DNA of 64,000 nt from Planctomycetota bacterium (GTDB lineage Bacteria > Planctomycetota > B15-G4): positions 62,001-126,000 of the forward strand of contig JAJDEO010000065.1 in NCBI GenBank assembly GCA_029259745.1, read 5' to 3'. The first letter of the stretch is position 1. The number at the start of each line of letters is the position of its first letter. The notes under the pieces are model-generated. The model did not search any database. It was not told the origin of the DNA and worked only from the letters and a program-made list of their open reading frames with translations. Shown here piece after piece: positions 1 through 64,000 of this stretch. The position numbers and the translations under genes were made by a program.

Positions 1-2575
1 GCCCGGCGGCACTGCTCCAGCTCCTGCCCGTAGCGAGGGCGATGAGACGGTCGAGGTGCTCGGCCTGCAGGTGACGCTCGAAGCTCGAGATCATCGGCTC
101 GCGGTCCGAGAACGACGAGCCCGACACGCCGAGCGGCGCCCAGACGGCCGCGCCGATCGTCGTGAGCAGCTCGGGCACCGTGAGTGCATCGTCGCCGTCG
201 TCGGTGCGCTGCTCGTTGTCCTGCACGCGGCGCAGCTTGACGGGGTTGAGCAGCATCGACATCACCGACGACTGAATGCCCAGGACCTGGTCGTTCACCG
301 GCCAGTCGTGGTCGTCGTCGAAGCCGTCGTCGTACCAGTTGTCCGTGCCGAGCTTGCGCAGCAGCTCCGGGCTCAGGCCGAACGCCTCGTCGTGGAAGGC
401 GTGCTCGACGATGAAGTCGAGCGCGCGTCGCTGCTGAGCGACATCGACGGGGACGATGGGGTCGCCTCCGCCTTCGTCACCCTTCTTGGCACGATCGATG
501 TGTGCGCCGCCGACCCAGTTCACGGCCGTCGCGATCGACGCCATCTGCTGACCGAGCAGCTGACCGAAGACCGAACGTGCCTTCGACCACGAGTCGCCGT
601 CTTCGACAACCGTGTCGAGGAAGTTCTCGCGTGCGTGCTCGATGAACGCCATGCGCGCATCGCCGTGGTCGAGCGAAACCTTCCCGAGGTCCCAGGTCTT
701 GGCCTGCGGGTCGGGGCTGAACTGACCGTCTTCGGCCATGAAGGCGTACTCGTCGGCGCCGGCTCGCGCCGCGACCTCGTCGGGATCGTCGAAGGTGTAG
801 TTCCACTCGATCGCCCACATGTCGTACGGACCGAGGTCGATCGCGCTGTAGTCACCCTGCACGAGCTCCCCGTCCTCCACGACGATGTTCGCCGGCGCGT
901 AGTCCATCACCGTCGACTGCATCGACTTGTTGCCGCGGAACTCGGCCGAGTTGATCTCGGCGAAGTCGTAGAGAGCTGAGCCCTTCCAGTTGTGCATCAT
1001 GCCCATCGTGTGACCGACCTCGTGCATGATGACGTCACGCAGCAGCGGGCCGACGAACGACTCGGGCAGGCCGTCGAGCAGCGACTCCTTGTCACCGTCG
1101 TCCTCGTCTTCCTCGAGTGCGACGACGCCGAGGCCGAGCGCCAGTCGCGCCTGGGCCACGTTCGCCGCCAAACCCGGCTGCATCGCGCACGACCACGGAC
1201 CCGAGCCCGCGATCGAGGCGTGCGGCGCCCAGACGGACGGCAGCATCGTCGGCGGAGCGCCCTGGAATGCCACGCGCTCGGCGACGCCCTCGGCGATCAT
1301 CCGCGACATGCGCGCGACGGCGGGACGGTCACGCGGCGCGGCGAGACGCATGCGCGGGTCCCAGGACGGGTTCTCGGCGAGCCACGGCGCGAGGTCGGGA
1401 TGCATCGTGCTCATCGCGGCCGTCGCCAGCTCGGTCTGCATGAACTGGTTCGCGTAGCTGGAGATGAAGCCCTCGTCCATGACGATGTCGGCCTCGTAGA
1501 TCTCACCGGTATCGGGGTGGGCATGGACGGGACCGATCGCGAAGCCCATCGACGAGTTCGTCCAACGCACGAAGGAGTGCCGGCTGTCGGACGGGTCGAT
1601 GTCCATGTATGCACCGGTCGAGGCGTCCTGCTGGCGCACCTCGATCGCGCCGACGATCCCCACCTGCTCGAACGCCTTGTTCCAAGCGAGGATTCCCTCG
1701 CGCACCCAACGACGGTAGCGGATCGGCGTGGTGTGCTCGATGTGGTAGACGATCGGCTTCTTCGGCGGACTCATGCTCAGCGACGAGTCGGCCTTCTCGA
1801 TGTGCCAGCGGTTCGCGTAGCGGATCACCTGCGACTCGCCGTCGTTCTTCGCGCGGTCGGTGTAGTTCGTGTAGTAGATGCCGACTCGGCGATCGGCCTC
1901 GCGCGGCTTGAAGCCCTCGCTGCGCTGCGGCATGCCGATCGAGTAGCGGATCTCGGACAGGCGGCCATCGGCCCGCGGAAGCTCGAAGCCCACCTCGACG
2001 TTGTGCGGAAAAGCTTTCGTCTCCGTGATCCGCGCCAGCGACGTGTCGGCCCCGCGTGTGAATCCGCCCAGGAAGTTGCCGGCCCCACCGAGCAGCAGCG
2101 CGTCGAGATCGATCACGGGACCGCCACCGGGGCCCATCGTGAGAATCGGCACGGAGGTCACGACGCGGTCCGTGTAGATCCGGTCGAGCGCGCTCTTCGA
2201 CTGGGCATCACCCGACGAGCGGTAATCGAGGTTCGGCTCGAGGAGTGCGAGCTGGTTCCCGCGGCGACTCCATTGCAGCGTGCGCGCGGGGACGCCGACC
2301 TGGTTGTGCCAGATCGAGTAGACGCCGGCCTGGGGGTCGCCCGAAGCGACCGTTGCCACGACGTAGAACCGCTTGCCTTCGAAGGTGCGCGGCAGCTCGG
2401 CGAGCACCTGGGCATCCTTGTCACGCCGGTGCAGCGTGTAGAACGCGCCGCCCGCCGTCTCAGGGACGGCTTTGTAGTCCTTCGCGACGTCGGCGAACTT
2501 GGGGAACTCGTCGTCACCGGCAGTGACGAGCGGCGCCGCGATGACGGCGGCGAGGAACGCAGTGCGAATCAACAC
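1..2575 (-). CDS. Zinc-dependent metalloprotease, DUF4953/DUF5117-type, secreted (3' end outside window)
   Basis: The minus-strand reading frame stays open from about 2.6 kb to the window edge, so the C-terminus is missing. It carries the zinc motif HEVGHTMGMMHNW (codons near 1010-1030), the extended HExxHxxGxxHNW signature of the DUF4953/DUF5117/DUF5118 metalloprotease family of planctomycetes and Bacteroidetes. The N-terminus (LIRTAFLAAVIAAPLVTAG) looks like a Sec signal peptide, so the enzyme is probably exported. I chose GTG at 2575 because GGGAG lies 8 nt upstream. An in-frame ATG at 2599 would add eight residues but has no clear ribosome-binding site. It is divergent from the gene at 2813. 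The substrate is unknown; the role as a peptidase is inferred from family and motif. Confidence 0.88.
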   Translation of the reverse strand, partial: MLIRTAFLAAVIAAPLVTAGDDEFPKFADVAKDYKAVPETAGGAFYTLHRRDKDAQVLAELPRTFEGKRFYVVATVASGDPQAGVYSIWHNQVGVPARTLQWSRRGNQLALLEPNLDYRSSGDAQSKSALDRIYTDRVVTSVPILTMGPGGGPVIDLDALLLGGAGNFLGGFTRGADTSLARITETKAFPHNVEVGFELPRADGRLSEIRYSIGMPQRSEGFKPREADRRVGIYYTNYTDRAKNDGESQVIRYANRWHIEKADSSLSMSPPKKPIVYHIEHTTPIRYRRWVREGILAWNKAFEQVGIVGAIEVRQQDASTGAYMDIDPSDSRHSFVRWTNSSMGFAIGPVHAHPDTGEIYEADIVMDEGFISSYANQFMQTELATAAMSTMHPDLAPWLAENPSWDPRMRLAAPRDRPAVARMSRMIAEGVAERVAFQGAPPTMLPSVWAPHASIAGSGPWSCAMQPGLAANVAQARLALGLGVVALEEDEDDGDKESLLDGLPESFVGPLLRDVIMHEVGHTMGMMHNWKGSALYDFAEINSAEFRGNKSMQSTVMDYAPANIVVEDGELVQGDYSAIDLGPYDMWAIEWNYTFDDPDEVAARAGADEYAFMAEDGQFSPDPQAKTWDLGKVSLDHGDARMAFIEHARENFLDTVVEDGDSWSKARSVFGQLLGQQMASIATAVNWVGGAHIDRAKKGDEGGGDPIVPVDVAQQRRALDFIVEHAFHDEAFGLSPELLRKLGTDNWYDDGFDDDHDWPVNDQVLGIQSSVMSMLLNPVKLRRVQDNEQRTDDGDDALTVPELLTTIGAAVWAPLGVSGSSFSDREPMISSFERHLQAEHLDRLIALATGRSWSSAAG

Positions 2576-2812
2576 GGGGCCAACTCCCGAAGGGGCCATG
2601 AGGACAAGCCCCGAATCTACTCCCTGAGTGGGCTCACATGCTCTCCAGACCCTCCCATTTTCAGCGCGAAACCGCCGAGCCCCGCCGAACTCCTCCCGCG
2701 CCCGGGACACCTGTGCGCTGTCACACACAGCTGGGCCCTTTCACCGTCCTCCCTTGCGACGCCGGGCTTTCCGTGCTGCGATCCCCTGGCCGATCCTCGG
2801 GGTAACAACGCC

Positions 2813-3853
2813 ATGCTCACATGTCTTGCAGCTCTCATCGTCGCCGCCTCGGTGCTCGCCGACGCGACGCCCGCCCCGATCGTCGACCTGGAACGCGCCC
2901 GCGAGCTTGCCGCCGATCACGACCTCGAGGAGTGGGTCTCGAAAGACGGCCGCGTCTACTTGTTCACGAGCGCGAAGAATCTGAAGTCGGACGGCAAGCT
3001 CGTCGAGAAGACGCTCGACGCCTTCGACGATGTCCTCGGCGTCGAACAGGTCCACACCGACGCGGCGCTCGTGATCTTCGGGTACCCGACGGGCAAGCGA
3101 GCCACGTTCGAGCACCCGCTGTTTCTCGGGGCCTCGACGGATGACGACAGCGAACGAGACGCGGACGAGGAAGAAGACGAACGTGAGGCCGGCGGGCTGA
3201 GCGACCCCGGCGCCGCCTACTTCCGCTCCCTCACGCTCGACACACATGCTGCAGTCCGCTTCGGATACATCGACGCCGGTCTGTTCTCGTCCTACCGGAC
3301 AACGAAGGGTTCCGAGTGGAAGGAGATGTTCAACCCGCCGCAGAACATCCCCGAGGCCCAACTCGTCAACCGCCTGACGCACCTGTTGCTCTACCGCAAC
3401 TACGGTCCGCTCCCCATCTGGGTGAGACGTGGCGTCGCGTGGCATTTCGAGCACGAGCTGCTCGGTGAGGTGGCCGCATTCCCGCAACGCGACAACGTCC
3501 GCGAACGCCCCGCCAATGAGCCCGAGAACTGGAACGAGATCCTCGAGCGCAATGGCACGTCGCCGAAGCGCTTCGAGCAGATCGTCAAATGGACAGCGGC
3601 TTACTACGACGATCACTCAGCCCAGGCATGGGGCTACGCGAGTCATCTGCTGCGCAACAAGAAGACCGCCAAGGCACTCCCGAGTTTCCTGCTCTCCCTG
3701 TCGACGCGCGCCGAGGCGCTCTCCGCCGAGAACGACGGCTCACTCGAGGTGCCGGCCGACGAACAGACCGCGCTCATGGAAGAGCACTTCGGAAAGAAGA
3801 TCCAGCGCGACATCGAGCGCGCATTCGACAAGGCCGAGAAGTCCTTCAAGTGA
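2813..3853 (+). CDS. Secreted hypothetical protein resembling peptidase-MA/DUF1570 proteins
   Basis: A 346-residue protein starting MLTCLAALIVAASVLADA, a short signal peptide. The middle is acidic (DDDSERDADEEEDERE near residue 110). A later stretch, LPIWVRRGVAWHFEHEL near residue 204, resembles the segment around the active site of peptidase-MA-like/DUF1570 proteins (typically PxWLxEGxAxxxE). A proper HExxH is not visible, so it may be a non-catalytic relative. Only the last third of a longer open frame is taken as coding; the upstream part lies antisense to the metalloprotease. It is divergent from that gene, with about 235 bp between start codons. Function is unknown and the family link is tentative. 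Confidence 0.75.
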   Translation: MLTCLAALIVAASVLADATPAPIVDLERARELAADHDLEEWVSKDGRVYLFTSAKNLKSDGKLVEKTLDAFDDVLGVEQVHTDAALVIFGYPTGKRATFEHPLFLGASTDDDSERDADEEEDEREAGGLSDPGAAYFRSLTLDTHAAVRFGYIDAGLFSSYRTTKGSEWKEMFNPPQNIPEAQLVNRLTHLLLYRNYGPLPIWVRRGVAWHFEHELLGEVAAFPQRDNVRERPANEPENWNEILERNGTSPKRFEQIVKWTAAYYDDHSAQAWGYASHLLRNKKTAKALPSFLLSLSTRAEALSAENDGSLEVPADEQTALMEEHFGKKIQRDIERAFDKAEKSFK

Positions 3854-3972
3854 CACCGCCGCAGGCGGATTCGCCACCGCGATTCGTGAGTGAACCCTTG
3901 GAGACCGCGGCGTGACGCGATTCGCGCGAGCCAACTCGTGCGCACCCCGCAAATCCTGGCTATCGTCGCGGC

Positions 3973-4893
3973 ATGATTGCACTGACCACACTCGTGCTCG
4001 CCGCTGCCCTCGATGACGTTTCCGTCGTTGCCCGCATGGGCGATGGCGTCATCGAAGCCGGCGCCGCGCACTCCTTCACCGTGGAGCTCGTCGTCCCCGA
4101 CGGCATCAGCACCGCGAACTCCGGGCTTCCCAGTCCATTCCTCCAACTCGACGTACCCGACGGCATCACGCTCACCGACAAGCCGAGCAACATGGACACG
4201 CGCCAGTACATCGGCGTGCCCTACGAGCGGCTCATGGAAGGCACGTCGGTCGAGATCCCGTTCGAGGTCGACGACGTGCTGGCCGACGGCGCGACGCTCG
4301 GCATCATCGTGACGGCCTACCTCAGCGATGCCGACACCAGCCGTTTCCTGCGCCAGCGTCTCGAGCTACCCATCAAAGGCGGCGCCCGCGCGCTCCCCGG
4401 CGATGCGACAAACTCGCACTGGGGCATCGACGACACGTTGCTGAAGATCGGCGACAAGGTCGAGGGATTTGCCGTCCCGCTCGCCGAAGGCATCGACCCG
4501 TTCGACCTCGGCACCGTGCTCGGCGAGCGCCCCATCTTCCTCACGACGTATCGTGCCCATTGGTGACCCTACTGCGCCAAGCAGCTCGTGCAGCTGCAAA
4601 GTGAGAAGGAACGTTTCGACGACATGGGAATCCTGATCGTCGGAATGAGTCAGGAAGAGAAAGACCTGAGCAACGTGCTCGAGATGGCCTCCAAGACCGG
4701 CGTGAAGTTTCCGCTTGTTCACGACGTGATGCGCAAGACAGCGCCGCAGTTCGATCGCACCAACGCGTACTACATCGACGCCGAGGGCATCGTCCGCCAG
4801 ATCTTCCCGATGTCCGCCTACATGCGTCCTTCGACGGACCTCGTCCTCAACGAGATCAAACGAATCCAGGATGCTGCGCGCGCCAAGCGCTGA
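3973..4893 (+). CDS. Redoxin (AhpC/TSA-like), candidate selenoprotein read through TGA at 4564
   Basis: Reading TGA 4564-4566 as selenocysteine gives 306 residues. Residues 1-15 look like a short signal peptide. About 20-145 form a beta-rich, DsbD-like N-terminal domain, and about 155-306 form a redoxin domain. The TGA (residue 198) sits exactly at the first cysteine of the redoxin active site: YRAHW, then TGA, then PYCAKQL. Family members have WCPYC there. The same frame stays open for 109 further codons and encodes the rest of the fold (ILIVGMSQEE, FPLVHD, YYIDAEGIVRQIF). A 6-bp hairpin begins 15 nt after the TGA. Predicted role: thiol/selenol redox or peroxide chemistry in the periplasm. 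Alternatives are a nonsense mutation or sequencing error; either would need to hit precisely this codon. Confidence 0.8.
4564..4597 (+). promoter_or_regulatory. Candidate bacterial SECIS element: in-frame TGA plus downstream hairpin
   Basis: TGA is at 4564-4566. A perfect 6-bp stem follows, GCAGCT at 4581-4586 with AGCTGC at 4592-4597, around a 5-nt loop CGTGC. The loop starts 21 nt after the TGA and has G at its second position. This matches the general layout of bacterial SECIS elements (UGA, short spacer, small upper stem, G early in the apical loop). The stem also encodes the ordinary family residues QLVQLQ, so it could be incidental. Confidence 0.5.
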
Positions 4894-4920
4894 CGCGACC
4901 GCTCAGGACCACGTTCGAAT

Positions 4921-4962
4921 GCCACGAGGGTCGAATCGCTGCGGCGGTTCGGCCCTCGTGGC
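4921..4962 (+). terminator. Strong hairpin after the redoxin gene
   Basis: Arms of 15 nt (4921-4935 and 4948-4962) pair with a single T-G wobble around a 12-nt loop. The hairpin starts 28 nt after the redoxin stop codon. There is no T run after it, so it is a terminator-like hairpin of the kind seen elsewhere in this window, or an mRNA 3'-end stabiliser. Confidence 0.6.
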
Positions 4963-5071
4963 GCGTTCGGTCGCGTCACCGGCCACGTTGAGAAGAGCTA
5001 CAGATTCGGGATCGGGCCTCGAAGGAGTTCGGTAATAAAGGGGCACGCGGCGCGTCATCGAGATGGGTCGT

Positions 5072-5173
5072 GAACCCGGGATGTTGATGGATGATCGTCG
5101 CGCGATCGTAGCTGGGCCTCTCCAGCAAAGCCCAGCAAGACCGCAGCCGATCGTCCGCGAATCATCCGGGTTC
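5072..5173 (+). other. Large nested inverted repeat in the leader of the giant secreted protein gene
   Basis: Within the 321-bp gap 4894-5214, GAACCCGG (5072-5079) pairs with CCGGGTTC (5166-5173), GGATGAT (5089-5095) with ATCATCC (5161-5167, an alternative outer pairing), and GCTGGGC (5111-5117) with GCCCAGC (5130-5136). CGATCG palindromes lie between. The nested symmetry ends about 40 nt before the ATG at 5215. It could be a structured mRNA leader or a regulatory site. I see no known riboswitch consensus and no other gene in this gap. Confidence 0.4.
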
Positions 5174-5214
5174 GTTGCACCGATCCGCCGCCACCCCCGC
5201 CGTCGAGCCCCGGA

Positions 5215-8200
5215 ATGATCAACGCCCGTGCGTACCTCGTGCTCGTGTTCGCCCTGCTGCCCTGCATGAGTCGAGCGCAAACCGCTCCGTTCAGCGAGCA
5301 GCTCATCCTCTCAGGCGATCGTGCAGCCGTCATCGCAACGCTCCTCCCCGGGAGCTCGGCCGCCTTCTTCGAGCAGATCCGCCTCGCGCAGCACGAGGGT
5401 CGACTCGATGACGCCGATGCGCTCCTCGAAGCCTGGCACGCGACCGTCAAGGGAACGAACTCCCAGCGCACGACACTCGAGAACCGTCAGGCGCTGCTGC
5501 GCTACGCAACGTCGCCGGACATCACCTACGACCACCTCCTCGCGGCCCTGACACCAACACTCGACCACGAACGTTCGGCTGCGGTCGAAACGGCCGCCTT
5601 GCCCACGAGCATCGCCCCCGGCGCCCTGTCGCTCGCCGCGCTCACGGATGCCACGCTCGCCGCCGACCGCAGCACGCTCAAGCGCTTCACCACCGACGCG
5701 CTCCCGCGCCTCCTCGACCGTGTCCTCACAGACGCGCAGCGCGCCGAACTCCTCGAGCGCCTCACACGTCCCGACGCCCCGCGCCTCGTCGAGCACATCG
5801 TCCGCGATCTCCAGGCTCGTGATTTCTCCGCCTTCGGTGACCGCGGCGTGCATGCACGGCTCACGCTCGCACAGCTCGAAGACCTCGCCCAACAGCGCCC
5901 CGCGGTGCTCGACGAGCGGGCGTTCGTCGAGAGCATGTTGCAGCGGCTGGCGCCCGGGCACGACGTCGCGCTCGACACCGACGACGACGAGCGACGGGCC
6001 TGGCTCGCCCGCCTCGAAGCCTTCACGACGCGCCTGTCGCCGCGCTTCAACTCCCTCAAGGCCCACGTCCTCTACCACCGCATGCTCGATGACGAGCGCC
6101 GCGGCAGCTACGACCGTGAGCGGTTCGTGCGCTACCTGCGCATGCCGAGCCTGCAATACCTGCGCACGGAACAGCAACGCGAAGCCGCACCGTCCGAACG
6201 TGTCGACGTCGGCGCCGTCTACTCGATCGGCCTGCGTCCGATCGCCGACGACGGGCAGTTCGTCGAGCGGATGCTGCACCACTTCCTCGCTCGCGAACAA
6301 TCCGGGGCGGGCTTCTCCGACTTCATCGCGCCTGCGAAACTCCGAGTTCTCCAGGCCGAGGCCCAGATCCTCGCCGGCGCCGACGATCCCGAGCGTTGGT
6401 TCGCCCAGCTCGACGAGGAGCGACGTCGCGCCCTGCGCGATCGCATCGAGATCGCCTTCGCGCCGACGCAGCAGCGGTTCTTCGCACCCGAGAGCGACGT
6501 CACGCTGGTTGTCGACGTCAAGAACGTCAGCTCGCTCACGGTGGCGGTTTACGACATCGACGTCTCGGCCTTGTCCGGCCCACTCAATGAGTTCCTTTCC
6601 GTGGAGGGGCTCGTGGCGAACAGCACGTCGAGCCTCACGATCGACGCACCGGCCACGCAGCGGGTCCGGCGAGAGATCCCCGTGCCCGCCTTGTCGAAGC
6701 CCGGAAGCTATGTCGTCGATGTCGTCGGCGGTGGGCTCTCCGTGCGTGCCATCATCGAGAAGGGGCGGCTGCACCACACCACCCACGACGCCGAGGACGG
6801 TCAGCACGTGCGCGTCTATTCCCACGACGGCACGCATCTGCGCGACGCCTCCGTCTCGATCGAGCGACAACGCTTCGACGCCGACGAGCGCGGTGTCATC
6901 GTGCTTCCGTTCAGCTCCGCGAAGCGCGCTGTCGCGATGGTGCTCGAACACGGCCGGCTCGCCACTCGCGTGACGCACGTCTTCGAGAACGAAACGTACG
7001 AACTCTTCGCCGGCGCCTGGGTCGACCGCGAGGCCCTCGCCCAGCCGCGCGCCACGCTCGTCCTGAGCCCCGCACTCACCCTCAACGGAGCATCGATCGC
7101 CGTCGACCTCCTCGATGACGTGACGCTGACGCTCGTGGCAACCGACCTCGACGGCGTGCAGACGACCGACGTCCTGAGCGACATCACCTTGAACACGGAG
7201 GGCGAGTTCGCGCACACGCTCGCCGTCCCCGAGCGACTCGCTTCGTTGAAGGTGACCCTGCGAGCGAGCATCGAAACGCTGCTCGGCGAGACCTGGAACC
7301 TCGCGAGTGAGTCCGCGACGTTCAAGGTCGGCGGACTCGTGGGCACCGAGACGATCGGGGCGCCGCTGCTCCTCCAGACGCCGAGCGGTTGGGCCGTGGA
7401 GTTGCTCGGACGCAACGGTGAGCCTCTGGTCGACGAACAGATCGCCCTGCGCCTCGCGCACCGCGACTTCGTCGCCGAGCTGCCCTTCAAGCTGCGCACC
7501 GACGAACGCGGCCGAGCATCTCTCGGCCCGCTCCCCGGCATCACGCGCGTGACTGCATCACACGGCGAGGCGGCACGCGCCTGGCCGATCGACAACGCGC
7601 TCCAGTCGACGTACGACGCCACGCCGACAGCCACGCTCCACGCGCTCGTCGGCGACACGGTGCGCATCCCGTGGCACGGCGCCCCACTCGACCGCCGCGA
7701 CGTGTCGCTGATCGAACTCCGTGGCGACGTGCCGTTCGCCGACCGCTTCTCGCACGTCGCCGTTGTCGAGAACCTGCTGACGATCTCGGGTTTGTCTGCG
7801 GGCGCGTACACGCTGCACGTCCGCCCGACAGACACCATCACTTCGCTCTTCGTGTCCGCGGGCACACGCCGCGATGGCCTCATCGTCGGCAACACGACCA
7901 TGGCCCTCGACGCGCAACCGCCGCTGCTACGCATCGGACAACTCGAGGTTGTCGGCGACGAGCTCGTCGTCCGCGTCGACGACGCCACGGCGACAACGCG
8001 GCTACATGTCATCGCCAACCGCTACGGACACGAACTCGACCCTCTGCTCGCCTGGGAGCCGATGCCGGCCTGGCCACACAACGCGCTCGAGCGCGACGTC
8101 GTCGAGTCGCGCTTCACGTCGATCCGCCCGCTCAGCGACGAGGAGCGCTACGTCCTCGCGCGGCGCGCCCTCGACGGTCGGCCCGGAAACATGCTCGACC

Positions 8201-11200
8201 GCCCCTCGCTGATCATGAACCCACTCGCCATCGACGAGCTCAACGTCGAGGCCAACTTCGACTCGACGGGGCTCAACGATGTCATCGGCATCGGTGGCGG
8301 CGGCGGTGGCGGCTTTGGGAAGTTGGGCCGACGTGGTTCGTCGGGGCGACGCGCCGGGAGCCCCGCGAGCATGGGGCCGGGTGTTTCATCCCGGTCGGCC
8401 GACCTGCGCTTCCTCGGCGATGCGCCGATGCTGCGGCTCGACGTGTCGCTCGACAGTGACGGCCGCGCGCGCATCCCGCTGAGTGAGCTCGGCTCGCGTC
8501 ATCTCGTGCGCGCCGTCGCTGTCGACACGTCGGTGGCCGCAGCACGCACGGTCGCGCTCCCCGAGCAACCGCTGGTCCGGCGCGACCGCCGCCTCGCGAC
8601 GTCGCTTCCGGGCACCGGCACGGTCGTCCATCGTCAGCGCTTCGACGTCCTCGAGGCCGGCGCACGGATCGTCATCGAACGCGACGCCACGCCACGCTAC
8701 GACCTCGTCGACACGCTCGACGACATCTATCAGCTCCAGCGCTCGCTGTGCCCCGACGAAGAACTCGTGCGCTTCGAGTTCCTCATGCGCTGGCCGTCGT
8801 TCAGTCTCGAGCAGAAGCTCGATCACCTCTCGCGCTTCGCGTGTCACGAGCTGCACGTCTTCCTGCACGAGAAGGACCGCGCCTTCTTCGACGAACACGT
8901 GCGACCGACGATCGCCGACAAGCGCCGCCCCAACATCGTCGACCTCTGGCTGCTCGACGCCGACCTCAACGCCTTCACGGAGAGCTGGACGTTCTCGACG
9001 CTCAGCGTCATCGAGAAGGCGCTGCTCGCGCGGGCACGACCCGACCGCGCTGCGGCGACGTCGCGCTGGATCGCCGAGGGGGCGCCGAGTGAATCGACGC
9101 AGCGTGCGCGCGACGCGCTCTTCGCCCTCTCCGGCCTGGACGAGGAGGCCGTGGAGGTCGTCGCCGAGCGGCTCGTCACGGAGGACGTCGCACCGTCGCG
9201 GGCCGCGCGCGGGCAGTCTGGCCGCAAGCGCGCGGGGCCGCCGAAGCTCTGGAGCCGCCCCGCCGACCTCGCCATGCTCGTCGAGCACGGCTACTGGCAG
9301 CACATGGTGCGTCACCAGATCGCGCGCCCGATCGCGCCGAACCGCTTCTGGAGCGAGTTCGCCGCGGCTGATGCGAGCGCGCCGTTCGTCTCGGCGGCCG
9401 TGATCGACGCGACGACTTCGTTGACCGAGTGTGTCTTCGCGCTGGCCTTCACCGACCTTCCGTTCGAGGCCGGTGACCATGCGATCGAGGTCGACGACAC
9501 GACCACGACCGTGACGCTCGCGAGCCGCGCACTCGTGGCACGTGAAGAGCTGGTTGCCGAGGCCGGTGAACTCGCGCCGTCGGTGATCGGCATCGGCATG
9601 AGCATCCGCCACCGGGGCAGCGATCGCGGGCTCGTGCAAGACGAGCTCGTCGTCGGCGAGACTTACATGGTGCAGGCCATCGCATCGAACCCGACGACGG
9701 AGACGCTCGCCGTCGACGTGCTCATGCAGATCCCGGCCGGGGCCGTCCCACTCGGGGGAACGCGCGCCACGCGCACCGAGCGCCTCTCGCTGCGCCCCTT
9801 CGGAATCGCCACGCTGACGCAGGTCTTCTACTACCCCGAGGCCGTGCCTGCGAGCCTCACACCGGTGCGCGCATCGATCGACGGCAAGCCCGTTGCCGTG
9901 GCTTCGTTCGATCCGCTGCGCGTCGTCCCCGAGGCGACCTCCGTCGACACGACGACCTGGGAGCACATCGCGCAGCACGCTCCGCTCGCCGGCGTCCTCG
10001 ACGCCCTGCGCTCGCGCGACATCGGCACGCTCGACATGGACCTCGTCGCGTGGCGCATGGCCGACCGCGCAGCCTTCAAGGCGATCACCAACACGCTGCG
10101 CGAGCGGCTCACCTACGACGCCACGCTCTGGGCCTACTCGCTGCTTCACCGCGACGAACGCACAGCGGCGGAGTACATCGCCCAAGTTCCGCGCTTCGTC
10201 GAGTCGTGCGGCGGCGCGCTCGTCTCACCGCTGCTGACGATCGACGCCGAGGCACGCTGGCTCCGTCAGCATGTCGAATACGCACCGCTCTTCGCGCCGC
10301 GCACCCATCCCCGCCCCGGCCAACCGAGGTTCTGGATCGGCCAACTCAGTGACTCCTGGCAGGAACTCCTCGAGCAGCTCGCGTGGAAGCCAGCGTTCGA
10401 CGACGTCGACCATCTCGAACTCACGTGGTGGCTGCTGTTGCAGGATCGCGTCGACGAGGCGCTCGAGATGTTCGCGCGCGTCGACACTGCGAACGTCGGC
10501 ATGGAGACGCAGATCGCCTACCTGTCGGCCTACCTCGCGATGTCCTCGAGCGACCCCGATGCTGCGCGAGCCATCGCGAGCGGGCATCTCGACCACCCAC
10601 TCGCGCACTGGCGAGAGCGCTTCGCCGAAGTCGTCGCGCACGCTGACGAGGCGCAACAGCTGGACACGGCCGCAGGCGGTGCCCCCACCGACCCACTCGA
10701 CGCAGGGCGCCGGGCACCCTCGCTGCACGTCGACGTCGTGAACGGTGAGATCATCATCGAGCACGAGAATGTCGCAACGTGCGAGGTGCTCTTCGCGCCC
10801 GTCGACATCGAGCTGATGTTCTCGACGCGCCCCTTCGGCAGCGCGCTCGACGACGACCCGCTCGTCACGCGCCCCCATCGCGTCGAGACGCTCGACGTCG
10901 ACGGACCGGTCACGCGCCTGGCCATGCCCGACGCCTACACCACTCGCAACGCGATCATCGAAGTCCGCGCGGGCGGGCTCGTCGAACGGACGACGAGCGA
11001 GGCCCACTCGATGCACGTCCGCCTCGCCGAGTCGCAGGGCGAGGTCAAGGTCACCGACGCCGCAGCGCGCACACCACTTCCGGCCGTCTACGTGAAGGTC
11101 TACGCGAAGCTGCGCGGCGGAGTCGTGCGTTTCCACAAGGACGGCTACACCGATCTGCGCGGGCGCTTCGACTACGCCTCGCTGACGGGCAACACGGACG

Positions 11201-11280
11201 TCGTCGAGTCGTTCGCCGTCCTCGTGATGAGCGATGAGCACGGGTCTGCCCGGCGCGAAGTCGACGCCCCGCTGCGTTGA
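5215..11280 (+). CDS. Giant secreted alpha-2-macroglobulin-like protein (2021 aa)
   Basis: It starts with a signal peptide (MINARAYLVLVFALLPCMSRA). Residues about 20-400 are helical and without recognised motifs. About 410-1000 are beta-rich, with macroglobulin-like features (DVTLVVDVKNVSSLTVAVYD near 430). A glycine-rich, basic linker (GIGGGGGGGFGKLGRRG) lies near residue 1024, and an alpha-helical region follows. The C-terminus has VYVKVYAKLRGG and KDGYTDLRGRFDYASL, a carboxypeptidase-regulatory-like end I associate with large planctomycete secreted proteins. There is no CxEQ thioester motif, so covalent trapping as in classical alpha-2-macroglobulin is not expected. Role: possibly cell-surface or periplasmic protein interaction; function unknown. 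It is followed 52 nt later by the metallo-beta-lactamase-like gene on the same strand, possibly co-transcribed. Confidence 0.85.
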   Translation: MINARAYLVLVFALLPCMSRAQTAPFSEQLILSGDRAAVIATLLPGSSAAFFEQIRLAQHEGRLDDADALLEAWHATVKGTNSQRTTLENRQALLRYATSPDITYDHLLAALTPTLDHERSAAVETAALPTSIAPGALSLAALTDATLAADRSTLKRFTTDALPRLLDRVLTDAQRAELLERLTRPDAPRLVEHIVRDLQARDFSAFGDRGVHARLTLAQLEDLAQQRPAVLDERAFVESMLQRLAPGHDVALDTDDDERRAWLARLEAFTTRLSPRFNSLKAHVLYHRMLDDERRGSYDRERFVRYLRMPSLQYLRTEQQREAAPSERVDVGAVYSIGLRPIADDGQFVERMLHHFLAREQSGAGFSDFIAPAKLRVLQAEAQILAGADDPERWFAQLDEERRRALRDRIEIAFAPTQQRFFAPESDVTLVVDVKNVSSLTVAVYDIDVSALSGPLNEFLSVEGLVANSTSSLTIDAPATQRVRREIPVPALSKPGSYVVDVVGGGLSVRAIIEKGRLHHTTHDAEDGQHVRVYSHDGTHLRDASVSIERQRFDADERGVIVLPFSSAKRAVAMVLEHGRLATRVTHVFENETYELFAGAWVDREALAQPRATLVLSPALTLNGASIAVDLLDDVTLTLVATDLDGVQTTDVLSDITLNTEGEFAHTLAVPERLASLKVTLRASIETLLGETWNLASESATFKVGGLVGTETIGAPLLLQTPSGWAVELLGRNGEPLVDEQIALRLAHRDFVAELPFKLRTDERGRASLGPLPGITRVTASHGEAARAWPIDNALQSTYDATPTATLHALVGDTVRIPWHGAPLDRRDVSLIELRGDVPFADRFSHVAVVENLLTISGLSAGAYTLHVRPTDTITSLFVSAGTRRDGLIVGNTTMALDAQPPLLRIGQLEVVGDELVVRVDDATATTRLHVIANRYGHELDPLLAWEPMPAWPHNALERDVVESRFTSIRPLSDEERYVLARRALDGRPGNMLDRPSLIMNPLAIDELNVEANFDSTGLNDVIGIGGGGGGGFGKLGRRGSSGRRAGSPASMGPGVSSRSADLRFLGDAPMLRLDVSLDSDGRARIPLSELGSRHLVRAVAVDTSVAAARTVALPEQPLVRRDRRLATSLPGTGTVVHRQRFDVLEAGARIVIERDATPRYDLVDTLDDIYQLQRSLCPDEELVRFEFLMRWPSFSLEQKLDHLSRFACHELHVFLHEKDRAFFDEHVRPTIADKRRPNIVDLWLLDADLNAFTESWTFSTLSVIEKALLARARPDRAAATSRWIAEGAPSESTQRARDALFALSGLDEEAVEVVAERLVTEDVAPSRAARGQSGRKRAGPPKLWSRPADLAMLVEHGYWQHMVRHQIARPIAPNRFWSEFAAADASAPFVSAAVIDATTSLTECVFALAFTDLPFEAGDHAIEVDDTTTTVTLASRALVAREELVAEAGELAPSVIGIGMSIRHRGSDRGLVQDELVVGETYMVQAIASNPTTETLAVDVLMQIPAGAVPLGGTRATRTERLSLRPFGIATLTQVFYYPEAVPASLTPVRASIDGKPVAVASFDPLRVVPEATSVDTTTWEHIAQHAPLAGVLDALRSRDIGTLDMDLVAWRMADRAAFKAITNTLRERLTYDATLWAYSLLHRDERTAAEYIAQVPRFVESCGGALVSPLLTIDAEARWLRQHVEYAPLFAPRTHPRPGQPRFWIGQLSDSWQELLEQLAWKPAFDDVDHLELTWWLLLQDRVDEALEMFARVDTANVGMETQIAYLSAYLAMSSSDPDAARAIASGHLDHPLAHWRERFAEVVAHADEAQQLDTAAGGAPTDPLDAGRRAPSLHVDVVNGEIIIEHENVATCEVLFAPVDIELMFSTRPFGSALDDDPLVTRPHRVETLDVDGPVTRLAMPDAYTTRNAIIEVRAGGLVERTTSEAHSMHVRLAESQGEVKVTDAAARTPLPAVYVKVYAKLRGGVVRFHKDGYTDLRGRFDYASLTGNTDVVESFAVLVMSDEHGSARREVDAPLR

Positions 11281-11332
11281 TGCTGGGATCCACCGGCGCG
11301 CGTCAGTAGCTTTCACAGGCACGGAGGTAGTC

Positions 11333-12427
11333 ATGGTTCGACTCGTGTTGACGTGGACGATGTGGTGCGCGCTCAGTGCCGCGCTTGCGGGGCCGGACGA
11401 CACGCGCGGGGCGGGGCAGCTCGTTGCGCTGATCGGCGAGCGGTGGTCGGATGTGGTCGACGTGCTCGAGTCGGGAGCGCGGCCGCGCGTCTTTGCAGCC
11501 GAAGCGGCGCGCGCCAGCATCACGGCGCTCGAGGACGAGGTCACACTCGTGGCACGCACAGCTCACCACGCACTGGCGGTCGAGATCGCGCGTGACCTCG
11601 GAACGCGCTGCGCGGGCGTGCTCCTCATCGGCTCGCACGACGAGATCGTCCTCGATGCACCCGTCGTGACGCTTGCAAACGACACACCGCCGCGCATCCG
11701 TGACGCCCTCGCCGCGCACGATCTCGACGTCGTCACGCTCGCCCACGACCTCGATGTCCGGCCGCTCTGGCGCCCCGGCCCGCGCATGTGGCTGCACCGT
11801 TCGTCCGTCGTCATGAACGGCAGCCCGGTGTGGGGCAATGGTGCGCTCGTCGTGGGCGAAGGCGGCGCGGTGTTGCTCGACACGCCGTGGACGGGCGAAC
11901 AGACCACGCTGCTCGACGCCTGGGCACGCCACTCGCTCGGCGCGCCGATCCGTGCCGCGTTCGTCTCCCACGCCCATGCCGACGCAGCCGGCGGAACCGC
12001 GAGCCTGACTGCACGCGGCATCCCCGTCCACGGGTCGGCGGACACGAAACGCTTTGCCGCCGAGATCGACGTCGAGGTCCCGAGCCACACGTTCGCGCGC
12101 GAAGCCGTCCTGGAGGTCGCCGGCCTGGCGATCGATCTCTACGCGCCGGGGGACGGACACGCACCGGGCAACGCCGTCGCCGCCGTGCGCCACAGCGACG
12201 TGGTTTTCGGCGGCTGCCTCGTCAAGAGCGTCCGCGCGCGCGGCATGGGCTTCGTAGGACATGCCGATCTCGACAGCTGGCCCCGCGCCCTCGACGCCGT
12301 CGCTGCACGCTTCCCCGCTGCGCGGCTGCTCATCCCGGGACACGGCTCGCCCGGCGAACCCAAGGCGCTCCTCACACACACGCGTACCATGGTCACCACC
12401 TTCCGCGAGGGCACGCGGGGCGGCTGA
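11333..12427 (+). CDS. Metallo-beta-lactamase fold protein of subclass B1 type with N-terminal extension
   Basis: A 364-residue protein with a good GGAGG site 5 nt before ATG 11333 and a signal peptide (1-19). Residues 20-150 form an extra domain I do not recognise. Residues about 152-360 form a metallo-beta-lactamase domain with the full B1-type ligand set: HAHAD (His213, His215, Asp217), His276 in GDGHAPGN, Cys295 in FGGCLVKS and His337 in PGHG. The segment GNGALVVGEGGAVLLDTPW is also typical of B1 enzymes. A periplasmic zinc hydrolase is likely; beta-lactamase activity is inferred from ligands only. B1-like proteins with other substrates are the main alternative. It lies directly downstream of the giant secreted protein gene. 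Confidence 0.85.
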   Translation: MVRLVLTWTMWCALSAALAGPDDTRGAGQLVALIGERWSDVVDVLESGARPRVFAAEAARASITALEDEVTLVARTAHHALAVEIARDLGTRCAGVLLIGSHDEIVLDAPVVTLANDTPPRIRDALAAHDLDVVTLAHDLDVRPLWRPGPRMWLHRSSVVMNGSPVWGNGALVVGEGGAVLLDTPWTGEQTTLLDAWARHSLGAPIRAAFVSHAHADAAGGTASLTARGIPVHGSADTKRFAAEIDVEVPSHTFAREAVLEVAGLAIDLYAPGDGHAPGNAVAAVRHSDVVFGGCLVKSVRARGMGFVGHADLDSWPRALDAVAARFPAARLLIPGHGSPGEPKALLTHTRTMVTTFREGTRGG

Positions 12428-12546
12428 CGTCGCGCGTCGTCGTCGAGTGCCCTTGACACACCCCAACCCCTCTCGGCGGTCCCGCGAGCCTCGACGCCCC
12501 CCCGGACGCGCCACACTCCCGGCGGCCCTCATCGGCCGCGCACGGG

Positions 12547-12552
12547 TACACT
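12547..12552 (+). promoter_or_regulatory. Possible -10 hexamer TACACT before radical SAM gene
   Basis: TACACT lies 16 nt before the ATG at 12569. No recognisable -35 box is seen. It is one of several TAnnnT hexamers placed very near start codons in this window. Confidence 0.3.
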
Positions 12553-12568
12553 GCCGGACACCTCCGGA

Positions 12569-13702
12569 ATGGAAACCCGCCGCCGCATGTCCACGCGCTC
12601 CTCCGCGATCCGAACGCTGCGACCCTTCCTGACGCGCCATCCGCGCCTCAAGGGCGCCCTACGCGGCGCCGATCGTGCCGTCAGTCGCCTGCATCACTCG
12701 GCGGCCGAGCACGTCCCTGCGCTGATCCGTCCCCAGCCGCGCCAGCTCACGGCCGCGATCACAGCGTCGTGCAACCTGCGCTGCCAGGGCTGTCGCTACG
12801 GACGCGACTTCATGGTGGGCGAACGCATCTCCCTCGACGTGATGCGCGCTGTGCTCGACGACGCCAAGGATGCCGGCGTCGCGCGTGTGCGCCTTTACGG
12901 CGGCGAGCCCCTGCTGCACCCGGACGTCGCGACGATGATTGCGCACTCGAACGAGCTCGGGATGAACACTTACATCACGACGAACGGTGTCTTGCTCGGC
13001 AAGCGCATCGACGAGTTGTACGAGGCCGGGCTGCGCTGGCTGACGATGGGCTTCTACGGCGTCGACGAGCAGTACGACGGCTACACGCAGCGCGACGGGC
13101 ACTACTCGCGTGTCGACGAAAGCCTCGCCACGGTGCGCGATCGCTACGGCGATGACGTCGAGATGCAGCTCAATGTCGTCCTGATCCGCCCCACCACGAA
13201 CCTCGACGCCCTCGGCGCCGCCTGGGAGTTCGCCGAGCGCTTCGGGATGGTCGTCCACTTCGACCTCTACGGCCACTCCATGCCGTTCTTCACCGACCCG
13301 AAAGGCGAGCTCGGCTATCGCGAGGAAGACCGCGCCCAAGTCGAAGCCGTGGGCGCGGAGATCGTGCGCCTGCACGGCCTCTATCCCGAACGCTTCCCCC
13401 AGTCGATCGAGATGCTGCGCTCGATCCCCGACTGGCTCATGCTCGGGCCGGACATGTTGGTGCCGTGCGACGCGTACCAGCTGCTCTGGCTCGGCGCCGA
13501 CGGGACGCTGCAGCTGTGCGACGTCACGTTTCCGCTCGGCAACGTGAACGACACGCGCATGCGTGACTTGCTGTTCACGGACGAGCACCGCCAAGCCTGC
13601 GTCGACGGGTTCAAGCTGAAGTGCCCGAACTGCACGTGCAAGTCGAACACGCGCATCATGAAGCACGCGGCGAGCTATCGGCGCTACAGCGCACCGCGGT
13701 AG
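12569..13702 (+). CDS. Radical SAM/SPASM-type protein, copy 1
   Basis: A 377-residue protein. The radical SAM cluster motif CNLRCQGC (CxxxCxxC) lies near residue 67, followed by LYGGEPLLHPD, the GGE motif that contacts S-adenosylmethionine. The C-terminal part has extra cysteines (PCDAY, LQLCDVTFPLGN, CPNCTC) typical of SPASM-like auxiliary clusters. A closely similar paralogue is encoded at 14775-15827 on the other strand; both share CRYGRDFMVGER and end in a CPNCxC motif. I see no precursor peptide gene. It may modify a peptide or a surface polymer, given the glycosyltransferase next door. An in-frame ATG at 12587 is an alternative start. Its end overlaps the convergent glycosyltransferase gene by 19 bp. 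Confidence 0.88.
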   Translation: METRRRMSTRSSAIRTLRPFLTRHPRLKGALRGADRAVSRLHHSAAEHVPALIRPQPRQLTAAITASCNLRCQGCRYGRDFMVGERISLDVMRAVLDDAKDAGVARVRLYGGEPLLHPDVATMIAHSNELGMNTYITTNGVLLGKRIDELYEAGLRWLTMGFYGVDEQYDGYTQRDGHYSRVDESLATVRDRYGDDVEMQLNVVLIRPTTNLDALGAAWEFAERFGMVVHFDLYGHSMPFFTDPKGELGYREEDRAQVEAVGAEIVRLHGLYPERFPQSIEMLRSIPDWLMLGPDMLVPCDAYQLLWLGADGTLQLCDVTFPLGNVNDTRMRDLLFTDEHRQACVDGFKLKCPNCTCKSNTRIMKHAASYRRYSAPR

Positions 13703-14763
13703 ACGTCGAGGTAGCGACGCCAGGTCGCGTCGAACCCGTGGTCCGACGCGCGACGAGCCGCGAGCTGGCCGAGCGTGCGGGCAAGCTCGGGCTGCACGGC
13801 GAGCTCGCGGAGCGCCGCGACAAGCCCCGCGCGGCCCTCGACGATGCGCCCGCCGGGTGGCTCGCCGAGCACCGCTCGCACGTCTCCGACGTCCGTCGAC
13901 ACCACCGGCAGGCCGCAGGCCATGGCCTCGAGAACGACGCACGGGCTCGCCTCGTGCTCGGAGCACAGCGCGAGCACGTCGGCATCGCGCAGCAGCTCGG
14001 CCATCTCGTCGACGTGCGGGACGACCAGCACCCCCTCGTCGCCGCTCAGCCCGGCCTCGAACTCCGCCCGCTGGGGCCCGTTGCCCACGAAAACCGCCCG
14101 CACATCGAGCCCTTCGGCGCGCACCTCGCGCACGGCCTCGAGCGCGACGCGCTGGCGTTTGACCGGATCGAAGCGCCCCACGTGCGCGACGACCAACGAC
14201 GTCGGACGTGCTCCGACCCGCCCGCGCCAGACACCCGTTCGCTCGCCGGGAGCGAACGCCCGCGTGTCGACGCCGTTTCCGATCGTCGCGGCGTCCGAGG
14301 AGAGCCAGCGCTGCTCGACGAGGAAGCCGCTGAGGTCGTCGCTGACGGCGGTGACGGATGCGCGCCGCGCAGCACGTCGCGTGAGCCACCGCGCTCGCGG
14401 CGTCGGATGCGAGGGCCGGACATGGAACGTCGCCACGAGTGCGGGAGCCGCGCGTCCGGCAAGCAGACAGGCCGCGGAGCCGTAGACGAGCGCCGAGTCG
14501 GCATGGGCATGCAGGATCTCGACTCGCACCTCGCGCAGGTGTCGTGCGAGACGGCGCACGAATCGAACGTCGAAGCCCGGCCCCCGCGCCATGTGCGTGA
14601 CAGCGATGCCCTCGAGCTCGAACTCATGGTCACCCGACGCCGGGGCATCGAACGTGATCAGCGACACGTCATGCCCGTCACGCTGCCCGGCCGCGGCCAG
14701 CTGGCACACGACGCGCTCCTTGCCGCCGACGCGCAGACCACTCACGAGATGAGCGATGCGCAT
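13684..14763 (-). CDS. GT4-family glycosyltransferase
   Basis: A 359-residue protein with the GT-B layout. The N-terminus MRIAHLVSGLRVGGKERVV holds the acceptor-domain glycine loop. VVAHVGRFDPVKRQ is the inter-domain linker. The donor-binding EX7E motif is in SEHEASPCVVLEAMACGLPVV. It transfers a sugar from an activated nucleotide to an unknown acceptor, probably in cell-envelope or exopolysaccharide synthesis. It lies 11 nt downstream of the second radical SAM gene on the same strand, so the two are very likely one operon, and it converges on the first radical SAM gene. Confidence 0.92.
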   Translation of the reverse strand: MRIAHLVSGLRVGGKERVVCQLAAAGQRDGHDVSLITFDAPASGDHEFELEGIAVTHMARGPGFDVRFVRRLARHLREVRVEILHAHADSALVYGSAACLLAGRAAPALVATFHVRPSHPTPRARWLTRRAARRASVTAVSDDLSGFLVEQRWLSSDAATIGNGVDTRAFAPGERTGVWRGRVGARPTSLVVAHVGRFDPVKRQRVALEAVREVRAEGLDVRAVFVGNGPQRAEFEAGLSGDEGVLVVPHVDEMAELLRDADVLALCSEHEASPCVVLEAMACGLPVVSTDVGDVRAVLGEPPGGRIVEGRAGLVAALRELAVQPELARTLGQLAARRASDHGFDATWRRYLDVYRGAL

Positions 14764-14774
14764 GCGTCCCGCGC

Positions 14775-15827
14775 TCAGCCGCGGTACCGCCGACGCGTCG
14801 GTGCATGGCGCATCACGCGTTCGTTGGAACTGCAGTGACAGTTCGGGCAGCGTAGCGCAAGGGCATCACGCGCGGCGCAGCGGTGCTCCTGCGTGAAGAG
14901 CAGGTCCTTGAAGCGCGTCTCGTGCACGTTGCCCAGCGGGAACGTCACGTAGCACATCTGCACCGAGCCGTCGGCGCCCACCCACATCATGTCGTACGCC
15001 GTACACGGCACCTTCATGTCGGGACCGAGCACGAGCCAGTCGGGAATCGACCGCAAGCCTTCGGGCGTGTGCGCGAGACGGTGCGGATGAGCGGCCTTCA
15101 GTCGCAGGAGTTCCTCGACCACCGGCTCGATGAGCGGTCGGTCACCTTCGCGGAACTGCAGCTCGCGCTCGGGCCCCTCTTGGAAGTACGGCAGCGAGTA
15201 GTGCACGAGGTCGACGCGCATCTGCATGTCGTATCGTTCGGCAACCTGCCAAGACGCACGCAGGTCCTCGACGGAGCACGACGGCCGCTTGAGCAGGTAG
15301 TTCATCTGCAGCTCGAACTCGTCGCCGTAGCGCTCGCGCACCGACGCGATGCCGCCTTCGACCTTCGCGAAGAGTCCGGGTCGCTGCGTGTACTCGTCGT
15401 AGGCGTCGCCGACTCCGTAGAACCCGAACGTGAGGTCGCGCAGACCGGCTTCGTAGAGACCGTCGATCTTCTCTGCCAGCAGCGCGCCATTCGTCGTGAC
15501 GTAGGGCATCAAGCCGATCGAGATGGCGTGCGCGACCATGGCCTCGAGGTCGGGGTGCAGCAGCGGCTCGCCGCCGTAGAGCCGGATCGAGTGGAAGCCC
15601 GCCCCGCGAGCGTCGTCGAGCACTTGCTTGACGACATCGAGACCGAGACGCTCGCCAACCATGAAGTCGCGGCCGTAGCGGCAGCCTTCGCAGCGCGCGT
15701 TGCATGCGGCCGTGATCGCGATCATGACCTTGTACGGCCGCGGTCGCATCAAAGCCGGCACGGCAGCCGAGACGGACTGTTGCAGCGAGGCGACGTGGTG
15801 CTCGAGCGTCTGGACCGCTGCACGCAC
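14775..15827 (-). CDS. Radical SAM/SPASM-type protein, copy 2
   Basis: A 350-residue paralogue of the 12569-13702 protein. It has CNARCEGCRYGRDFMVGER, LYGGEPLLHPD, and C-terminal cysteines in QMCYVTFPLGN and CPNCHC. GTG 15827 is the first canonical start. The open frame continues upstream to a TAG near 15960, and its translation (HELRRRLGDTLRTAPRV) still resembles the N-terminus of copy 1. The real start may therefore be upstream, at a non-standard codon, or the N-terminus may have been shortened. Only CTG codons are available there. It is the first gene of a probable two-gene operon with the glycosyltransferase. Confidence 0.88.
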   Translation of the reverse strand: MRAAVQTLEHHVASLQQSVSAAVPALMRPRPYKVMIAITAACNARCEGCRYGRDFMVGERLGLDVVKQVLDDARGAGFHSIRLYGGEPLLHPDLEAMVAHAISIGLMPYVTTNGALLAEKIDGLYEAGLRDLTFGFYGVGDAYDEYTQRPGLFAKVEGGIASVRERYGDEFELQMNYLLKRPSCSVEDLRASWQVAERYDMQMRVDLVHYSLPYFQEGPERELQFREGDRPLIEPVVEELLRLKAAHPHRLAHTPEGLRSIPDWLVLGPDMKVPCTAYDMMWVGADGSVQMCYVTFPLGNVHETRFKDLLFTQEHRCAARDALALRCPNCHCSSNERVMRHAPTRRRYRG

Positions 15828-16260
15828 CCGGGGCGCTGTGCGCAGCGTGTCGCCAAGTCGCCTTCTCAGCTCGTGCCCGATTCGAGGTGCTCGCCATCCG
15901 AGGAGCGATTGCGTGCGCGCGTCGGTTCCGTCATCCCTACCCGCGCGACTGATTGCAGACTACCGGGTAGAACGGAGAGGCGCGAACGAGCGGCCGGCAA
16001 ATGTCACCTCACGAGGACGTCTCACGAAGAGACGCCGAGCCCGCACGGAGCCCCTCCGAATCGCTGACCTCGCGGTCACGTCATCGAGCCATCGAAGACG
16101 CCGACTGGTCGACAAACGATCCGAGACGCCGTCCGGAATAGCCCTCACACTCGCCTCTGTCGGCGTGTCTCGACGACTCGGCTCGCGCGAGGACGGCTTC
16201 GGATGAAGCAAATGACGGGGACAAAGCTCGCAGAGCGCCTGGGTCCGCGAAGTGCCCTAC
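15828..16260. other. Non-coding stretch between radical SAM copy 2 and the truncated repeat
   Basis: About 430 bp. The first 130 bp hold the extended reading frame of the downstream radical SAM gene. For the rest I see no convincing gene, tRNA or strong hairpin. Confidence 0.4.
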
Positions 16261-16309
16261 CAGCCCGTTGAAAAACTCATCCCGCGCGCCGCACGCACCC
16301 GAGCGCGCG
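16261..16309 (-). repeat. Truncated copy of the dispersed foldback repeat (copy A)
   Basis: The sequence begins CAGCCCGTTGAAAAACTCAT and matches one end of the about 160-bp element found complete at 38051, 49209 and 52653, in the same orientation as the last. Similarity stops near 16309, so about two thirds of the element is missing. It lies just past the 3' end of the SNF2-like gene. Confidence 0.75.
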
Positions 16310-16357
16310 TGGGTGATACGCGGCGATCGTCGCGAGGTCGCGGTTGCATCACCAGGG

Positions 16358-18703
16358 TCAGGGCTGGACGACCGGCGGCGAGTTGCCGACGCCGAGACGT
16401 GCGCGCTCGGCATCCAGCACGAGGCGCGCCAGTGCCGGCTCGGTGGCTTCGCGACAGGCGTCCTTGACGGCGCTCGGCGTGACGAAGCGTTCGAAGAGTT
16501 CGTGCTTGTCCGCGAGCAGCTCCGAGATGCGCTCGTCGATGCCGTCGCGCGCCAGCAGACGGTGCACGAGCACGACGTCCGGCTGACCCATGCGGTGCGC
16601 CCGCGCGATGGCCTGCTCTTCGGTGGAAGGCTTCCACTGTGGCTCCATCAACACCACGACCGATGCCGCTTGGATGTTCAAGCCGACGCCGGCTGCCGTG
16701 ATCTGCCCGAGCAACACCGCCGACCCTTCGATGCTCGTGAACTCATCGAGTAATCGCTGGCGCTCGGCCGGACCGACGTTGCCGCGCACGACACCGAGCA
16801 CATCGATCCGCTCGGCGATGACATCGAGCACGTCGAGAAAGAACGAGAACACAAGCACCTTGCGGCCGGCCTCGCGCGCCTCGACGACGAGCTGCTCGAG
16901 GCGTTCGATCTTCACGGGCAAGGCCCCCGACACCTGACCGGCGCGCCACGAACCGATCGTCACGGCGCGCCGCATGGCCATGATGTTCCCCGCGGCCACG
17001 GCGTGCCGGTAGGCGACGTCCTCGTCGTCGCCGATGTCGAGCCAGTGATCGGTGTCGATGCGCTCGGGCAGCTCGACGAGGACGTCGCGCTGGTTACGGC
17101 GCAGATAGGCCTCGGCCACGTCGACACCGAAGCGCTCGGGATCGACCGACCACGCGAGGTTCTGCTCGTCGGATGGCTCGAGCGCGGGGAGGTCTGGGCG
17201 GACCAGCCGCAACAGATGCTGAAACTCCTCGAGACGGTTCTCGAGCGGCGTGCCCGTCATCAGGCAGACACGCTCGGCATGGCGCAGCAACACGGCCAGC
17301 GCGCGTGACCGCGTCGCCTCGGGGTTCTTCACATAGTGCGCCTCGTCTGCAACGAGCAGTGCGAGCGGGCGGCTCTCGGGTTCCCAACGCTCGTGCAGCG
17401 CGAGCCCCGTCAGCGTCGTGTACGACGTGATCGCCAACCCTCCGTCACGCAGCCACGCCGCCAGAGCATCACCGCGCGCCGGGCCATGGAGGAGGTGCGT
17501 GCGCAGCTCCGTGAACTTCGCCGCCTCACGCATCCAGCCGTGCACGACGGTCGCCGGGGCGACGACGAGAAAGCGCGCCTCGTCGTTCTCGGCGACGAGA
17601 TGACACATCGCGGCGAGCGACTGGAGCGTCTTGCCGAGCCCCATGTCGTCACCGAGAACGGTGCGCTCCTGCGCGACGATGTAGCGTGCGCCGAAATCTT
17701 GATAGCGGCGCATGTCGACGCGCAGGCCGCGCGGCGTGAAGTCGAGTGCGAGGACGCGCTCGACGATGTCGCTCGGCATGCGCGTGCCGGCCGAGGCGTC
17801 GATGCTCGGTGTGTCTTGATCTTCGAGCGCCGCGGCGATCGATGTGGCGATCTCGGCGTGGCGCGCGCGCCAGGCGTCGATGAGCGCGGGGCGATCGAGC
17901 GACGCCGACGAGGCCTGCGCCTTCCACGCTTTGCGTGCCTCGCGGGCGCGGTCCCCGAGCTCGCCCTCCACGACGTCGAAAGCGTCGCGCGCCACGCGCC
18001 GTGACGCGCGCGCCGCCTCGTCGTCGTCACGCCCGCGCAGACGTCGCGCGGCCCAAGCACCGAGGCGCGCTCCACGCTTGGCCTGCCCGAGCTCGGACTC
18101 GAGCCTCCGGCGCTCGCGTTCGAGGCGTGCAGCGACATCGCCGACGGCGCGCCGTGCGGCCAGGACGTCGAGCGCCGCGCGCGCCAGGTCCTCGGCCCCG
18201 TCATCACTCAACTCAGGATCGGGAAGCGGCGCCGCAACGGTCTCGAGCTTCTTCTCGTAGAGTTCGGCCGCCGCGACGAGGCGCTCGGCCGTCGCCCGAC
18301 CGACGCCGTCGATCCGCTCCAGACCAGCCACCGAGCGCGCACGCACGTCACCGACCGTCGTCACGCCCCCCGTCTGGAGCGCCGACCAGCGCACCCGCTC
18401 GGCTCCGGCCTCACGCAGCCGCTCGAGCGGCGCCGTCTCGAAGCGCCGCCGCCGCGCTCGCCGCTGCCACGCTGCGGCCTCGCGTCCCAGCCGCTGCTCG
18501 GGCCCCCGCACGATCTGCTGCGTGCGATCCGCCTCTTCACGCACGTCGTTGACGGCTGCCTCGGCGATCCTGGCCGCGCGTGCGGCAGGCGAACGCCACC
18601 ACGACCACGACGTCGCCGCCGAGACCAACGAGCCGATCGATGCGATCACCGTCCACAACATCGAAACGAGAATAGCGAGCGCGACACGAAACCGCCCGCC
18701 CAT
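16358..18703 (-). CDS. SNF2-type DEAH-box ATPase/helicase with N-terminal membrane anchor
   Basis: A 781-residue protein from ATG 18703. Residues 7-32 form a hydrophobic segment (VALAILVSMLWTVIASIG). An arginine-rich helical region and a helix-hairpin-helix DNA-binding motif (LERIDGVGRATAERLVAAA, about 125-145) follow, then a coiled coil. The SNF2 core starts near 330: Walker A DDMGLGKT (about 351-359), DEAH (about 453-456), MTGTP, and motif VI QAIARAHRMGQ. The core predicts ATP-driven translocation on double-stranded DNA. A membrane anchor on such an enzyme is unusual and suggests action at the membrane-attached nucleoid. An upstream start at 18760 would run almost into the divergent gene and is less likely. 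Confidence 0.9.
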   Translation of the reverse strand: MGGRFRVALAILVSMLWTVIASIGSLVSAATSWSWWRSPAARAARIAEAAVNDVREEADRTQQIVRGPEQRLGREAAAWQRRARRRRFETAPLERLREAGAERVRWSALQTGGVTTVGDVRARSVAGLERIDGVGRATAERLVAAAELYEKKLETVAAPLPDPELSDDGAEDLARAALDVLAARRAVGDVAARLERERRRLESELGQAKRGARLGAWAARRLRGRDDDEAARASRRVARDAFDVVEGELGDRAREARKAWKAQASSASLDRPALIDAWRARHAEIATSIAAALEDQDTPSIDASAGTRMPSDIVERVLALDFTPRGLRVDMRRYQDFGARYIVAQERTVLGDDMGLGKTLQSLAAMCHLVAENDEARFLVVAPATVVHGWMREAAKFTELRTHLLHGPARGDALAAWLRDGGLAITSYTTLTGLALHERWEPESRPLALLVADEAHYVKNPEATRSRALAVLLRHAERVCLMTGTPLENRLEEFQHLLRLVRPDLPALEPSDEQNLAWSVDPERFGVDVAEAYLRRNQRDVLVELPERIDTDHWLDIGDDEDVAYRHAVAAGNIMAMRRAVTIGSWRAGQVSGALPVKIERLEQLVVEAREAGRKVLVFSFFLDVLDVIAERIDVLGVVRGNVGPAERQRLLDEFTSIEGSAVLLGQITAAGVGLNIQAASVVVLMEPQWKPSTEEQAIARAHRMGQPDVVLVHRLLARDGIDERISELLADKHELFERFVTPSAVKDACREATEPALARLVLDAERARLGVGNSPPVVQP

Positions 18704-18724
18704 GGCCGGACCTGCGACGACTGT

Positions 18725-18730
18725 TAGACT
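18725..18730 (+). promoter_or_regulatory. Possible -10 hexamer TAGACT before the SDR gene
   Basis: TAGACT lies 35 nt before the GTG at 18766, in the short divergent region between the SNF2-like and SDR genes. No -35 box is apparent. Confidence 0.25.
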
Positions 18731-18765
18731 GCCGCGTTGCCCTCCACTCAGAAACGCCACACGCC

Positions 18766-20271
18766 GTGCCAGCTTCCAACGACACCCCCGACGACCTCGC
18801 CGAGCTGCTCGCCCAGCTCGACACTCTCGCCAACGACCCCGAGCGCATCGCGTCCCTCGATGAGGCCACGCGCAACCGCCTCCGGGCCGCTTGCGGGCGT
18901 CTCGCCTATCCCGACCGCACGCGCAAGCGCCTCTTCCAGTCGGCGCAACGCCAGCAGCAGAAGACAGCCGTCAAGGACCACGACGAGAAGGTCCTCGCGC
19001 TCACGGGCATGCGGCGTGCGCGGCACGAGCTCGTCTACCCGACGCCCTCGCCCGCGCTGCTCACCGACGAGTCGAGCTCCGAGTCCGAGTCACCCGGCTC
19101 CCTTGCCGAGGCGCGGAACTGCTACATCTGCAAGGCCGAGTACCGCGACGTCCACCACTTCTACGACGCGCTGTGCGGCAAGTGCGCCGAGCTGAACCTC
19201 GCGAAGCGCGAGCAGTCCGCCGACATGACGGGGCGCGTTGCGCTGCTCACCGGTGGGCGCGTGAAGATCGGCTACCAGGCCGGCATCAAGCTCCTGCGCG
19301 CCGGCGCGCGACTCATCGTCACCACGCGCTTCCCGCGCGACGCGGCCCTGCGCTACGCCGCCGAGCCCGACTTCGACCACTGGCGCGAGCGTCTCGAGGT
19401 CTACGGCGTCGACCTGCGTCACACGCCGAGTGTCGAAGGGCTCTGCCGACACCTCGTCGAGCGTTACGAGCGACTCGACGCGATCGTCAACAACGCCTGT
19501 CAGACCGTGCGCCGACCGCCGGGGTTCTACGGTCATCTCATGGAAGGCGAGCGTTCGCTGGACACGCTCGACACGCGCGTGCGCGCCGTGCTCGAAGCGC
19601 ACACCGGGCTCGTCGCCGACGGCACGCTCCAGCGCGCGGGCGTCAAGCACGATGCGCTCGCAGGGCTCACGCAGTCGGCCGAGCTGTCGCAGATCGCGCT
19701 CGTCGAGGGCGACGACGACGACGGCGAACACCTCTTCCCCGCTCGCGCCCTCGACGCCGACCTGCAGCAGGTCGACCTGCGCGACAAGAACTCGTGGCGG
19801 CTGCCGCTCGCCGAGGTCGCAACAGTGGAGCTGCTCGAGGTCCACCTCGTGAATGCCGTGGCACCGTTCGTCCTCAACGCGCGCCTCAAGCCACTCATGC
19901 TGCGCACGGCCGAGCGCGACAAGCACATCGTCAACGTGTCGGCCATGGAAGGACAGTTCTATCGCGCCTTCAAGACCGACAAGCACCCGCACACGAACAT
20001 GGCCAAGGCCGCGCTGAACATGATGACGCGCACCTCGGCTCCCGATTACCTGAAGGACGGCATCCACATGAACAGCGTGGACACCGGCTGGATCACGGAC
20101 GAGGACCCCGTGCACATCACTCTCAAGAAGCAGCGCGACCACGGCTTCCACCCGCCGCTCGACCACGTCGACGCCGCCGCTCGCATCCTCGACCCGATCT
20201 TCGACGGCCTCAACACGGGCGAGCACGTCTGGGGTCAGTTCCTGAAGGACTACGCGCCGACGCGCTGGTGA
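18766..20271 (+). CDS. Short-chain dehydrogenase/reductase with N-terminal cysteine-rich module
   Basis: A 501-residue protein, about twice the usual SDR length. Residues about 1-100 are helical and basic. A four-cysteine module (CYICKAEYRDVHHFYDALCGKC, two CxxC pairs near 121-142) could bind zinc. The Rossmann part has LLTGGRVKIGYQAG (TGxxxGxG cofactor loop), IVNNA and NVSAMEG. Where the catalytic YxxxK is expected the sequence reads HTNMAKAALNMM, so the tyrosine position is threonine while lysine is kept. It may be a dehydrogenase with altered chemistry or a binding protein. It is divergent from the SNF2-like gene. Substrate unknown. Confidence 0.82.
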   Translation: MPASNDTPDDLAELLAQLDTLANDPERIASLDEATRNRLRAACGRLAYPDRTRKRLFQSAQRQQQKTAVKDHDEKVLALTGMRRARHELVYPTPSPALLTDESSSESESPGSLAEARNCYICKAEYRDVHHFYDALCGKCAELNLAKREQSADMTGRVALLTGGRVKIGYQAGIKLLRAGARLIVTTRFPRDAALRYAAEPDFDHWRERLEVYGVDLRHTPSVEGLCRHLVERYERLDAIVNNACQTVRRPPGFYGHLMEGERSLDTLDTRVRAVLEAHTGLVADGTLQRAGVKHDALAGLTQSAELSQIALVEGDDDDGEHLFPARALDADLQQVDLRDKNSWRLPLAEVATVELLEVHLVNAVAPFVLNARLKPLMLRTAERDKHIVNVSAMEGQFYRAFKTDKHPHTNMAKAALNMMTRTSAPDYLKDGIHMNSVDTGWITDEDPVHITLKKQRDHGFHPPLDHVDAAARILDPIFDGLNTGEHVWGQFLKDYAPTRW

Positions 20272-20273
20272 CG

Positions 20274-20382
20274 GGGCCTTGCGGGACTTCTCGAGTCGCG
20301 CGCCCGCGAGAAACGTCGTGATGAGCACGGGAGACTCGGACGATCTGCTGCGGTCGCATCTGAACCCTAGCTCGCAAGGCCC
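20274..20382. other. Widely spaced inverted repeat between convergent genes
   Basis: GGGCCTTGCG (20274-20283) is repeated inverted as CGCAAGGCCC (20373-20382) with about 89 bp between. It lies between the convergent SDR and DUF1801 genes and could act as a bidirectional terminator or be an element boundary. No gene is seen in the gap. Confidence 0.3.
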
Positions 20383-20421
20383 ACCTGCGACCTCGCGCCG
20401 ACCGGCCATGAAGAACCCGGA

Positions 20422-20862
20422 TTAGAAGAGGTCGTCGCCGGGGAGTTCCGCAGCCTGGAGAACCCAGCTCTCGAGGAGAGCTTCGTCGAGACCGTCGCTC
20501 TCGTGGATGTGGACGGAGCGGACGTCCGCCTGTTTCGACTCGACGGGTGGAGGAGGTTGCAGCGATGCCGCGTTGAGAAAGGTCACCTTCACGTACTTCG
20601 TGAAGCAGTGGACGTTGAGGAACCAGCCCTGGCCGGCGATACCGTAGAAGGGCGAGTTCCATCGGATGGCTTTGCGCACCTCGGGCAAGGCGCGCACGAT
20701 GAGTTCATCGAGGGTGCGGCCGACGGCGCGCTTCCAATCCGGCATGGCTGCAATGTAGGCCTGCACGGGCGCGTCTCCGTCACCCTTCGGGATCTGTGGG
20801 TTGCCACCCGAGAGGAGCTTCGGCTTGGCAGTGGCGTCGCGTGTCTTCTTCTTCGAGTTCAC
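20422..20862 (-). CDS. DUF1801 domain protein
   Basis: A 146-residue protein starting at GTG 20862, with a strong GAGGAGG ribosome-binding site 8 nt upstream. After a lysine-rich start (MNSKKKTRDATAKPK) it shows the DUF1801 pattern: AAMPDWKRAVGRTLDELI, RKAIRWNSPFYGIAGQGWF, and KYVKVTFLNAASLQPPPP. The family is small, cytosolic and of uncertain function; some members are called YdhG/YjbR-like. It is last in a run of three same-strand genes (DJ-1/PfpI, SGNH hydrolase, DUF1801), 46 nt after the SGNH gene. Confidence 0.85.
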   Translation of the reverse strand: MNSKKKTRDATAKPKLLSGGNPQIPKGDGDAPVQAYIAAMPDWKRAVGRTLDELIVRALPEVRKAIRWNSPFYGIAGQGWFLNVHCFTKYVKVTFLNAASLQPPPPVESKQADVRSVHIHESDGLDEALLESWVLQAAELPGDDLF

Positions 20863-20908
20863 GAATGTGCCTCCTCGAGCATGCTACACCGCCTTGCAAA
20901 GCAAGCGC

Positions 20909-22120
20909 TTAGCCGTCGTCACGCAGCCACCCTGCACTCGCCACGATCGCGTGCGCGGCCTCGGCCACGACCGTTTGGCCGGCCGGTGTGAGGTGCCAAT
21001 CGAAGGGATAGTAGAGATCGTCGTCGGTTGCAGCGCGCTGCATCGTTGGGAGGAGGTCGACGACGGGGAGGTCGTCGGATGCGGCGAGGACGGCTTCGCG
21101 CCAACGATCGAGGAGGACTTTGGGGTCGTCGGTGACGCCGAGCTCGCGGGCCGCGTCGACGACGAGCGGTTCGAGGCCCGACACTTCGGTCAACGACGGC
21201 AAGAGCATCGCGGCGAACGGCACGTCGCGCTCGGCACACATCGCGGCCATGCGACGCCATAACGAGACGTGGAACGTCACGGCGCGCCGGGCGAGAGCCT
21301 CGTTGACGGCGAGTCGTTGCTGCGCCCAGAGCAGCTGCCCGTAGCACCCGCCGCAGCGATCCCTCGCCGTCGGCGGCCCCGTTTCGGGTGCGTCCATCAA
21401 CCCGAACGCCGCTGCGAAACCCTGCAGCGGGCCGTCGCGCACGGCACCGCCCACGACGATGTAGAGGCGCGAGTACTCGGCGAGCCAGGCCTTGAGCCCG
21501 TCGACGACTCCGCGCGCAGCATGCGGCTCGCTCCCGGCCGGATTCGTAATCGCGAAGTGGCGGTCGAGCACGGGGCGGCGGTGGCCTCCGATGCCCGTGC
21601 CCTCGAAGAGTTCGCGGAGGTCATTGCCGAGGTAGCTCGCGACGAGGACGCCGGCGAGGTCGTGCTGCTCGAGGAGCTCTTCGAGTTGCAGCATCTGCTG
21701 CGCGGCGCCGTAGCCGCTCACGCCGGCGTTCAGGACCGTCACACCCGGCGCATCGTCCGCCAGCAGGCGTTCGAGGTGTGAGGGCCAGGTCTCGTCGGTT
21801 TCCACGCCGTGTCCGGCCGTGTGTGAATCACCGAGCACAGCGATGCGCGGGCCGTCGCCGAGGGACGATGCGCGACGCAGGCCCTGCTCGTCGAGATGCC
21901 ACGTCACGGCGAACTCACGATCTTCCTGCACCATCGTGATGCCGGCTTCGTGTCGCCAGCCGAGGCGACCGTCGGCGCGATAGAGCACGCCGACCGACCC
22001 CTTCCGCCCGAGCCCCGCGATGCGCACGGCGCCCTCGGCCAGTACCAGACTCAGGAGCCCAGCGACGGCGACGACCACCAATCGCTTGAGCGCACGACGC
22101 CCTCGCGACGTCGCACTCAT
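20909..22120 (-). CDS. Membrane-anchored SGNH/GDSL hydrolase-like protein
   Basis: A 403-residue protein from ATG 22120, which overlaps the preceding gene's stop in an ATGA. An N-terminal hydrophobic helix (LVVVAVAGLLSLVLAEGAV) anchors or exports it. Block I VLGDSHTAGHGV supplies the nucleophilic serine. Later blocks are NAGVSGYGAAQQM (Gly), YLGNDLREL (Asn) and FDWHLTPAGQTV (catalytic Asp/His). These fit SGNH hydrolases such as esterases or acyl-transfer enzymes acting on lipids or polysaccharides outside the membrane. A paired-cysteine segment (CGGCYG) in the middle is unusual. Substrate unknown. Confidence 0.88.
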   Translation of the reverse strand: MSATSRGRRALKRLVVVAVAGLLSLVLAEGAVRIAGLGRKGSVGVLYRADGRLGWRHEAGITMVQEDREFAVTWHLDEQGLRRASSLGDGPRIAVLGDSHTAGHGVETDETWPSHLERLLADDAPGVTVLNAGVSGYGAAQQMLQLEELLEQHDLAGVLVASYLGNDLRELFEGTGIGGHRRPVLDRHFAITNPAGSEPHAARGVVDGLKAWLAEYSRLYIVVGGAVRDGPLQGFAAAFGLMDAPETGPPTARDRCGGCYGQLLWAQQRLAVNEALARRAVTFHVSLWRRMAAMCAERDVPFAAMLLPSLTEVSGLEPLVVDAARELGVTDDPKVLLDRWREAVLAASDDLPVVDLLPTMQRAATDDDLYYPFDWHLTPAGQTVVAEAAHAIVASAGWLRDDG

Positions 22121-22722
22121 CCGGCGTCGCCCGGCGTCCATGGATACTCGATGTGGCGCGCGCACTCGCCGGCCAACTCGCCGCCCCAGAGGCGCTCGAC
22201 GACGTGGAACGCCGCGTCGATCCCTGACGCCACGCCGGCCGAGATGACCAAGCGCTCGCTCTCGATCCAACGACGATCCGTGACGACCTCGGCCTTCGGA
22301 GCGGCCGCCTCGAGGTCGGCGAGGGCGAGGTGGTGCGTCGTAGCGCGGACACCGTCGAGCAGGCCGAGCTCGGCGAGGATCAGTGACCCCGTGCAGACCG
22401 AGAGCGTCAGCGCTGCGCGGTCGACGAGGGTGGCGAGTGTGTCGAGCGCGGGTCGGTCGGTGAGCACGTCACGCACACCACGGCCGCCCGGGATGACGAG
22501 CAGATCGACGGCGTCGACATCGACGAGCGAGACGTCGGCCGACAGCCCGAGGCCGTTGCGCGATCTGAACGGACCGACCTCGGGAGCGGCGACGACGCAG
22601 CGCGGACCCTCGTCGCCGAGCAGCTGCACAGCCGTCGTCAGCACCTCGAACGGCCCCGCGAGATCGAGCAACTCGACGTCGGAGAAACCGACGAACACAA
22701 CATCACGGATGGTTCGAGACAC
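22117..22722 (-). CDS. DJ-1/PfpI family protein, isonitrile-hydratase-like
   Basis: A 201-residue protein starting with GTG 22722. It has the class I glutamine amidotransferase-like fold: [19 protein letters not shown] at the start, [12 protein letters not shown], and the nucleophile elbow [17 protein letters not shown] followed by ATTHH. This set is closest to isonitrile hydratase (InhA) and the ligand-binding domain of some AraC regulators, but no helix-turn-helix is attached. It may hydrate isonitriles or handle reactive carbonyls; the exact activity is inference. It overlaps the SGNH gene by 4 bp, indicating translational coupling. Confidence 0.88.
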
Positions 22723-22776
22723 GAGGCAGCAACTCCGCCGAGAGGCTCCGCAGCATACGCGATCGCCGCGCCGCCT

Positions 22777-24045
22777 CTACTCGTGCCGCAGGGCTTCGAC
22801 GGGGTCCATGCTCGCCGCGCGCCAGGCCGGGTAGAGCCCGAAGAGCATACCGACGCCGGCCGAGATCCCGAACGCAAGCGCGGGAGCTGTGGGTGTCACG
22901 ATCGTCTTCATGTCGGCGAAGTGTTCGACGGCCAACGGAATCGCCAGCCCGAGTGCCACGCCCATGAGCCCGCCGCCAACCGACAGGCAGACCGTTTCGA
23001 CGAGGAACTGCGTGACGATGTGCTTGCGCTTGGCGCCGAGTGCACGACGCACGCCGATCTCGCGCGTGCGCTCGGTGACCGTCGCGAGCATGACGTTCAT
23101 GATCCCGATGCCGCCGACGAGCAGCGAGATCCCCGCGATCGAGCCGAGCACGATGTTGAAGATGCGCTTCGTCTCCTCGGCGCGCGCAAGCAGCTCGAGC
23201 GGCACGACGACCTCGTAGTCGCGGTCGCGGTGGAACTTGCCGAGCATCACGCGCGAGGCCTGTGCAACGAGCGGCACGTCCTCGGGATCGCCCACCTCGA
23301 CGATCACTTCGTGCAGGTCGACCTCGGTCATCTCGCGCGATCCTGCGCGCTGCTTGACCTGCATCTTGCCGAAGCGCTTGCGGGCCGTCTCGAAGGGGAT
23401 GATGACCTCGCCGGTCACTTCGATGCCGGCCTCGGCGGGGTCGTCGCCGAGCGGAACGCGCGGAGCGATCGTGCCCACGACGGTGAAGTAGTCGCCGCCG
23501 AGCTTGACGCGTTCGCCCAGCGGCGAACGGAACGGGAAGAGCGCGCGCGCGACTTCGGTTCCCAGCACGCAGACGGTCTTGAGCGTCCGCTCGTCTTCGG
23601 ACGTCAAGAAACGCCCCTCGAACACCAGTCGTCCGGTGACGTCGAGATAGATCGGGCGCGTCGCGATGACGCGCGGGTTCAGCACCGTCGCGCCGGAGCG
23701 GACTTCCTTGGGGAGGATGCGCATCGGAACGACGCGCTTGATCCCCGGGAAGGTGTCTTCGATGCGCGAGAGGTCGGCGTCGGTGATGCCATACGCGATC
23801 ACGCGCGACGTCTGGTTGCCCTGGTTGGGATCCTCGGGCGGCTTGACGCTGCGCAGGATCACGTTCTGACTGCCGAGCAGCTTGATCTGCTCCTGCGCCT
23901 CGTAGCTCGCGCCTTCGCCGATCGCCAACATCGCGATCACGCTGCTTGTCCCGAAGAGCACGCCGAGCGTCGTGAGCATCGAGCGCAGCTTGTGCAGCAA
24001 CAGGCTGTTGATGCCTGTACGGATCGTGCGGCCGAGCGTGTTCAC
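22777..24045 (-). CDS. MacB-type ABC transporter permease
   Basis: A 422-residue FtsX/MacB family permease. There is one membrane helix near residues 20-42, a large periplasmic domain (about 45-280), and three C-terminal helices with the conserved [20 protein letters not shown] and [11 protein letters not shown]. It starts at GTG 24045, overlapping the ATPase stop. With the three upstream genes it forms a tripartite export system that uses ATP to expel substrates from the periplasm (peptides, lipids or macrolides in known relatives). The substrate here is unknown. It is the last gene of the operon. Confidence 0.93.
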
Positions 24046-24761
24046 GCCGAGGCTCCGGCGGAAGAGATCGCTCGCTGCTCGATGACTTCTTCGGCGCGGC
24101 CGTCGCGCATCCGCAGCACATGGCTCGCGCGTTCGGCGACGTGGGCCTCGTGTGTGACAAAGACGATGGTCTTGCCCTCGCGCGAGAGTTCGTCGAAGAG
24201 CGACAGGATCTCTTCGGCCGTCTGGCTGTCGAGGTTCCCGGTGGCTTCGTCGGCGAGGATCAGCTCGGGATCGTTCACGAGCGAGCGGGCGATGGCGACG
24301 CGCTGCTGCTGACCGCCGGAGAGTTCGGCCGGACGGTGACCGAGGCGGGAGCCGAGACCCATGCGATCGGCGAGGCGGCGCGCACGCTCTTCCCCGTCGG
24401 GCGGCGGATCGTCTTGATAGAACAGCGGCACCATGATGTTCTCGAGCACGTCGAGCTGGGCGATGAGGTTGTACGACTGGAAGATGAACCCGAGCTTGGC
24501 ACCGCGCAGGTCGCTGAGGTCGTCATCGTCGAGCGTGTTCACGTCGCGGCCCGCGAGTTCGTAGACACCACCCGTCGGTCGGTCGAGGCAACCCATGACG
24601 TTCAGCAACGTCGACTTGCCCGAACCCGAGGCCCCCATCACCGACCAGTACTGTCCGCGCGTGATCCGGAAGTCGAGCTTGTCGAGCGCCGCGACGCGGT
24701 TGTTGCCCATCGTGTAGACGCGCTCGACAGCGCGCAGGTCTGCAACGACGTCAATCGGCAT
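24042..24761 (-). CDS. MacB-type ABC transporter ATPase
   Basis: A 239-residue nucleotide-binding protein starting at ATG 24761. Walker A is GASGSGKS (43-50), the Q-loop is [16 protein letters not shown], the signature is [14 protein letters not shown], and Walker B plus catalytic Glu are [12 protein letters not shown]. The H-loop is [12 protein letters not shown]. It belongs to the LolD/MacB group that powers mechanotransmission exporters. Here ATPase and permease are separate genes rather than fused as in E. coli MacB. It overlaps the adaptor gene by 11 bp and the permease gene by 4 bp. Confidence 0.95.
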
Positions 24762-26421
24762 CGCGGTCGCCGCGCCTGGATGCCCCGCCCTGCGCGGTCG
24801 ACGTCTCGCCACCCTTGCCAGACGCCTTGCCGCCGCCCTTGCCAGACGGCTTCTCACCGCCCATGCCGCCGCGATCGCCCTTCCTCTCACCGTCGCCGCC
24901 CATGCCGCCGCCCTGCTCGCCTACACCGGCGGGCGGGCCGCCGCCGCGCGAGGTATCTTTGGCCGGTGCGAGCTCGACGCCAGCGGGCGGCGAAAGCAGA
25001 ACGGTTTCACCCGCTTTGACGCCGTCGCTGATCTCAACCCACTTGCCGTCGTTCTGCCCGACGACAACCGGACGCTTGGTCGGGTTGCCCGCACCGGCGA
25101 CGAACGCCACAGGTGCGCCGCCGTCGAGGAAGACACTCTGCACGGGGATGTAGGTCACGTCGTGCAAGTCGTCGACGAGGATCTCGACGCTGCACGACAT
25201 CCCGGGGCGCATGCGCGGGTCGGGCTTCGTGAGCTTGACGACCGTGCGGTAGACGCGCGTGTCGGGATTGGCCCAGTACGAGTTCTGATCAGGGAGCACG
25301 GCCTTGAAGGTGACCTTGCCGGGGAAGGCCGCGCCGAGCGCGTCGATCGTGACGAGGCATTCCATGCCGACCTGCACCTTCTCGAGCACCGATTCGTGCA
25401 AGCTCACGTCGGCCGTGAAGCCCTCCGAAGACGGGATCGTGACGATGTCCTGGCGCTCGCGCACCGAGGCGCCTTCTTCCATCGGCTCACCACTGCCCCA
25501 GCGGCTGCGCTCGCGGGCGTAGACGACCATGCCCGCGACGGGCGCCTTGATCTTGCCCTTCGCGACCTGGCTGACGATCTTCTTGAGGTCGTCGCGCTCG
25601 AGGTTCGCCGTCGCCTGGGCGCTGAGCTTGTCGGCCTCGAAGTCGGCGATGCGTGCCTTGGCCTGGAGCTTGACGCGGACGAGTTCGCGATCGGCCTCCT
25701 CGACCGCCGCCTGCAGCTCGGTCTCACGGCGCGGGATCTCGTAGTTGACGAAGAGTTCCTTCGCGCGCTCGGCCTGGTTCAGCGTCACCTCGGCGCGCGT
25801 CTTGCTCAGACGATCGGCGTCGAGCTGGCTCTGCTCGAGGAATCCCTTCTCCGCGAGACGCTCCGACCACGCGAGGTCCTGCTTTGCGCGCGTGAGTTCC
25901 TCGTCGGCGATGAGAATGTCCTCGTCCTTCTTCTGCCGCTCCTGAGGCATGTCACCGTCGCGGTACTTCTCGAGGTCGAGCTTCGCGAAGTCGAGATCCT
26001 GCTGCGCCATCGCGATGTCACTCTGGTTCTGACTGACCTGGATGGCGTAGTTCTGCTCGGCCTTGATGAGCGTGGCCTCGGCGTTCTGGACCTTGATCTC
26101 CTGCTGGACACGCCGGTCTTCGAGCGACGCGGTATCCAGTTCGCAGAGCAGGTCGCCGGGCACGACGTGCACGCCTTCGTCGATGAGCCAGAGGACGGTT
26201 GATTGCCCCTCGATTTCACTCTTGAGCGTCACGCTCTCGGCGGCCTCGAGGTTCCCGCGCTCCATGACCGTGATGCGCAGGTCACCGAACTGGGCCACAG
26301 CTCCCTGGGTCGGCCCCGATTCCTCGGCACCGCTGTTGTTGATCTTCGACCACACGAACGGAGCAGCCGCGATGAGCGCGATCGGAACAAGCCAACGCAG
26401 CGGGGATCGCTTGGCGGTCAT
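24751..26421 (-). CDS. HlyD/MacA-family periplasmic adaptor with Gly/Lys-rich tail
   Basis: A 556-residue membrane fusion protein. Residues 8-26 are the N-terminal anchor. A split lipoyl-type domain (VTLKSEIEGQSTVLWLIDEG and later KIKAPVAGMVVYARE) flanks a long coiled coil of about 180 residues (roughly 105-290). The beta-barrel and membrane-proximal parts follow. The last 60 residues are low-complexity (repeated GGMGG and SGKGG with charged residues), which is not usual for MacA and may be a flexible tail. It links the MacB permease to the outer-membrane channel. It overlaps the TolC-like gene by 4 bp (ATGA). Confidence 0.92.
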   Translation of the reverse strand: MTAKRSPLRWLVPIALIAAAPFVWSKINNSGAEESGPTQGAVAQFGDLRITVMERGNLEAAESVTLKSEIEGQSTVLWLIDEGVHVVPGDLLCELDTASLEDRRVQQEIKVQNAEATLIKAEQNYAIQVSQNQSDIAMAQQDLDFAKLDLEKYRDGDMPQERQKKDEDILIADEELTRAKQDLAWSERLAEKGFLEQSQLDADRLSKTRAEVTLNQAERAKELFVNYEIPRRETELQAAVEEADRELVRVKLQAKARIADFEADKLSAQATANLERDDLKKIVSQVAKGKIKAPVAGMVVYARERSRWGSGEPMEEGASVRERQDIVTIPSSEGFTADVSLHESVLEKVQVGMECLVTIDALGAAFPGKVTFKAVLPDQNSYWANPDTRVYRTVVKLTKPDPRMRPGMSCSVEILVDDLHDVTYIPVQSVFLDGGAPVAFVAGAGNPTKRPVVVGQNDGKWVEISDGVKAGETVLLSPPAGVELAPAKDTSRGGGPPAGVGEQGGGMGGDGERKGDRGGMGGEKPSGKGGGKASGKGGETSTAQGGASRRGDRDAD

Positions 26422-28043
26422 GGCAACGTGTCCTGGGAGTAGAGCTCGACGGGCGAGAGATCGACCGTGATTCCTGCGGGTGTGACACGGAGCAACTCCA
26501 TGTCTTGGTACAGCTCGAGGCCGGAGAGGATGTAGCCCACGAGGGCTGCCGTGAGTGAGTTGCGCGCGAGCACGAGACTCTCCTGCGACTCGAGGACGTC
26601 ACGCGTATCGGCGCGGCCGGCCTCGAGGTTCAGTTCCGTGCTCTGCACGCGGCGCTCGGCGAGTTCGACGGCGCGGATCTGGATCTCATAGCTCTCGCGG
26701 GCGGCCTCGACGTCGCGGCGGTTGGCACGCACGCTCGCGATGATGTCGTCACGCGAGGCTTCGATGGCGCGCTTGGCGCGGTCGACGGCGATCAAGCTCG
26801 CGCGGTAGGCGTTGCGCTCCGGGAGCAGGTCGATCGGCCAGTCGATATCGATGCCGAAGGCCCAGGTGCGCAGCTCGCTGCTGTAGTCGTCGGGATCGTC
26901 GACGCGGCTCGAGTTCGTGTTGACGGCGAAGAAGTCGATGCCCGCGCGCAGGTTGTCGGCCGCGATGCGCGCGTCGAGCTCGATGTCCTCGAGTTGGTCG
27001 ACGATCGTCGCGTGGTCGAGGCGTTGCTCGAGGGCGACGTCGATGGCGAGGTCTTCGTCGATCTCGACGAGCAGAAACGGCCAGCGCTCGAGCATGAGCC
27101 AGTCGCCCTCTTCGATCGGCAGGGCGACTTCGGTCGGCAGGCCGAGGACGAACTTGAAGTCGTCGAGCGAGGCTTCGAGGTTCCGCAGAGCACCGATCAC
27201 ACGGTCGCGCGCGCGCAGCTCGTCCTGCGACGCTTGGTCGACCTGGATCTCGTTGAGCCGCCCCGCCTCGGCGAACGCTTCGTTACGTTCGCGCAGACGC
27301 GTCAGCCCGCGGAAGTTCTCCCGTTCGTTCTCGAGCGTGTCGCGCTGACGCAAGATCCCGAAGAACAGCGCGGCGATGTCCACGGCGAACGTGCGGCGGA
27401 AGCGTTCGTAGGAGCGCGCCTCGTAGACGACGTTGCGCTCGGCCTGCACGAGGTCTTCGGTGACGATCTCGCTGTCCGCCCCACGCCACAGCGGCTGCGT
27501 GATCGTCAGCACTGCGTTCGACGTGGCGTTCCAGGCACTGCGCCCGTCCACCGACACGATGCTCGTGCCGATGTCGGCCGCGATGACCATGCCCGTCTCG
27601 AAGAGCTTCGAGAGACCGAAGATGTTCGTCAGTCCCTTCGACGTCGTGCTGCCGCCGACCCCCGCGATGCTCGCCGCCGAGCTCGCGTCGCCGATGGCCG
27701 AGAAGGCCCAGCGCTCCAGCGTGAAGTCGAGCGCCGTGAGGTAGAGGTTTTCGCGCTCGGACTGGTAGTTGCGGCTGTTGTCCGCGGCGATGATCAGCAG
27801 GTCGGCCAGGTCGAGCGGCTCGAGTTCGGCACCGGCGATGAGTTCGTCCCGCAGGGCTTGGGCCGGTGAGTCGATCGTGAAGGGGTCGACAGCAAGCAGC
27901 TCGGCGCGCTTCTCGGCCACGACGGCGTAGACCTCGCCATCGGCCTCGACGACGAGCTCACTCGCCGTCCGGCAGCCGACGAGGCCCAATCCGAAAAAGG
28001 TCGCAACCGCGACATACCGTGGAAGAGCGTTCCAAGTGACCAT
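26418..28043 (-). CDS. TolC-like outer-membrane efflux lipoprotein
   Basis: A 541-residue protein from ATG 28043. The signal peptide ends in a lipobox (FFGLGLVGC), so the mature protein is probably lipid-modified. The body is mainly long alpha-helical hairpins with heptad-like RERNEAFAEAGRLNEIQVDQ and VELAERRVQSTELNLEAGRA, typical of the outer-membrane efflux protein family. It is first in the four-gene export operon, supplying the outer-membrane duct. An upstream start at 28202 is possible but would bury the lipobox, so it is rejected. Confidence 0.9.
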   Translation of the reverse strand: MVTWNALPRYVAVATFFGLGLVGCRTASELVVEADGEVYAVVAEKRAELLAVDPFTIDSPAQALRDELIAGAELEPLDLADLLIIAADNSRNYQSERENLYLTALDFTLERWAFSAIGDASSAASIAGVGGSTTSKGLTNIFGLSKLFETGMVIAADIGTSIVSVDGRSAWNATSNAVLTITQPLWRGADSEIVTEDLVQAERNVVYEARSYERFRRTFAVDIAALFFGILRQRDTLENERENFRGLTRLRERNEAFAEAGRLNEIQVDQASQDELRARDRVIGALRNLEASLDDFKFVLGLPTEVALPIEEGDWLMLERWPFLLVEIDEDLAIDVALEQRLDHATIVDQLEDIELDARIAADNLRAGIDFFAVNTNSSRVDDPDDYSSELRTWAFGIDIDWPIDLLPERNAYRASLIAVDRAKRAIEASRDDIIASVRANRRDVEAARESYEIQIRAVELAERRVQSTELNLEAGRADTRDVLESQESLVLARNSLTAALVGYILSGLELYQDMELLRVTPAGITVDLSPVELYSQDTLP

Positions 28044-28377
28044 GGGCGGCAAGTCGGGGGGCCGGCGGAACGAGGTCGCGCCGAGATGGGGACAGGAACA
28101 AGCCTTCAAGATAGACCAAGCGGAACGGCTCCGCCCCTCGATCTTCCCCCAGTCGCGCCCTCTGACGGGCATTTCCCGACATGCGTCGCTCAGCCTCGTC
28201 ACCGGCGCTCACTCGTCCCGCAAGCGGGACGCAGCAACGCGGAAGTCATAGGCGCACCGACGCCAGTGCCAAAGCGTCGCTGCGGACGCCGAGGCTGGAT
28301 GTCGGCGGTCGGGACGAGCACGCGGCCGGCAGTCCGAGCACGAGATTCGCGCGGGTTTCCGCGGGATCGGTCGAGGC
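28044..28377. other. Intergenic region upstream of the export operon
   Basis: This 334-bp gap should hold the promoter of the efflux operon and the 3' end of the BNR-protein transcript. A compact inverted repeat GTCCCGCAAGCGGGAC lies at 28215-28230 and could be a small terminator hairpin. No gene is visible. Confidence 0.4.
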
Positions 28378-31300
28378 TCAGCGGCGGTCGGTCCAGGGGG
28401 CACCGGCGGTGTCGAGACGTTCGCGGAGGGCGGGCAGCGACTCGTCGACGAGCACGTCGACCTCGGCGCGGAGCTGCGTGAGGCCGCGCTCGGCGATGTC
28501 GGCGGCGTCGGTGTGCGTGGGCGTCGGGCCGTAGCTCGTCGTGCCCGAGAACGCGAAACCGAGCCGCGACTGGATCGGCACGGGCGCTTGGACGTTGTAG
28601 ATCCCGTGACGATTGTCACCCGAGAGGCGCAGACGCACGTCGGCGATCTGCGCTTCGAGCTCGCGCACCGTCGAGAAGATCGCGCTCGTGTCGCCGGGCG
28701 TGCGCTGCAGGACGCCGCGCACGTCGGCGAGTTCGTCGGACGCCTCGCTGAGGTCGTGACGCAGGAGCGTCGAGATGCTCGACAGCTCGGCGAGTCGCTC
28801 GGCGAAGGCCGCGACGTCCGCCGGTGACGCGCCGGGCAACGCCCCGCTCGTCCGCAACGGCACGACCTCGAACGACTGCTCGAGCCCGAGGTCGACGAAC
28901 TCGTCACCCACGCGCTTCGACATCGACACCGTGTACGTTCCCGGCAGCACGTCGACGTTCCCCGCGTTGCCCGAGCCATCACTCCACGGCGCCGTCGACG
29001 CACGCCGCAGATCCCAAGCGACGCGATGGAAGCCCTTGCCCATCGGCGCGTGGATCTCGCGCACGAAACCGCCCTCGGCATCCGTGATCGTCAGGATGAT
29101 CGTCGGGTCGAGCTCGCGATCTTCTTCGCGCAACGCTTCCCAACCGGGGTACGGCGTGTCGCCGCCGTCCTTGGCGATCTTCTTCTCGTCGCCGCGCCGC
29201 TGGGCCTTGGCCGTCTTCGCGCCTTCCTTGAGGTAGTAGGTGAAGACGGCGCCGTAGGGCGGGTTGTCGGCCGTGTAGTAGGTGGCGCCTTGACTGGCCT
29301 TGCGTCCCCCGCCGAGCGGACGACGCTGGCTGTACTGCAACGCCGCGCGCGGCTTGAAGAGCAGGGCGTCGCGCTCGAGCGCCTCGGCGTCGACATCGCG
29401 CAGCGGCGAGTAGTCGTCGAAGATGAAGAAGCCGCGCCCGAACGTCGCGCCGATGAGATCGTTCTCGCGCTTCTGGATGGCGAGGTCGCGGAAGGAGATC
29501 GTCGGGACGCCGCCGGTCAGTTCGATCCAGTGCTCGCCGGCATCGACGGTGAAGAAGACGCCGAACTCGGTGCCGAGGAAGAACAGCTCGGGGTCGACAT
29601 GATCTTGGACGATGCGCCAGAGCACGTGGCGTTCGGGCAGGTCGCCGACCATCGACGTCCACGTTTGTCCGCGGTCGTTGCTCTTCATGAGGTACGGCGC
29701 GAAGTCACCCGACTTGTGGTCGTCGACGACCAGGTAGACCGTGTCGACATCGTGCAGGTCGGCCTTGATGTCGTTGACGAAGAAGAAATCGGGAGCGCCG
29801 GGCAGCGCGTCGCGCTTGCGCCAGCTCGCACCGCCGTCTTCGGTGATCGCGATATGCCCGTCGTCGGTGCCCGCGTAGATCAGCGCGGGATCGATCGGCG
29901 ACTGCGACAGCGACGTGATCGTGCCGTACTCCGACATCGCGTAGAGGTCCCACGTCGACTCGAGACTCCACACGCGGCCCATCATCGGCAGCGTCAGGCG
30001 ATCGAGGTTGCGCGTGAGGTCGTCGCTGATCGGCTCCCAGGAATCGCCGCGATCGGGGCTGCGCCAGACGCGCTGACTCGCGAAGAAGAGCACGGCCGGG
30101 TCGTGCGGGCTGACGAGGATCGGGGAGTCCCAGTTGTGTCGCTCGTTGGGCTCGCCGTCGCGCGGCTGCGGCTTGATGTAGACGTTCTCGCCCGTGATCC
30201 GGTCGTGGCGCATGAGGTTCCCGCGCTGCCACTCGGCATAGACGATGTTCGGGTTCGTCGGGTCGGTGGCGGGCTGGTGACCGTCGCCGCCGAGGATGAT
30301 CTGCCAGTCGCTGTTGCGGATGCCGTTGACACTGTCGGTGCGTGACGGACCGCTCTGCGTGCTGTTGTCCTGCGTGCCGCCGACGAGGTTGTAGAAGGGC
30401 AGGTCGTTGTCGACGGCCACCTTGTAGAACTGCGTGACGGGCAGGTTCTCGGTGTAGTCCCAGTTCTTGCCGAGGTCCCAGCTCTGGTAGAGCCCGCCGT
30501 CGCAGCCGACGAGCAGGTAGTCGGGGTCGTTCGGATCGAAGGCCATCGCGTGGTTGTCGACGTGCTTGTCCTTCTCGCCGACGCGGTCGAAGTTCTTGCC
30601 GCCGTCGTGCGTGACGGCGAGACGCACGTCCATGTGGTAGACGCGATCGAAGACGTGCGGACAGGCGAAGAGCTCCTGGTAGTAGTGCGGGCCCGTGCCA
30701 CCGGCGGTGTAGTCGCTCTGCTTGGTCCAGCTCGCGCCGCCGTTGGCCGAGCGCCAGAAGCCGCCCTTGCGATCGGGCAGCTCGATCGTCGCGTAGACGA
30801 CGTTGGTGTCGTGCGGTGACATCGCGAGGCCGATGCGACCCTTGTCGCCGCCGGGGATGCCCGACTTCAGTTCGCGCCACGTCGCGCCGCCGTCCGTCGA
30901 CTTGTGGATCCCCGACTTCGGGCCACCGTTCATGAGTGCGGCGACGTTGCGGAAACGCTGGTGCATCGCCGCGTAGAGGACGTCGGGGTTGCTCGGGTCC
31001 ATGACGACTTCGTTGGCGCCCATGTACTCGTCGTCGCCGATGAGTCGTTCCCAAGTCTCACCGCCGTCGGTCGTCTTGTAGACACCGCGCTCACCGCCGG
31101 CCGACCACAGCGGACCCTGGGCCGCGACGAACACCGTGTTCGAGTCGCCGGGGTGGACGATGATCGAGCCGATGCGCTCGGAGTGCTCCAGGCCGCGCTT
31201 CTTCCAGCTCGCGCCGCCGTCGTCGCTGCGGTAAATGCCGTCGCCGTAGCCGACGTGACGCCCGCCGACGTTCTCGCCCGTCCCGACCCAGATCGTGCTC

Positions 31301-31680
31301 GGGTTGCTCGGGTCGAGGGCGAGGCAGCCGATCGAGTAGGACGACTGACCGTCGAAGATCGGCGACCAGGTCGTGCCGGCGTTGGTCGTCTTCCAGACAC
31401 CGCCCGAGCCGACGGCGACATACCAGACGCTTTGGTCGTCGGGATGTACGACGATGTCGGCGATACGCCCCGACATGAACGCCGGCCCCAGCGCGCGCAG
31501 CTTGAGCCCCGAGAAGGTCGACGACTTCAGCGGGTTCTTGTCGTCGGCTTCGTCGGCGTCCTCGTCTTCATCGCCGACCTGTTCCTCCACCGCCGGCTCG
31601 TCGTCCGGCTCCTGGGCGAAGGTGAACGACGCGCTACCGAAGAGCAGCGCGAGAAGCACGAGCAGAGACGACGAACGCAT
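28378..31680 (-). CDS. Secreted BNR-repeat/VPS10-type beta-propeller protein (1100 aa)
   Basis: A signal peptide (MRSSSLLVLLALLFGSASFTFA) is followed by an acidic linker (residues 24-48) and then about 700 residues of beta-propeller with many Asp-box motifs (SDDGGASW, TTDGGETW, STDGGATW, SPDRGDSW, TEDGGASW, SNDRGQTW). Such sortilin/VPS10- or sialidase-like propellers are often annotated as glycosyl hydrolases, but I cannot point to catalytic residues. A C-terminal helical region (about 960-1090) follows a small beta domain. Probably extracellular or periplasmic, with a binding or hydrolytic role unknown. It is transcribed alone, upstream of the efflux operon on the same strand. Confidence 0.9.
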   Translation of the reverse strand: MRSSSLLVLLALLFGSASFTFAQEPDDEPAVEEQVGDEDEDADEADDKNPLKSSTFSGLKLRALGPAFMSGRIADIVVHPDDQSVWYVAVGSGGVWKTTNAGTTWSPIFDGQSSYSIGCLALDPSNPSTIWVGTGENVGGRHVGYGDGIYRSDDGGASWKKRGLEHSERIGSIIVHPGDSNTVFVAAQGPLWSAGGERGVYKTTDGGETWERLIGDDEYMGANEVVMDPSNPDVLYAAMHQRFRNVAALMNGGPKSGIHKSTDGGATWRELKSGIPGGDKGRIGLAMSPHDTNVVYATIELPDRKGGFWRSANGGASWTKQSDYTAGGTGPHYYQELFACPHVFDRVYHMDVRLAVTHDGGKNFDRVGEKDKHVDNHAMAFDPNDPDYLLVGCDGGLYQSWDLGKNWDYTENLPVTQFYKVAVDNDLPFYNLVGGTQDNSTQSGPSRTDSVNGIRNSDWQIILGGDGHQPATDPTNPNIVYAEWQRGNLMRHDRITGENVYIKPQPRDGEPNERHNWDSPILVSPHDPAVLFFASQRVWRSPDRGDSWEPISDDLTRNLDRLTLPMMGRVWSLESTWDLYAMSEYGTITSLSQSPIDPALIYAGTDDGHIAITEDGGASWRKRDALPGAPDFFFVNDIKADLHDVDTVYLVVDDHKSGDFAPYLMKSNDRGQTWTSMVGDLPERHVLWRIVQDHVDPELFFLGTEFGVFFTVDAGEHWIELTGGVPTISFRDLAIQKRENDLIGATFGRGFFIFDDYSPLRDVDAEALERDALLFKPRAALQYSQRRPLGGGRKASQGATYYTADNPPYGAVFTYYLKEGAKTAKAQRRGDEKKIAKDGGDTPYPGWEALREEDRELDPTIILTITDAEGGFVREIHAPMGKGFHRVAWDLRRASTAPWSDGSGNAGNVDVLPGTYTVSMSKRVGDEFVDLGLEQSFEVVPLRTSGALPGASPADVAAFAERLAELSSISTLLRHDLSEASDELADVRGVLQRTPGDTSAIFSTVRELEAQIADVRLRLSGDNRHGIYNVQAPVPIQSRLGFAFSGTTSYGPTPTHTDAADIAERGLTQLRAEVDVLVDESLPALRERLDTAGAPWTDRR

Positions 31681-31967
31681 GGCGAACTCGCAGTAAGGGA
31701 CGCAGCGGGGGAACGCGGGAAAGACCGCCGACGATCATGCCCGAACGGCGCGGGCGTTGACGAGGGAGTTCCGCCGTGACGCCACAGGGTGTGGAGATCG
31801 CAGGGTGAACACACGGGACGACCGTCCGTGATCCGAGCATCGGTCCCACGAGCGCGTCATTCGTCGCGCCAACAGTGTTCGGCTTATGAAACGGGGGGCG
31901 TCTCGAAGCCGTGCGAGACGCGTGGTGAAGGACGACGCGAGCGAGTTGGCAGCTCGCGGCGACGTCG

Positions 31968-32471
31968 TCAGGCCGGCGAACCGCCTCGGCCTGGAGCGAC
32001 AGCGGAGACATCGACAGCTTCACACGTCACCGCGGTGGTCACGGAGTTGGCGATGAAGCACTGGTCGTGCGCCTCATGGTGCAGCGCGTCGTGCTCGGCG
32101 CTCGAGGGCCGCATATCACCGGCGAAACTGACGTGCGGACGGAGCGTGACGCGCGTGATGGCGACCCGACCGTCGGAGTTCTTACCCAGCTCCCCCACGG
32201 CCTCATCGCGGTACTGCTCGACGACGAAACCTCGCTTGGCGGCGAGAGCGAGGAACCAGAGCATGTGACAGCTCGACAAGGACGCGACGAACGCCTCCTC
32301 GGGATCCACGGCAGAGGCCACGGAGAGCGGGGCGGGAACGACATCCGGCGAGGCAGACGCCGAAACACGCGCACCGCCATCGAACTCCCAAAGGTGCCCG
32401 CGGCTGTAGCGGTTGTCCGTGAAGGCAGCGCCATCACGTTCCCAGGAGATCACTGCGGTGTGGTTGCTCAT
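31968..32471 (-). CDS. OsmC/Ohr-family peroxiredoxin-like protein
   Basis: A 167-residue protein. ATG 32471 is chosen because AGGGA lies about 6 nt upstream; an upstream ATG at 32489 is possible. It has the family's two redox cysteines: SLSSCHMLWFLALAAKRGF and HDQCFIANSV. OsmC-like proteins reduce organic hydroperoxides with thiol partners in the cytosol. A thioredoxin-fold gene lies 57 nt upstream on the same strand, so the two may work together in oxidant defence. Confidence 0.93.
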   Translation of the reverse strand: MSNHTAVISWERDGAAFTDNRYSRGHLWEFDGGARVSASASPDVVPAPLSVASAVDPEEAFVASLSSCHMLWFLALAAKRGFVVEQYRDEAVGELGKNSDGRVAITRVTLRPHVSFAGDMRPSSAEHDALHHEAHDQCFIANSVTTAVTCEAVDVSAVAPGRGGSPA

Positions 32472-32528
32472 GCGGTTCCCTTTCGGCATAGCTCGGCGCG
32501 TTCGTCACGATGAACCCTCAGCAGCCTG

Positions 32529-33023
32529 CTAGTCGCGAGCGGCATCGAGCACATCGAGGAAGTCAGCCTTGCTCAGGCCCCCGGGGATCTGCTGCATGAC
32601 GTTCCCCTGCGCGTCCGTGACGATGGTCGTCGGCGTGATCCCGACTTGATAGCGAGTCAAAGCGGCCACCGAATCTGGGTCATCGACGTCGATCGTCACG
32701 GGAACAAACTCTGCGTTGACGGCTGTCGTCACCTCGTCATCCGCCCAGACGTTGCGCTTCATGATCCGACACGGAACGCACCACGCTCCGGTGAAGAACA
32801 GGATCATGGGCTTGTCGGACGCCGACGCCTGCGCCTGTCCCGCCGAGTAGCTGTCAGCCCATTCGATGGTGTTGGAAGGAACGTAGAACGAGTACCAAGC
32901 GTAGCCGAGCGAGCCAACGAGGAACGCAAGCCAGAAGACCCGCCAGAACGCGTGGGACTTGCCGCCGTCGGATGGCGCTGAGGGCTCAGAGGACGATGAG
33001 ACCGGGCGGGGTGTGTCGCTCAT
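32529..33023 (-). CDS. Membrane-anchored thioredoxin-like protein
   Basis: A 164-residue protein from ATG 33023 (an ATG 12 nt upstream is possible). After a serine/proline-rich cytosolic start there is one membrane helix (AFWRVFWLAFLVGSLGYAW, about 25-45), then a thioredoxin domain with WCVPC in FFTGAWCVPCRIMKRNVW and the cis-proline region GITPTTIV. The topology puts the redox site outside the cytoplasm. It probably reduces or exchanges disulfides of exported proteins. It is followed by the OsmC gene on the same strand. Confidence 0.9.
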   Translation of the reverse strand: MSDTPRPVSSSSEPSAPSDGGKSHAFWRVFWLAFLVGSLGYAWYSFYVPSNTIEWADSYSAGQAQASASDKPMILFFTGAWCVPCRIMKRNVWADDEVTTAVNAEFVPVTIDVDDPDSVAALTRYQVGITPTTIVTDAQGNVMQQIPGGLSKADFLDVLDAARD

Positions 33024-33728
33024 GGTGTCGCGCATGTTCAGAGTCAGGATGCGTGGATTCGCGTGAACGATAACCCGCGCGGCGCTGTCGTTGGAGCGCG
33101 CTGTCACCCTCCCTGGGGATCAGCGGTCAAGGCCGCACCGCCATCGACATCGCCGATCGCAAGGTGCACGCATGCGTGCCGGTCGACAGTGTCGCCCAGG
33201 AGGGAAGCGGCCCCGCCAGAACGTTGAGCTGCACAGCTAAGTAGTTACTCAGCAGCAAGCTCTTCAACTTGGGCGTAGAGCTGGTCGCGCATGGCTTTGG
33301 ACCGGGCGTGATACACGGCTCCGCATTGCGCTGCGGGTAAGCGTGATACACGGCGCGGCGTAGGCGCGAGACACGACTACCAACCAAGAGGGACGACCTC
33401 GGCCCCCTCGCCGCCGCACGCGCGGCCTGGCCACCTGCGCAGCGCTCTCAGATCTCGCAGCCGACCGTCCCCGAGGATCATCGATCCTGCGTGCGCTCCA
33501 GGTCGTGACGATCGAAGCTCTGGGCCGAGCACAATCGCCCCAACCCACGTCGACTTGTCGCTCCGTTCAACGACCGGCGCCCACCGAGCCGTCGTCGGGC
33601 GACGGGGACGGCGGCAGCGACTTCACGCCGCTCGCACCGTCGTCACGCGATCCCACCGACGCCACGAGGCGTGCCTGAGCGCCGACGTCCCCGTCGCCCG
33701 ACGACGGCGGACCAGCACACCCACCCCG
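33024..33728. other. 700-bp gap with a possible gene relic and short direct repeats
   Basis: There is no convincing full gene. On the minus strand near 33245-33320 a frame reads AVYHARSKAMRDQLYAQVEE and ends LAAE then stop, which looks like the C-terminus of a lost gene. The 13-mer CGTGATACACGGC occurs twice about 40 bp apart. A small inverted repeat (AGGATCATCGATCCT) lies near 33474-33488. Confidence 0.35.
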
Positions 33729-34841
33729 TCACTCACCCGCCGCAACCTCCTCCGCCACCACCGGAGCACAAGCCACCCCCATCCCCCCGAATCCCGCCAA
33801 CAGCTCCGTCCGCCCATCCAACCGCCGCCGCGTCGCCGCCCCCAGATGCTGCCCACCAGGAAACCCCATCACCCCCGCCCAGTGATGCTCCACAGTCCAG
33901 TCGTCATGCCCAATGATCTCGCGCGCAGCAGCCTCGAGGTAATGGCGGACGGCGGCCGTCGGCGCGAGGTCGAACAACGCTTCTTCGCGTCGGAAGTGCT
34001 GCCGTCCGCCGCCGATCAGGAAACGCCCGTCCACGCGCCGGAAGTAGTCGTAGCCGCCGTCGCGATAGCCGAGCAGTGGGTCGGTCGCACAGCGCGTCAG
34101 CGGGGACGTCACGATGATCTGGCCGCGTCCCGGTTCGATGTCCGACTCCGCGAGCAGTGAACGCGTCGCGGCGTTGGTGCAGACGTAGCCTGCGCCGTAG
34201 CGCAGCGTTTCGATCTTGCCGACGTGCTGAACCCGCGCGACACCCGCCGTGATCTCCACGACATCCGCGCCGTACGCCCACGTCACCCCGCGCGCCGCCG
34301 CGCGTACCGCCTCGAGCACGCACACCGGATGCAGCCCGCCGTCCTCGACGTTCACGAACCGCGTCGTCGTCTCGCCCATGAAGCAAACCTCACGCTCGAC
34401 GAACACCTCCCTGCCCGCACGCGCGTTCAACCGCTCGGCAAGAGCGCGCTTCTCGTCCGTCAACTCGTCGGCATCGAACGACCCGCACGGCGCCTCCAGC
34501 TGATCACCCAACCGCGCGCGCACCAACGCCACGCCGCGCCGCCGCCGCTCGAACGACGCCAGCACGACCTCCTCGCCGACGTCCCCCGCGTCATCGAGCA
34601 TCTCACTCACATGCCCGCACGTGAGGAACCCCGCGTTGCGTGAGCTCGCCCCGAGGCCGAAGACGTCGCGCTCGACGACGAGGATCGACGCGCCGGGCCG
34701 CGCCTCCGAGAGAAACAGCGCCAGCCAGCTCCCCATGAACCCCGCACCGACGATCAGCACGTCGACATCAGCGGGCAGCGGCGCAGGTGGAACGGCGTCG
34801 GGAAGCGCGTCTTCCCAATAGGAGAGTGATCGCGTGGTCAT
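33729..34841 (-). CDS. FAD-dependent oxidoreductase (DAO family)
   Basis: A 370-residue protein from ATG 34841. The dinucleotide-binding loop is VLIVGAGFMGSWLALFLSE, followed by VVERDVFGLGASSRNAGF, a pattern of D-amino-acid-oxidase-like flavoproteins. The C-terminus has FAGFGGMGVACAPVVAEEV-like FAD contacts. It probably oxidises an amine or amino acid; the substrate is unknown. The open frame extends far upstream, but that part is antisense to the peptidase gene and has no family similarity. It is divergent from the M3 peptidase, 60 bp apart. Confidence 0.9.
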   Translation of the reverse strand: MTTRSLSYWEDALPDAVPPAPLPADVDVLIVGAGFMGSWLALFLSEARPGASILVVERDVFGLGASSRNAGFLTCGHVSEMLDDAGDVGEEVVLASFERRRRGVALVRARLGDQLEAPCGSFDADELTDEKRALAERLNARAGREVFVEREVCFMGETTTRFVNVEDGGLHPVCVLEAVRAAARGVTWAYGADVVEITAGVARVQHVGKIETLRYGAGYVCTNAATRSLLAESDIEPGRGQIIVTSPLTRCATDPLLGYRDGGYDYFRRVDGRFLIGGGRQHFRREEALFDLAPTAAVRHYLEAAAREIIGHDDWTVEHHWAGVMGFPGGQHLGAATRRRLDGRTELLAGFGGMGVACAPVVAEEVAAGE

Positions 34842-34888
34842 GTCGCCACCGTGCCATGGCGGCGTCGCGGCGCCAAGTGAGCGGGTGC

Positions 34889-34894
34889 TATCCT
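34889..34894 (+). promoter_or_regulatory. Possible -10 hexamer TATCCT immediately before the M3 peptidase
   Basis: TATCCT ends 7 nt before the ATG at 34902. If it is a -10 box, transcription would begin at or next to the start codon, giving a leaderless mRNA. Confidence 0.35.
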
Positions 34895-34901
34895 CCGCGC
34901 C

Positions 34902-36584
34902 ATGACGACGACCTTCGCAGAACTCAGGCCTCCCGCCCCCGACCTCGACGACCTCACGCGCCGCAACGAACAACTCCTCGCGCGCCTCGCGGCCGCTACG
35001 GATGTCGCCACGGCCCGCGCCGTCGTCGACGACTGGGACACGCTGCGTCGCGAGTACGATTCGTGGTCCAACCTCGTCGACCTGCGCTTCAACCAGGACA
35101 CGACGAACGAGGGATACAAGGCCACCAAGACGCGGCGCGACGAGCTCGCGCCGCGCTGGACCGAGCTGCAGGTCGCCGTGAAGCGCGCGCTGCTCGACCA
35201 CCCGCTGCGCCCGGCACTCGTCGAGGCGATCGGCGCCCAAGCCTTCGCGCTCTGGGAAGTCGACGTGCTGGCGTTCGACCCGGCGCTGCAGGACGACCTC
35301 GTGCGCGAGTCGGCGCTCGACACCGAGTACACGACGCTGCTCGCGAGCGCGGCGATCGACGTGCTCGGCACAACCGTGAATCTCGCGACGATCCGCCCCT
35401 TCCGCGAGCACGCCGACCGCAACGTCCGCCATGAGGCCGAGCGCGCGTTGTGGTCGTGGTTCGCCGACAACGCCGAGCCCCTCGACCGTATCTACGACGA
35501 TCTCGTCGCCGTGCGCACGAAGATGGCCCACAAGCTCGGCTTCGAGTCGTTCGTCGACCTCGGTTACAAGCGCATGCTGCGCATCGACTACACGCGCGCC
35601 GACGTCGAGCGCTTCCGCGCGCAGGTGCGCGAACACGTCGTCCCGCTGGCCGCGCAGCTCATCGAGCAGCAGCGCGAACGCCTCGGCGTCGATCAGGTGA
35701 TGGCCTGGGACGAGTCGATCTCCGATCCCGGCGGCAACCCCGAACCCGAGGGCGATCACGACTGGATGATCGCGCGCGCGCTCGAGATGTTCGACGCCAT
35801 GGGCCCCGAGTTCGGCGACTTCTTCCGCACGCTCAACGACGGCGGGTTCCTCGACCTGCGCTCACGCGACGGCAAAGCCGGCGGCGGGTTCTGCACGAGC
35901 TTCCCGACGATCGGCATGCCGTTCATCTTCGCGAACTTCGACGGCACGAAAGGCGACGTCGAGGTCTTCACGCACGAGGTCGGCCACGCCTTCCAGAACT
36001 ACCAGAGCCGCACGAAGCAGCCGCTCGACTACCTCTGGCCCACGATGGAGTCGTGCGAGATCCACTCGATGAGTCTCGAGTTCCTGACCTGGCCGCACAT
36101 GGAGCGTTTCTTCGGTGACGACGCCGAACGCTTCCGTCGCATCCACCTCGCCGACGGCCTGCGCTTCCTGCCCTATGGCGTGGCCGTCGACCACTTCCAG
36201 CACGACGTCTACGACAACCCCGACGCGACGCCCGCTGAACGCAAGGCCATGTGGACGCGCGCCGAAGAGCTCTACCTCCCGTGGCGCAACTGGGGCGACT
36301 GCGACTACGCCGCGGCCGGCGGACGCTGGCAGCTCCAGCGGCACATCTACCAGGCGCCGTTCTATTACATCGACTACACCCTCGCGCAGACCTGCGCGCT
36401 GCAGTTCCTCGAGCGCGCGCGCACCGACCGCGACGCCGCGATGCGCGACTACCTCACGCTGTGTCGGCGCGGCGGCGAGGCGCCGTTCCAGGACCTCGCG
36501 CGCTCCGCCGGTCTCACGAGCCCGTTCGACGACGGCTGCCTGAAGCGCGTGGTCGACGAGTCGCGACGGATCCTCGGCGTCTGA
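34902..36584 (+). CDS. M3-family oligopeptidase (PepF-like)
   Basis: A 560-residue cytosolic peptidase. The zinc motif HEVGH is at residues 358-362 in DVEVFTHEVGHAFQNYQS, and the third ligand is probably Glu386 in SCEIHSMSLEF. The C-terminal YQAPFYYIDYTLAQTCALQF with tyrosines near the active site is typical of oligoendopeptidase F-like M3 enzymes. Length fits the family. It degrades short peptides. No signal peptide is visible. It is probably transcribed alone from a promoter directly at the start codon. Confidence 0.95.
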   Translation: MTTTFAELRPPAPDLDDLTRRNEQLLARLAAATDVATARAVVDDWDTLRREYDSWSNLVDLRFNQDTTNEGYKATKTRRDELAPRWTELQVAVKRALLDHPLRPALVEAIGAQAFALWEVDVLAFDPALQDDLVRESALDTEYTTLLASAAIDVLGTTVNLATIRPFREHADRNVRHEAERALWSWFADNAEPLDRIYDDLVAVRTKMAHKLGFESFVDLGYKRMLRIDYTRADVERFRAQVREHVVPLAAQLIEQQRERLGVDQVMAWDESISDPGGNPEPEGDHDWMIARALEMFDAMGPEFGDFFRTLNDGGFLDLRSRDGKAGGGFCTSFPTIGMPFIFANFDGTKGDVEVFTHEVGHAFQNYQSRTKQPLDYLWPTMESCEIHSMSLEFLTWPHMERFFGDDAERFRRIHLADGLRFLPYGVAVDHFQHDVYDNPDATPAERKAMWTRAEELYLPWRNWGDCDYAAAGGRWQLQRHIYQAPFYYIDYTLAQTCALQFLERARTDRDAAMRDYLTLCRRGGEAPFQDLARSAGLTSPFDDGCLKRVVDESRRILGV

Positions 36585-36650
36585 AGCGGGAGCGCGCTCC
36601 AGATCGAGTGGTCCCGAAATCGCACACCCGGGCTATGCTCGACGCCCGTC

Positions 36651-36673
36651 GGGAATCTTCGGGGGAAGATCCC
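36651..36673. terminator. Hairpin between convergent genes
   Basis: GGGAATCTTC pairs with GAAGATCCC (one bulged A) around GGGG. It lies between the M3 peptidase and the convergent beta-helix gene and may terminate either transcript. Confidence 0.4.
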
Positions 36674-36722
36674 ACTCATCGGGCAGTTCTATGCGTCATG
36701 CAGGCTTGGCGACACCCAGCGG

Positions 36723-37985
36723 TCAGAACGACGGATCGAGGATCGTCAGCGTGGCGTGACCGTGGAGGCACGCCGGGGCCCCGGGCGGCGCGAGCGCGAG
36801 CTGCGTCTCGATGGTCAATGCATCGACGCCCGGCGGAAGAACGCCGAGCGGCGCACCGAAGATGAAGACACCAGACGGCGGCATCACGGCGAGTGTGAAG
36901 AACTGAAACGGTGCGGCGGGTGTGACGAGACCGAGCCCGGCGGAGAACTGTGCATCGATGCCGGCAGACACGAGGAGGAAGATCGTCGAGCTGGGCGGCG
37001 CTTTGACGCTCACACTCGCGCTGGTGTGGTCACGCGCGGGACTGTCGACGGACAGTGAGACGTCCGTCGGGCCAGCGACGTCCGTCAGCGTGCCGGTCTG
37101 CTGCTGGATGGGCGTGCCGTCGAGCGCGCCACCGCTGCACTGAGCACCGTCCCCTCGATCGCCGCCTTGGATCGTCGCCCCGCGCAATGTCACCACGCCG
37201 CGCGGGTGGAGCATCACCAGGCCGTCGCCGCCATCGCCCGCCGCTGCACACATCATCCCGCCGAACGGACTGTTGATGAACGTCTCGTCGGCGCCGTGGC
37301 CACCGCGGATCGAGCTACTGACGACGTGCAACAACCCCGCGCGCATGGTCACGCCTTCGGCACCCGGCTGTGGTGCGAAGCCGTCGATCGCGACGCCCTG
37401 CCCGCCGACTGCATGGACGTCGTACAACGACACCGTCGAATCCTCGACCGACAGAGCACTCTCTGATCCCGGAAAAGTGAGAAGGAGGCCTTCGTTCTGC
37501 GTCCCGCCGAGCACGCTGGCACTCGTGATCGACACGCGCTCTGATCGGGTCACCTCGATCGCAGACGGAACCTTGAACGTGAAGGTGCGCACACCGAGTT
37601 CGATGCGACTGTCCTCGACGAGAACTGTGCCCGAGCAGTCCGTGATCTCGAGTGCTGGAACGGTCAAGAACGTCCCCGGGTCGCGGTCGATGTCCAGCCC
37701 GCGCAAGACGACGGCTTGATCAACGGCCAGATTGAGGACCTCGACCCCGCTGTTCACGCGCACCGAGGCCCCGGCGTCCTCGACGACGAACAGCGACTTG
37801 CCGTCGATCGTGAAGGCCTCGTAGTCGCCCGAGCGCACGAGCAGCGTGTCACCGTCGTTCGCGAGCGCCACACCGGCGCCGATCGAGAGAGCATCGCCCG
37901 CTCCGGTCCCGTCCACGACGATGACATTCGATTGGGCGCCGAGCGCACCCGCGAGAGCCACAGAGACAAAGAGCGTACGGAGCAT
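36723..37985 (-). CDS. Secreted right-handed beta-helix-like protein (420 aa)
   Basis: The signal peptide is MLRTLFVSVALAGALGAQS. The rest is rich in short beta strands and glycine turns (DGTGAGDALSIGAGVALANDGDT; VLRGLDIDRDPG; TMRAGLLHVVSSSIRGGHG), the pattern of pectate-lyase-like parallel beta-helix proteins. I see no catalytic motif. The C-terminal 100 residues form a separate beta-sandwich-like domain. Probably a surface or secreted structural protein. The foldback repeat copy B lies just upstream of its start. Confidence 0.82.
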   Translation of the reverse strand: MLRTLFVSVALAGALGAQSNVIVVDGTGAGDALSIGAGVALANDGDTLLVRSGDYEAFTIDGKSLFVVEDAGASVRVNSGVEVLNLAVDQAVVLRGLDIDRDPGTFLTVPALEITDCSGTVLVEDSRIELGVRTFTFKVPSAIEVTRSERVSITSASVLGGTQNEGLLLTFPGSESALSVEDSTVSLYDVHAVGGQGVAIDGFAPQPGAEGVTMRAGLLHVVSSSIRGGHGADETFINSPFGGMMCAAAGDGGDGLVMLHPRGVVTLRGATIQGGDRGDGAQCSGGALDGTPIQQQTGTLTDVAGPTDVSLSVDSPARDHTSASVSVKAPPSSTIFLLVSAGIDAQFSAGLGLVTPAAPFQFFTLAVMPPSGVFIFGAPLGVLPPGVDALTIETQLALAPPGAPACLHGHATLTILDPSF

Positions 37986-38050
37986 GGTTCATCACCTTGA
38001 TCGAGACACGGGCCTTCTTCGAGACACGGCCCGACCCGCGTGGAAGATAG

Positions 38051-38209
38051 CAGCCTGTTGAAGAACCGCTCCGAGTGCGCCGCGCGTGACCGAGCGTGCC
38101 TGTGCAAGTGTGGGAACGCAGGCGAGTCGGTGGATTCCTCGAGGCTCGCGCGCTCGCACAGGCGCGCGCGGGTGCGTGCGTCGCACCGGATGAGTTTTTC
38201 CACGGGCTG
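38051..38209 (+). repeat. Dispersed foldback repeat, full copy B
   Basis: A 159-bp element with imperfect terminal inverted repeats: CAGCCTGTTGAAGAAC at the left, and at the right the complement of CAGCCCGTGGAAAAACTC. Internally GCCTGTGC pairs with GCACAGGC, so most of the element can fold into one long hairpin. It lies in the intergenic space between the beta-helix gene and the small membrane protein gene. It may be a MITE/REP-like element or encode a structured RNA. Confidence 0.85.
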
Positions 38210-38274
38210 ATCACCGAACCCCGTCACTCGCGGAGTTCAGCGCGCGACGCGTGCTCGGCGTCTGATGCGGCGCG

Positions 38275-38466
38275 CTAGACGGGCGGTTTCTGCACTGCGC
38301 GGCGGCGTCCGAAGTAGAGCACGATCGCGGCAGCGAGGAGCCCCGCGAGCGTGGCGTCACGCAGAGACACCTCCGCGTCGAGCGCCCACCCGACGGCGTA
38401 GTAGAGCGCACCGACCACGAAGGCCACGGTGAGCCCGAACGCCACGGACGGCTTCTTCATCGCCAT
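38275..38466 (-). CDS. Small membrane protein
   Basis: A 63-residue protein with two hydrophobic helices (FGLTVAFVVGALYYAVGWAL and LAGLLAAAIVLYFGRRR) and a basic C-terminus. It starts 18 nt after the transaldolase stop on the same strand, so it is probably co-transcribed. An ATG six bases downstream is an alternative start. No family is recognised. Confidence 0.6.
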   Translation of the reverse strand: MAMKKPSVAFGLTVAFVVGALYYAVGWALDAEVSLRDATLAGLLAAAIVLYFGRRRAVQKPPV

Positions 38467-38484
38467 CTTGCTCGCTCGCAGCCG

Positions 38485-39429
38485 TCAGACGGCCGCGAGG
38501 CGTTCCTTGGCGAACGCGTCGAGCTTCTGCGCGTCGGCGTCGAACTTGCGGATGCCTTCGGCCAGCTTCTCGACGGCCATCGCGTCGCTGTTGTGCATCC
38601 AGCGGAAGGTCGCCTCGTCGATGTCGATGCGCTCGACGTCGCTGGCCTTCGCCGCTTGCACCGACAGGGCCCGCGGCAGCTCGCCGTCACGCTCGCGGAG
38701 TTCGTCGATGAGCTTCGGCGAGATCGTCAGCAGGTCGCAGCCCGCCAGCGCGGCGACCTGATCGGCCTTTCGGAAGCTCGCGCCCATCACCTCCGTGGCG
38801 ATGTCGAACTTCTTGAAGTAGTTGTAGATCTGAGTGACAGAGGCCACGCCCGGATCGTCGGCGATCGGGATGTCGTCGAGACCCTTCTCCTTCTTGTGCC
38901 AGTCGTAGATGCGGCCGACGAAGGGCGAGATGAGGGTGACGCCGGCCTCACCGCACGCCACGCCCTGGGCGAAGCTGAAGAGCAGCGTGAGGTTGCAGTG
39001 GATCCCGTCGGCCTCGAGTTGGCGCGCGGCCTGGATGCCTTCCCAGGTGCTCGACAGTTTGATGAGGATGCGCTCGCGCGCGACGCCGGCGTCTTCGTAC
39101 AGCCCGATGAGCGCGCGGGCTTTGGCGACCTGCGCTCGCACGTCGAACGACAGCCGCGCGGGCACCTCGGTGGACACGCGGCCCGGGATCACCTCGAGGA
39201 TGCGACGGCCGAAGCCGACGGCGAGCAGGTCGGCGAAGCGTTCGGTGTCGCCGTCGGACGCCGCGAGCGCCTCTTCGATGATCGGCTCGTAGCGCTCGTC
39301 GCCGGCGCCCTTGAGGATCAGCGACGGGTTCGTCGTCGCATCCTGCGGGTTCGCGGCTTCGATGGCCTCGATGTCGCCGGTGTCGGCGACCACGGTCGTC
39401 ATCGTGCGCAAAGACTCGAGCTGGTTCAT
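38485..39429 (-). CDS. tal: Transaldolase
   Basis: A 314-residue enzyme of the pentose phosphate pathway that moves a dihydroxyacetone unit between sugar phosphates. The Schiff-base lysine is in [12 protein letters not shown] (Lys124), and DATTNPSLI and [10 protein letters not shown] are classic family motifs. The length equals TalB-type transaldolases. ATG 39429 gives the usual N-terminus ([19 protein letters not shown]). A longer frame upstream is not supported. It is cytosolic, followed by the small membrane protein. Confidence 0.97.
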
Positions 39430-39527
39430 CGCGAGGGGCTCCGGAAGCGTGGGATGACGATACGGTAGCGCGTCGGCATCCCGTCGCGCGACGGTATGTC
39501 GGACCGAGGACCGCCGGAGCCCCCGCC

Positions 39528-40916
39528 TTGACTGAACCGCCACCGCCGCCCACACCGCGCCTCGGTGCCTTCGACATCGGTTGCGTCGTCGTCGGCGGGA
39601 TCATCGGCGTGGGGATCTTCTTCACGCCGGCCGTGGTCGCGCAGCGCGTGAGCAGCGTGGGTCAGGCCATGGCGGCGTGGGGACTTGGCGGCTTCATCGC
39701 GCTGCTCGGTGCGCTGGTGTTTGCCGAGCTGGCGCTGCGGCAGCCGGGGCACGGCGGGACGTTTCGCTACGTCGCGCGTGCCTTCGGGCCGCTGCCGGCG
39801 TTCCTCTACGGATGGGCCAACACGCTCGTGATCCAAGCCGGCGCGGCGGCGATCATCGCGCTCATCTTCGTCGACAACCTCGACATCGTGCGCTTCGGCG
39901 GGCCGACGTCGAGCGGGCTCGGAAAGCTCATGCAGGCCGTCGCGGCGCTGGCCGTCTTCACGTTCGTGAACACCATCGGCCTCAAGGCGGGCAAGCGCAC
40001 GCAGAACACGCTGACGGTCATCAAGACGCTCGGGGTCTTCGCGATCGTCGTGCTGTCGCTGCTCCCGCGCGAGGCGGCGGCGAGTGCCGAAGTCGTCGCC
40101 GCGTCCGATCGCGACGTGCCTTGGCTCACGGCGATCGGCGCCGCGCTTCTTCCGGCACTCTTCGCGTTCGGCGGCTGGCAACAGGGCAGCTTCGTGGCCG
40201 GCGCGGCACGCCGCCCGCGTCGCGACGTACCGCTCGGAATCCTCGCCGGCGTAGCCGTCGTCGTCATCGCCTACATGTCCGTCAACCTCGCCTACCTCGA
40301 GCTGCTCGGACTCGGCGGAGCGCGTGCGAGTTCGTCGATCGGCGCCGATGCGGCGCGCGTCGCGCTTGCTCCCTTCGGCATCGGCGAGGCCAGCGGTCGG
40401 CTGCTCGCGGGGATCATCTGCATCTCGGCCCTCGGGATCCTCAACACGATCCTGCTCGCGCCGCCGTTCGTGCTGCATGCGATGAGCCGTGAGGGCCTCG
40501 TCCCGAAGAGCCTCGGTGCACTCCACGCCACGTCGGGCACGCCGCGACGCGCGGTGCTGCTCCAGGGCGGCTGGGCGATCACGCTGCTTGTCGGCGCGAC
40601 GCTGGCATCCGACAAGGCCAAGGCGCCGTTGGGTTTTCTCATCGACGGCGTCGTGTTCGTCGACTGGATCTTCTACGGCATGACGGGCCTGGCGCTGCTC
40701 ACGCTGCGCAAGCAAGCACGCGCAGACGGCACGCCGGACGAGAGCACGATCCCGGGCGCCGGGCTCGCCGCCGGACTCTTCGTCGCCAGTGCCGTCGTCG
40801 TGGCCGGCGCGGCCGTCGTCTCGAGCCCCGCGCCGTCAGCAGCCGGGCTGGGCGTCTGCCTGCTCGGTGTGGCCTGGTACGCGCTCTGGCGCCGGCGCCG
40901 CGCCGCCTACCCGTAG
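39528..40916 (+). CDS. APC-family amino acid permease
   Basis: A 462-residue transporter with about 12 hydrophobic helices. The first helix has the APC signature [17 protein letters not shown], which binds the amino acid backbone. TTG 39528 is taken as start because GGAGC lies about 7 nt before it and no ATG precedes the first helix. It resembles LAT/SteT-like antiporters. Substrate unknown. Its end overlaps the convergent M17 peptidase gene by 10 bp. Confidence 0.92.
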
Positions 40917-42292
40917 CGCTCGGCGAGGTAGTCGAACACGGCGCGCACGCCCATGGCCTCGCCGCCTTCGGGACGACCAGGACTCGCCGAGCGGTTCCAG
41001 GCCATGACGTCGAAGTGCACCCACGAGATGTCCGGGGACACGAAGTCCTGCAGGAACAGACCGGCCGTGATCGCGCCTCCGAACGGCACCGACGCCGAGT
41101 TCACGATGTCGGCGATCGTCGAGTCGAGCAGCTTGCGGTAGGGCTTGTGCAGCGGCATGCGCCAGACCGGGTCATCGACGCGTCCGGCAGATGCGAGGAT
41201 GCCGTTCGCAACGGCATCGTCGGTGGCGAACATCGCCGGGAGGTCGGTCCCGAGCGCGACGCGCGCGGCGCCAGTGAGCGTCGCGAAGTCGAGGATGAGT
41301 TCGGGCGACTCTTCGCACGCGGCAACAAGCGCATCGGAGAGAACCAGACGCCCCTCGGCGTCGGTGTTGTCGATCTCGATCGTCTTGCCGTTGCGCGCAC
41401 GCAGGACATCGCCGGGCCGGAACGCGTTGGCCGAGATCGCGTTCTCGACGGCGGGCACGAGCACGCGCAGGCGCACGGGCAGCTTCTGCGCCATGACGAG
41501 GCGTGCGACGCCGAGCACGTGCGCCGCGCCGCCCATGTCCTTCTTCATGAAGCGCATGCCGGAAGCGCCCTTGATGTTGAGCCCACCGGAGTCGAAGCAC
41601 ACACCCTTGCCGACGAGCGTGACCTTCGGGTGTGACTCGTCGCCCCACGTGAGGTCGATCAACGCGGGGCGATGAACGCTCGCACGACCGACGGCATGCA
41701 CGACGGGGAAGCCTTCCTCGATCAGCGCATCGTCCTCGATCACCGTCAGGTACGCGCCGTACTTGCTCGCGATCCGCTCGGCCGCAGCCGCGAGGTTGGC
41801 GGGCATCATGTCGCCGGCCGGCGTGTTGACGAGGTCCCGCGTCAGCTGCACCGAATCGAGGGTGTTGCGCACGCGGCCGGCATCGACGGACGGATCGAGC
41901 ACGAGCTTCGCCGGCTGGGCGCTGCGCTCGCGATAACGCGTGAACGCGTAGCTTCCCAGCCCCCACCCGAGCGCCACGGCCGTGTGCTTGTCAGCCTTCC
42001 AGCTCTTCGCGTCGATGCGGTAAGTGCCCTGCGGGAGACTCGTCGGGAGCCCTGCGAGCGTGAACGGTCCGATGTCGCCGTCGACACCGACGAGCACGCG
42101 CGCGAGTTCGCCCGCCTCGCCGGGCACCAGACACGTCGCTCCGACCTCGGCCTGGTACCCGACCGACGTGACCCACGCTCGCACCGCGTCGCTCTGACCA
42201 GCGAGCCAGCCAGCCAACGCGTCGGCAGCAAGGGGAGTGATGGGCAGCTCGTCTCCATCAGAGACGTCGATCAGACCGTGGACGGTGGGCAC
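40907..42292 (-). CDS. M17 leucyl-aminopeptidase-family protein
   Basis: A 461-residue cytosolic metallopeptidase. GTG 42292 is chosen because GAGGAG lies 6 nt upstream. The metal-binding and catalytic motifs are LVGKGVCFDSGGLNIK, MKKDMGGAAH and NTDAEGRLVLSDAL, all typical of the M17 family (two-zinc hexameric aminopeptidases). The N-terminal domain is divergent, as in the PepB/YtjB-like group. It removes N-terminal residues from peptides. It converges on the amino acid permease and diverges from the sigma factor. Confidence 0.95.
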   Translation of the reverse strand: MPTVHGLIDVSDGDELPITPLAADALAGWLAGQSDAVRAWVTSVGYQAEVGATCLVPGEAGELARVLVGVDGDIGPFTLAGLPTSLPQGTYRIDAKSWKADKHTAVALGWGLGSYAFTRYRERSAQPAKLVLDPSVDAGRVRNTLDSVQLTRDLVNTPAGDMMPANLAAAAERIASKYGAYLTVIEDDALIEEGFPVVHAVGRASVHRPALIDLTWGDESHPKVTLVGKGVCFDSGGLNIKGASGMRFMKKDMGGAAHVLGVARLVMAQKLPVRLRVLVPAVENAISANAFRPGDVLRARNGKTIEIDNTDAEGRLVLSDALVAACEESPELILDFATLTGAARVALGTDLPAMFATDDAVANGILASAGRVDDPVWRMPLHKPYRKLLDSTIADIVNSASVPFGGAITAGLFLQDFVSPDISWVHFDVMAWNRSASPGRPEGGEAMGVRAVFDYLAERYG

Positions 42293-42416
42293 GCGAGACT
42301 CCTCGGGGCGCGAGTGGGGTCCACCAGTGTTGCCTCCGCAGACAGCAAGTACCAGCGCCGGCGGGGACTCCGTTCGCGGGGTAGGATTCCGGTATCCCCT
42401 CTCAGGCGCCCCACCG

Positions 42417-42983
42417 ATGCACGACGACGACGCCACGCGGACCTTGGCCGGCTACGCAGAGCGGTTCGACCGCGAGGCGCCCGTGCTCTTCGCCTGGGCC
42501 TCCGTGCACCTGCGGCCCGCCGTTCGCGCGCGCCTCGACCCCGAGGACCTCCTGCAGGAGGTCGCCTGTCGCGCCTACGAACACTTCGCGCGCTACGACG
42601 CCGACAAAGGGACGTTCCGCAACTGGGTCTTCGGCATCGCGCGCAATGTGCTGCGCGAGGCCTTGCGCACGGTGGCCGCCGAACCCGTCGGACGCGGTGC
42701 GATCACGATGACCCACGACTGGGCCGACGACCTGCGCGACACGGCCACGTCGATAAGCCGCGCCGTCGCCCGCGACGAGGCGCTGCTCGCGTTTGTCACC
42801 CGCATCGATGGACTCACCGACGAAGAGCGCGCACTCGTCCTCTACCGCGGACTCGAGGGACGTCCGCACGCCGAGGTCGGCGAGCTGCTCGGCCTGAGCG
42901 CCGACAACGCCGCCAAGCGCTGGCAGCGGCTCCGCGACCGACTGCGCGGCGAGCAACGCATCGATGAGCTGCTGAATCGCTGA
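42417..42983 (+). CDS. ECF RNA polymerase sigma factor
   Basis: A 188-residue protein from ATG 42417. Region 2 is DPEDLLQEVACRAYEHFARY with GTFRNWVFGIARNVLREALR. Region 4 is LTDEERALVLYRGLEGRPHAEVGELLGL followed by the recognition helix NAAKRWQRLRDRLR. No anti-sigma gene is adjacent. The nearest signalling gene is the kinase-FGE protein 3 kb away on the other strand. Targets unknown. A perfect hairpin follows the gene. Confidence 0.93.
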   Translation: MHDDDATRTLAGYAERFDREAPVLFAWASVHLRPAVRARLDPEDLLQEVACRAYEHFARYDADKGTFRNWVFGIARNVLREALRTVAAEPVGRGAITMTHDWADDLRDTATSISRAVARDEALLAFVTRIDGLTDEERALVLYRGLEGRPHAEVGELLGLSADNAAKRWQRLRDRLRGEQRIDELLNR

Positions 42984-43002
42984 CGCGCGCGCATGCGAAA
43001 GA

Positions 43003-43036
43003 GCCGCGACGAGGAGAGCAATCTCCTCGTCGCGGC
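43003..43036 (+). terminator. Perfect 14-bp hairpin after the sigma factor gene
   Basis: GCCGCGACGAGGAG (43003-43016) pairs perfectly with 43023-43036 around AGCAAT, 19 nt after the stop codon. No T run follows. Confidence 0.65.
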
Positions 43037-43131
43037 CTCGGGTCATGGCCCCTTGCCGAGCGCCGAACGTCGCAGCCCGGCGCTCCGCCATGTCCCACGC
43101 AGTGAACCCCTCGCGACGACCCCGGATGATT

Positions 43132-43159
43132 CACGGACGACCTGCCGCGGTCGTCCGTG
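43132..43159 (-). terminator. Perfect 11-bp hairpin after the 838-aa beta-helix gene
   Basis: CACGGACGACC and GGTCGTCCGTG pair perfectly around TGCCGC, 11 nt beyond the stop at 43171 on the minus strand. Confidence 0.65.
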
Positions 43160-43170
43160 CAGGACCGGGG

Positions 43171-45687
43171 CTACTCCACCGTGAGGGTGATCGGGTTGCT
43201 GAGATTGCCCGCCGACTGCGACGGCATCGGACCGGTGAAGGTGATGGCCTGGAGGTGGATCTCGAGACCGATCGGCAGCTCGATCGGCAGCGGCAACGGC
43301 ACCGCGCTCGGCGCCGACGGCCACGCGAAGATGGTGTTGATGCCACCGAGGTCGACGAACAGGTTGCCGAAGCGCTTGAACGAGGCCTCGAACTCGGAGA
43401 GTCCGGCGATCAGGTTCGTGTTCACGAGCCCCGGCGTCCCCGACAGCTCGACCGAGATCGTGCCGCCGGCAAGGGGTGCGCCGATGACCTCGAGCTCGAG
43501 GTTGCTGAACTCGTGGGCGCCGATGTCCGTGCGACGAACGCCGTCGAGCAAGCCATCGAGGTCGCGCGGGAAGCCGTCGGCGTCCTGCCCGGAGGGAAGG
43601 TACGGGAAGTCACCCACGTCGATCAGGCCCGAGATCGACGAGAGACGCAGGTTGCCGTTGGTCTGGTCGACGAACTTGGGATCCAGGTGGCGGTTGCCGT
43701 TCGTGCCGGAGAAGGTCGGCTCACCGTTGGAGAAGAAGACGTCGTTGACGACGAGGCCCGCGAACGGCGCCCCGACGTTGTCCCACGCGATGGAGTTGCG
43801 GATCTCACCCGTCCACGCTGCGGCCGCGCGATAGCCCGCGCCGCCGTTGTCGACCGACGAACACCCGCGCAGGTCGTAGCTCCCCGAGATCAGGTCGAAG
43901 CCGTGCCCCTGACAAGCGAAGGCGACGCAGTCACGGAGTATCCCGGCGTGCTGGCTGATGTCGAATCCATCGGCGTCCGCATGCTCGACGCGCACGGCGC
44001 GCAACGTCGCCAGTGGGCTCGAGTTCGCGACGCTCGCGAAACCTGACGCCCCACCGTACGTGACCGTCGTGTTTGCGAGCGCGACCGGACCGGTGGCCGC
44101 GCCGGAGAGGATCAAGCCGCGCCAGTCGCCCGGCATGGGCGTCGAGGTGACGCCGTCGCCGTTCGAATCGCCGCCGATCTCGTCGTCGTGGATCGACGTG
44201 AAGACGACGCGGCTGCGCGGATCGCCGTCGAGCACGAGCCCGCCGTTGACGGCCAACTGCTGGGCAGCGGCAAACTTGAGGACAACACCGGCGCTCACCG
44301 TCAGCGTCTTCGCCGCGGGAACGGTTTGCGAGATGCTGACCACGAGCACGCCGCCGAGCGTGTTCTCGGCGCCGATCGTGACGTCGGACGTGATCTGCGT
44401 CACGGCATCGACCTCCATCGCGTCACGACCGTTGCCGCTCGCGACGTTGTCCACAAAGCCAGGCACGGCGGCGAGCATGAGCGCGTCGACGGCCACGCCG
44501 CCGTTGTCGAGGATCGCGCAGTCGGACACCATCGGGCGAGCGTTCGAGTTGTTGAGGTCGATGCCCACGCCGGCGCCATCGCGCACGACGCAGTCGCTCA
44601 GCGAGACGTCGGATGTCGTGATCTCGACACCCGCGAAGCCGGACGCCCCGCCGTAGGCGACCACGGCATGGCTCAACGCGCTGGCGTCGGAGCCAGCCTG
44701 GAAGAACAGCCCACGCCAAGCGCCCGGCGTGCCGACCGACGCGCCGTCGCCGTTCGTGTCCCCGCCGGTCGCGTCGTCAGCGAGCGCGGTGAAGACGACG
44801 TCGTTCCCGGACGCACCGTTCGCCACGAGCGTGCCGTTCACGACGAGCTGCTGGAAGTCTGCAAACTTCAGCGCCACGCCGGGGCCGAGCGTCAGCGTCG
44901 CGGCCGCCGGGATCGTCTGCGTCGCATTCACGATCAGCGCGCCGCCGAGCACGTTGTCAGCCGTGATCGTGAGATCGGCCGTGAGCTGTGTGGCCGCGTC
45001 GATCTCCATGGCATCACGACCGTTGCCAGTCGCTGAGTTGTCGACGAAGCCCGCGACCGCGGCGAGCATGAGCGCGTCGACGGCCACGCCGCCGTTGTCG
45101 AGGATCGCGCAGTCGGACACCGTCGGGCGGGCGTTCGAGTTGTTGAGGTCGATGCCCACGCCGGCGCCATCGCGCACGACGCAGTCGCTCAGCGAGACGT
45201 CGGATGTCGTGATCTCGACATTCGCGAAGCCGGACGCTCCGCCGTAGGCGACCACGGCATGGCTCAGCGCGCTGGCATCGGAGCCGGCCTGGAACTGCAA
45301 CCCACGCCAGTCGCCCGGCGTGCCGACCGACGCGCCGTCGCCGTTCGTGTCCCCGCCCACGCTGTCATCGGCGAACGACGTGAAGTGGACCGGATTGGCG
45401 AGAGTGCCGCCGGCGTTCAGCGTGCCCTGCACGGCGAGCTGCTGATTCGCGTTGAACTTGACGACGGCCCCGGGCTGCACGGTCAGTGTCGTGCCGGTGG
45501 GCACGACGATCGACGACGTCACGAGATAAACCTGCCCGGAGAGCAGTGGCCCGCCGTTGCCGTCCGACACGGAGCCGGAGAGCGTCTGCGCGGCCAGCGC
45601 GGGCGCCAGGGTCAACGTCAAGGCCGCCAGCAGCGCGGGGACCGAAAGGAGCGGCGCCGCGTGGCGCCGAGAGGTGAATGTGAACAT
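43171..45687 (-). CDS. Secreted right-handed beta-helix repeat protein with tandem 197-aa duplication
   Basis: An 838-residue protein with a long signal peptide (1-33). The body is a parallel beta-helix with repeated units: VAYGGASGFANVEITTSDV, GVGIDLNNSNARPTVSDC and GNGRDAMEIDAATQL occur twice, 197 residues apart, almost unchanged, and a third unit is degenerate. A Choice-of-anchor-like IGAHEF segment lies near residue 730. The C-terminus (about 740-838) is a separate beta domain, perhaps for surface attachment. No catalytic motif is seen. A strong ribosome-binding site upstream serves an out-of-frame short ORF rather than this ATG. Confidence 0.88.
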   Translation of the reverse strand: MFTFTSRRHAAPLLSVPALLAALTLTLAPALAAQTLSGSVSDGNGGPLLSGQVYLVTSSIVVPTGTTLTVQPGAVVKFNANQQLAVQGTLNAGGTLANPVHFTSFADDSVGGDTNGDGASVGTPGDWRGLQFQAGSDASALSHAVVAYGGASGFANVEITTSDVSLSDCVVRDGAGVGIDLNNSNARPTVSDCAILDNGGVAVDALMLAAVAGFVDNSATGNGRDAMEIDAATQLTADLTITADNVLGGALIVNATQTIPAAATLTLGPGVALKFADFQQLVVNGTLVANGASGNDVVFTALADDATGGDTNGDGASVGTPGAWRGLFFQAGSDASALSHAVVAYGGASGFAGVEITTSDVSLSDCVVRDGAGVGIDLNNSNARPMVSDCAILDNGGVAVDALMLAAVPGFVDNVASGNGRDAMEVDAVTQITSDVTIGAENTLGGVLVVSISQTVPAAKTLTVSAGVVLKFAAAQQLAVNGGLVLDGDPRSRVVFTSIHDDEIGGDSNGDGVTSTPMPGDWRGLILSGAATGPVALANTTVTYGGASGFASVANSSPLATLRAVRVEHADADGFDISQHAGILRDCVAFACQGHGFDLISGSYDLRGCSSVDNGGAGYRAAAAWTGEIRNSIAWDNVGAPFAGLVVNDVFFSNGEPTFSGTNGNRHLDPKFVDQTNGNLRLSSISGLIDVGDFPYLPSGQDADGFPRDLDGLLDGVRRTDIGAHEFSNLELEVIGAPLAGGTISVELSGTPGLVNTNLIAGLSEFEASFKRFGNLFVDLGGINTIFAWPSAPSAVPLPLPIELPIGLEIHLQAITFTGPMPSQSAGNLSNPITLTVE
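44345..45526 (-). repeat. Tandem 591-bp duplication inside the beta-helix gene
   Basis: Blocks near 44409-44759 and 45000-45350 are almost identical and exactly 591 bp (197 codons) apart, for example around 44471 and 45062 or 44710 and 45301. The outer parts are more diverged. The high nucleotide identity suggests recent duplication or gene conversion. Confidence 0.8.
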
Positions 45688-45719
45688 GGTGAGTGTCCCG
45701 AGGTGAGGAAGGAGTTCAT
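45618..45719 (-). CDS. Possible 33-codon upstream ORF with strong RBS
   Basis: ATG 45719 has GAAGGAGA at ideal spacing. The frame reads MNSFLTSGHSPCSH onward for 33 codons and ends inside the signal-peptide codons of the beta-helix gene, in another frame. The large gene's own ATG (45687) has only a weak GGGA. It could be a leader peptide for coupling or attenuation, or the strong site may simply be fortuitous. Confidence 0.25.
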   Translation of the reverse strand: MNSFLTSGHSPCSHSPLGATRRRSFRSPRCWRP

Positions 45720-45803
45720 GCGTCTCCTTCCCCTTGCGTCGGGCGGCTCACCTTGGACAGAAATCTCCAGAAAAAGTGCGCGAGACCAGCGAGCGAGGCG
45801 CGC

Positions 45804-48554
45804 TCACGGATCCAGCACACGCCCCGCTCGAACACCGGCATTGACGCCGGACGTCGGGCCATACGCCTGTTCGCGGCTCGCGACGCGGAGTCGCTGGAGG
45901 AACGACGTGAAGCTGCCCCCTCGAAGCACGTACGTCTCGCCCACCGCCAATCGTTCCCCGTCACCCGGTTCGGGGTCGATCCCGTAGGGCCCGAAGCGAT
46001 CGCGAATCCACTCGCCGACATTGCCCGACATGTCGTAGAAGCCGAACGCGTTGGGCAGGAACGTTCCCACGGGCGCATGCGTCGAGAACCCGTCGTCCAG
46101 CTCGGGCGAAACGGACGGAAAGAAGCGGGACGATTCACGCCCCAGTCCGTTGGCGAACTTCGAGAGCTCCGCGACGGCGTCGGTGCCGGCAAAGCGCAAC
46201 TGAGTGCCGGCGCGCGCCGCGGCTTCCCATTGAGCCTCGGTGGGAAGGACCAGCCCCAGCGCGTGGAGCGTATCCCGTGCCGCGCTCCACGCGATCGACT
46301 CGACGGGATGGCGCGCGTTGATGTCGTAGCCCGTCTGCGAGCGGATCCCGTAGCTTGGCGAGTACGCCGCCGGGTTCTCGCCGGTCGCCGAGAACCACTG
46401 GGCCTGCGTCACCTCGAACTTGCCCAGGAAGTAGGGATCGAGAGTGATGGCGCGCGGCCCCGCCTCTTCGCGCATGGTCTGCGGGTCGTAGTTCGGCTCG
46501 GTGGCGTCGGCCGACTGGGCACCCACGCGGTACTGCCCCCCGGGCACCAGGACGAGCACGACACCGGTGTCGATCGTGACGTCGAGCTGCCCTGTGTCGG
46601 CGCGCGTCGGGAGCGCGCCAGTGTGCGTCTGCCAGTGCAGGAACTCCTCGAGCCCCGACGCCGGATCGGCACCAAGCGGGATCAAGCCGACCTGCGGTGC
46701 CAGGACGAGATCGCCGTAGCGCTCGTTCGCGGTGACGCGCTGGGCCGCCGCCTCCCAGGCCGCGCGATGGGCGTCGATCGTCTCCGTCGCGATCCGACGC
46801 GAAAGGTCGAGACGCCTCGCGATGTCCTCCCGGAGACCGCCCTCTGCGGTCGCCCGGTTCAAGTTCGCGACCAGCAGGCTCAAGGCGTCATGACGGAACT
46901 GCATGTCGAGATCACCGTCGAAGGTCCAGCTTCGTCGCTCCGCACGAGCCGCTCGCAGCGCTTCGATCTCATGCTCGAGCTCCTCGCGATTGACGGTGCG
47001 CACCCGGATCGCAGCCGCGAGCCGCGCGATGCGCTCATCCTCTTCGGCATAGTCGACGCGGCGCGCGGCCTCCGTGTACGGCTCGGCGACGACTCGCAGC
47101 TCTTCGAGCGTGCGCCGGTGCGACTCGGTGCGCGCGAAGAGCGGTTCGTAGTGCGCTTGCCAGGCGAGCAGCGCATCGACGAGCTCGGGATGGACGGGGA
47201 GGAGCGTGGCAGCCTCGGCTTCGGCTTCCTGAAGCCGACGCGCATCGGCGAGACGCTGATACTCGGCCAGCGCAGCGAGCGCTTCGGCCTCCCGCCTCGC
47301 CGCCAGCTCGGCATTCGCCTCAGCCTCGCCCGTCTTGACCTTGAGGCTCTCGTTCGCTTCGAACACGCGTGTGTTCGTGTCGCGCAGCTCGCGGTTCGTG
47401 ACGAGCACGTACGCGAGTCCGCCGAGGGTCAGGGCGACGATCATCACCGAGAGCGCCGCGACGATGGGATTGCGCTGGGCCCAGCGTGCGAGCCGTTGGG
47501 TGCGCCCCAGCGGCCGCACGGAAATCGGTTCGTGTGCGGCGAGTCGGTCGAGGTCGTCGGCCAGCGCCTGCGCGCTGGCGTAGCGGCGCTCGGGGCGCTT
47601 GGCGAGGGCCGTCTCGAGGATCGCCGTGAGATCGTCGGAGATGCGCGACGAGAGCCGACGCGGGTCGGTCGGTTCGTCGTCGAGGATGGCGTGCACGAGG
47701 CCGTGATGCGTCGGCGACCGGAAGGGACGCTCGCCGACGCACCCTTCGTAGAGCACGACGCCGAGTGACCAGACATCGCTGGCAGCACCGATGCGCCCGT
47801 CACTCGTCCCGATGTGTTCGGGGGACATGTAGGCCGGAGTGCCGAGCGTCGTGCCCGAAAGCGTCAGGTGAGCGCCGTCGTCCGCGAGTGACGCGAGGCC
47901 GAAGTCGAGCACCACCGGCGCGCCGTTCTCCGCGAGCATGATGTTTCCCGGCTTGACGTCGCGATGGACGATGCCGCGTTCGTGAGCTGCGTGCAGGGCG
48001 CGTGCGACGTCGGCCACCCAGACGCACACGGCGTGCACGTCGTCGGACGTCGGCGTGGCACCTTCGCGCTCCGACGTTCGCCGCGCGAGCCAGGCCGCGA
48101 ACGTCTCACCCTCGACGTACTGCATCGAGATCCAGGCGCGATCGCCGTCGACGCCCGCGTCGTAGACGGCGCAGACGTTGGGATGCTCGAGGCCCGCCGT
48201 CGCGCGCGCCTCACGCCGGAAGCGCGCCGAGAGCCCTTCGCCGCCGAGTGGTCGGGCGACGACCTTGACGGCAACCCGTCGCTCGAGCCGCTCGTCCCAC
48301 GCCAACCAGACGACGGCCTGTCCGCCGCGCCCGAGTTCGCGATCGAGTCGATACGGACCGATCACGCCCCCACCCTCGAGGTCCGCCGCCGCCGCCATGC
48401 CCCGCGCCGCACGGGCGTACTCACGAGCGACGAGCTCGGCATGATCGGGGTAGAGCGCCATGTAGTGCTCCAACGCCGCGAGTCCACCGGCCAACCGGTC
48501 GGCCGCCAACCTCCCGAGCAACTCGAGTTCGACATGTAAGGCGCGCGCGTCCAC
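45804..48554 (-). CDS. Transmembrane serine/threonine kinase with C-terminal formylglycine-generating-enzyme-like domain
   Basis: A 916-residue protein starting at GTG 48554, preceded by AGGA. The kinase domain is about 65-340: glycine loop GRGGQAVV, Lys97, HRD 197-199 with Lys201 and Asn204, and DFG 217-219. A membrane helix follows (about 363-386), then a coiled coil (about 395-590). The C-terminal SUMF1/FGE-like domain (about 640-912) has LVPGGQYRVGAQS, NVGEWIRDRFG and LRGGSF. Kinase and FGE lie on opposite sides of the membrane, so the outer domain may sense a ligand rather than oxidise sulfatases. This architecture is common in planctomycetes. Confidence 0.93.
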   Translation of the reverse strand: MDARALHVELELLGRLAADRLAGGLAALEHYMALYPDHAELVAREYARAARGMAAAADLEGGGVIGPYRLDRELGRGGQAVVWLAWDERLERRVAVKVVARPLGGEGLSARFRREARATAGLEHPNVCAVYDAGVDGDRAWISMQYVEGETFAAWLARRTSEREGATPTSDDVHAVCVWVADVARALHAAHERGIVHRDVKPGNIMLAENGAPVVLDFGLASLADDGAHLTLSGTTLGTPAYMSPEHIGTSDGRIGAASDVWSLGVVLYEGCVGERPFRSPTHHGLVHAILDDEPTDPRRLSSRISDDLTAILETALAKRPERRYASAQALADDLDRLAAHEPISVRPLGRTQRLARWAQRNPIVAALSVMIVALTLGGLAYVLVTNRELRDTNTRVFEANESLKVKTGEAEANAELAARREAEALAALAEYQRLADARRLQEAEAEAATLLPVHPELVDALLAWQAHYEPLFARTESHRRTLEELRVVAEPYTEAARRVDYAEEDERIARLAAAIRVRTVNREELEHEIEALRAARAERRSWTFDGDLDMQFRHDALSLLVANLNRATAEGGLREDIARRLDLSRRIATETIDAHRAAWEAAAQRVTANERYGDLVLAPQVGLIPLGADPASGLEEFLHWQTHTGALPTRADTGQLDVTIDTGVVLVLVPGGQYRVGAQSADATEPNYDPQTMREEAGPRAITLDPYFLGKFEVTQAQWFSATGENPAAYSPSYGIRSQTGYDINARHPVESIAWSAARDTLHALGLVLPTEAQWEAAARAGTQLRFAGTDAVAELSKFANGLGRESSRFFPSVSPELDDGFSTHAPVGTFLPNAFGFYDMSGNVGEWIRDRFGPYGIDPEPGDGERLAVGETYVLRGGSFTSFLQRLRVASREQAYGPTSGVNAGVRAGRVLDP

Positions 48555-49208
48555 GAGTGAATCCTAGCCCGGAAGCTTCACGGTGATCTGTTGCGGTCGC
48601 CTGTGACTCCTTCCTGGCACGGCCCAGCTGCGACCTCGCGACGAGCGGCCGCGACGGACACAGGCCGAGGCCCGCGACGAAGGCGTCGGCGCCGACGCCA
48701 CTGGTCCCAGCGCGAGAGACCGAGCCCCGTCGTCGCCGGCCGCTCGCGCGTGCCCGACAGGCACCCGGCGGCCTCCCACGGCTGACTCCCTCGTCTCGTG
48801 TGCTCGGAAGACGCACGGCCGGAGCCCTTCACGACCGTGAAGCGCCGGCAATCAGAGGCACGTCGAGCTCGGACGCCGCCCGGCCGCAGGCGCCGCGCGG
48901 ACGGCTTCCGGCGGCCCTTCCGCCCCCCCGGCGGGCGGGCTCTCCGCGACCAGAAGAGCGGCCGACACGAAGAAAAGGGTGTCGACCGCCTGGCTCCCCG
49001 CCAGACGACCGACACCCGGGCCCCTTCGTACGAAAAGTCCCACAGCCTGCGCAGGCCACGAGCAGCAGCGCGCGTCGCGTGCTCGTGGCCCTCCCCAGGA
49101 TCACGGGCCCGACACATGCCGATGTCCGATTTCTAAGACTCTTCACGCTCGCCGCGCTCCGGTCCCGCCAAGGAAAACCGAAAAACTCGCGACTTTCTCG
49201 CCCTGACG
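48555..49208. other. Long non-coding stretch with several strong hairpins
   Basis: No convincing gene is seen here. Hairpins are dense: 48827-48842 (CTTCAC/GTGAAG), 48977-49017 (GGGTGTCG/CGACACCC enclosing CTGGC/CCAG), and 49055-49089 (GCCACGAGCA/TGCTCGTGGC, 15-nt loop). It could hold a structured RNA, a pair of terminators, or a decayed element. Base composition is as GC-rich as the genes. Confidence 0.4.
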
Positions 49209-49368
49209 TCGGGTTGAAGCACTGCTCCGAGTGGGACGTGCGTGACCGAGTGAGCCTGTGCCAGTGTGGGACCGCAGCGAAACCGCTGGATTCGTCGAGG
49301 CTCCCGCGCTCGCACGGGCGCGCTCGGGCGCGTGCGGCGCGCCGGATGAGTTCTCCAACGGGCAGCTG
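49209..49368 (+). repeat. Dispersed foldback repeat, full copy C
   Basis: About 160 bp, same orientation as the copy at 38051. The left end reads GGGTTGAAGCACTGCTCCGA and the right end GATGAGTTCTCCAACGGGC. Internal arms GCCTGTGC and GCACGGGC pair with G-T wobbles in place of the pairs in copy B. It lies upstream of the 49579 beta-helix gene. Confidence 0.8.
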
Positions 49369-49578
49369 ACCCTCCGGGTTGGCAGCGCCGTCCTCTGCGC
49401 CGGCGCGGCAGAGGGACTGGGGAGCCCAACATGTCTTCTCCGAGAGGAACGGCACACGCCCCCTTGCATCGCACTATGCTTCGGGTGATTTCCTATGCTG
49501 TTCCCCCGTTGTCCCCCCTCTGTTGCGTCCAGTCCGGTTGTGGACGCTCCCCCTCGATCGCCCCACGGACGAAAAGCC

Positions 49579-51093
49579 ATGAGCCTCTTGCTCGCGGCGC
49601 TGCTGGCATGCCCGGCCGCCACCGACATCTTTGTTCCCGGCAACTTCCTCACGATCCAGGACGCTGTCGATGCGGCCGGTCCGAACGACGTCGTCGTCGT
49701 GACCGGCGTCCATTTCGAGAATGTCGTGGTCACCACGAACGGCCTCACGTTGTCCGGCAAGGGCGCGACGATCGACGCCGAGTTCGGCGGACCGTGCGTC
49801 ACGGTGGCAGCCGACAACGTCACCATCGACGGATTCACGCTCGCCAACGGCGGCGACCAGGTCAACGTCGCCGATGCCGTCTCCTTCACGGGCGACGGAG
49901 CGACGGTCACGAACGTAACGCTCATGTCCGCAGCCGGCATCGGCATCCGCGTCGACGGCAACAACGCGCTGATCGAGAACTGTGACATCAGCTCCTGCGT
50001 CGATGCCGCCGTGCGACTGTTCACGCCCGACGCGACGAGCTTGTCGTACGTCGAGAAAAACGACATCACGGGCTGTGGTCGCGGCATCGCGGGAACGGGC
50101 GGCGCCTTCCGCGTCATGAACAACAAGATCGAGTCGATCAGTGGGATCGGCATCGAACTCACCACGTCCTCGTCCAACACCGCGACGCGGGTTCGCAGCA
50201 ACCGCGTCGAGCAGACCACGAGTCATGGCATCGACATCAGTGCCAGCGGCGGCGCGGCCACAGAGCTGTACTTCAACCGCGTCGAGGTCGCTGGCGGCGC
50301 CGGCGTGTTCGTCGAATCGGATTCCGGTCAGCTCGACATCGTGCGCACGACGATCACGAGCGCGGCGCTCGGCGGCATCGACGCCGCGAGCAACGGCACC
50401 TTCTTCGTGGCCGACAACAACGTCCGCGACAGCGGCATCGACGGCATCCTCATCGCGGCTCCGGCTGCCGCAGGTGGTGTCGTGGAAGACAACCGCGTCA
50501 CGCAAGCGGCCGCCAACGGCATCGTCATCGAGGGCTTCGGTGTGACCGTGCTCGCGAACACGATCAAGGACACCGCTGCGGCCGGCATTTTCTACAACGG
50601 CAGCAACGCCAAGCTCGAGCGCAACAAGATCACGGGTGCAGGCCGGCAGGGCCTCAAGCTCGTCGGTAACAACGGAACGCTCGAGAAGAACAAGGTCTCG
50701 CGCTCGGCGTTCGACGGGATCCTCGTGTCGGGCACGTCGAACACGATCGTCGACAATCGTTCGATGCACAACGGCGGCGACGGCATCGATCTCCACGAGC
50801 CGAACTTCGTCGTCACGAACAAGGACAACGCGATCGTCGGCAACAAGGTCTCGAACAACGCTCACGAGGGCATCGACGCAACCGGCATCGACACCGTCAT
50901 CGACGAGAACAAGGTGACGAAGAACGGCGGTTCCGCGGGGCCGCAGGTCGCAGGCGCGGGCAACGACGTGAACGGCGATGACATCCCCGACGGTACGGTG
51001 GCCTCGTTCGAAGGCAACGTGATTCCGACGAGCGGCACGGCGGCTCCGGGCGACGCCATCACGGGTCAGCGCCTCGACATCGGCGAGAAGTAA
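49579..51093 (+). CDS. Secreted right-handed beta-helix protein (504 aa)
   Basis: It starts at ATG 49579 with a short signal peptide (MSLLLAALLACPAA). IFVPGNFLTIQDAVDAAGPNDVVVV is the typical entry strand of pectin-lyase-like (NosD/PbH1) proteins. About 15 PbH1-like coils follow (NALIENCDIS, GIGIELTTSSSNTATRV, NAKLERNKITGAGRQGL, NTIVDNRSMHNGGDGIDLHE). There is no lyase motif; probably a surface or secreted binding protein. The C-terminus has NDVNGDDIPDGTV, a Ca-binding-like DxDGD loop. Confidence 0.88.
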   Translation: MSLLLAALLACPAATDIFVPGNFLTIQDAVDAAGPNDVVVVTGVHFENVVVTTNGLTLSGKGATIDAEFGGPCVTVAADNVTIDGFTLANGGDQVNVADAVSFTGDGATVTNVTLMSAAGIGIRVDGNNALIENCDISSCVDAAVRLFTPDATSLSYVEKNDITGCGRGIAGTGGAFRVMNNKIESISGIGIELTTSSSNTATRVRSNRVEQTTSHGIDISASGGAATELYFNRVEVAGGAGVFVESDSGQLDIVRTTITSAALGGIDAASNGTFFVADNNVRDSGIDGILIAAPAAAGGVVEDNRVTQAAANGIVIEGFGVTVLANTIKDTAAAGIFYNGSNAKLERNKITGAGRQGLKLVGNNGTLEKNKVSRSAFDGILVSGTSNTIVDNRSMHNGGDGIDLHEPNFVVTNKDNAIVGNKVSNNAHEGIDATGIDTVIDENKVTKNGGSAGPQVAGAGNDVNGDDIPDGTVASFEGNVIPTSGTAAPGDAITGQRLDIGEK

Positions 51094-51150
51094 GGCTCGA
51101 TTTCGCCTGTCGCATGGGCGACGAGAGTCGCCATCACGACCGGATCCTTC

Positions 51151-51192
51151 GCGGGTCCGTCGGCGCCGTCCAAACGGCGACGGCGGACCCGC
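51151..51192 (+). terminator. Long hairpin after the 504-aa beta-helix gene
   Basis: An imperfect 18-bp stem (GCGGGTCCG at the left, CGGACCCGC at the right) with its loop around TCCAAA, 57 nt after the stop. No T run. Confidence 0.5.
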
Positions 51193-51336
51193 GCTGACAT
51201 CTCAGGACGTGCGCGGGCCGCAGCGAGGCCCCGACCCGCCGCTCGCTGGATGCAGACAGATGCGGCGGCCGCAACGGCACCCAAACAGTCCACGGCGCTC
51301 ACGTGCTCTGCCCGCGCCGCCATGTGTGGACATGAA

Positions 51337-51377
51337 GACGCCCTGGATCCGTTCACGCCGGAACGGACCAGGGCGTC
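51337..51377 (-). terminator. Long hairpin after the TIG-like protein gene
   Basis: GACGCCCTGGATCCGTTC (51337-51354) pairs with 51361-51377, leaving one bulged A, around ACGCCG. It lies 27 nt beyond the minus-strand stop at 51405. Confidence 0.6.
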
Positions 51378-51404
51378 GCGATCTCGCCGAACGAGTGGCT
51401 GGAG

Positions 51405-52448
51405 TCAGTCGGCCGAAGCCTCGACGATGAACTCACCGGAGATCGACACCGACGAGACCCCGAGCTGCACGAGCGTGCCGCTGAACGTGCCGGCAAACTG
51501 CCCGCCGCTCACGGACTGGATGATGATCTCGATCGCGGGAATGCCCGTCTGCCAGATCGCCACGTTGGGGCTTCCGCCGTTGAAGCTCGCCTCGGTGTAC
51601 GAGATCGATGCCAGGTCGGACTGATCGAGCGAGCCGATCGCGACAAACGGCACGATGATCGCGACGGACTTGGACGGGTTCGTGAGCGACGTGCCGAGAA
51701 TCTGAAGGCCCCCTCCGGCCGCCTCGACGCCGAGCTTCTTGCCCTTGAACGTCAGCGTCGTGCCGTCGACGACCGCCGTGAGGAACGACTTGCCGATCTT
51801 CTTGGTGCTGCCGGTGACCGCCACGACCGACTCACCGGTCGATTCACCGACCTTGTTCGTGACGACGACGGGCCAGTTCCCATTCGCGAGACTCTTCGGG
51901 ATCGCGAACGTGATCGTCGTCGACCCGTCGATCTCCTCGACCATCGCCTTCACCTTCGTCTTCTTGCCACCGACGCTGACTTTCGGCTTCTTCGCGCCGA
52001 GGTCAGCGAGCGTCAGCATCACCTGCTCACCGACGTTCGCCGTCGCCGGCAGCGGCCCACTCACGAGGCTCGGTGCGTTCACCGTGAACGCGGAGTTCTC
52101 GACGGCGGCCACGGTGCCCTTGCCCTTGGCCTGCACGTTGAGATCGAAGTCGCCCGCGAAGGCCTTCTTGATCTCGGCCATGATCGTCCCGCCCTCACCG
52201 TCAACGACGACGTCGAGTACCTTCAACGCGTACTTCTTCGGCTTGGCCGACTCATCGCCGCTCTGCGTGAGCCAGACCTTCGGCTTACCCTTCCCGATGT
52301 CGCCGGTGAAATCGATCGTCAGCACCGTGCCGAGCGTGCCTTCGGTCGGCGTGACATCCGTGATCGTCTGCGAGGAAGCGGCCATGGACAGGCCGAGGAC
52401 GCATGCCAGCGATGCAACGAGAGAGACAGAGAGGGAGCGCAAGTGCAT
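51405..52448 (-). CDS. Secreted Ig-like (IPT/TIG-type) protein
   Basis: A 347-residue protein from ATG 52448 with a signal peptide (HLRSLSVSLVASLACVLGLSMAASSQ). It begins ITDVTPTEGTLGTVLTIDFTG, the usual opening of IPT/TIG domains, and a second similar unit follows near residue 135 (LVSGPLPATANVGEQVMLTL). The protein is lysine-rich (KPKVSVGGKKTKVKA) compared with its neighbours. The last 120 residues are a beta domain of unknown type. Probably secreted and non-enzymatic. Confidence 0.82.
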   Translation of the reverse strand: MHLRSLSVSLVASLACVLGLSMAASSQTITDVTPTEGTLGTVLTIDFTGDIGKGKPKVWLTQSGDESAKPKKYALKVLDVVVDGEGGTIMAEIKKAFAGDFDLNVQAKGKGTVAAVENSAFTVNAPSLVSGPLPATANVGEQVMLTLADLGAKKPKVSVGGKKTKVKAMVEEIDGSTTITFAIPKSLANGNWPVVVTNKVGESTGESVVAVTGSTKKIGKSFLTAVVDGTTLTFKGKKLGVEAAGGGLQILGTSLTNPSKSVAIIVPFVAIGSLDQSDLASISYTEASFNGGSPNVAIWQTGIPAIEIIIQSVSGGQFAGTFSGTLVQLGVSSVSISGEFIVEASAD

Positions 52449-52565
52449 GACTCGTGGTTCACAGGGTGAGGGGGAGGATCGGCGGCCGCGGAGACCGGTG
52501 CTCTTCCGATCGGATGTGGGGATGTCTCGGGTTGAGGCCGAGATGGGGCCGGACGCCCCGTAAAT

Positions 52566-52589
52566 ACATATCGGCACTTCGGTATATGT
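52566..52589. promoter_or_regulatory. AT-rich dyad in the divergent region
   Basis: ACATAT and ATATGT form an inverted repeat, centre 52577-52578, in an AT-rich patch unlike its GC-rich surroundings. It lies 118 bp upstream of the TIG-like gene and could be its promoter or operator. The rest of the 432-bp gap 52449-52880 holds repeat copy D and no gene. Confidence 0.35.
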
Positions 52590-52652
52590 CAACGGGCGCA
52601 TCCGGACGGTGAGACTCAGGCCGGGCGTCACAGCGGAGCGGATGGGAGCTAT

Positions 52653-52813
52653 CAGCCCAGTGAAAAACTCATCCGGCACGCCGCACGCACCCGAGCGCGC
52701 CTGTGCGAGCGCGGGAGCACCTCGACGAATCCACCGATTCGCCTGCGTTCCCACACTTCCACAGGCACACTCGGTCAAGCACGTCGCACTCGGAGCAGTT
52801 CTTCAGCAGGCTG
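52653..52813 (-). repeat. Dispersed foldback repeat, full copy D
   Basis: A 161-bp element in the opposite orientation to copies B and C. It starts CAGCCCAGTGAAAAACTCAT and ends GAGCAGTTCTTCAGCAGGCTG without its first base. It lies 68 bp upstream of the HEAT-repeat gene start. Confidence 0.85.
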
Positions 52814-52880
52814 CTACCTGGGCGTGGACAGCGCGCCAGCCGCCCGCGACGATCGTGTCCGCCACCTTTGGGGAACCCCG

Positions 52881-54605
52881 ATGAACACCAGCTGCGCGTC
52901 CGCGCGGATGCCTCGCCTGACGGCCGTCTGCACCTTCGCCCTGGTCCTCCTGGGCCTCGGCCGCCCCACGTCAGCGCTCGGGGACAGTCGCTGGACGTCC
53001 TGGTGGGACACGAACCGCGAGGCCACGATCGCCCACTGGGCCGACGTCACGCCGGGACGGTCGTACGCGGGCTGGGCCAACTCCGTCATGGGGCGCGGGC
53101 GCTCCTTCCTGCCGCCGACGCGCCTCTCGCCCGGCGAGCGGCGACGCGCGACCGAGGCCCTCTACGGCGTCCTCTCGAAGACGAACGAGATCACGCTGCG
53201 GACGCGCATGACCTACGCGATCGCGCGTGTGGCTCCCGAGGACATGCACACGAAGGTGCGCGAGTTGCTCGAGCGGTTGCTCAGTGACATGTCGGCCAAC
53301 GTGCGCGTCTCGGCGACGTTCGCGCTCGGGATTCTCGGAGACCCCGAAGCGACCGACACGCTCGTCGGCATCGCCTTGGACGATGCCAGGGCGCGCATCT
53401 CGCTGCGCCAGTCGATCGCATCGAACGCCGTGCGCGGGCACGCAGTGATGGCGCTCGGGATGCTCAACTCGCCGGCAATCATCGACGAGCTCCTCCCGAT
53501 CCTCGAGCTCGACGACACCGACGACGCCTACGTGCAGCGCTGCATCGTCTTCGCGCTCGGCATGCTCGAAGGCGAGCTTGCGATCCGCGCGCGCGAAGTG
53601 CTGCTCGACAAGCTCGAGAACCTCCCGCGCGACCGCGCCGTGGCCGGCATGATCCCGATCGCACTGGGAAAGCTCGGACATCGCGAAGCCATGCCCGCCG
53701 TTCTCGAAGTGCTCGGGAACACGAAGGCCGAGCGCGAGATGCGTCAGTCGGCGGCCGTCGCGATGTCGCGCCTCACGTCGCTGTACGACGAAGAGGCGAT
53801 CGAGGAACTCTTCGACAACGTCAAGACCGCAGCCGAGGGCCCGCAGCGCTGGTACTCGCTGATGAGCATCGCACTGATCGGTGCCCGCACGCGCCGTCCC
53901 GCGCAACCGTTCGACCACGAAGACCTCGAGAAGCGGCTCATCGAAGAGATGGTCAATCCGTCCCACGAGGAGCACGGGCCGTGGGCCGCCATGGCGCTGG
54001 CCGTCTACGGGATCGACCACGAGGTCTTCCGTCCGCTGGCCATCGAAGCAGTGGGTCCGGCCTACAAGAAGGAGAAGGACCCCGACGACAAGGGCGCGTA
54101 CGCCATCGCGCTCGGTCTGCTCGGTGCCCGCGAGTACGGCAAGCAGATCTTCGCCGACCTCGACGACCTCTCCGACGGTGCCTTTCGCGGCTCGGCGGCC
54201 CTTGCGCTGGGAATGCTCGCCTACGAACCGGCGCGCGAGTGGATGCTGAAGCGCGCGCTCGACAAGTCGGCGACGGCCGGTGAGCGCATCCGACTCTTCC
54301 GTGGCCTGGCGCTGATGGGTGATCGCGGGACGACGAAGGCGATCCTCGGAGAGTGGAAGACGAGCGGAGACGCGGCGCGCCGGTCGTCGCTCGCCTCGGG
54401 TCTTGCGCGCATGCGCAACCCGCGCGCCCTGGAACGGCTCATCGCGATGATCGTCGACGATGGCGCCACGCAGCCCCGCGAAGAAGCCGCCTCGGCACTC
54501 GGCCTCCATTCCGATCGCTCCAACCCACGCTTCCACGAGTTGCTGACCCAAGACGTCAACCCCGGACTCGGCGTCCCGGCGAACCTCGTCTACATGGGCT
54601 ACTGA
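52881..54605 (+). CDS. Exported HEAT-repeat protein
   Basis: A 574-residue protein from ATG 52881 with a signal peptide (PRLTAVCTFALVLLGLGRPTSALG). From about residue 90 it is built of HEAT/PBS-lyase-like helical repeats: SANVRVSATFALGILGDPEA, VRGHAVMALGMLNSPAIIDE, DAYVQRCIVFALGMLEGE, AVAGMIPIALGKLGHREA, and later AYAIALGLLGAREYG. Such solenoids bind proteins. SelO begins 35 nt downstream on the same strand, so the two may be co-transcribed, though the link is unclear because SelO is cytosolic in bacteria. Confidence 0.88.
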   Translation: MNTSCASARMPRLTAVCTFALVLLGLGRPTSALGDSRWTSWWDTNREATIAHWADVTPGRSYAGWANSVMGRGRSFLPPTRLSPGERRRATEALYGVLSKTNEITLRTRMTYAIARVAPEDMHTKVRELLERLLSDMSANVRVSATFALGILGDPEATDTLVGIALDDARARISLRQSIASNAVRGHAVMALGMLNSPAIIDELLPILELDDTDDAYVQRCIVFALGMLEGELAIRAREVLLDKLENLPRDRAVAGMIPIALGKLGHREAMPAVLEVLGNTKAEREMRQSAAVAMSRLTSLYDEEAIEELFDNVKTAAEGPQRWYSLMSIALIGARTRRPAQPFDHEDLEKRLIEEMVNPSHEEHGPWAAMALAVYGIDHEVFRPLAIEAVGPAYKKEKDPDDKGAYAIALGLLGAREYGKQIFADLDDLSDGAFRGSAALALGMLAYEPAREWMLKRALDKSATAGERIRLFRGLALMGDRGTTKAILGEWKTSGDAARRSSLASGLARMRNPRALERLIAMIVDDGATQPREEAASALGLHSDRSNPRFHELLTQDVNPGLGVPANLVYMGY

Positions 54606-54640
54606 ACCTGCCCGCCTTTCGCCGCCCTCCCGAGCAGCCC

Positions 54641-56227
54641 GTGCCGACACCTCCGCCGTTTCACGACCGTTTCACCCGCACACTGCCCGCCGACCCGAGT
54701 CGCGAGAACCGCCCGCGCACGGTCAAGGCCGCGTGCTACTCGCACGTGATGCCCGCGCGCGCGAAGGCCCCGAAGCTCGTCGCCCACTCACGCGAGGTCG
54801 CTGAACTCCTCGGTCTCTCGGAGAGCGACGTCGCCTCGCCGTGGTTCCTCGACATGGTGTCCGGCAACGCTCTCCCAGAAGGCGCGCAGCCCTACGCGAT
54901 GTGCTACGGCGGGCATCAGTTCGGTCACTGGGCGGGGCAGCTTGGTGACGGACGCGCGATCAACCTCGGTGAACTCGTCGGAAGCGACGGTGATCACTGG
55001 ACCCTGCAGCTCAAGGGTGCCGGCCCCACGCCCTACTCGCGGACGGCCGACGGCTACGCCGTGCTGCGCTCGTCGGTGCGCGAGTTCCTCTGCAGCGAAG
55101 CCATGCACCATCTCGGCGTCCCGACGACGCGCGCGTTGAGCCTCGTGACGACCGGCGACAGCGTCGTGCGCGACATGTTCTACAACGGCAACGCGCGTCC
55201 TGAGCCCGGCGCGATCGTCTGCCGCGTGGCGCGCTCGTTCGTGCGCTTCGGCTCGTTCCAGATCTTTGCGTCGCAGCAGAGTGACGAAGCCTCGGCCGCA
55301 CTGCGCACGCTCGCCGAGACGACGATCCGCTGGCACCACCCCGAGCTCGGTGACCCGACGACTGACGCGTCGACCTATCCCCGCTGGTTCGCCCACGTCT
55401 GCGGTCTGACGGCCGAGCTCATGGTCGAGTGGATGCGCGTCGGCTACGTCCACGGCGTGATGAACACCGACAACATGTCCATCCTCGGCGAGACGATCGA
55501 CTACGGCCCGTACGGCTGGATCGACAACTACGACCCCGACTGGACGCCGAACACGACCGACTCCGCCGAGCGACGCTACCGCTTCGGGCACCAGCCGCAG
55601 ATCGCGCAGTGGAACCTCGCCCAACTCGGCGGCGCGCTGATCCCGCTCACCGGCGACCTCGAGCCCTTCCAAGCAGCGCTCAACGAGTACCAGGGCGTGT
55701 TCGCGGAGCGCTGGCACGCGATGATGCTGTCGAAGCTCGGGCTTGCGACGGCGCGCGACGACGACGATGAGCTCGTGACCGAGTGGCTCGCAGTGCTCGC
55801 GCTGACGGAAACCGACATGACGCTGGCGTACCGCAGTCTCGCGTCGATCCCGTCAGCCGACGACGACGCGCTCGCCGACACGCTGCACGCGGCCTACTAC
55901 GCGCCCGACGGGCTCACGACCGCGACGCGCGAACGCACGACGGCCTGGCTGCGGCGCTATCGCGCGCGCCTCGACGCCGAGGGCAGCGACGACATCGAGC
56001 GAGCCGCGCGGATGGCGACCGTCAACCCCCTCTACGTCCCACGCAACTACCTCGCCCAGCTCGCGATCGACAAGGCCGAGCAGGGCGACAACTCGGGCGT
56101 CATCGAGCTACTCGACGCCTACCGCCGTCCGTACGACGAGCGCCCCGAGCTCAGTCACCTGGCCGGCAAGCGCCCCGACTGGGCACGCACGCGCCCGGGT
56201 TGCTCGATGCTCTCCTGCAGTTCGTGA
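54641..56227 (+). CDS. selO: Protein adenylyltransferase SelO (YdiU family), cysteine form
   Basis: A 528-residue pseudokinase-fold enzyme that transfers AMP to proteins in the redox stress response. The hallmark YGGHQFGHWAGQLGDGRAIN and LKGAGPTPYSRTADG (nucleotide-binding loop) are present, with GVMNTDNMSILGETIDYGPYG (catalytic Asn/Asp region). The C-terminus is PGCSMLSCSS. Selenoprotein versions carry selenocysteine near this end; here both positions are cysteine. GTG 54641 gives a normal N-terminus. It ends 12 bp before the convergent spermidine-synthase-like gene. Confidence 0.95.
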   Translation: MPTPPPFHDRFTRTLPADPSRENRPRTVKAACYSHVMPARAKAPKLVAHSREVAELLGLSESDVASPWFLDMVSGNALPEGAQPYAMCYGGHQFGHWAGQLGDGRAINLGELVGSDGDHWTLQLKGAGPTPYSRTADGYAVLRSSVREFLCSEAMHHLGVPTTRALSLVTTGDSVVRDMFYNGNARPEPGAIVCRVARSFVRFGSFQIFASQQSDEASAALRTLAETTIRWHHPELGDPTTDASTYPRWFAHVCGLTAELMVEWMRVGYVHGVMNTDNMSILGETIDYGPYGWIDNYDPDWTPNTTDSAERRYRFGHQPQIAQWNLAQLGGALIPLTGDLEPFQAALNEYQGVFAERWHAMMLSKLGLATARDDDDELVTEWLAVLALTETDMTLAYRSLASIPSADDDALADTLHAAYYAPDGLTTATRERTTAWLRRYRARLDAEGSDDIERAARMATVNPLYVPRNYLAQLAIDKAEQGDNSGVIELLDAYRRPYDERPELSHLAGKRPDWARTRPGCSMLSCSS

Positions 56228-56239
56228 CGCGCCGCGGCA

Positions 56240-58627
56240 TCACTCGGCCGTCAGCGCAGGCGAGCACGCGAGGCAGACGAGGTAGCCACCGGCGCCGATC
56301 ACGGACGCCACGGTGAATCCGCCGTGCATCCCGATCACGACCGCGAGCACGGAAGCCAGCACCGACGTCGCCCCGTTCATCGCCCATGCCCAGGGGACGA
56401 GCGGCGCGCGACGTTCGCTGAGCGCTGAGACGCCGAGCGGGAACGGCATCCCCAACACGAAGCCGAGCGGCCCCACCAACGCCACGGTGAGCGCGATGCG
56501 CTCGCCGATGCTCCACAGCAGCGTGGAGTGCAGCAGCGGCGCGAGACCGAAACCCATCGCCGCCACGAGGATCACGACGGCGATCAGCGCCACGCGCATC
56601 CCGCGCGCCGGGTCGTTGCCCCACAGCCGCCCCGCCGCCAGGCTCCCCAGCCCCGCGCCGACGAGGAGCGAGGCGAGGATCGTGCTCAGCGCGTAGGTCG
56701 GATGACCGAGGTAGAGACCGAAGCGCTGCAGCAGCGGGATCTCGACGAGCATGAAGCCGAAGCCGAGGCCGCAGAAATACGTGAGCCGCACGATCGTGCC
56801 CCAGCCGCGCTCGGCGCGTCCGGTGACCTGCGCGACGATGAACGGCACGAGCAACGACAGCGTCGCGAGGATCGCGACGGTGAAGAGCACGGTGAGCAAC
56901 ACCTCGACGGCCTGCTCATTGGCGAGCGTCGCCTCGGTGGCCGAGAACATGTCCGTGACGCGCAGCGTGTTGAAGAAGAACGGACGGTCGTCGGTGGTCG
57001 CCGAGATGTCGTAGGGATAGGCGGCGATGAACCCCGCCTTGTCGGACGAACGGAAGAAACGCGACAGTTCGTTGTCGAGCTGCTCCCCAGGCCAGACGGC
57101 CTTCTCGAGCTTGCCGTCACGCTTGGCGCTGCGTGTGACGATCGCATCGAGTCGCGCGAGCTGCTGGTCAGTGAACGGTGAGCGCGCCCAGAAGACGAGC
57201 GCCTGCGCGGCGTTGCGACTGCGGTCGATGTGATCGAGCAGCACCACGAGATGACGCTCGGGCTCTGCGATCGCACGCCGGCGCATGACTTCGTCGATCA
57301 GGACGAGCAGTCGTAGCGACTCGCGCGCCGGCTCGGGATGCCAGCGGTTGATACTGACGATGCCCTCGTCGGTGAGATGGTCGAACGACTCCTCGAACGC
57401 CTCGACGGTGTAGAGCGCGTTCTCGGCCAGGGCGAAGGCGCCTGCCGACGTGGCGGCCCACGTGTCGACCTGCACGGTCTGGATGAGGTCGAACTTCCGC
57501 TCGCTGCGGCGCAACCAGCTGCGCGCCTCGTCGTGCACCATCGTCACGCCGGGCGCCGTGTAGAGGTGTCCCGACCACTCGGCCAGGACACCCTCCGTCA
57601 TCATCTCGTAGATGATGCCGTTGAGTTCGACGCCCGTGACCGTCGCGTTCTGGGCGATGGCGGCAAGCACGTCTGGCCCACCACCGGGACCGACGATCAC
57701 GACCGACGGGCTGTCGGGCAGCACGAGGTAGGGCAGCGCCGTGGGGCGCAGCACCATGTCCGGCGCTTGGGCGATGACGTTCTCGCGCGTCGCGAGGCCG
57801 TCGATGCGCTGACACGGCGTGGTCGCATGCCCGTCGATGTTGATCTGCACCGTCGAGTCACTGATCTGCGTGGCGACGACACGCGAGTGCGAGTTCCAGC
57901 GCTCGGCGAGCTTCACCTCCGAACGCGCGACGTCGGCGTCGCTGCGGCCGTGCATCGAGGAAGGCTCGAACACCCCAGTCGCCACCTGCAGCACGAGCAG
58001 CGCGACAAGCGCGAGACACATCACGCCGTCGAGCGCGCTGCGCCCGACCCCGGAGCGCCGGAAGAGCAACGCCGCCAGGGAGAACATCAGCGCCGCGACG
58101 ACGACGGCCCCCGGCGCACCAAGCGTTTCCAGCAGTCCGATCACGACGATGCAGCCGATACCGGCACCCACGAGATCGAACAGGTACAGCGTCGTGATCT
58201 GGCGCGCACCGTAGGACAGCACGGCCGAGACGACGAAGCCGCTCGTGAAGAACGGCACGAGCGTGACGAGGTAGAACGCGACCACCGAGTCGCCGAAGGC
58301 CCCACCCGAGCGTGCGTCGATCGACGTGTTGATCACGTAGAGGAGCGCAGCAATCGTCGACAGCGACGTGGCGTGACAGGCCAGCGGCAACAGCCGCGGG
58401 ACCGCGCGCATGAGCGACGGCACGAGATAGAGCACGAGGCCGCCAACGGCCAGGCCGAGCATCGCGAGCGAGATCGCGACGAACGCGAAGTGGTACCACA
58501 TCGCGACGGACAGCAAGCGCGTCAGGGCGACCTGCAGGACGAGCACGGCCATCGCCGTGAGCATCAGTCCCCAGCGGGCATTCGGCGCAAGCGCCTCGGC
58601 GTCACCGTCAGAGCGTGCATCCGTCAC
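56240..58627 (-). CDS. Polytopic membrane protein with spermidine-synthase-like domain
   Basis: A 795-residue protein from GTG 58627. Roughly six helices (about 20-220) precede a soluble domain with a nucleotide/SAM-binding loop VVIVGPGGGPDVLAAIAQ and acidic VTGVELNG, as in spermidine synthase-fold methyltransferase-like proteins. A further set of about six helices follows from residue 590 (FGLGFGFMLVEIPLLQRFGLYLG is a conserved family segment). Such SpeE-like fusion proteins are common in planctomycetes and deltaproteobacteria. Polyamine synthesis is not certain, and their role is unknown. The start could also be the GTG at 58678. Confidence 0.85.
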   Translation of the reverse strand: MTDARSDGDAEALAPNARWGLMLTAMAVLVLQVALTRLLSVAMWYHFAFVAISLAMLGLAVGGLVLYLVPSLMRAVPRLLPLACHATSLSTIAALLYVINTSIDARSGGAFGDSVVAFYLVTLVPFFTSGFVVSAVLSYGARQITTLYLFDLVGAGIGCIVVIGLLETLGAPGAVVVAALMFSLAALLFRRSGVGRSALDGVMCLALVALLVLQVATGVFEPSSMHGRSDADVARSEVKLAERWNSHSRVVATQISDSTVQINIDGHATTPCQRIDGLATRENVIAQAPDMVLRPTALPYLVLPDSPSVVIVGPGGGPDVLAAIAQNATVTGVELNGIIYEMMTEGVLAEWSGHLYTAPGVTMVHDEARSWLRRSERKFDLIQTVQVDTWAATSAGAFALAENALYTVEAFEESFDHLTDEGIVSINRWHPEPARESLRLLVLIDEVMRRRAIAEPERHLVVLLDHIDRSRNAAQALVFWARSPFTDQQLARLDAIVTRSAKRDGKLEKAVWPGEQLDNELSRFFRSSDKAGFIAAYPYDISATTDDRPFFFNTLRVTDMFSATEATLANEQAVEVLLTVLFTVAILATLSLLVPFIVAQVTGRAERGWGTIVRLTYFCGLGFGFMLVEIPLLQRFGLYLGHPTYALSTILASLLVGAGLGSLAAGRLWGNDPARGMRVALIAVVILVAAMGFGLAPLLHSTLLWSIGERIALTVALVGPLGFVLGMPFPLGVSALSERRAPLVPWAWAMNGATSVLASVLAVVIGMHGGFTVASVIGAGGYLVCLACSPALTAE

Positions 58628-58800
58628 GAAAAATCTCTCATACCGAGCTGCCCGCTGAGAAGGGTCGCGTTGCACCACAGGGCGCCGAGCGACTCGTCGT
58701 TCGCCCTCGCTTGGACCGCCAACGCACGCGAGGTGTCCGGCGCAAACCGTCGAGCCTCACGACGCGTGGTGCGCGAGAACATACCACACGGGTTCGCCGC

Positions 58801-60618
58801 TCACGGCTGCTGCGTCGCGTTCAGCAGCGGCCAGGACGCGAAGCCCAACGCGCGCTCGACGAGCTCGCCCGCATCGCGCTCTGTGGCGAGGTGTCGGACC
58901 GCCACGGGATGCCCGAAGCGGTGCACGACGACCGTGTCTCGCTCGAGCAGCGCGTGGGCTCCGTGAAACTGCATGACGGCGCGACCCGGAGACGGATCGG
59001 GTGCGAGGAGGTCGCGCCCGAGGCTGGGCGCGCCGGAGATGCCGAGGCGCGCCAAGAGTGTCGGCCCGAGGTCGATCTGGCTGGCGACCGTCGCAACGCG
59101 GGTCGGCACGACATCAGGACCGAGCAGCACGGCCGGGATGTGGAAGCTCTCGACGGGCACGAGCTGCGGTCCCGCCGTGCGGGCGTTGTGATCGGCCACG
59201 ATGAGAACGTACGTCTCGGGATCGCGCGCCAGCACATCGTCGACGAACTCGCCGAGCACGCGGTCGGCGTAGCGCACGGCGGCGTGGTGCGGTTCGCTGC
59301 CCGCGGGGACGTCGTCCGGGATCGACCACGGGGCGTGGTTCGAGTTCGTGAAGACGATGGTGAAGTGTGGCTCGGCGCGCGTCTCGATGTGGGCGAGCAC
59401 CGAGCCGAAGAGATCACCATCGCAGACGCCCCACGGCCCCTCGAACGTCACGACCTCGACGTCGTCGCGGTCACGCACGGTCGCGAAGCCATGGTCGCCG
59501 ACGAAACGCGCCATGTGGTCGAAGTCGGCGTCGCCGCCGTAATGGAATGACGTGGCGTAGCCGGCGCTTCCGAAGTGCGTGCCGAGCGTGGCGATCGCGT
59601 CCGTCGTATCGGCGCGCTTGACGAGGCTGCGCATCGCGCTGGGAAGCTGACTCGCGAGGACGGCCGCGAGTCCGTGAGCCGAGCGCGTTCCCGTCGCGTA
59701 GAGGCGTTCGAACGAGACCCCGCGCGCGGCGAGCGCGTCGAGCGCGGGTGAGAGATCAAGTCCGCCGAGCGACCCGACGACATCCGCGCCGACACCCTCG
59801 GCAAGCACGACGACGACATCGCGGCGAGCGTCGTTGGCGCGTGGCATCGAACCGCGCAGCTCGTCTGTGAGCTGCTCGACGGCGAGACGACAGCGAGCCT
59901 CGTCGCCATACAGCGGGCGTCCCGTGAGTTCGAGCCGCGTCGTCGTGACCGCGGCCGCCAGCACGGAGGACAGCGAGTTGAGCGGCAGCGAGTTGACGAG
60001 CGCGTCATCCGAGACGTCCGTCGTCATCGCCGCCGGGCGCAGCGTCGCGACTGCGCCGCCGAGGGTGACGAGCGCGGCCGTGACAGCGAGGATTGTCGCG
60101 CGCCCGCGCACCGGCGCGACGGCCTGCGCTTCGACACGTCCCAGCAGTCGCGCACTGAGCCAAACACCGACGGGCACACCGAGGGCAAGCGTCGCGAGCG
60201 CCAAGGGATAGGCAGCCCAGAGCGTCGTGATCATCTCGCGCGGAAACTCCAGGTACTCGGCGAAGAGCAGGTTCGGCCGTGCGTCGAACTCGACGACGTA
60301 CGTCGGCGTGATGAACTCGAGCGCCAGCAACGCCGCGAGCAGAACGGCGAGCGAGCCGCGCAGCACGGCCACGCCGCGCGCGGGAGCGCGCCGAGCAACG
60401 AGCGCCGCGAGCAGAGTCGGTGCGCCGACATACATCGCCAACGATGCGAGATCGTGGAGGGCACCGAGCGCCATCACGGCAGCGAAGTTGTCCCCGACAC
60501 GCTCCGCTTGCCACAGGCACAGCGCGGCGCGCGACACGGTCAGCATGCTCCATGTGATGAGCACGAAGCGCACGATGACGGAGCGCCCCGCGACGCTCAT
60601 GCGGCGCCCGTCCGTCAT
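58801..60618 (-). CDS. LTA-synthase-like membrane sulfatase-fold protein
   Basis: A 605-residue protein starting at ATG 60618 in a 4-bp overlap with the AHSA1 gene. About five N-terminal helices (10-210) precede an alkaline-phosphatase-superfamily domain. Metal-binding and active-site segments are VVVVLAEGVGADVVG, the nucleophile region YATGTRSAHGL (Thr), FTNSNHAPWSIPDD and LIVADHNART. This layout matches LtaS/phosphoglycerol-transferase-like enzymes that modify envelope polymers or glycans. It is the third gene of an operon led by an ArsR regulator. Substrate unknown. Confidence 0.87.
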   Translation of the reverse strand: MTDGRRMSVAGRSVIVRFVLITWSMLTVSRAALCLWQAERVGDNFAAVMALGALHDLASLAMYVGAPTLLAALVARRAPARGVAVLRGSLAVLLAALLALEFITPTYVVEFDARPNLLFAEYLEFPREMITTLWAAYPLALATLALGVPVGVWLSARLLGRVEAQAVAPVRGRATILAVTAALVTLGGAVATLRPAAMTTDVSDDALVNSLPLNSLSSVLAAAVTTTRLELTGRPLYGDEARCRLAVEQLTDELRGSMPRANDARRDVVVVLAEGVGADVVGSLGGLDLSPALDALAARGVSFERLYATGTRSAHGLAAVLASQLPSAMRSLVKRADTTDAIATLGTHFGSAGYATSFHYGGDADFDHMARFVGDHGFATVRDRDDVEVVTFEGPWGVCDGDLFGSVLAHIETRAEPHFTIVFTNSNHAPWSIPDDVPAGSEPHHAAVRYADRVLGEFVDDVLARDPETYVLIVADHNARTAGPQLVPVESFHIPAVLLGPDVVPTRVATVASQIDLGPTLLARLGISGAPSLGRDLLAPDPSPGRAVMQFHGAHALLERDTVVVHRFGHPVAVRHLATERDAGELVERALGFASWPLLNATQQP

Positions 60619-61079
60619 GCGCGCGACTCGACGTGAGCCTTGAACCCGTCCGTGAAGAGCTGACGCCAGCCATCTCGCTGTTGCGCGGCGCTCTCCTCCG
60701 TCACGCACCCCACGAGCGCGTCGCGAATCTTCAAGACGGCACGGCCGTCGCGCTCCTCGACCGAGAGCGTGAGGATGCTCGTCGTCGGCCCGCCCCAGTC
60801 GGGAGCGATGTGTCCGACGAGATGGAGCGTGCTGCCCGGGAGCACCATCTGCACCGTGTACCAGAGCAGCGAGCCGCCGCCAGGAGCGCGCTCGACGAGC
60901 AGGCCGCCCGCCGTGGCATCGAGCGTGATCTCCGATCCCGGACCGGCCATGTGGAAGTCGTGCAGCCACCAGGCCTCGATGTTCGTCGTCAGGGTGTCCC
61001 ATACGCTTGCGGTGGGCGCATCGACGGGGATCTCGAGTTCGTAGGTGACAGAGCGTGTGTCGTTGAGGAGCGCGGTCAT
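60615..61079 (-). CDS. AHSA1/SRPBCC-domain protein
   Basis: A 154-residue protein from ATG 61079. It shows the START-like fold pattern of Aha1/CalC proteins: VTYELEIPVDAPTASVWDTL at the start, then EAWWLHDFHM, LDATAGGLLVE, and a C-terminal helix QQRDGWRQLFTDGFKAHVE. ArsR-AHSA1 pairs are a frequent bacterial arrangement in which the regulator controls the SRPBCC gene. It overlaps the regulator stop by 4 bp (ATGA) and the LtaS-like start by 4 bp. Confidence 0.92.
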   Translation of the reverse strand: MTALLNDTRSVTYELEIPVDAPTASVWDTLTTNIEAWWLHDFHMAGPGSEITLDATAGGLLVERAPGGGSLLWYTVQMVLPGSTLHLVGHIAPDWGGPTTSILTLSVEERDGRAVLKIRDALVGCVTEESAAQQRDGWRQLFTDGFKAHVESRA

Positions 61080-61420
61080 GAGCGACCTTTCTTGCGTGAA
61101 CGGGATTCGACGTGTTGTTTGAGACGGTGGCCCGCGGCCGCGAGCCCCGCGGCGCGTGGGCTGACCCATGCGTCGAAGATGCGTTGGAGCGGCGCGACGT
61201 TGAGGGTGTTCCAGCGCAGGCGTCCCTCGCGCGTGACGATCAGCAGCCCGGCCGCCTCGAGCACGTCGAGATGTTTCATGACGGCGGTGCGACTGAGGTC
61301 GGGAAAGGCGTCGACGAGCTCGCCCGTCGTGTGGGCTCGCTCGGCCAGGACATCGACGACGCCGCGGCGCGTCCTGTCGGACAGGGCCTTCCACACGTCG
61401 TCATCATCGCTGCGCTTCAT
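61076..61420 (-). CDS. ArsR-family winged-helix repressor
   Basis: A 114-residue protein. MKRSDDDDVWKALSDRTRRGVVDVLAERAHTT is the typical ArsR opening, with the recognition helix in LSRTAVMKHLDVLEAAGLL and the wing EGRLRWNTLN. No cysteine metal site is visible, so it is probably not a metal sensor; it belongs to the group paired with AHSA1 proteins. A 7-bp inverted repeat directly upstream of its start is a candidate operator. Confidence 0.93.
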   Translation of the reverse strand: MKRSDDDDVWKALSDRTRRGVVDVLAERAHTTGELVDAFPDLSRTAVMKHLDVLEAAGLLIVTREGRLRWNTLNVAPLQRIFDAWVSPRAAGLAAAGHRLKQHVESRSRKKGRS

Positions 61421-61440
61421 ATGTCACCCGACAGTGACAT
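61421..61440. promoter_or_regulatory. Candidate ArsR operator
   Basis: ATGTCAC (61421-61427) and GTGACAT (61434-61440) form a perfect inverted repeat with 6 bp between, touching the ArsR start codon. It also lies 109 bp from the divergent sulfatase-like gene, so it could serve both directions. Autorepression is inferred. Confidence 0.5.
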
Positions 61441-61515
61441 GTCAACGCGAGTTCGTCAACAACCGCCCTGCCGCGGACGCGACGGACGACCGGCGAGCAG
61501 CGTGGACGCACGCTG

Positions 61516-61521
61516 TAGAGT
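61516..61521 (+). promoter_or_regulatory. Possible -10 hexamer TAGAGT before the sulfatase-like gene
   Basis: TAGAGT lies 27 nt before the ATG at 61549. There is no -35 consensus. Confidence 0.25.
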
Positions 61522-61548
61522 GTCGACTCCCGGAGACCGGATTTCCCC

Positions 61549-62925
61549 ATGCCCCGCCTTGCCGCCCTGCTCCTCGTCGCGTCGTTGCTGCCGGCGTGCT
61601 CGTCCGAGCCGCCGCCCCCGCCGAACGTCATCATCTGGATGGTCGACACGCTCCGCGCGGATCACCTCGGGTGCTACGGCTACGAGCGCCCGACGTCGCC
61701 CGTGATCGACGCCTTGGCCGCCGCCGGCGTCGTCTTCGAGGAGACGCACGCCCACTCCAACTGGACCCAGCCGTCGATCGCCTCGTTGATGAGCGGTCGC
61801 TACCCGCCGGTCTTCTCGGGCGACTTCACCTCACGCTGTCCCGACGACTACATGATGGCGGCCGAGTGGTTCTCCGAGAACGGATACGCAACAGCCGGCT
61901 TTACGATGACCATCGCGTCGGGTGCCAAGTACGGGTTCGATCAAGGCTTCGACACGTACGACGAGCTCGCCAAGCTGCTGCCGCTCAAGGAGCAGAGCGT
62001 GCGCGCAGGGCCGGCCTTCGACGCCCACCACCTCGTCGACGCGGCAGCGCGCTGGATCGACCGCCGCGGGCCGAACGATCCCCCGTTCTTCCTCTACCTC
62101 CACTCCGTCGACCCCCACGCGCCCTACGAACCGCATGACGAAACAGTCGCGTTCACCGGCGACTACGACGGGTCGATCGACGGGGCCGTGGACACGCTGC
62201 ACGACGCCCTGCGCGGCGACTACCCGTTCACCGACGCCGACATCCAGAACGTGATCGATCTCTACGACGGTGAGATCGTCTACAACGACGCGCAGCTCGG
62301 GAAGCTCGTCGAGGCCTTGGAGGCCAGCGGCGTCCATGACGATACGCTGCTCGTCGTGATCTCGGATCACGGCGAAGAGCTCTGGGATCACGACACGCAC
62401 GGCCACGGGCACCGCAACGTCCACCGCGAACTGACGCGCATCCCGTTCGTGCTGCACTGGCCGGCCGGGCTTCCTGCCGGCACGCGCGTCGACGGGCTCG
62501 TGCGCGGCATCGACGTCCTGCCGACGCTCGTCGACCTCGCCGGCTTGCCCCCGGTCGAAGGAGCCAGCGGCCGCTCCGTGAGCGCGGCGATCGACAGCTC
62601 GGTGGACGTCCCGCAGACCTACGTGCTCGTTGATCGAGCCAAGGAACTCGTCGACGTCGCCGGCGCGCGGTCGACCGAGATGCTCTACGTCTCCGACCCG
62701 CGCGGACAGCGCACCGGGCTCTTCAACTGGATCGAGGATCCCGCCGAGCGCATCGACGTGCGCGCCGAGGTCCCGACGGTCGCTGACGAGCTCGAGAAGC
62801 TCGTCGACGCGTGGCGGCACGATCGCGAGTCGATCGAACGCTCTGTTTCCGTCGAGATGGACGCCGAGACGCGCATGGCGCTCGAAGCGCTCGGCTACCT
62901 CGAGGCCGAAGTCGAAGACCGCTGA
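61549..62925 (+). CDS. Sulfatase-family (alkaline phosphatase superfamily) lipoprotein with Thr at the nucleophile position
   Basis: A 458-residue protein. The signal peptide ends in a lipobox (LLVASLLPAC). Metal ligands are in IIWMVDTLRADHLGCYGY and VVISDHGEELWDH. The nucleophile position, Cys or Ser in formylglycine sulfatases ([CS]xPxR), is threonine in NWTQPSIASLMSGRYP, so no formylglycine can form. The enzyme is more likely a phosphodiesterase or phosphotransferase-type member. YLHSVDPHAPYEPHDE is a normal family segment. Membrane-attached in the periplasm. It is divergent from the ArsR operon. Confidence 0.9.
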   Translation: MPRLAALLLVASLLPACSSEPPPPPNVIIWMVDTLRADHLGCYGYERPTSPVIDALAAAGVVFEETHAHSNWTQPSIASLMSGRYPPVFSGDFTSRCPDDYMMAAEWFSENGYATAGFTMTIASGAKYGFDQGFDTYDELAKLLPLKEQSVRAGPAFDAHHLVDAAARWIDRRGPNDPPFFLYLHSVDPHAPYEPHDETVAFTGDYDGSIDGAVDTLHDALRGDYPFTDADIQNVIDLYDGEIVYNDAQLGKLVEALEASGVHDDTLLVVISDHGEELWDHDTHGHGHRNVHRELTRIPFVLHWPAGLPAGTRVDGLVRGIDVLPTLVDLAGLPPVEGASGRSVSAAIDSSVDVPQTYVLVDRAKELVDVAGARSTEMLYVSDPRGQRTGLFNWIEDPAERIDVRAEVPTVADELEKLVDAWRHDRESIERSVSVEMDAETRMALEALGYLEAEVEDR

Positions 62926-63300
62926 GCCGCTCTTGATGACGCGCTGAGCGAGCCAACTGCCCCTCCGTCGTGCTCGTCGGCCCATCGCTGAGGAACCGGC
63001 AGCGTCGGGCGACCGCCGCGTGGTCGAAGCACGAAACGGGCGGAGCAGGTGCCCGCGCAGGCCCCTCTTGAGCCGAGAACCATGCGCTTGCCACCGGAAA
63101 GACATCGTGCGCGGACGTCGAACTTCCGATAGGGTTCGCATATCTATTCGGTGATCCACCGAGTGCGGCGAACAACAGGGCCTCCCCCAACTATCCATCG
63201 AGGCCGCGCCGACACCAAGCTTTCGGGCCCCTCGCTGTTGTACGAGCCCGACCCACGATCGCGCCGCTGATCACAGTGCCGCGCGACGGATTGCTCCACT
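62926..63300. other. Intergenic region before the DEAD-box helicase
   Basis: 375 bp. A small inverted repeat GGCCTC/GAGGCC with a 15-nt spacer lies near 63179-63205. No gene, tRNA or clear promoter is seen. DEAD-box genes often have long regulated leaders, but nothing here proves one. Confidence 0.35.
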
Positions 63301-64000
63301 TTGGAAAGTTCCACACCCACCGGTTTCGACCGGTTTGGGCTCCATGACGTTCTCATGCGCGGTCTGCGCTCCGCTGGTTTCACGTCCCCACGTCCGATCC
63401 AGCTCGACACCATTTCAGCCAGCCTCGAGGGCCGCGACGTCCTCGGCTTGGCCCCCACGGGCACCGGCAAGACCGCCGCGTTCGCCCTTCCCATGCTGCA
63501 CCGCATCGTCACCGCCCAGCGCAAGGGACCGCGCGGCATCGTGATCGCACCGACGCGTGAGCTCGCGTCTCAGATCGCCGAGGAGATCGGCTCGCTGAGC
63601 CGGCACACGCGCGTCAAGACGGTCGTCATCTTCGGCGGCGTCTCGTCACGAGCGCAGATCTCGGCATTGCGTAAGGGCGCCGAGATCATCGTGGGCTGCC
63701 CCGGTCGTATTCTCGACCTCGTCCAACAGGGCCAACTGAAGCTCGATCGCATCGAGACGCTCGTCCTCGACGAAGCCGATCACATGTTCGACATGGGCTT
63801 CATCCCGACGATCCGCAAGATCCTCGCTCAGCTGCCGAAGCGTCGCCAGAACCTGCTCTTCTCGGCAACGATGCCCAAGGAGATCCGACGCCTCGCCGAC
63901 GAGCTGCTGAACGATCCGCACGTCGCCGAGCTCGCGAACTCCGCGCCGGCAAAGACGATCGACCACGCGCTCTACTCCGTGCACGAGAAGCGCAAGCGTC
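63301..64000 (+). CDS. DEAD-box RNA helicase, RhlE-like (3' end outside window)
   Basis: The frame is open from a TGA at 63268 to the window end. TTG 63301 is the likely start (then ESSTPTGFDRFGLHDVLM); ATG 63355 is downstream of the conserved F-motif and so less likely. Motifs in order are the Q motif GFTSPRPIQ, I APTGTGKTAAF, Ia APTRELASQI, Ib CPGRILDL, II LDEADHMFDMGF and III LLFSATMP. It unwinds RNA in ribosome assembly or mRNA decay. The second RecA domain lies beyond the window. Confidence 0.92.
   Translation, partial: MESSTPTGFDRFGLHDVLMRGLRSAGFTSPRPIQLDTISASLEGRDVLGLAPTGTGKTAAFALPMLHRIVTAQRKGPRGIVIAPTRELASQIAEEIGSLSRHTRVKTVVIFGGVSSRAQISALRKGAEIIVGCPGRILDLVQQGQLKLDRIETLVLDEADHMFDMGFIPTIRKILAQLPKRRQNLLFSATMPKEIRRLADELLNDPHVAELANSAPAKTIDHALYSVHEKRKR

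Follow-up and report, generated by a model that had tools for sequence, protein, structure and literature searches.

Does a single in-frame TGA end a gene, or is it read as selenocysteine? This question is raised by two open reading frames on the forward strand of a 64,000-nucleotide stretch of planctomycete DNA (hereafter the window). The first frame starts with ATG at 3973, encodes 197 amino acids and ends at TGA 4564–4566; in the same frame, 108 more codons (4567–4890) follow up to the stop TGA 4891–4893. An earlier sequence-only reading had described the two frames as abutting and separated by nothing but this TGA, which the sequence confirms; its downstream part is intact as stated, while its count of 109 codons corrects to 108 plus the stop. 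Across the TGA, the residues read TTYRAHW-U-PYCAKQL. Frame geometry alone is weak evidence, because the window is rich in GC and TGA-split frames commonly arise in it by chance: 24 abutting pairs with a nearby Cys turned up in a crude scan, the case at 4564–4566 included. Chance can be excluded, however, since an AhpC-TSA match spans the TGA and all homologues of the same architecture have a TGA at this codon. On the comparative sequence data, we consider it highly probable that 3973–4893 is a single, probably exported selenoprotein gene of 306 codons for amino acids, in which UGA 4564–4566 would be read as selenocysteine (Sec) by means of a hairpin, yielding a peroxiredoxin (Prx)-like UxxC enzyme. 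Automatic annotation yields two hypothetical ORFs here, and the active site is lost. The features are listed in Table 1.

Table 1 Features of the putative selenoprotein gene in the window and further redoxin genes with an internal TGA in the same genome.
Feature	Position	Strand	Basis and remarks
Putative selenoprotein gene	3973–4893	+	306 aa with Sec198; table-11 ORFs 3973–4566 and 4567–4893 joined; full-length homologue alignment
Short hydrophobic N-terminus, possible export signal	3973–4017	+	Predicted from sequence; weak in the window copy, clearer in homologues
N-terminal Ig-like beta domain	4018–4422	+	Approximately residues 16–150; AlphaFold, weak fold matches
Redoxin/AhpC-TSA thioredoxin-fold domain	4447–4800	+	Residues 159–276; PF00578, 54.2 bits; folds like ResA, Bcp and AhpC-type Prx
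Proposed Sec codon U198 (in-frame TGA), opening the UxxC motif	4564–4566	+	34/34 distinct related loci have TGA in this column; selA, selB, selC and selD in genome
Cys201 codon (U+3), proposed resolving Cys	4573–4575	+	No other Cys conserved in the family
Candidate SECIS hairpin	4581–4597	+	Stem 4581–4586/4592–4597 (6 bp), loop CGUGC 4587–4591; folding, covariation, bSECIS fit
PF00578 redoxin with internal TGA (L077)	C60:214359–214796		TGA at catalytic Cys
PF00578 redoxin with internal TGA (L081)	C5:70524–70874		TGA at catalytic Cys
PF00578 redoxin with internal TGA (L086)	C60:40924–41307		TGA at catalytic Cys
PF00578 redoxin with internal TGA (L088)	C41:14621–14896		TGA at catalytic Cys
PF00578 redoxin with internal TGA	C60:444824–445093		One internal TGA

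Read through the TGA, the protein matches AhpC-TSA (PF00578) with 54.2 bits, whereas its downstream part reaches 33.1 bits by itself (gathering cut-off 26), and all 28 full-length members of this architecture match the family at E ≤ 0.1. The proposal that the TGA takes the place of the first cysteine of a WCPYC-type redoxin site is borne out by this spanning match and by the WxPYC context. UxxC is found in 33 of the 34 related Sec loci, and the Cys at U+3 is the single other conserved Cys of the family. The exception is L028 (L028:1483–2445, minus strand), which reads LUPGS with the resolving Cys apparently moved to U−2; this swap from U+3 to U−2 fits a relocated resolving Cys and therefore selenenylsulfide chemistry. 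An AlphaFold model built with 28 homologues (pLDDT 89.6, pTM 0.88) consists of an all-beta N-terminal domain and a thioredoxin-fold C-terminal domain, the latter matching ResA, Bcp and AhpC-type peroxiredoxins.

Even with UGA read as Sec, the enzyme might be a Prx-type peroxidase, reduced via its N-terminal domain or a partner thioredoxin, and not a thiol:disulfide oxidoreductase; we regard this as a realistic, if not the favoured, possibility. AhpC-TSA is the best Pfam match, Bcp peroxiredoxin is among the best solved relatives by profile, and our reading of the alignment places a Prx-like Arg-Thr-x-x-Tyr-x-(Ile/Leu/Val)-Asp segment where ResA has its cis-Pro. The TxxC/TxxU peroxiredoxin signature, however, is absent: the window protein has AHWU, with no Thr at U−3, and its UxxC pair resembles that of ResA/TlpA, while ResA and Prx score about equally as fold matches. 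Given the UxxC pair and the missing TxxC Thr, 'Prx-like thiol:disulfide oxidoreductase' is a more apt name than 'peroxiredoxin'. The residue had initially been taken for the peroxidatic or first Cys; the first, nucleophilic position holds, but is refined to a thioredoxin/TlpA-like UxxC site. The model for SelL-related redox proteins (NF040769) gave 17.4 bits against an NCBIfam cut-off of 120, and no NCBIfam model scored above its cut-off for the subfamily.

The sequence-only reading had suggested a search for a bacterial SECIS. A SECIS-like hairpin with covariation does lie right after the TGA. Every Sec gene can form it at the same place, pairing nucleotides 18–24 with 28–34 (U of UGA = 1), and in many homologues the seventh pair closes the loop (GUN/GGN); across the Sec genes, the apical loop begins with G-U or G-G. 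In total, 96.6% of the pair cells are paired, compared with 87.1% after column shuffling and at most 44.1% when the positions are slid. Double-sided changes occur in four of the seven pairs, and the covariation score is 0.290 versus 0.124 for shuffled alignments (0/500 shuffles). The clearest signal links two codons, that of Gln at U+6 and that of Leu at U+10: CAA goes with TTG in 13 of 13 genes (1.9 expected if the Leu usage of each gene is taken into account; TTG makes up about 15% of the Leu codons in these 13 genes) and CAG with CTG in 21 of 21 (8.5 expected). The homologues are related and not independent, which inflates these counts, yet CAA-TTG and CAG-CTG genes are interspersed in the tree. 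Protein conservation cannot explain this synonymous pairing, and the compensatory changes of the hairpin as a whole are for the most part synonymous.

Fold energies at this place range from −8.0 to −14.5 kcal/mol in the Sec genes, whereas five of six Cys relatives show −1.5 to −5.4 kcal/mol; the sixth reaches −9.1 kcal/mol with a different fold. In single-sequence folding, the window hairpin exceeds shuffled sequence in stability by a modest margin only (z −1.5), and the conserved QLxxL peptide accounts for part of its palindrome. The SECIS argument thus rests on covariation, because single-sequence folding gives no strong z-score. Published bSECIS constraints comprise an apical loop of 3–9 nt, an upper stem of 4–16 bp, a spacing of 16–37 nt, a G among the first two loop nucleotides and a minimum free energy of −7.5 kcal/mol or lower (PMC13188914). 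The hairpins found here fall within these limits, with 6 bp and a 5-nt CGUGC loop or 7 bp and a 3-nt GUN loop, a spacing of about 20 nt and −10.7 to −15.8 kcal/mol.

The hairpin also bears on the idea that the locus gives two products, i.e., one N-terminal protein that stops at 4566 and another re-initiated at GTG 4588 (table-11 ORF 4588–4893), the start that ORF callers report. Such a product would be left without the PYC of the active site and with only half of the fold, and the AlphaFold domain needs both parts. Moreover, this GTG is part of the hairpin's apical loop, and P199, C201, Q204 and L205, located between TGA and GTG, are invariant or nearly so. We therefore reject re-initiation at 4588 as very unlikely, on account of the lost active site, the position of the GTG in the hairpin loop and the conserved intervening residues.

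Next, we consider how the TGA is conserved. At the order level, exactly one internal TGA was present in 7 of 7 homologous places, each time at the active site, with the motifs WUPYC, WUPFC, TUGRC, WULFC, WULYC and LUPGS. The collection was extended by a phylum-wide profile search (392 genomes) and by a scan of named genomes with C-terminal peptide patterns that do not cover the TGA (26 loci); the named loci belong to Planctomycetota (Phycisphaerae and others), with one labelled just 'bacterium'. After removal of duplicates, 34 distinct Sec loci remained, all with TGA at the same column. Among them are 28 full-length loci with the architecture of the window protein (window gene included), 27–40% identical to it; in these searches, 28 of 28 carry TGA and 0 of 28 have Cys at this column. 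Cys aligns with the TGA solely in distant single-domain WCP(F/Y/A)C relatives (L036, L038, L039 and L042–L044). The Cys that homologues were expected to show in place of TGA thus occurs in a distant single-domain sister group, but not in homologues of the same architecture. The downstream part, said from the start to look conserved, aligns over its full length in the homologues, and its codons are under protein-level conservation.

These data speak against a pseudogene or sequencing error, that is, a premature stop in, or a misread TGC or TGT of, an ordinary Cys redoxin. A plausible redoxin sequence does continue behind the TGA, and TGA is one base away from TGC or TGT, but the 28 divergent full-length loci, which come from many genomes assembled independently of one another, share this TGA and none has Cys, and both the downstream protein sequence and the hairpin are conserved. 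The recurrence across independent genomes refutes this explanation, to which we assign a negligible probability.

The tree unites all 34 Sec rows in one clade (99/94), separate from the Cys relatives. This clade contains the subclades S1 (N-terminal domain plus redoxin; 97/95) and S2 (redoxin plus C-terminal domain; 100/96). Since all Sec rows fall into one clade and no Cys occurs in the 28 loci of the same architecture, Sec appears to be fixed in this clade. As the subfamily is sizeable and Sec-invariant, methods relying on Cys/Sec pairs among close homologues would see it poorly. The S2 members (L026, L027, L037, L041 and L046) begin with a WUL(Y/F)C redoxin, and their domain order is opposite to that of the window protein; the C-terminal domain matches DsbD_N (PF11412) above cut-off in three of the five proteins.

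Sec insertion requires dedicated machinery, and the check for selA, selB, selC and selD elsewhere in the genome (5.88 Mb, 91% complete) returned all four. SelA scored 350.8 bits, SelB 332 bits (cut-off 242) and SelD 303 bits (cut-off 125); tRNA-Sec reached 71.2 bits (gathering score 47) and was called SeC with anticodon tca by ARAGORN. The genes for SelA and tRNA-Sec are both located on contig C20, about 3.5 kb apart. Within the order, 13 of 14 genomes have SelA, and a class-wide search covered the same 14 genomes. Of 24 PF00578 matches in the genome, six (window gene included) contain one internal TGA. In all five that were read, the TGA sits at the catalytic Cys, and besides the window gene, the active sites of L077, L081, L086 and L088 read WUPYC, YUSGC, WUGPC and WUAGC. 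A genome-wide reassignment of TGA (e.g., to Trp, Gly or Cys) without selenium, which several redoxin genes with in-frame TGA might suggest, can be dismissed as having virtually no likelihood: TGA ends both the window gene (4891–4893) and the upstream gene (3851–3853), the tested SelA, SelB and SelD genes and most PF00578 genes lack internal stops, no housekeeping gene in the families searched has an internal TGA, the redoxin TGAs that were read are at the catalytic Cys, and tRNA-Sec and the whole Sec pathway are present.

Overall, the genome looks rich in redoxin selenoproteins. Despite the full Sec machinery, no formate dehydrogenase alpha subunit scored above the NCBIfam cut-off in the 91% complete genome. 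Sec may therefore be kept mainly for redoxins in this organism, as far as can be judged from an incomplete genome in which redoxins and formate dehydrogenase were searched.

The N-terminal region had been described as an exported beta domain. A conserved Ig-like domain is indeed predicted, while the signal peptide of the window copy is weak. Modelled alone with AlphaFold (pLDDT 85.7), the domain resembles Ig-like sandwiches, and its best fold matches are weak; the N-terminal domains of DsbD and ScsB recur among them (E ~0.006–0.09, TM ~0.4). Credible Pfam or NCBIfam matches were found for this domain in none of the 28 members. These members also share no conserved Cys in it: any Cys occurs in the N-terminal region of 9 of 28, and the commonest position is Cys in 7 of 28. 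The DsbD-alpha domain (PF11412) is likewise Ig-like and is carried C-terminally by the S2 sisters, but the window domain shows neither a profile match to it nor the conserved Cys pair, and a profile comparison with the S2 DsbD_N domain gave a probability of 4% and nothing convincing. A DsbD-alpha-like origin is possible on the basis of the fold comparison, and we treat it as a lead, not a result.

How does this protein relate to known selenoproteins? The Sargasso Sea survey (PMC1088965) already reported UxxC Prx-like selenoproteins, which are also covered in reviews (PMC9312934; PMC13188914); fusions of Prx-like selenodomains to unknown domains have also been described (PMC2398784). The window protein shares with the pfam00578 families from the Sargasso Sea and GOS data (PMC1088965, PMC2398784, PMC9312934) the AhpC-TSA fold, UxxC instead of TxxU and a SECIS directly 3'. 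Unlike those families as described, it carries a Cys-free Ig-like N-terminal fusion, and its architecture was found solely in Planctomycetota in our searches, without a Cys orthologue. The Unknown_3 fusions (PMC2398784) similarly join a Prx-like UxxC selenodomain to an uncharacterised domain, but that domain has three conserved Cys including a CxxC, whereas the N-terminal domain here has none; the S2 architecture may be closer to these fusions. With ResA, TlpA and CcmG, among its best fold matches, the protein shares the thioredoxin fold, the WCxxC position and the extracytoplasmic setting, but it differs by Sec instead of Cys, the Prx-like Arg segment in place of the cis-Pro loop and the extra domain. 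Bcp/PrxQ and AhpC peroxiredoxins resemble the redoxin domain in profile and fold, but the UxxC site, the missing TxxC Thr and scores far below the NCBIfam cut-offs set it apart.

In the literature examined, neither a Cys-free Ig-like fusion nor a Sec-only planctomycete clade is described. The protein is thus probably a new member of the UxxC Prx-like selenoproteins and arguably represents a new subfamily, as judged against published descriptions and NCBIfam. The broader picture would be a planctomycete subfamily with fixed Sec and an undescribed Cys-free Ig-like domain, embedded in an extracytoplasmic selenoproteome rich in redoxins (at least five such genes in this genome) that maintains the Sec trait instead of formate dehydrogenase; we consider this about an even proposition. 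With this subfamily, one can ask directly why planctomycetes retain the costly Sec pathway and what role Sec plays in envelope thiol chemistry, and its N-terminal domain together with the DsbD_N-carrying sister group suggests a testable link to DsbD-like electron transfer.

The UxxC selenoenzyme proposed from the sequence alone is supported by the machinery, the TGA recurrence, the downstream conservation and the covarying hairpin. In the suggested mechanism, the hairpin right after UGA 4564–4566 would recruit SelB with Sec-tRNA(Sec), and selenocysteine would be inserted at the UGA. Sec198, as the nucleophile of the UxxC site, would attack an oxidised substrate (peroxide or disulfide), and Cys201 would resolve it through a selenenylsulfide. 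The Cys-free Ig-like domain, possibly a diverged DsbD-alpha-like one, would probably serve for docking or targeting. Comparative sequence evidence supports the TGA position, the machinery, the RNA hairpin, the full-length conservation and the single Cys partner; from these we infer the SelB-dependent insertion itself, export, the redox chemistry and the docking role. The substrate and partners of the enzyme are likewise presumed.

A comparison of gene neighbourhoods found no conserved neighbouring gene, and the gene appears to stand alone. Directly downstream lies an ORF of 2021 residues (5215–11280, forward strand) with a signal-peptide-like N-terminus and no Pfam match at E 0.001. Its end is overlapped by a gene for a metallo-beta-lactamase-fold protein (11234–12427, forward strand; PF00753, 37.9 bits).
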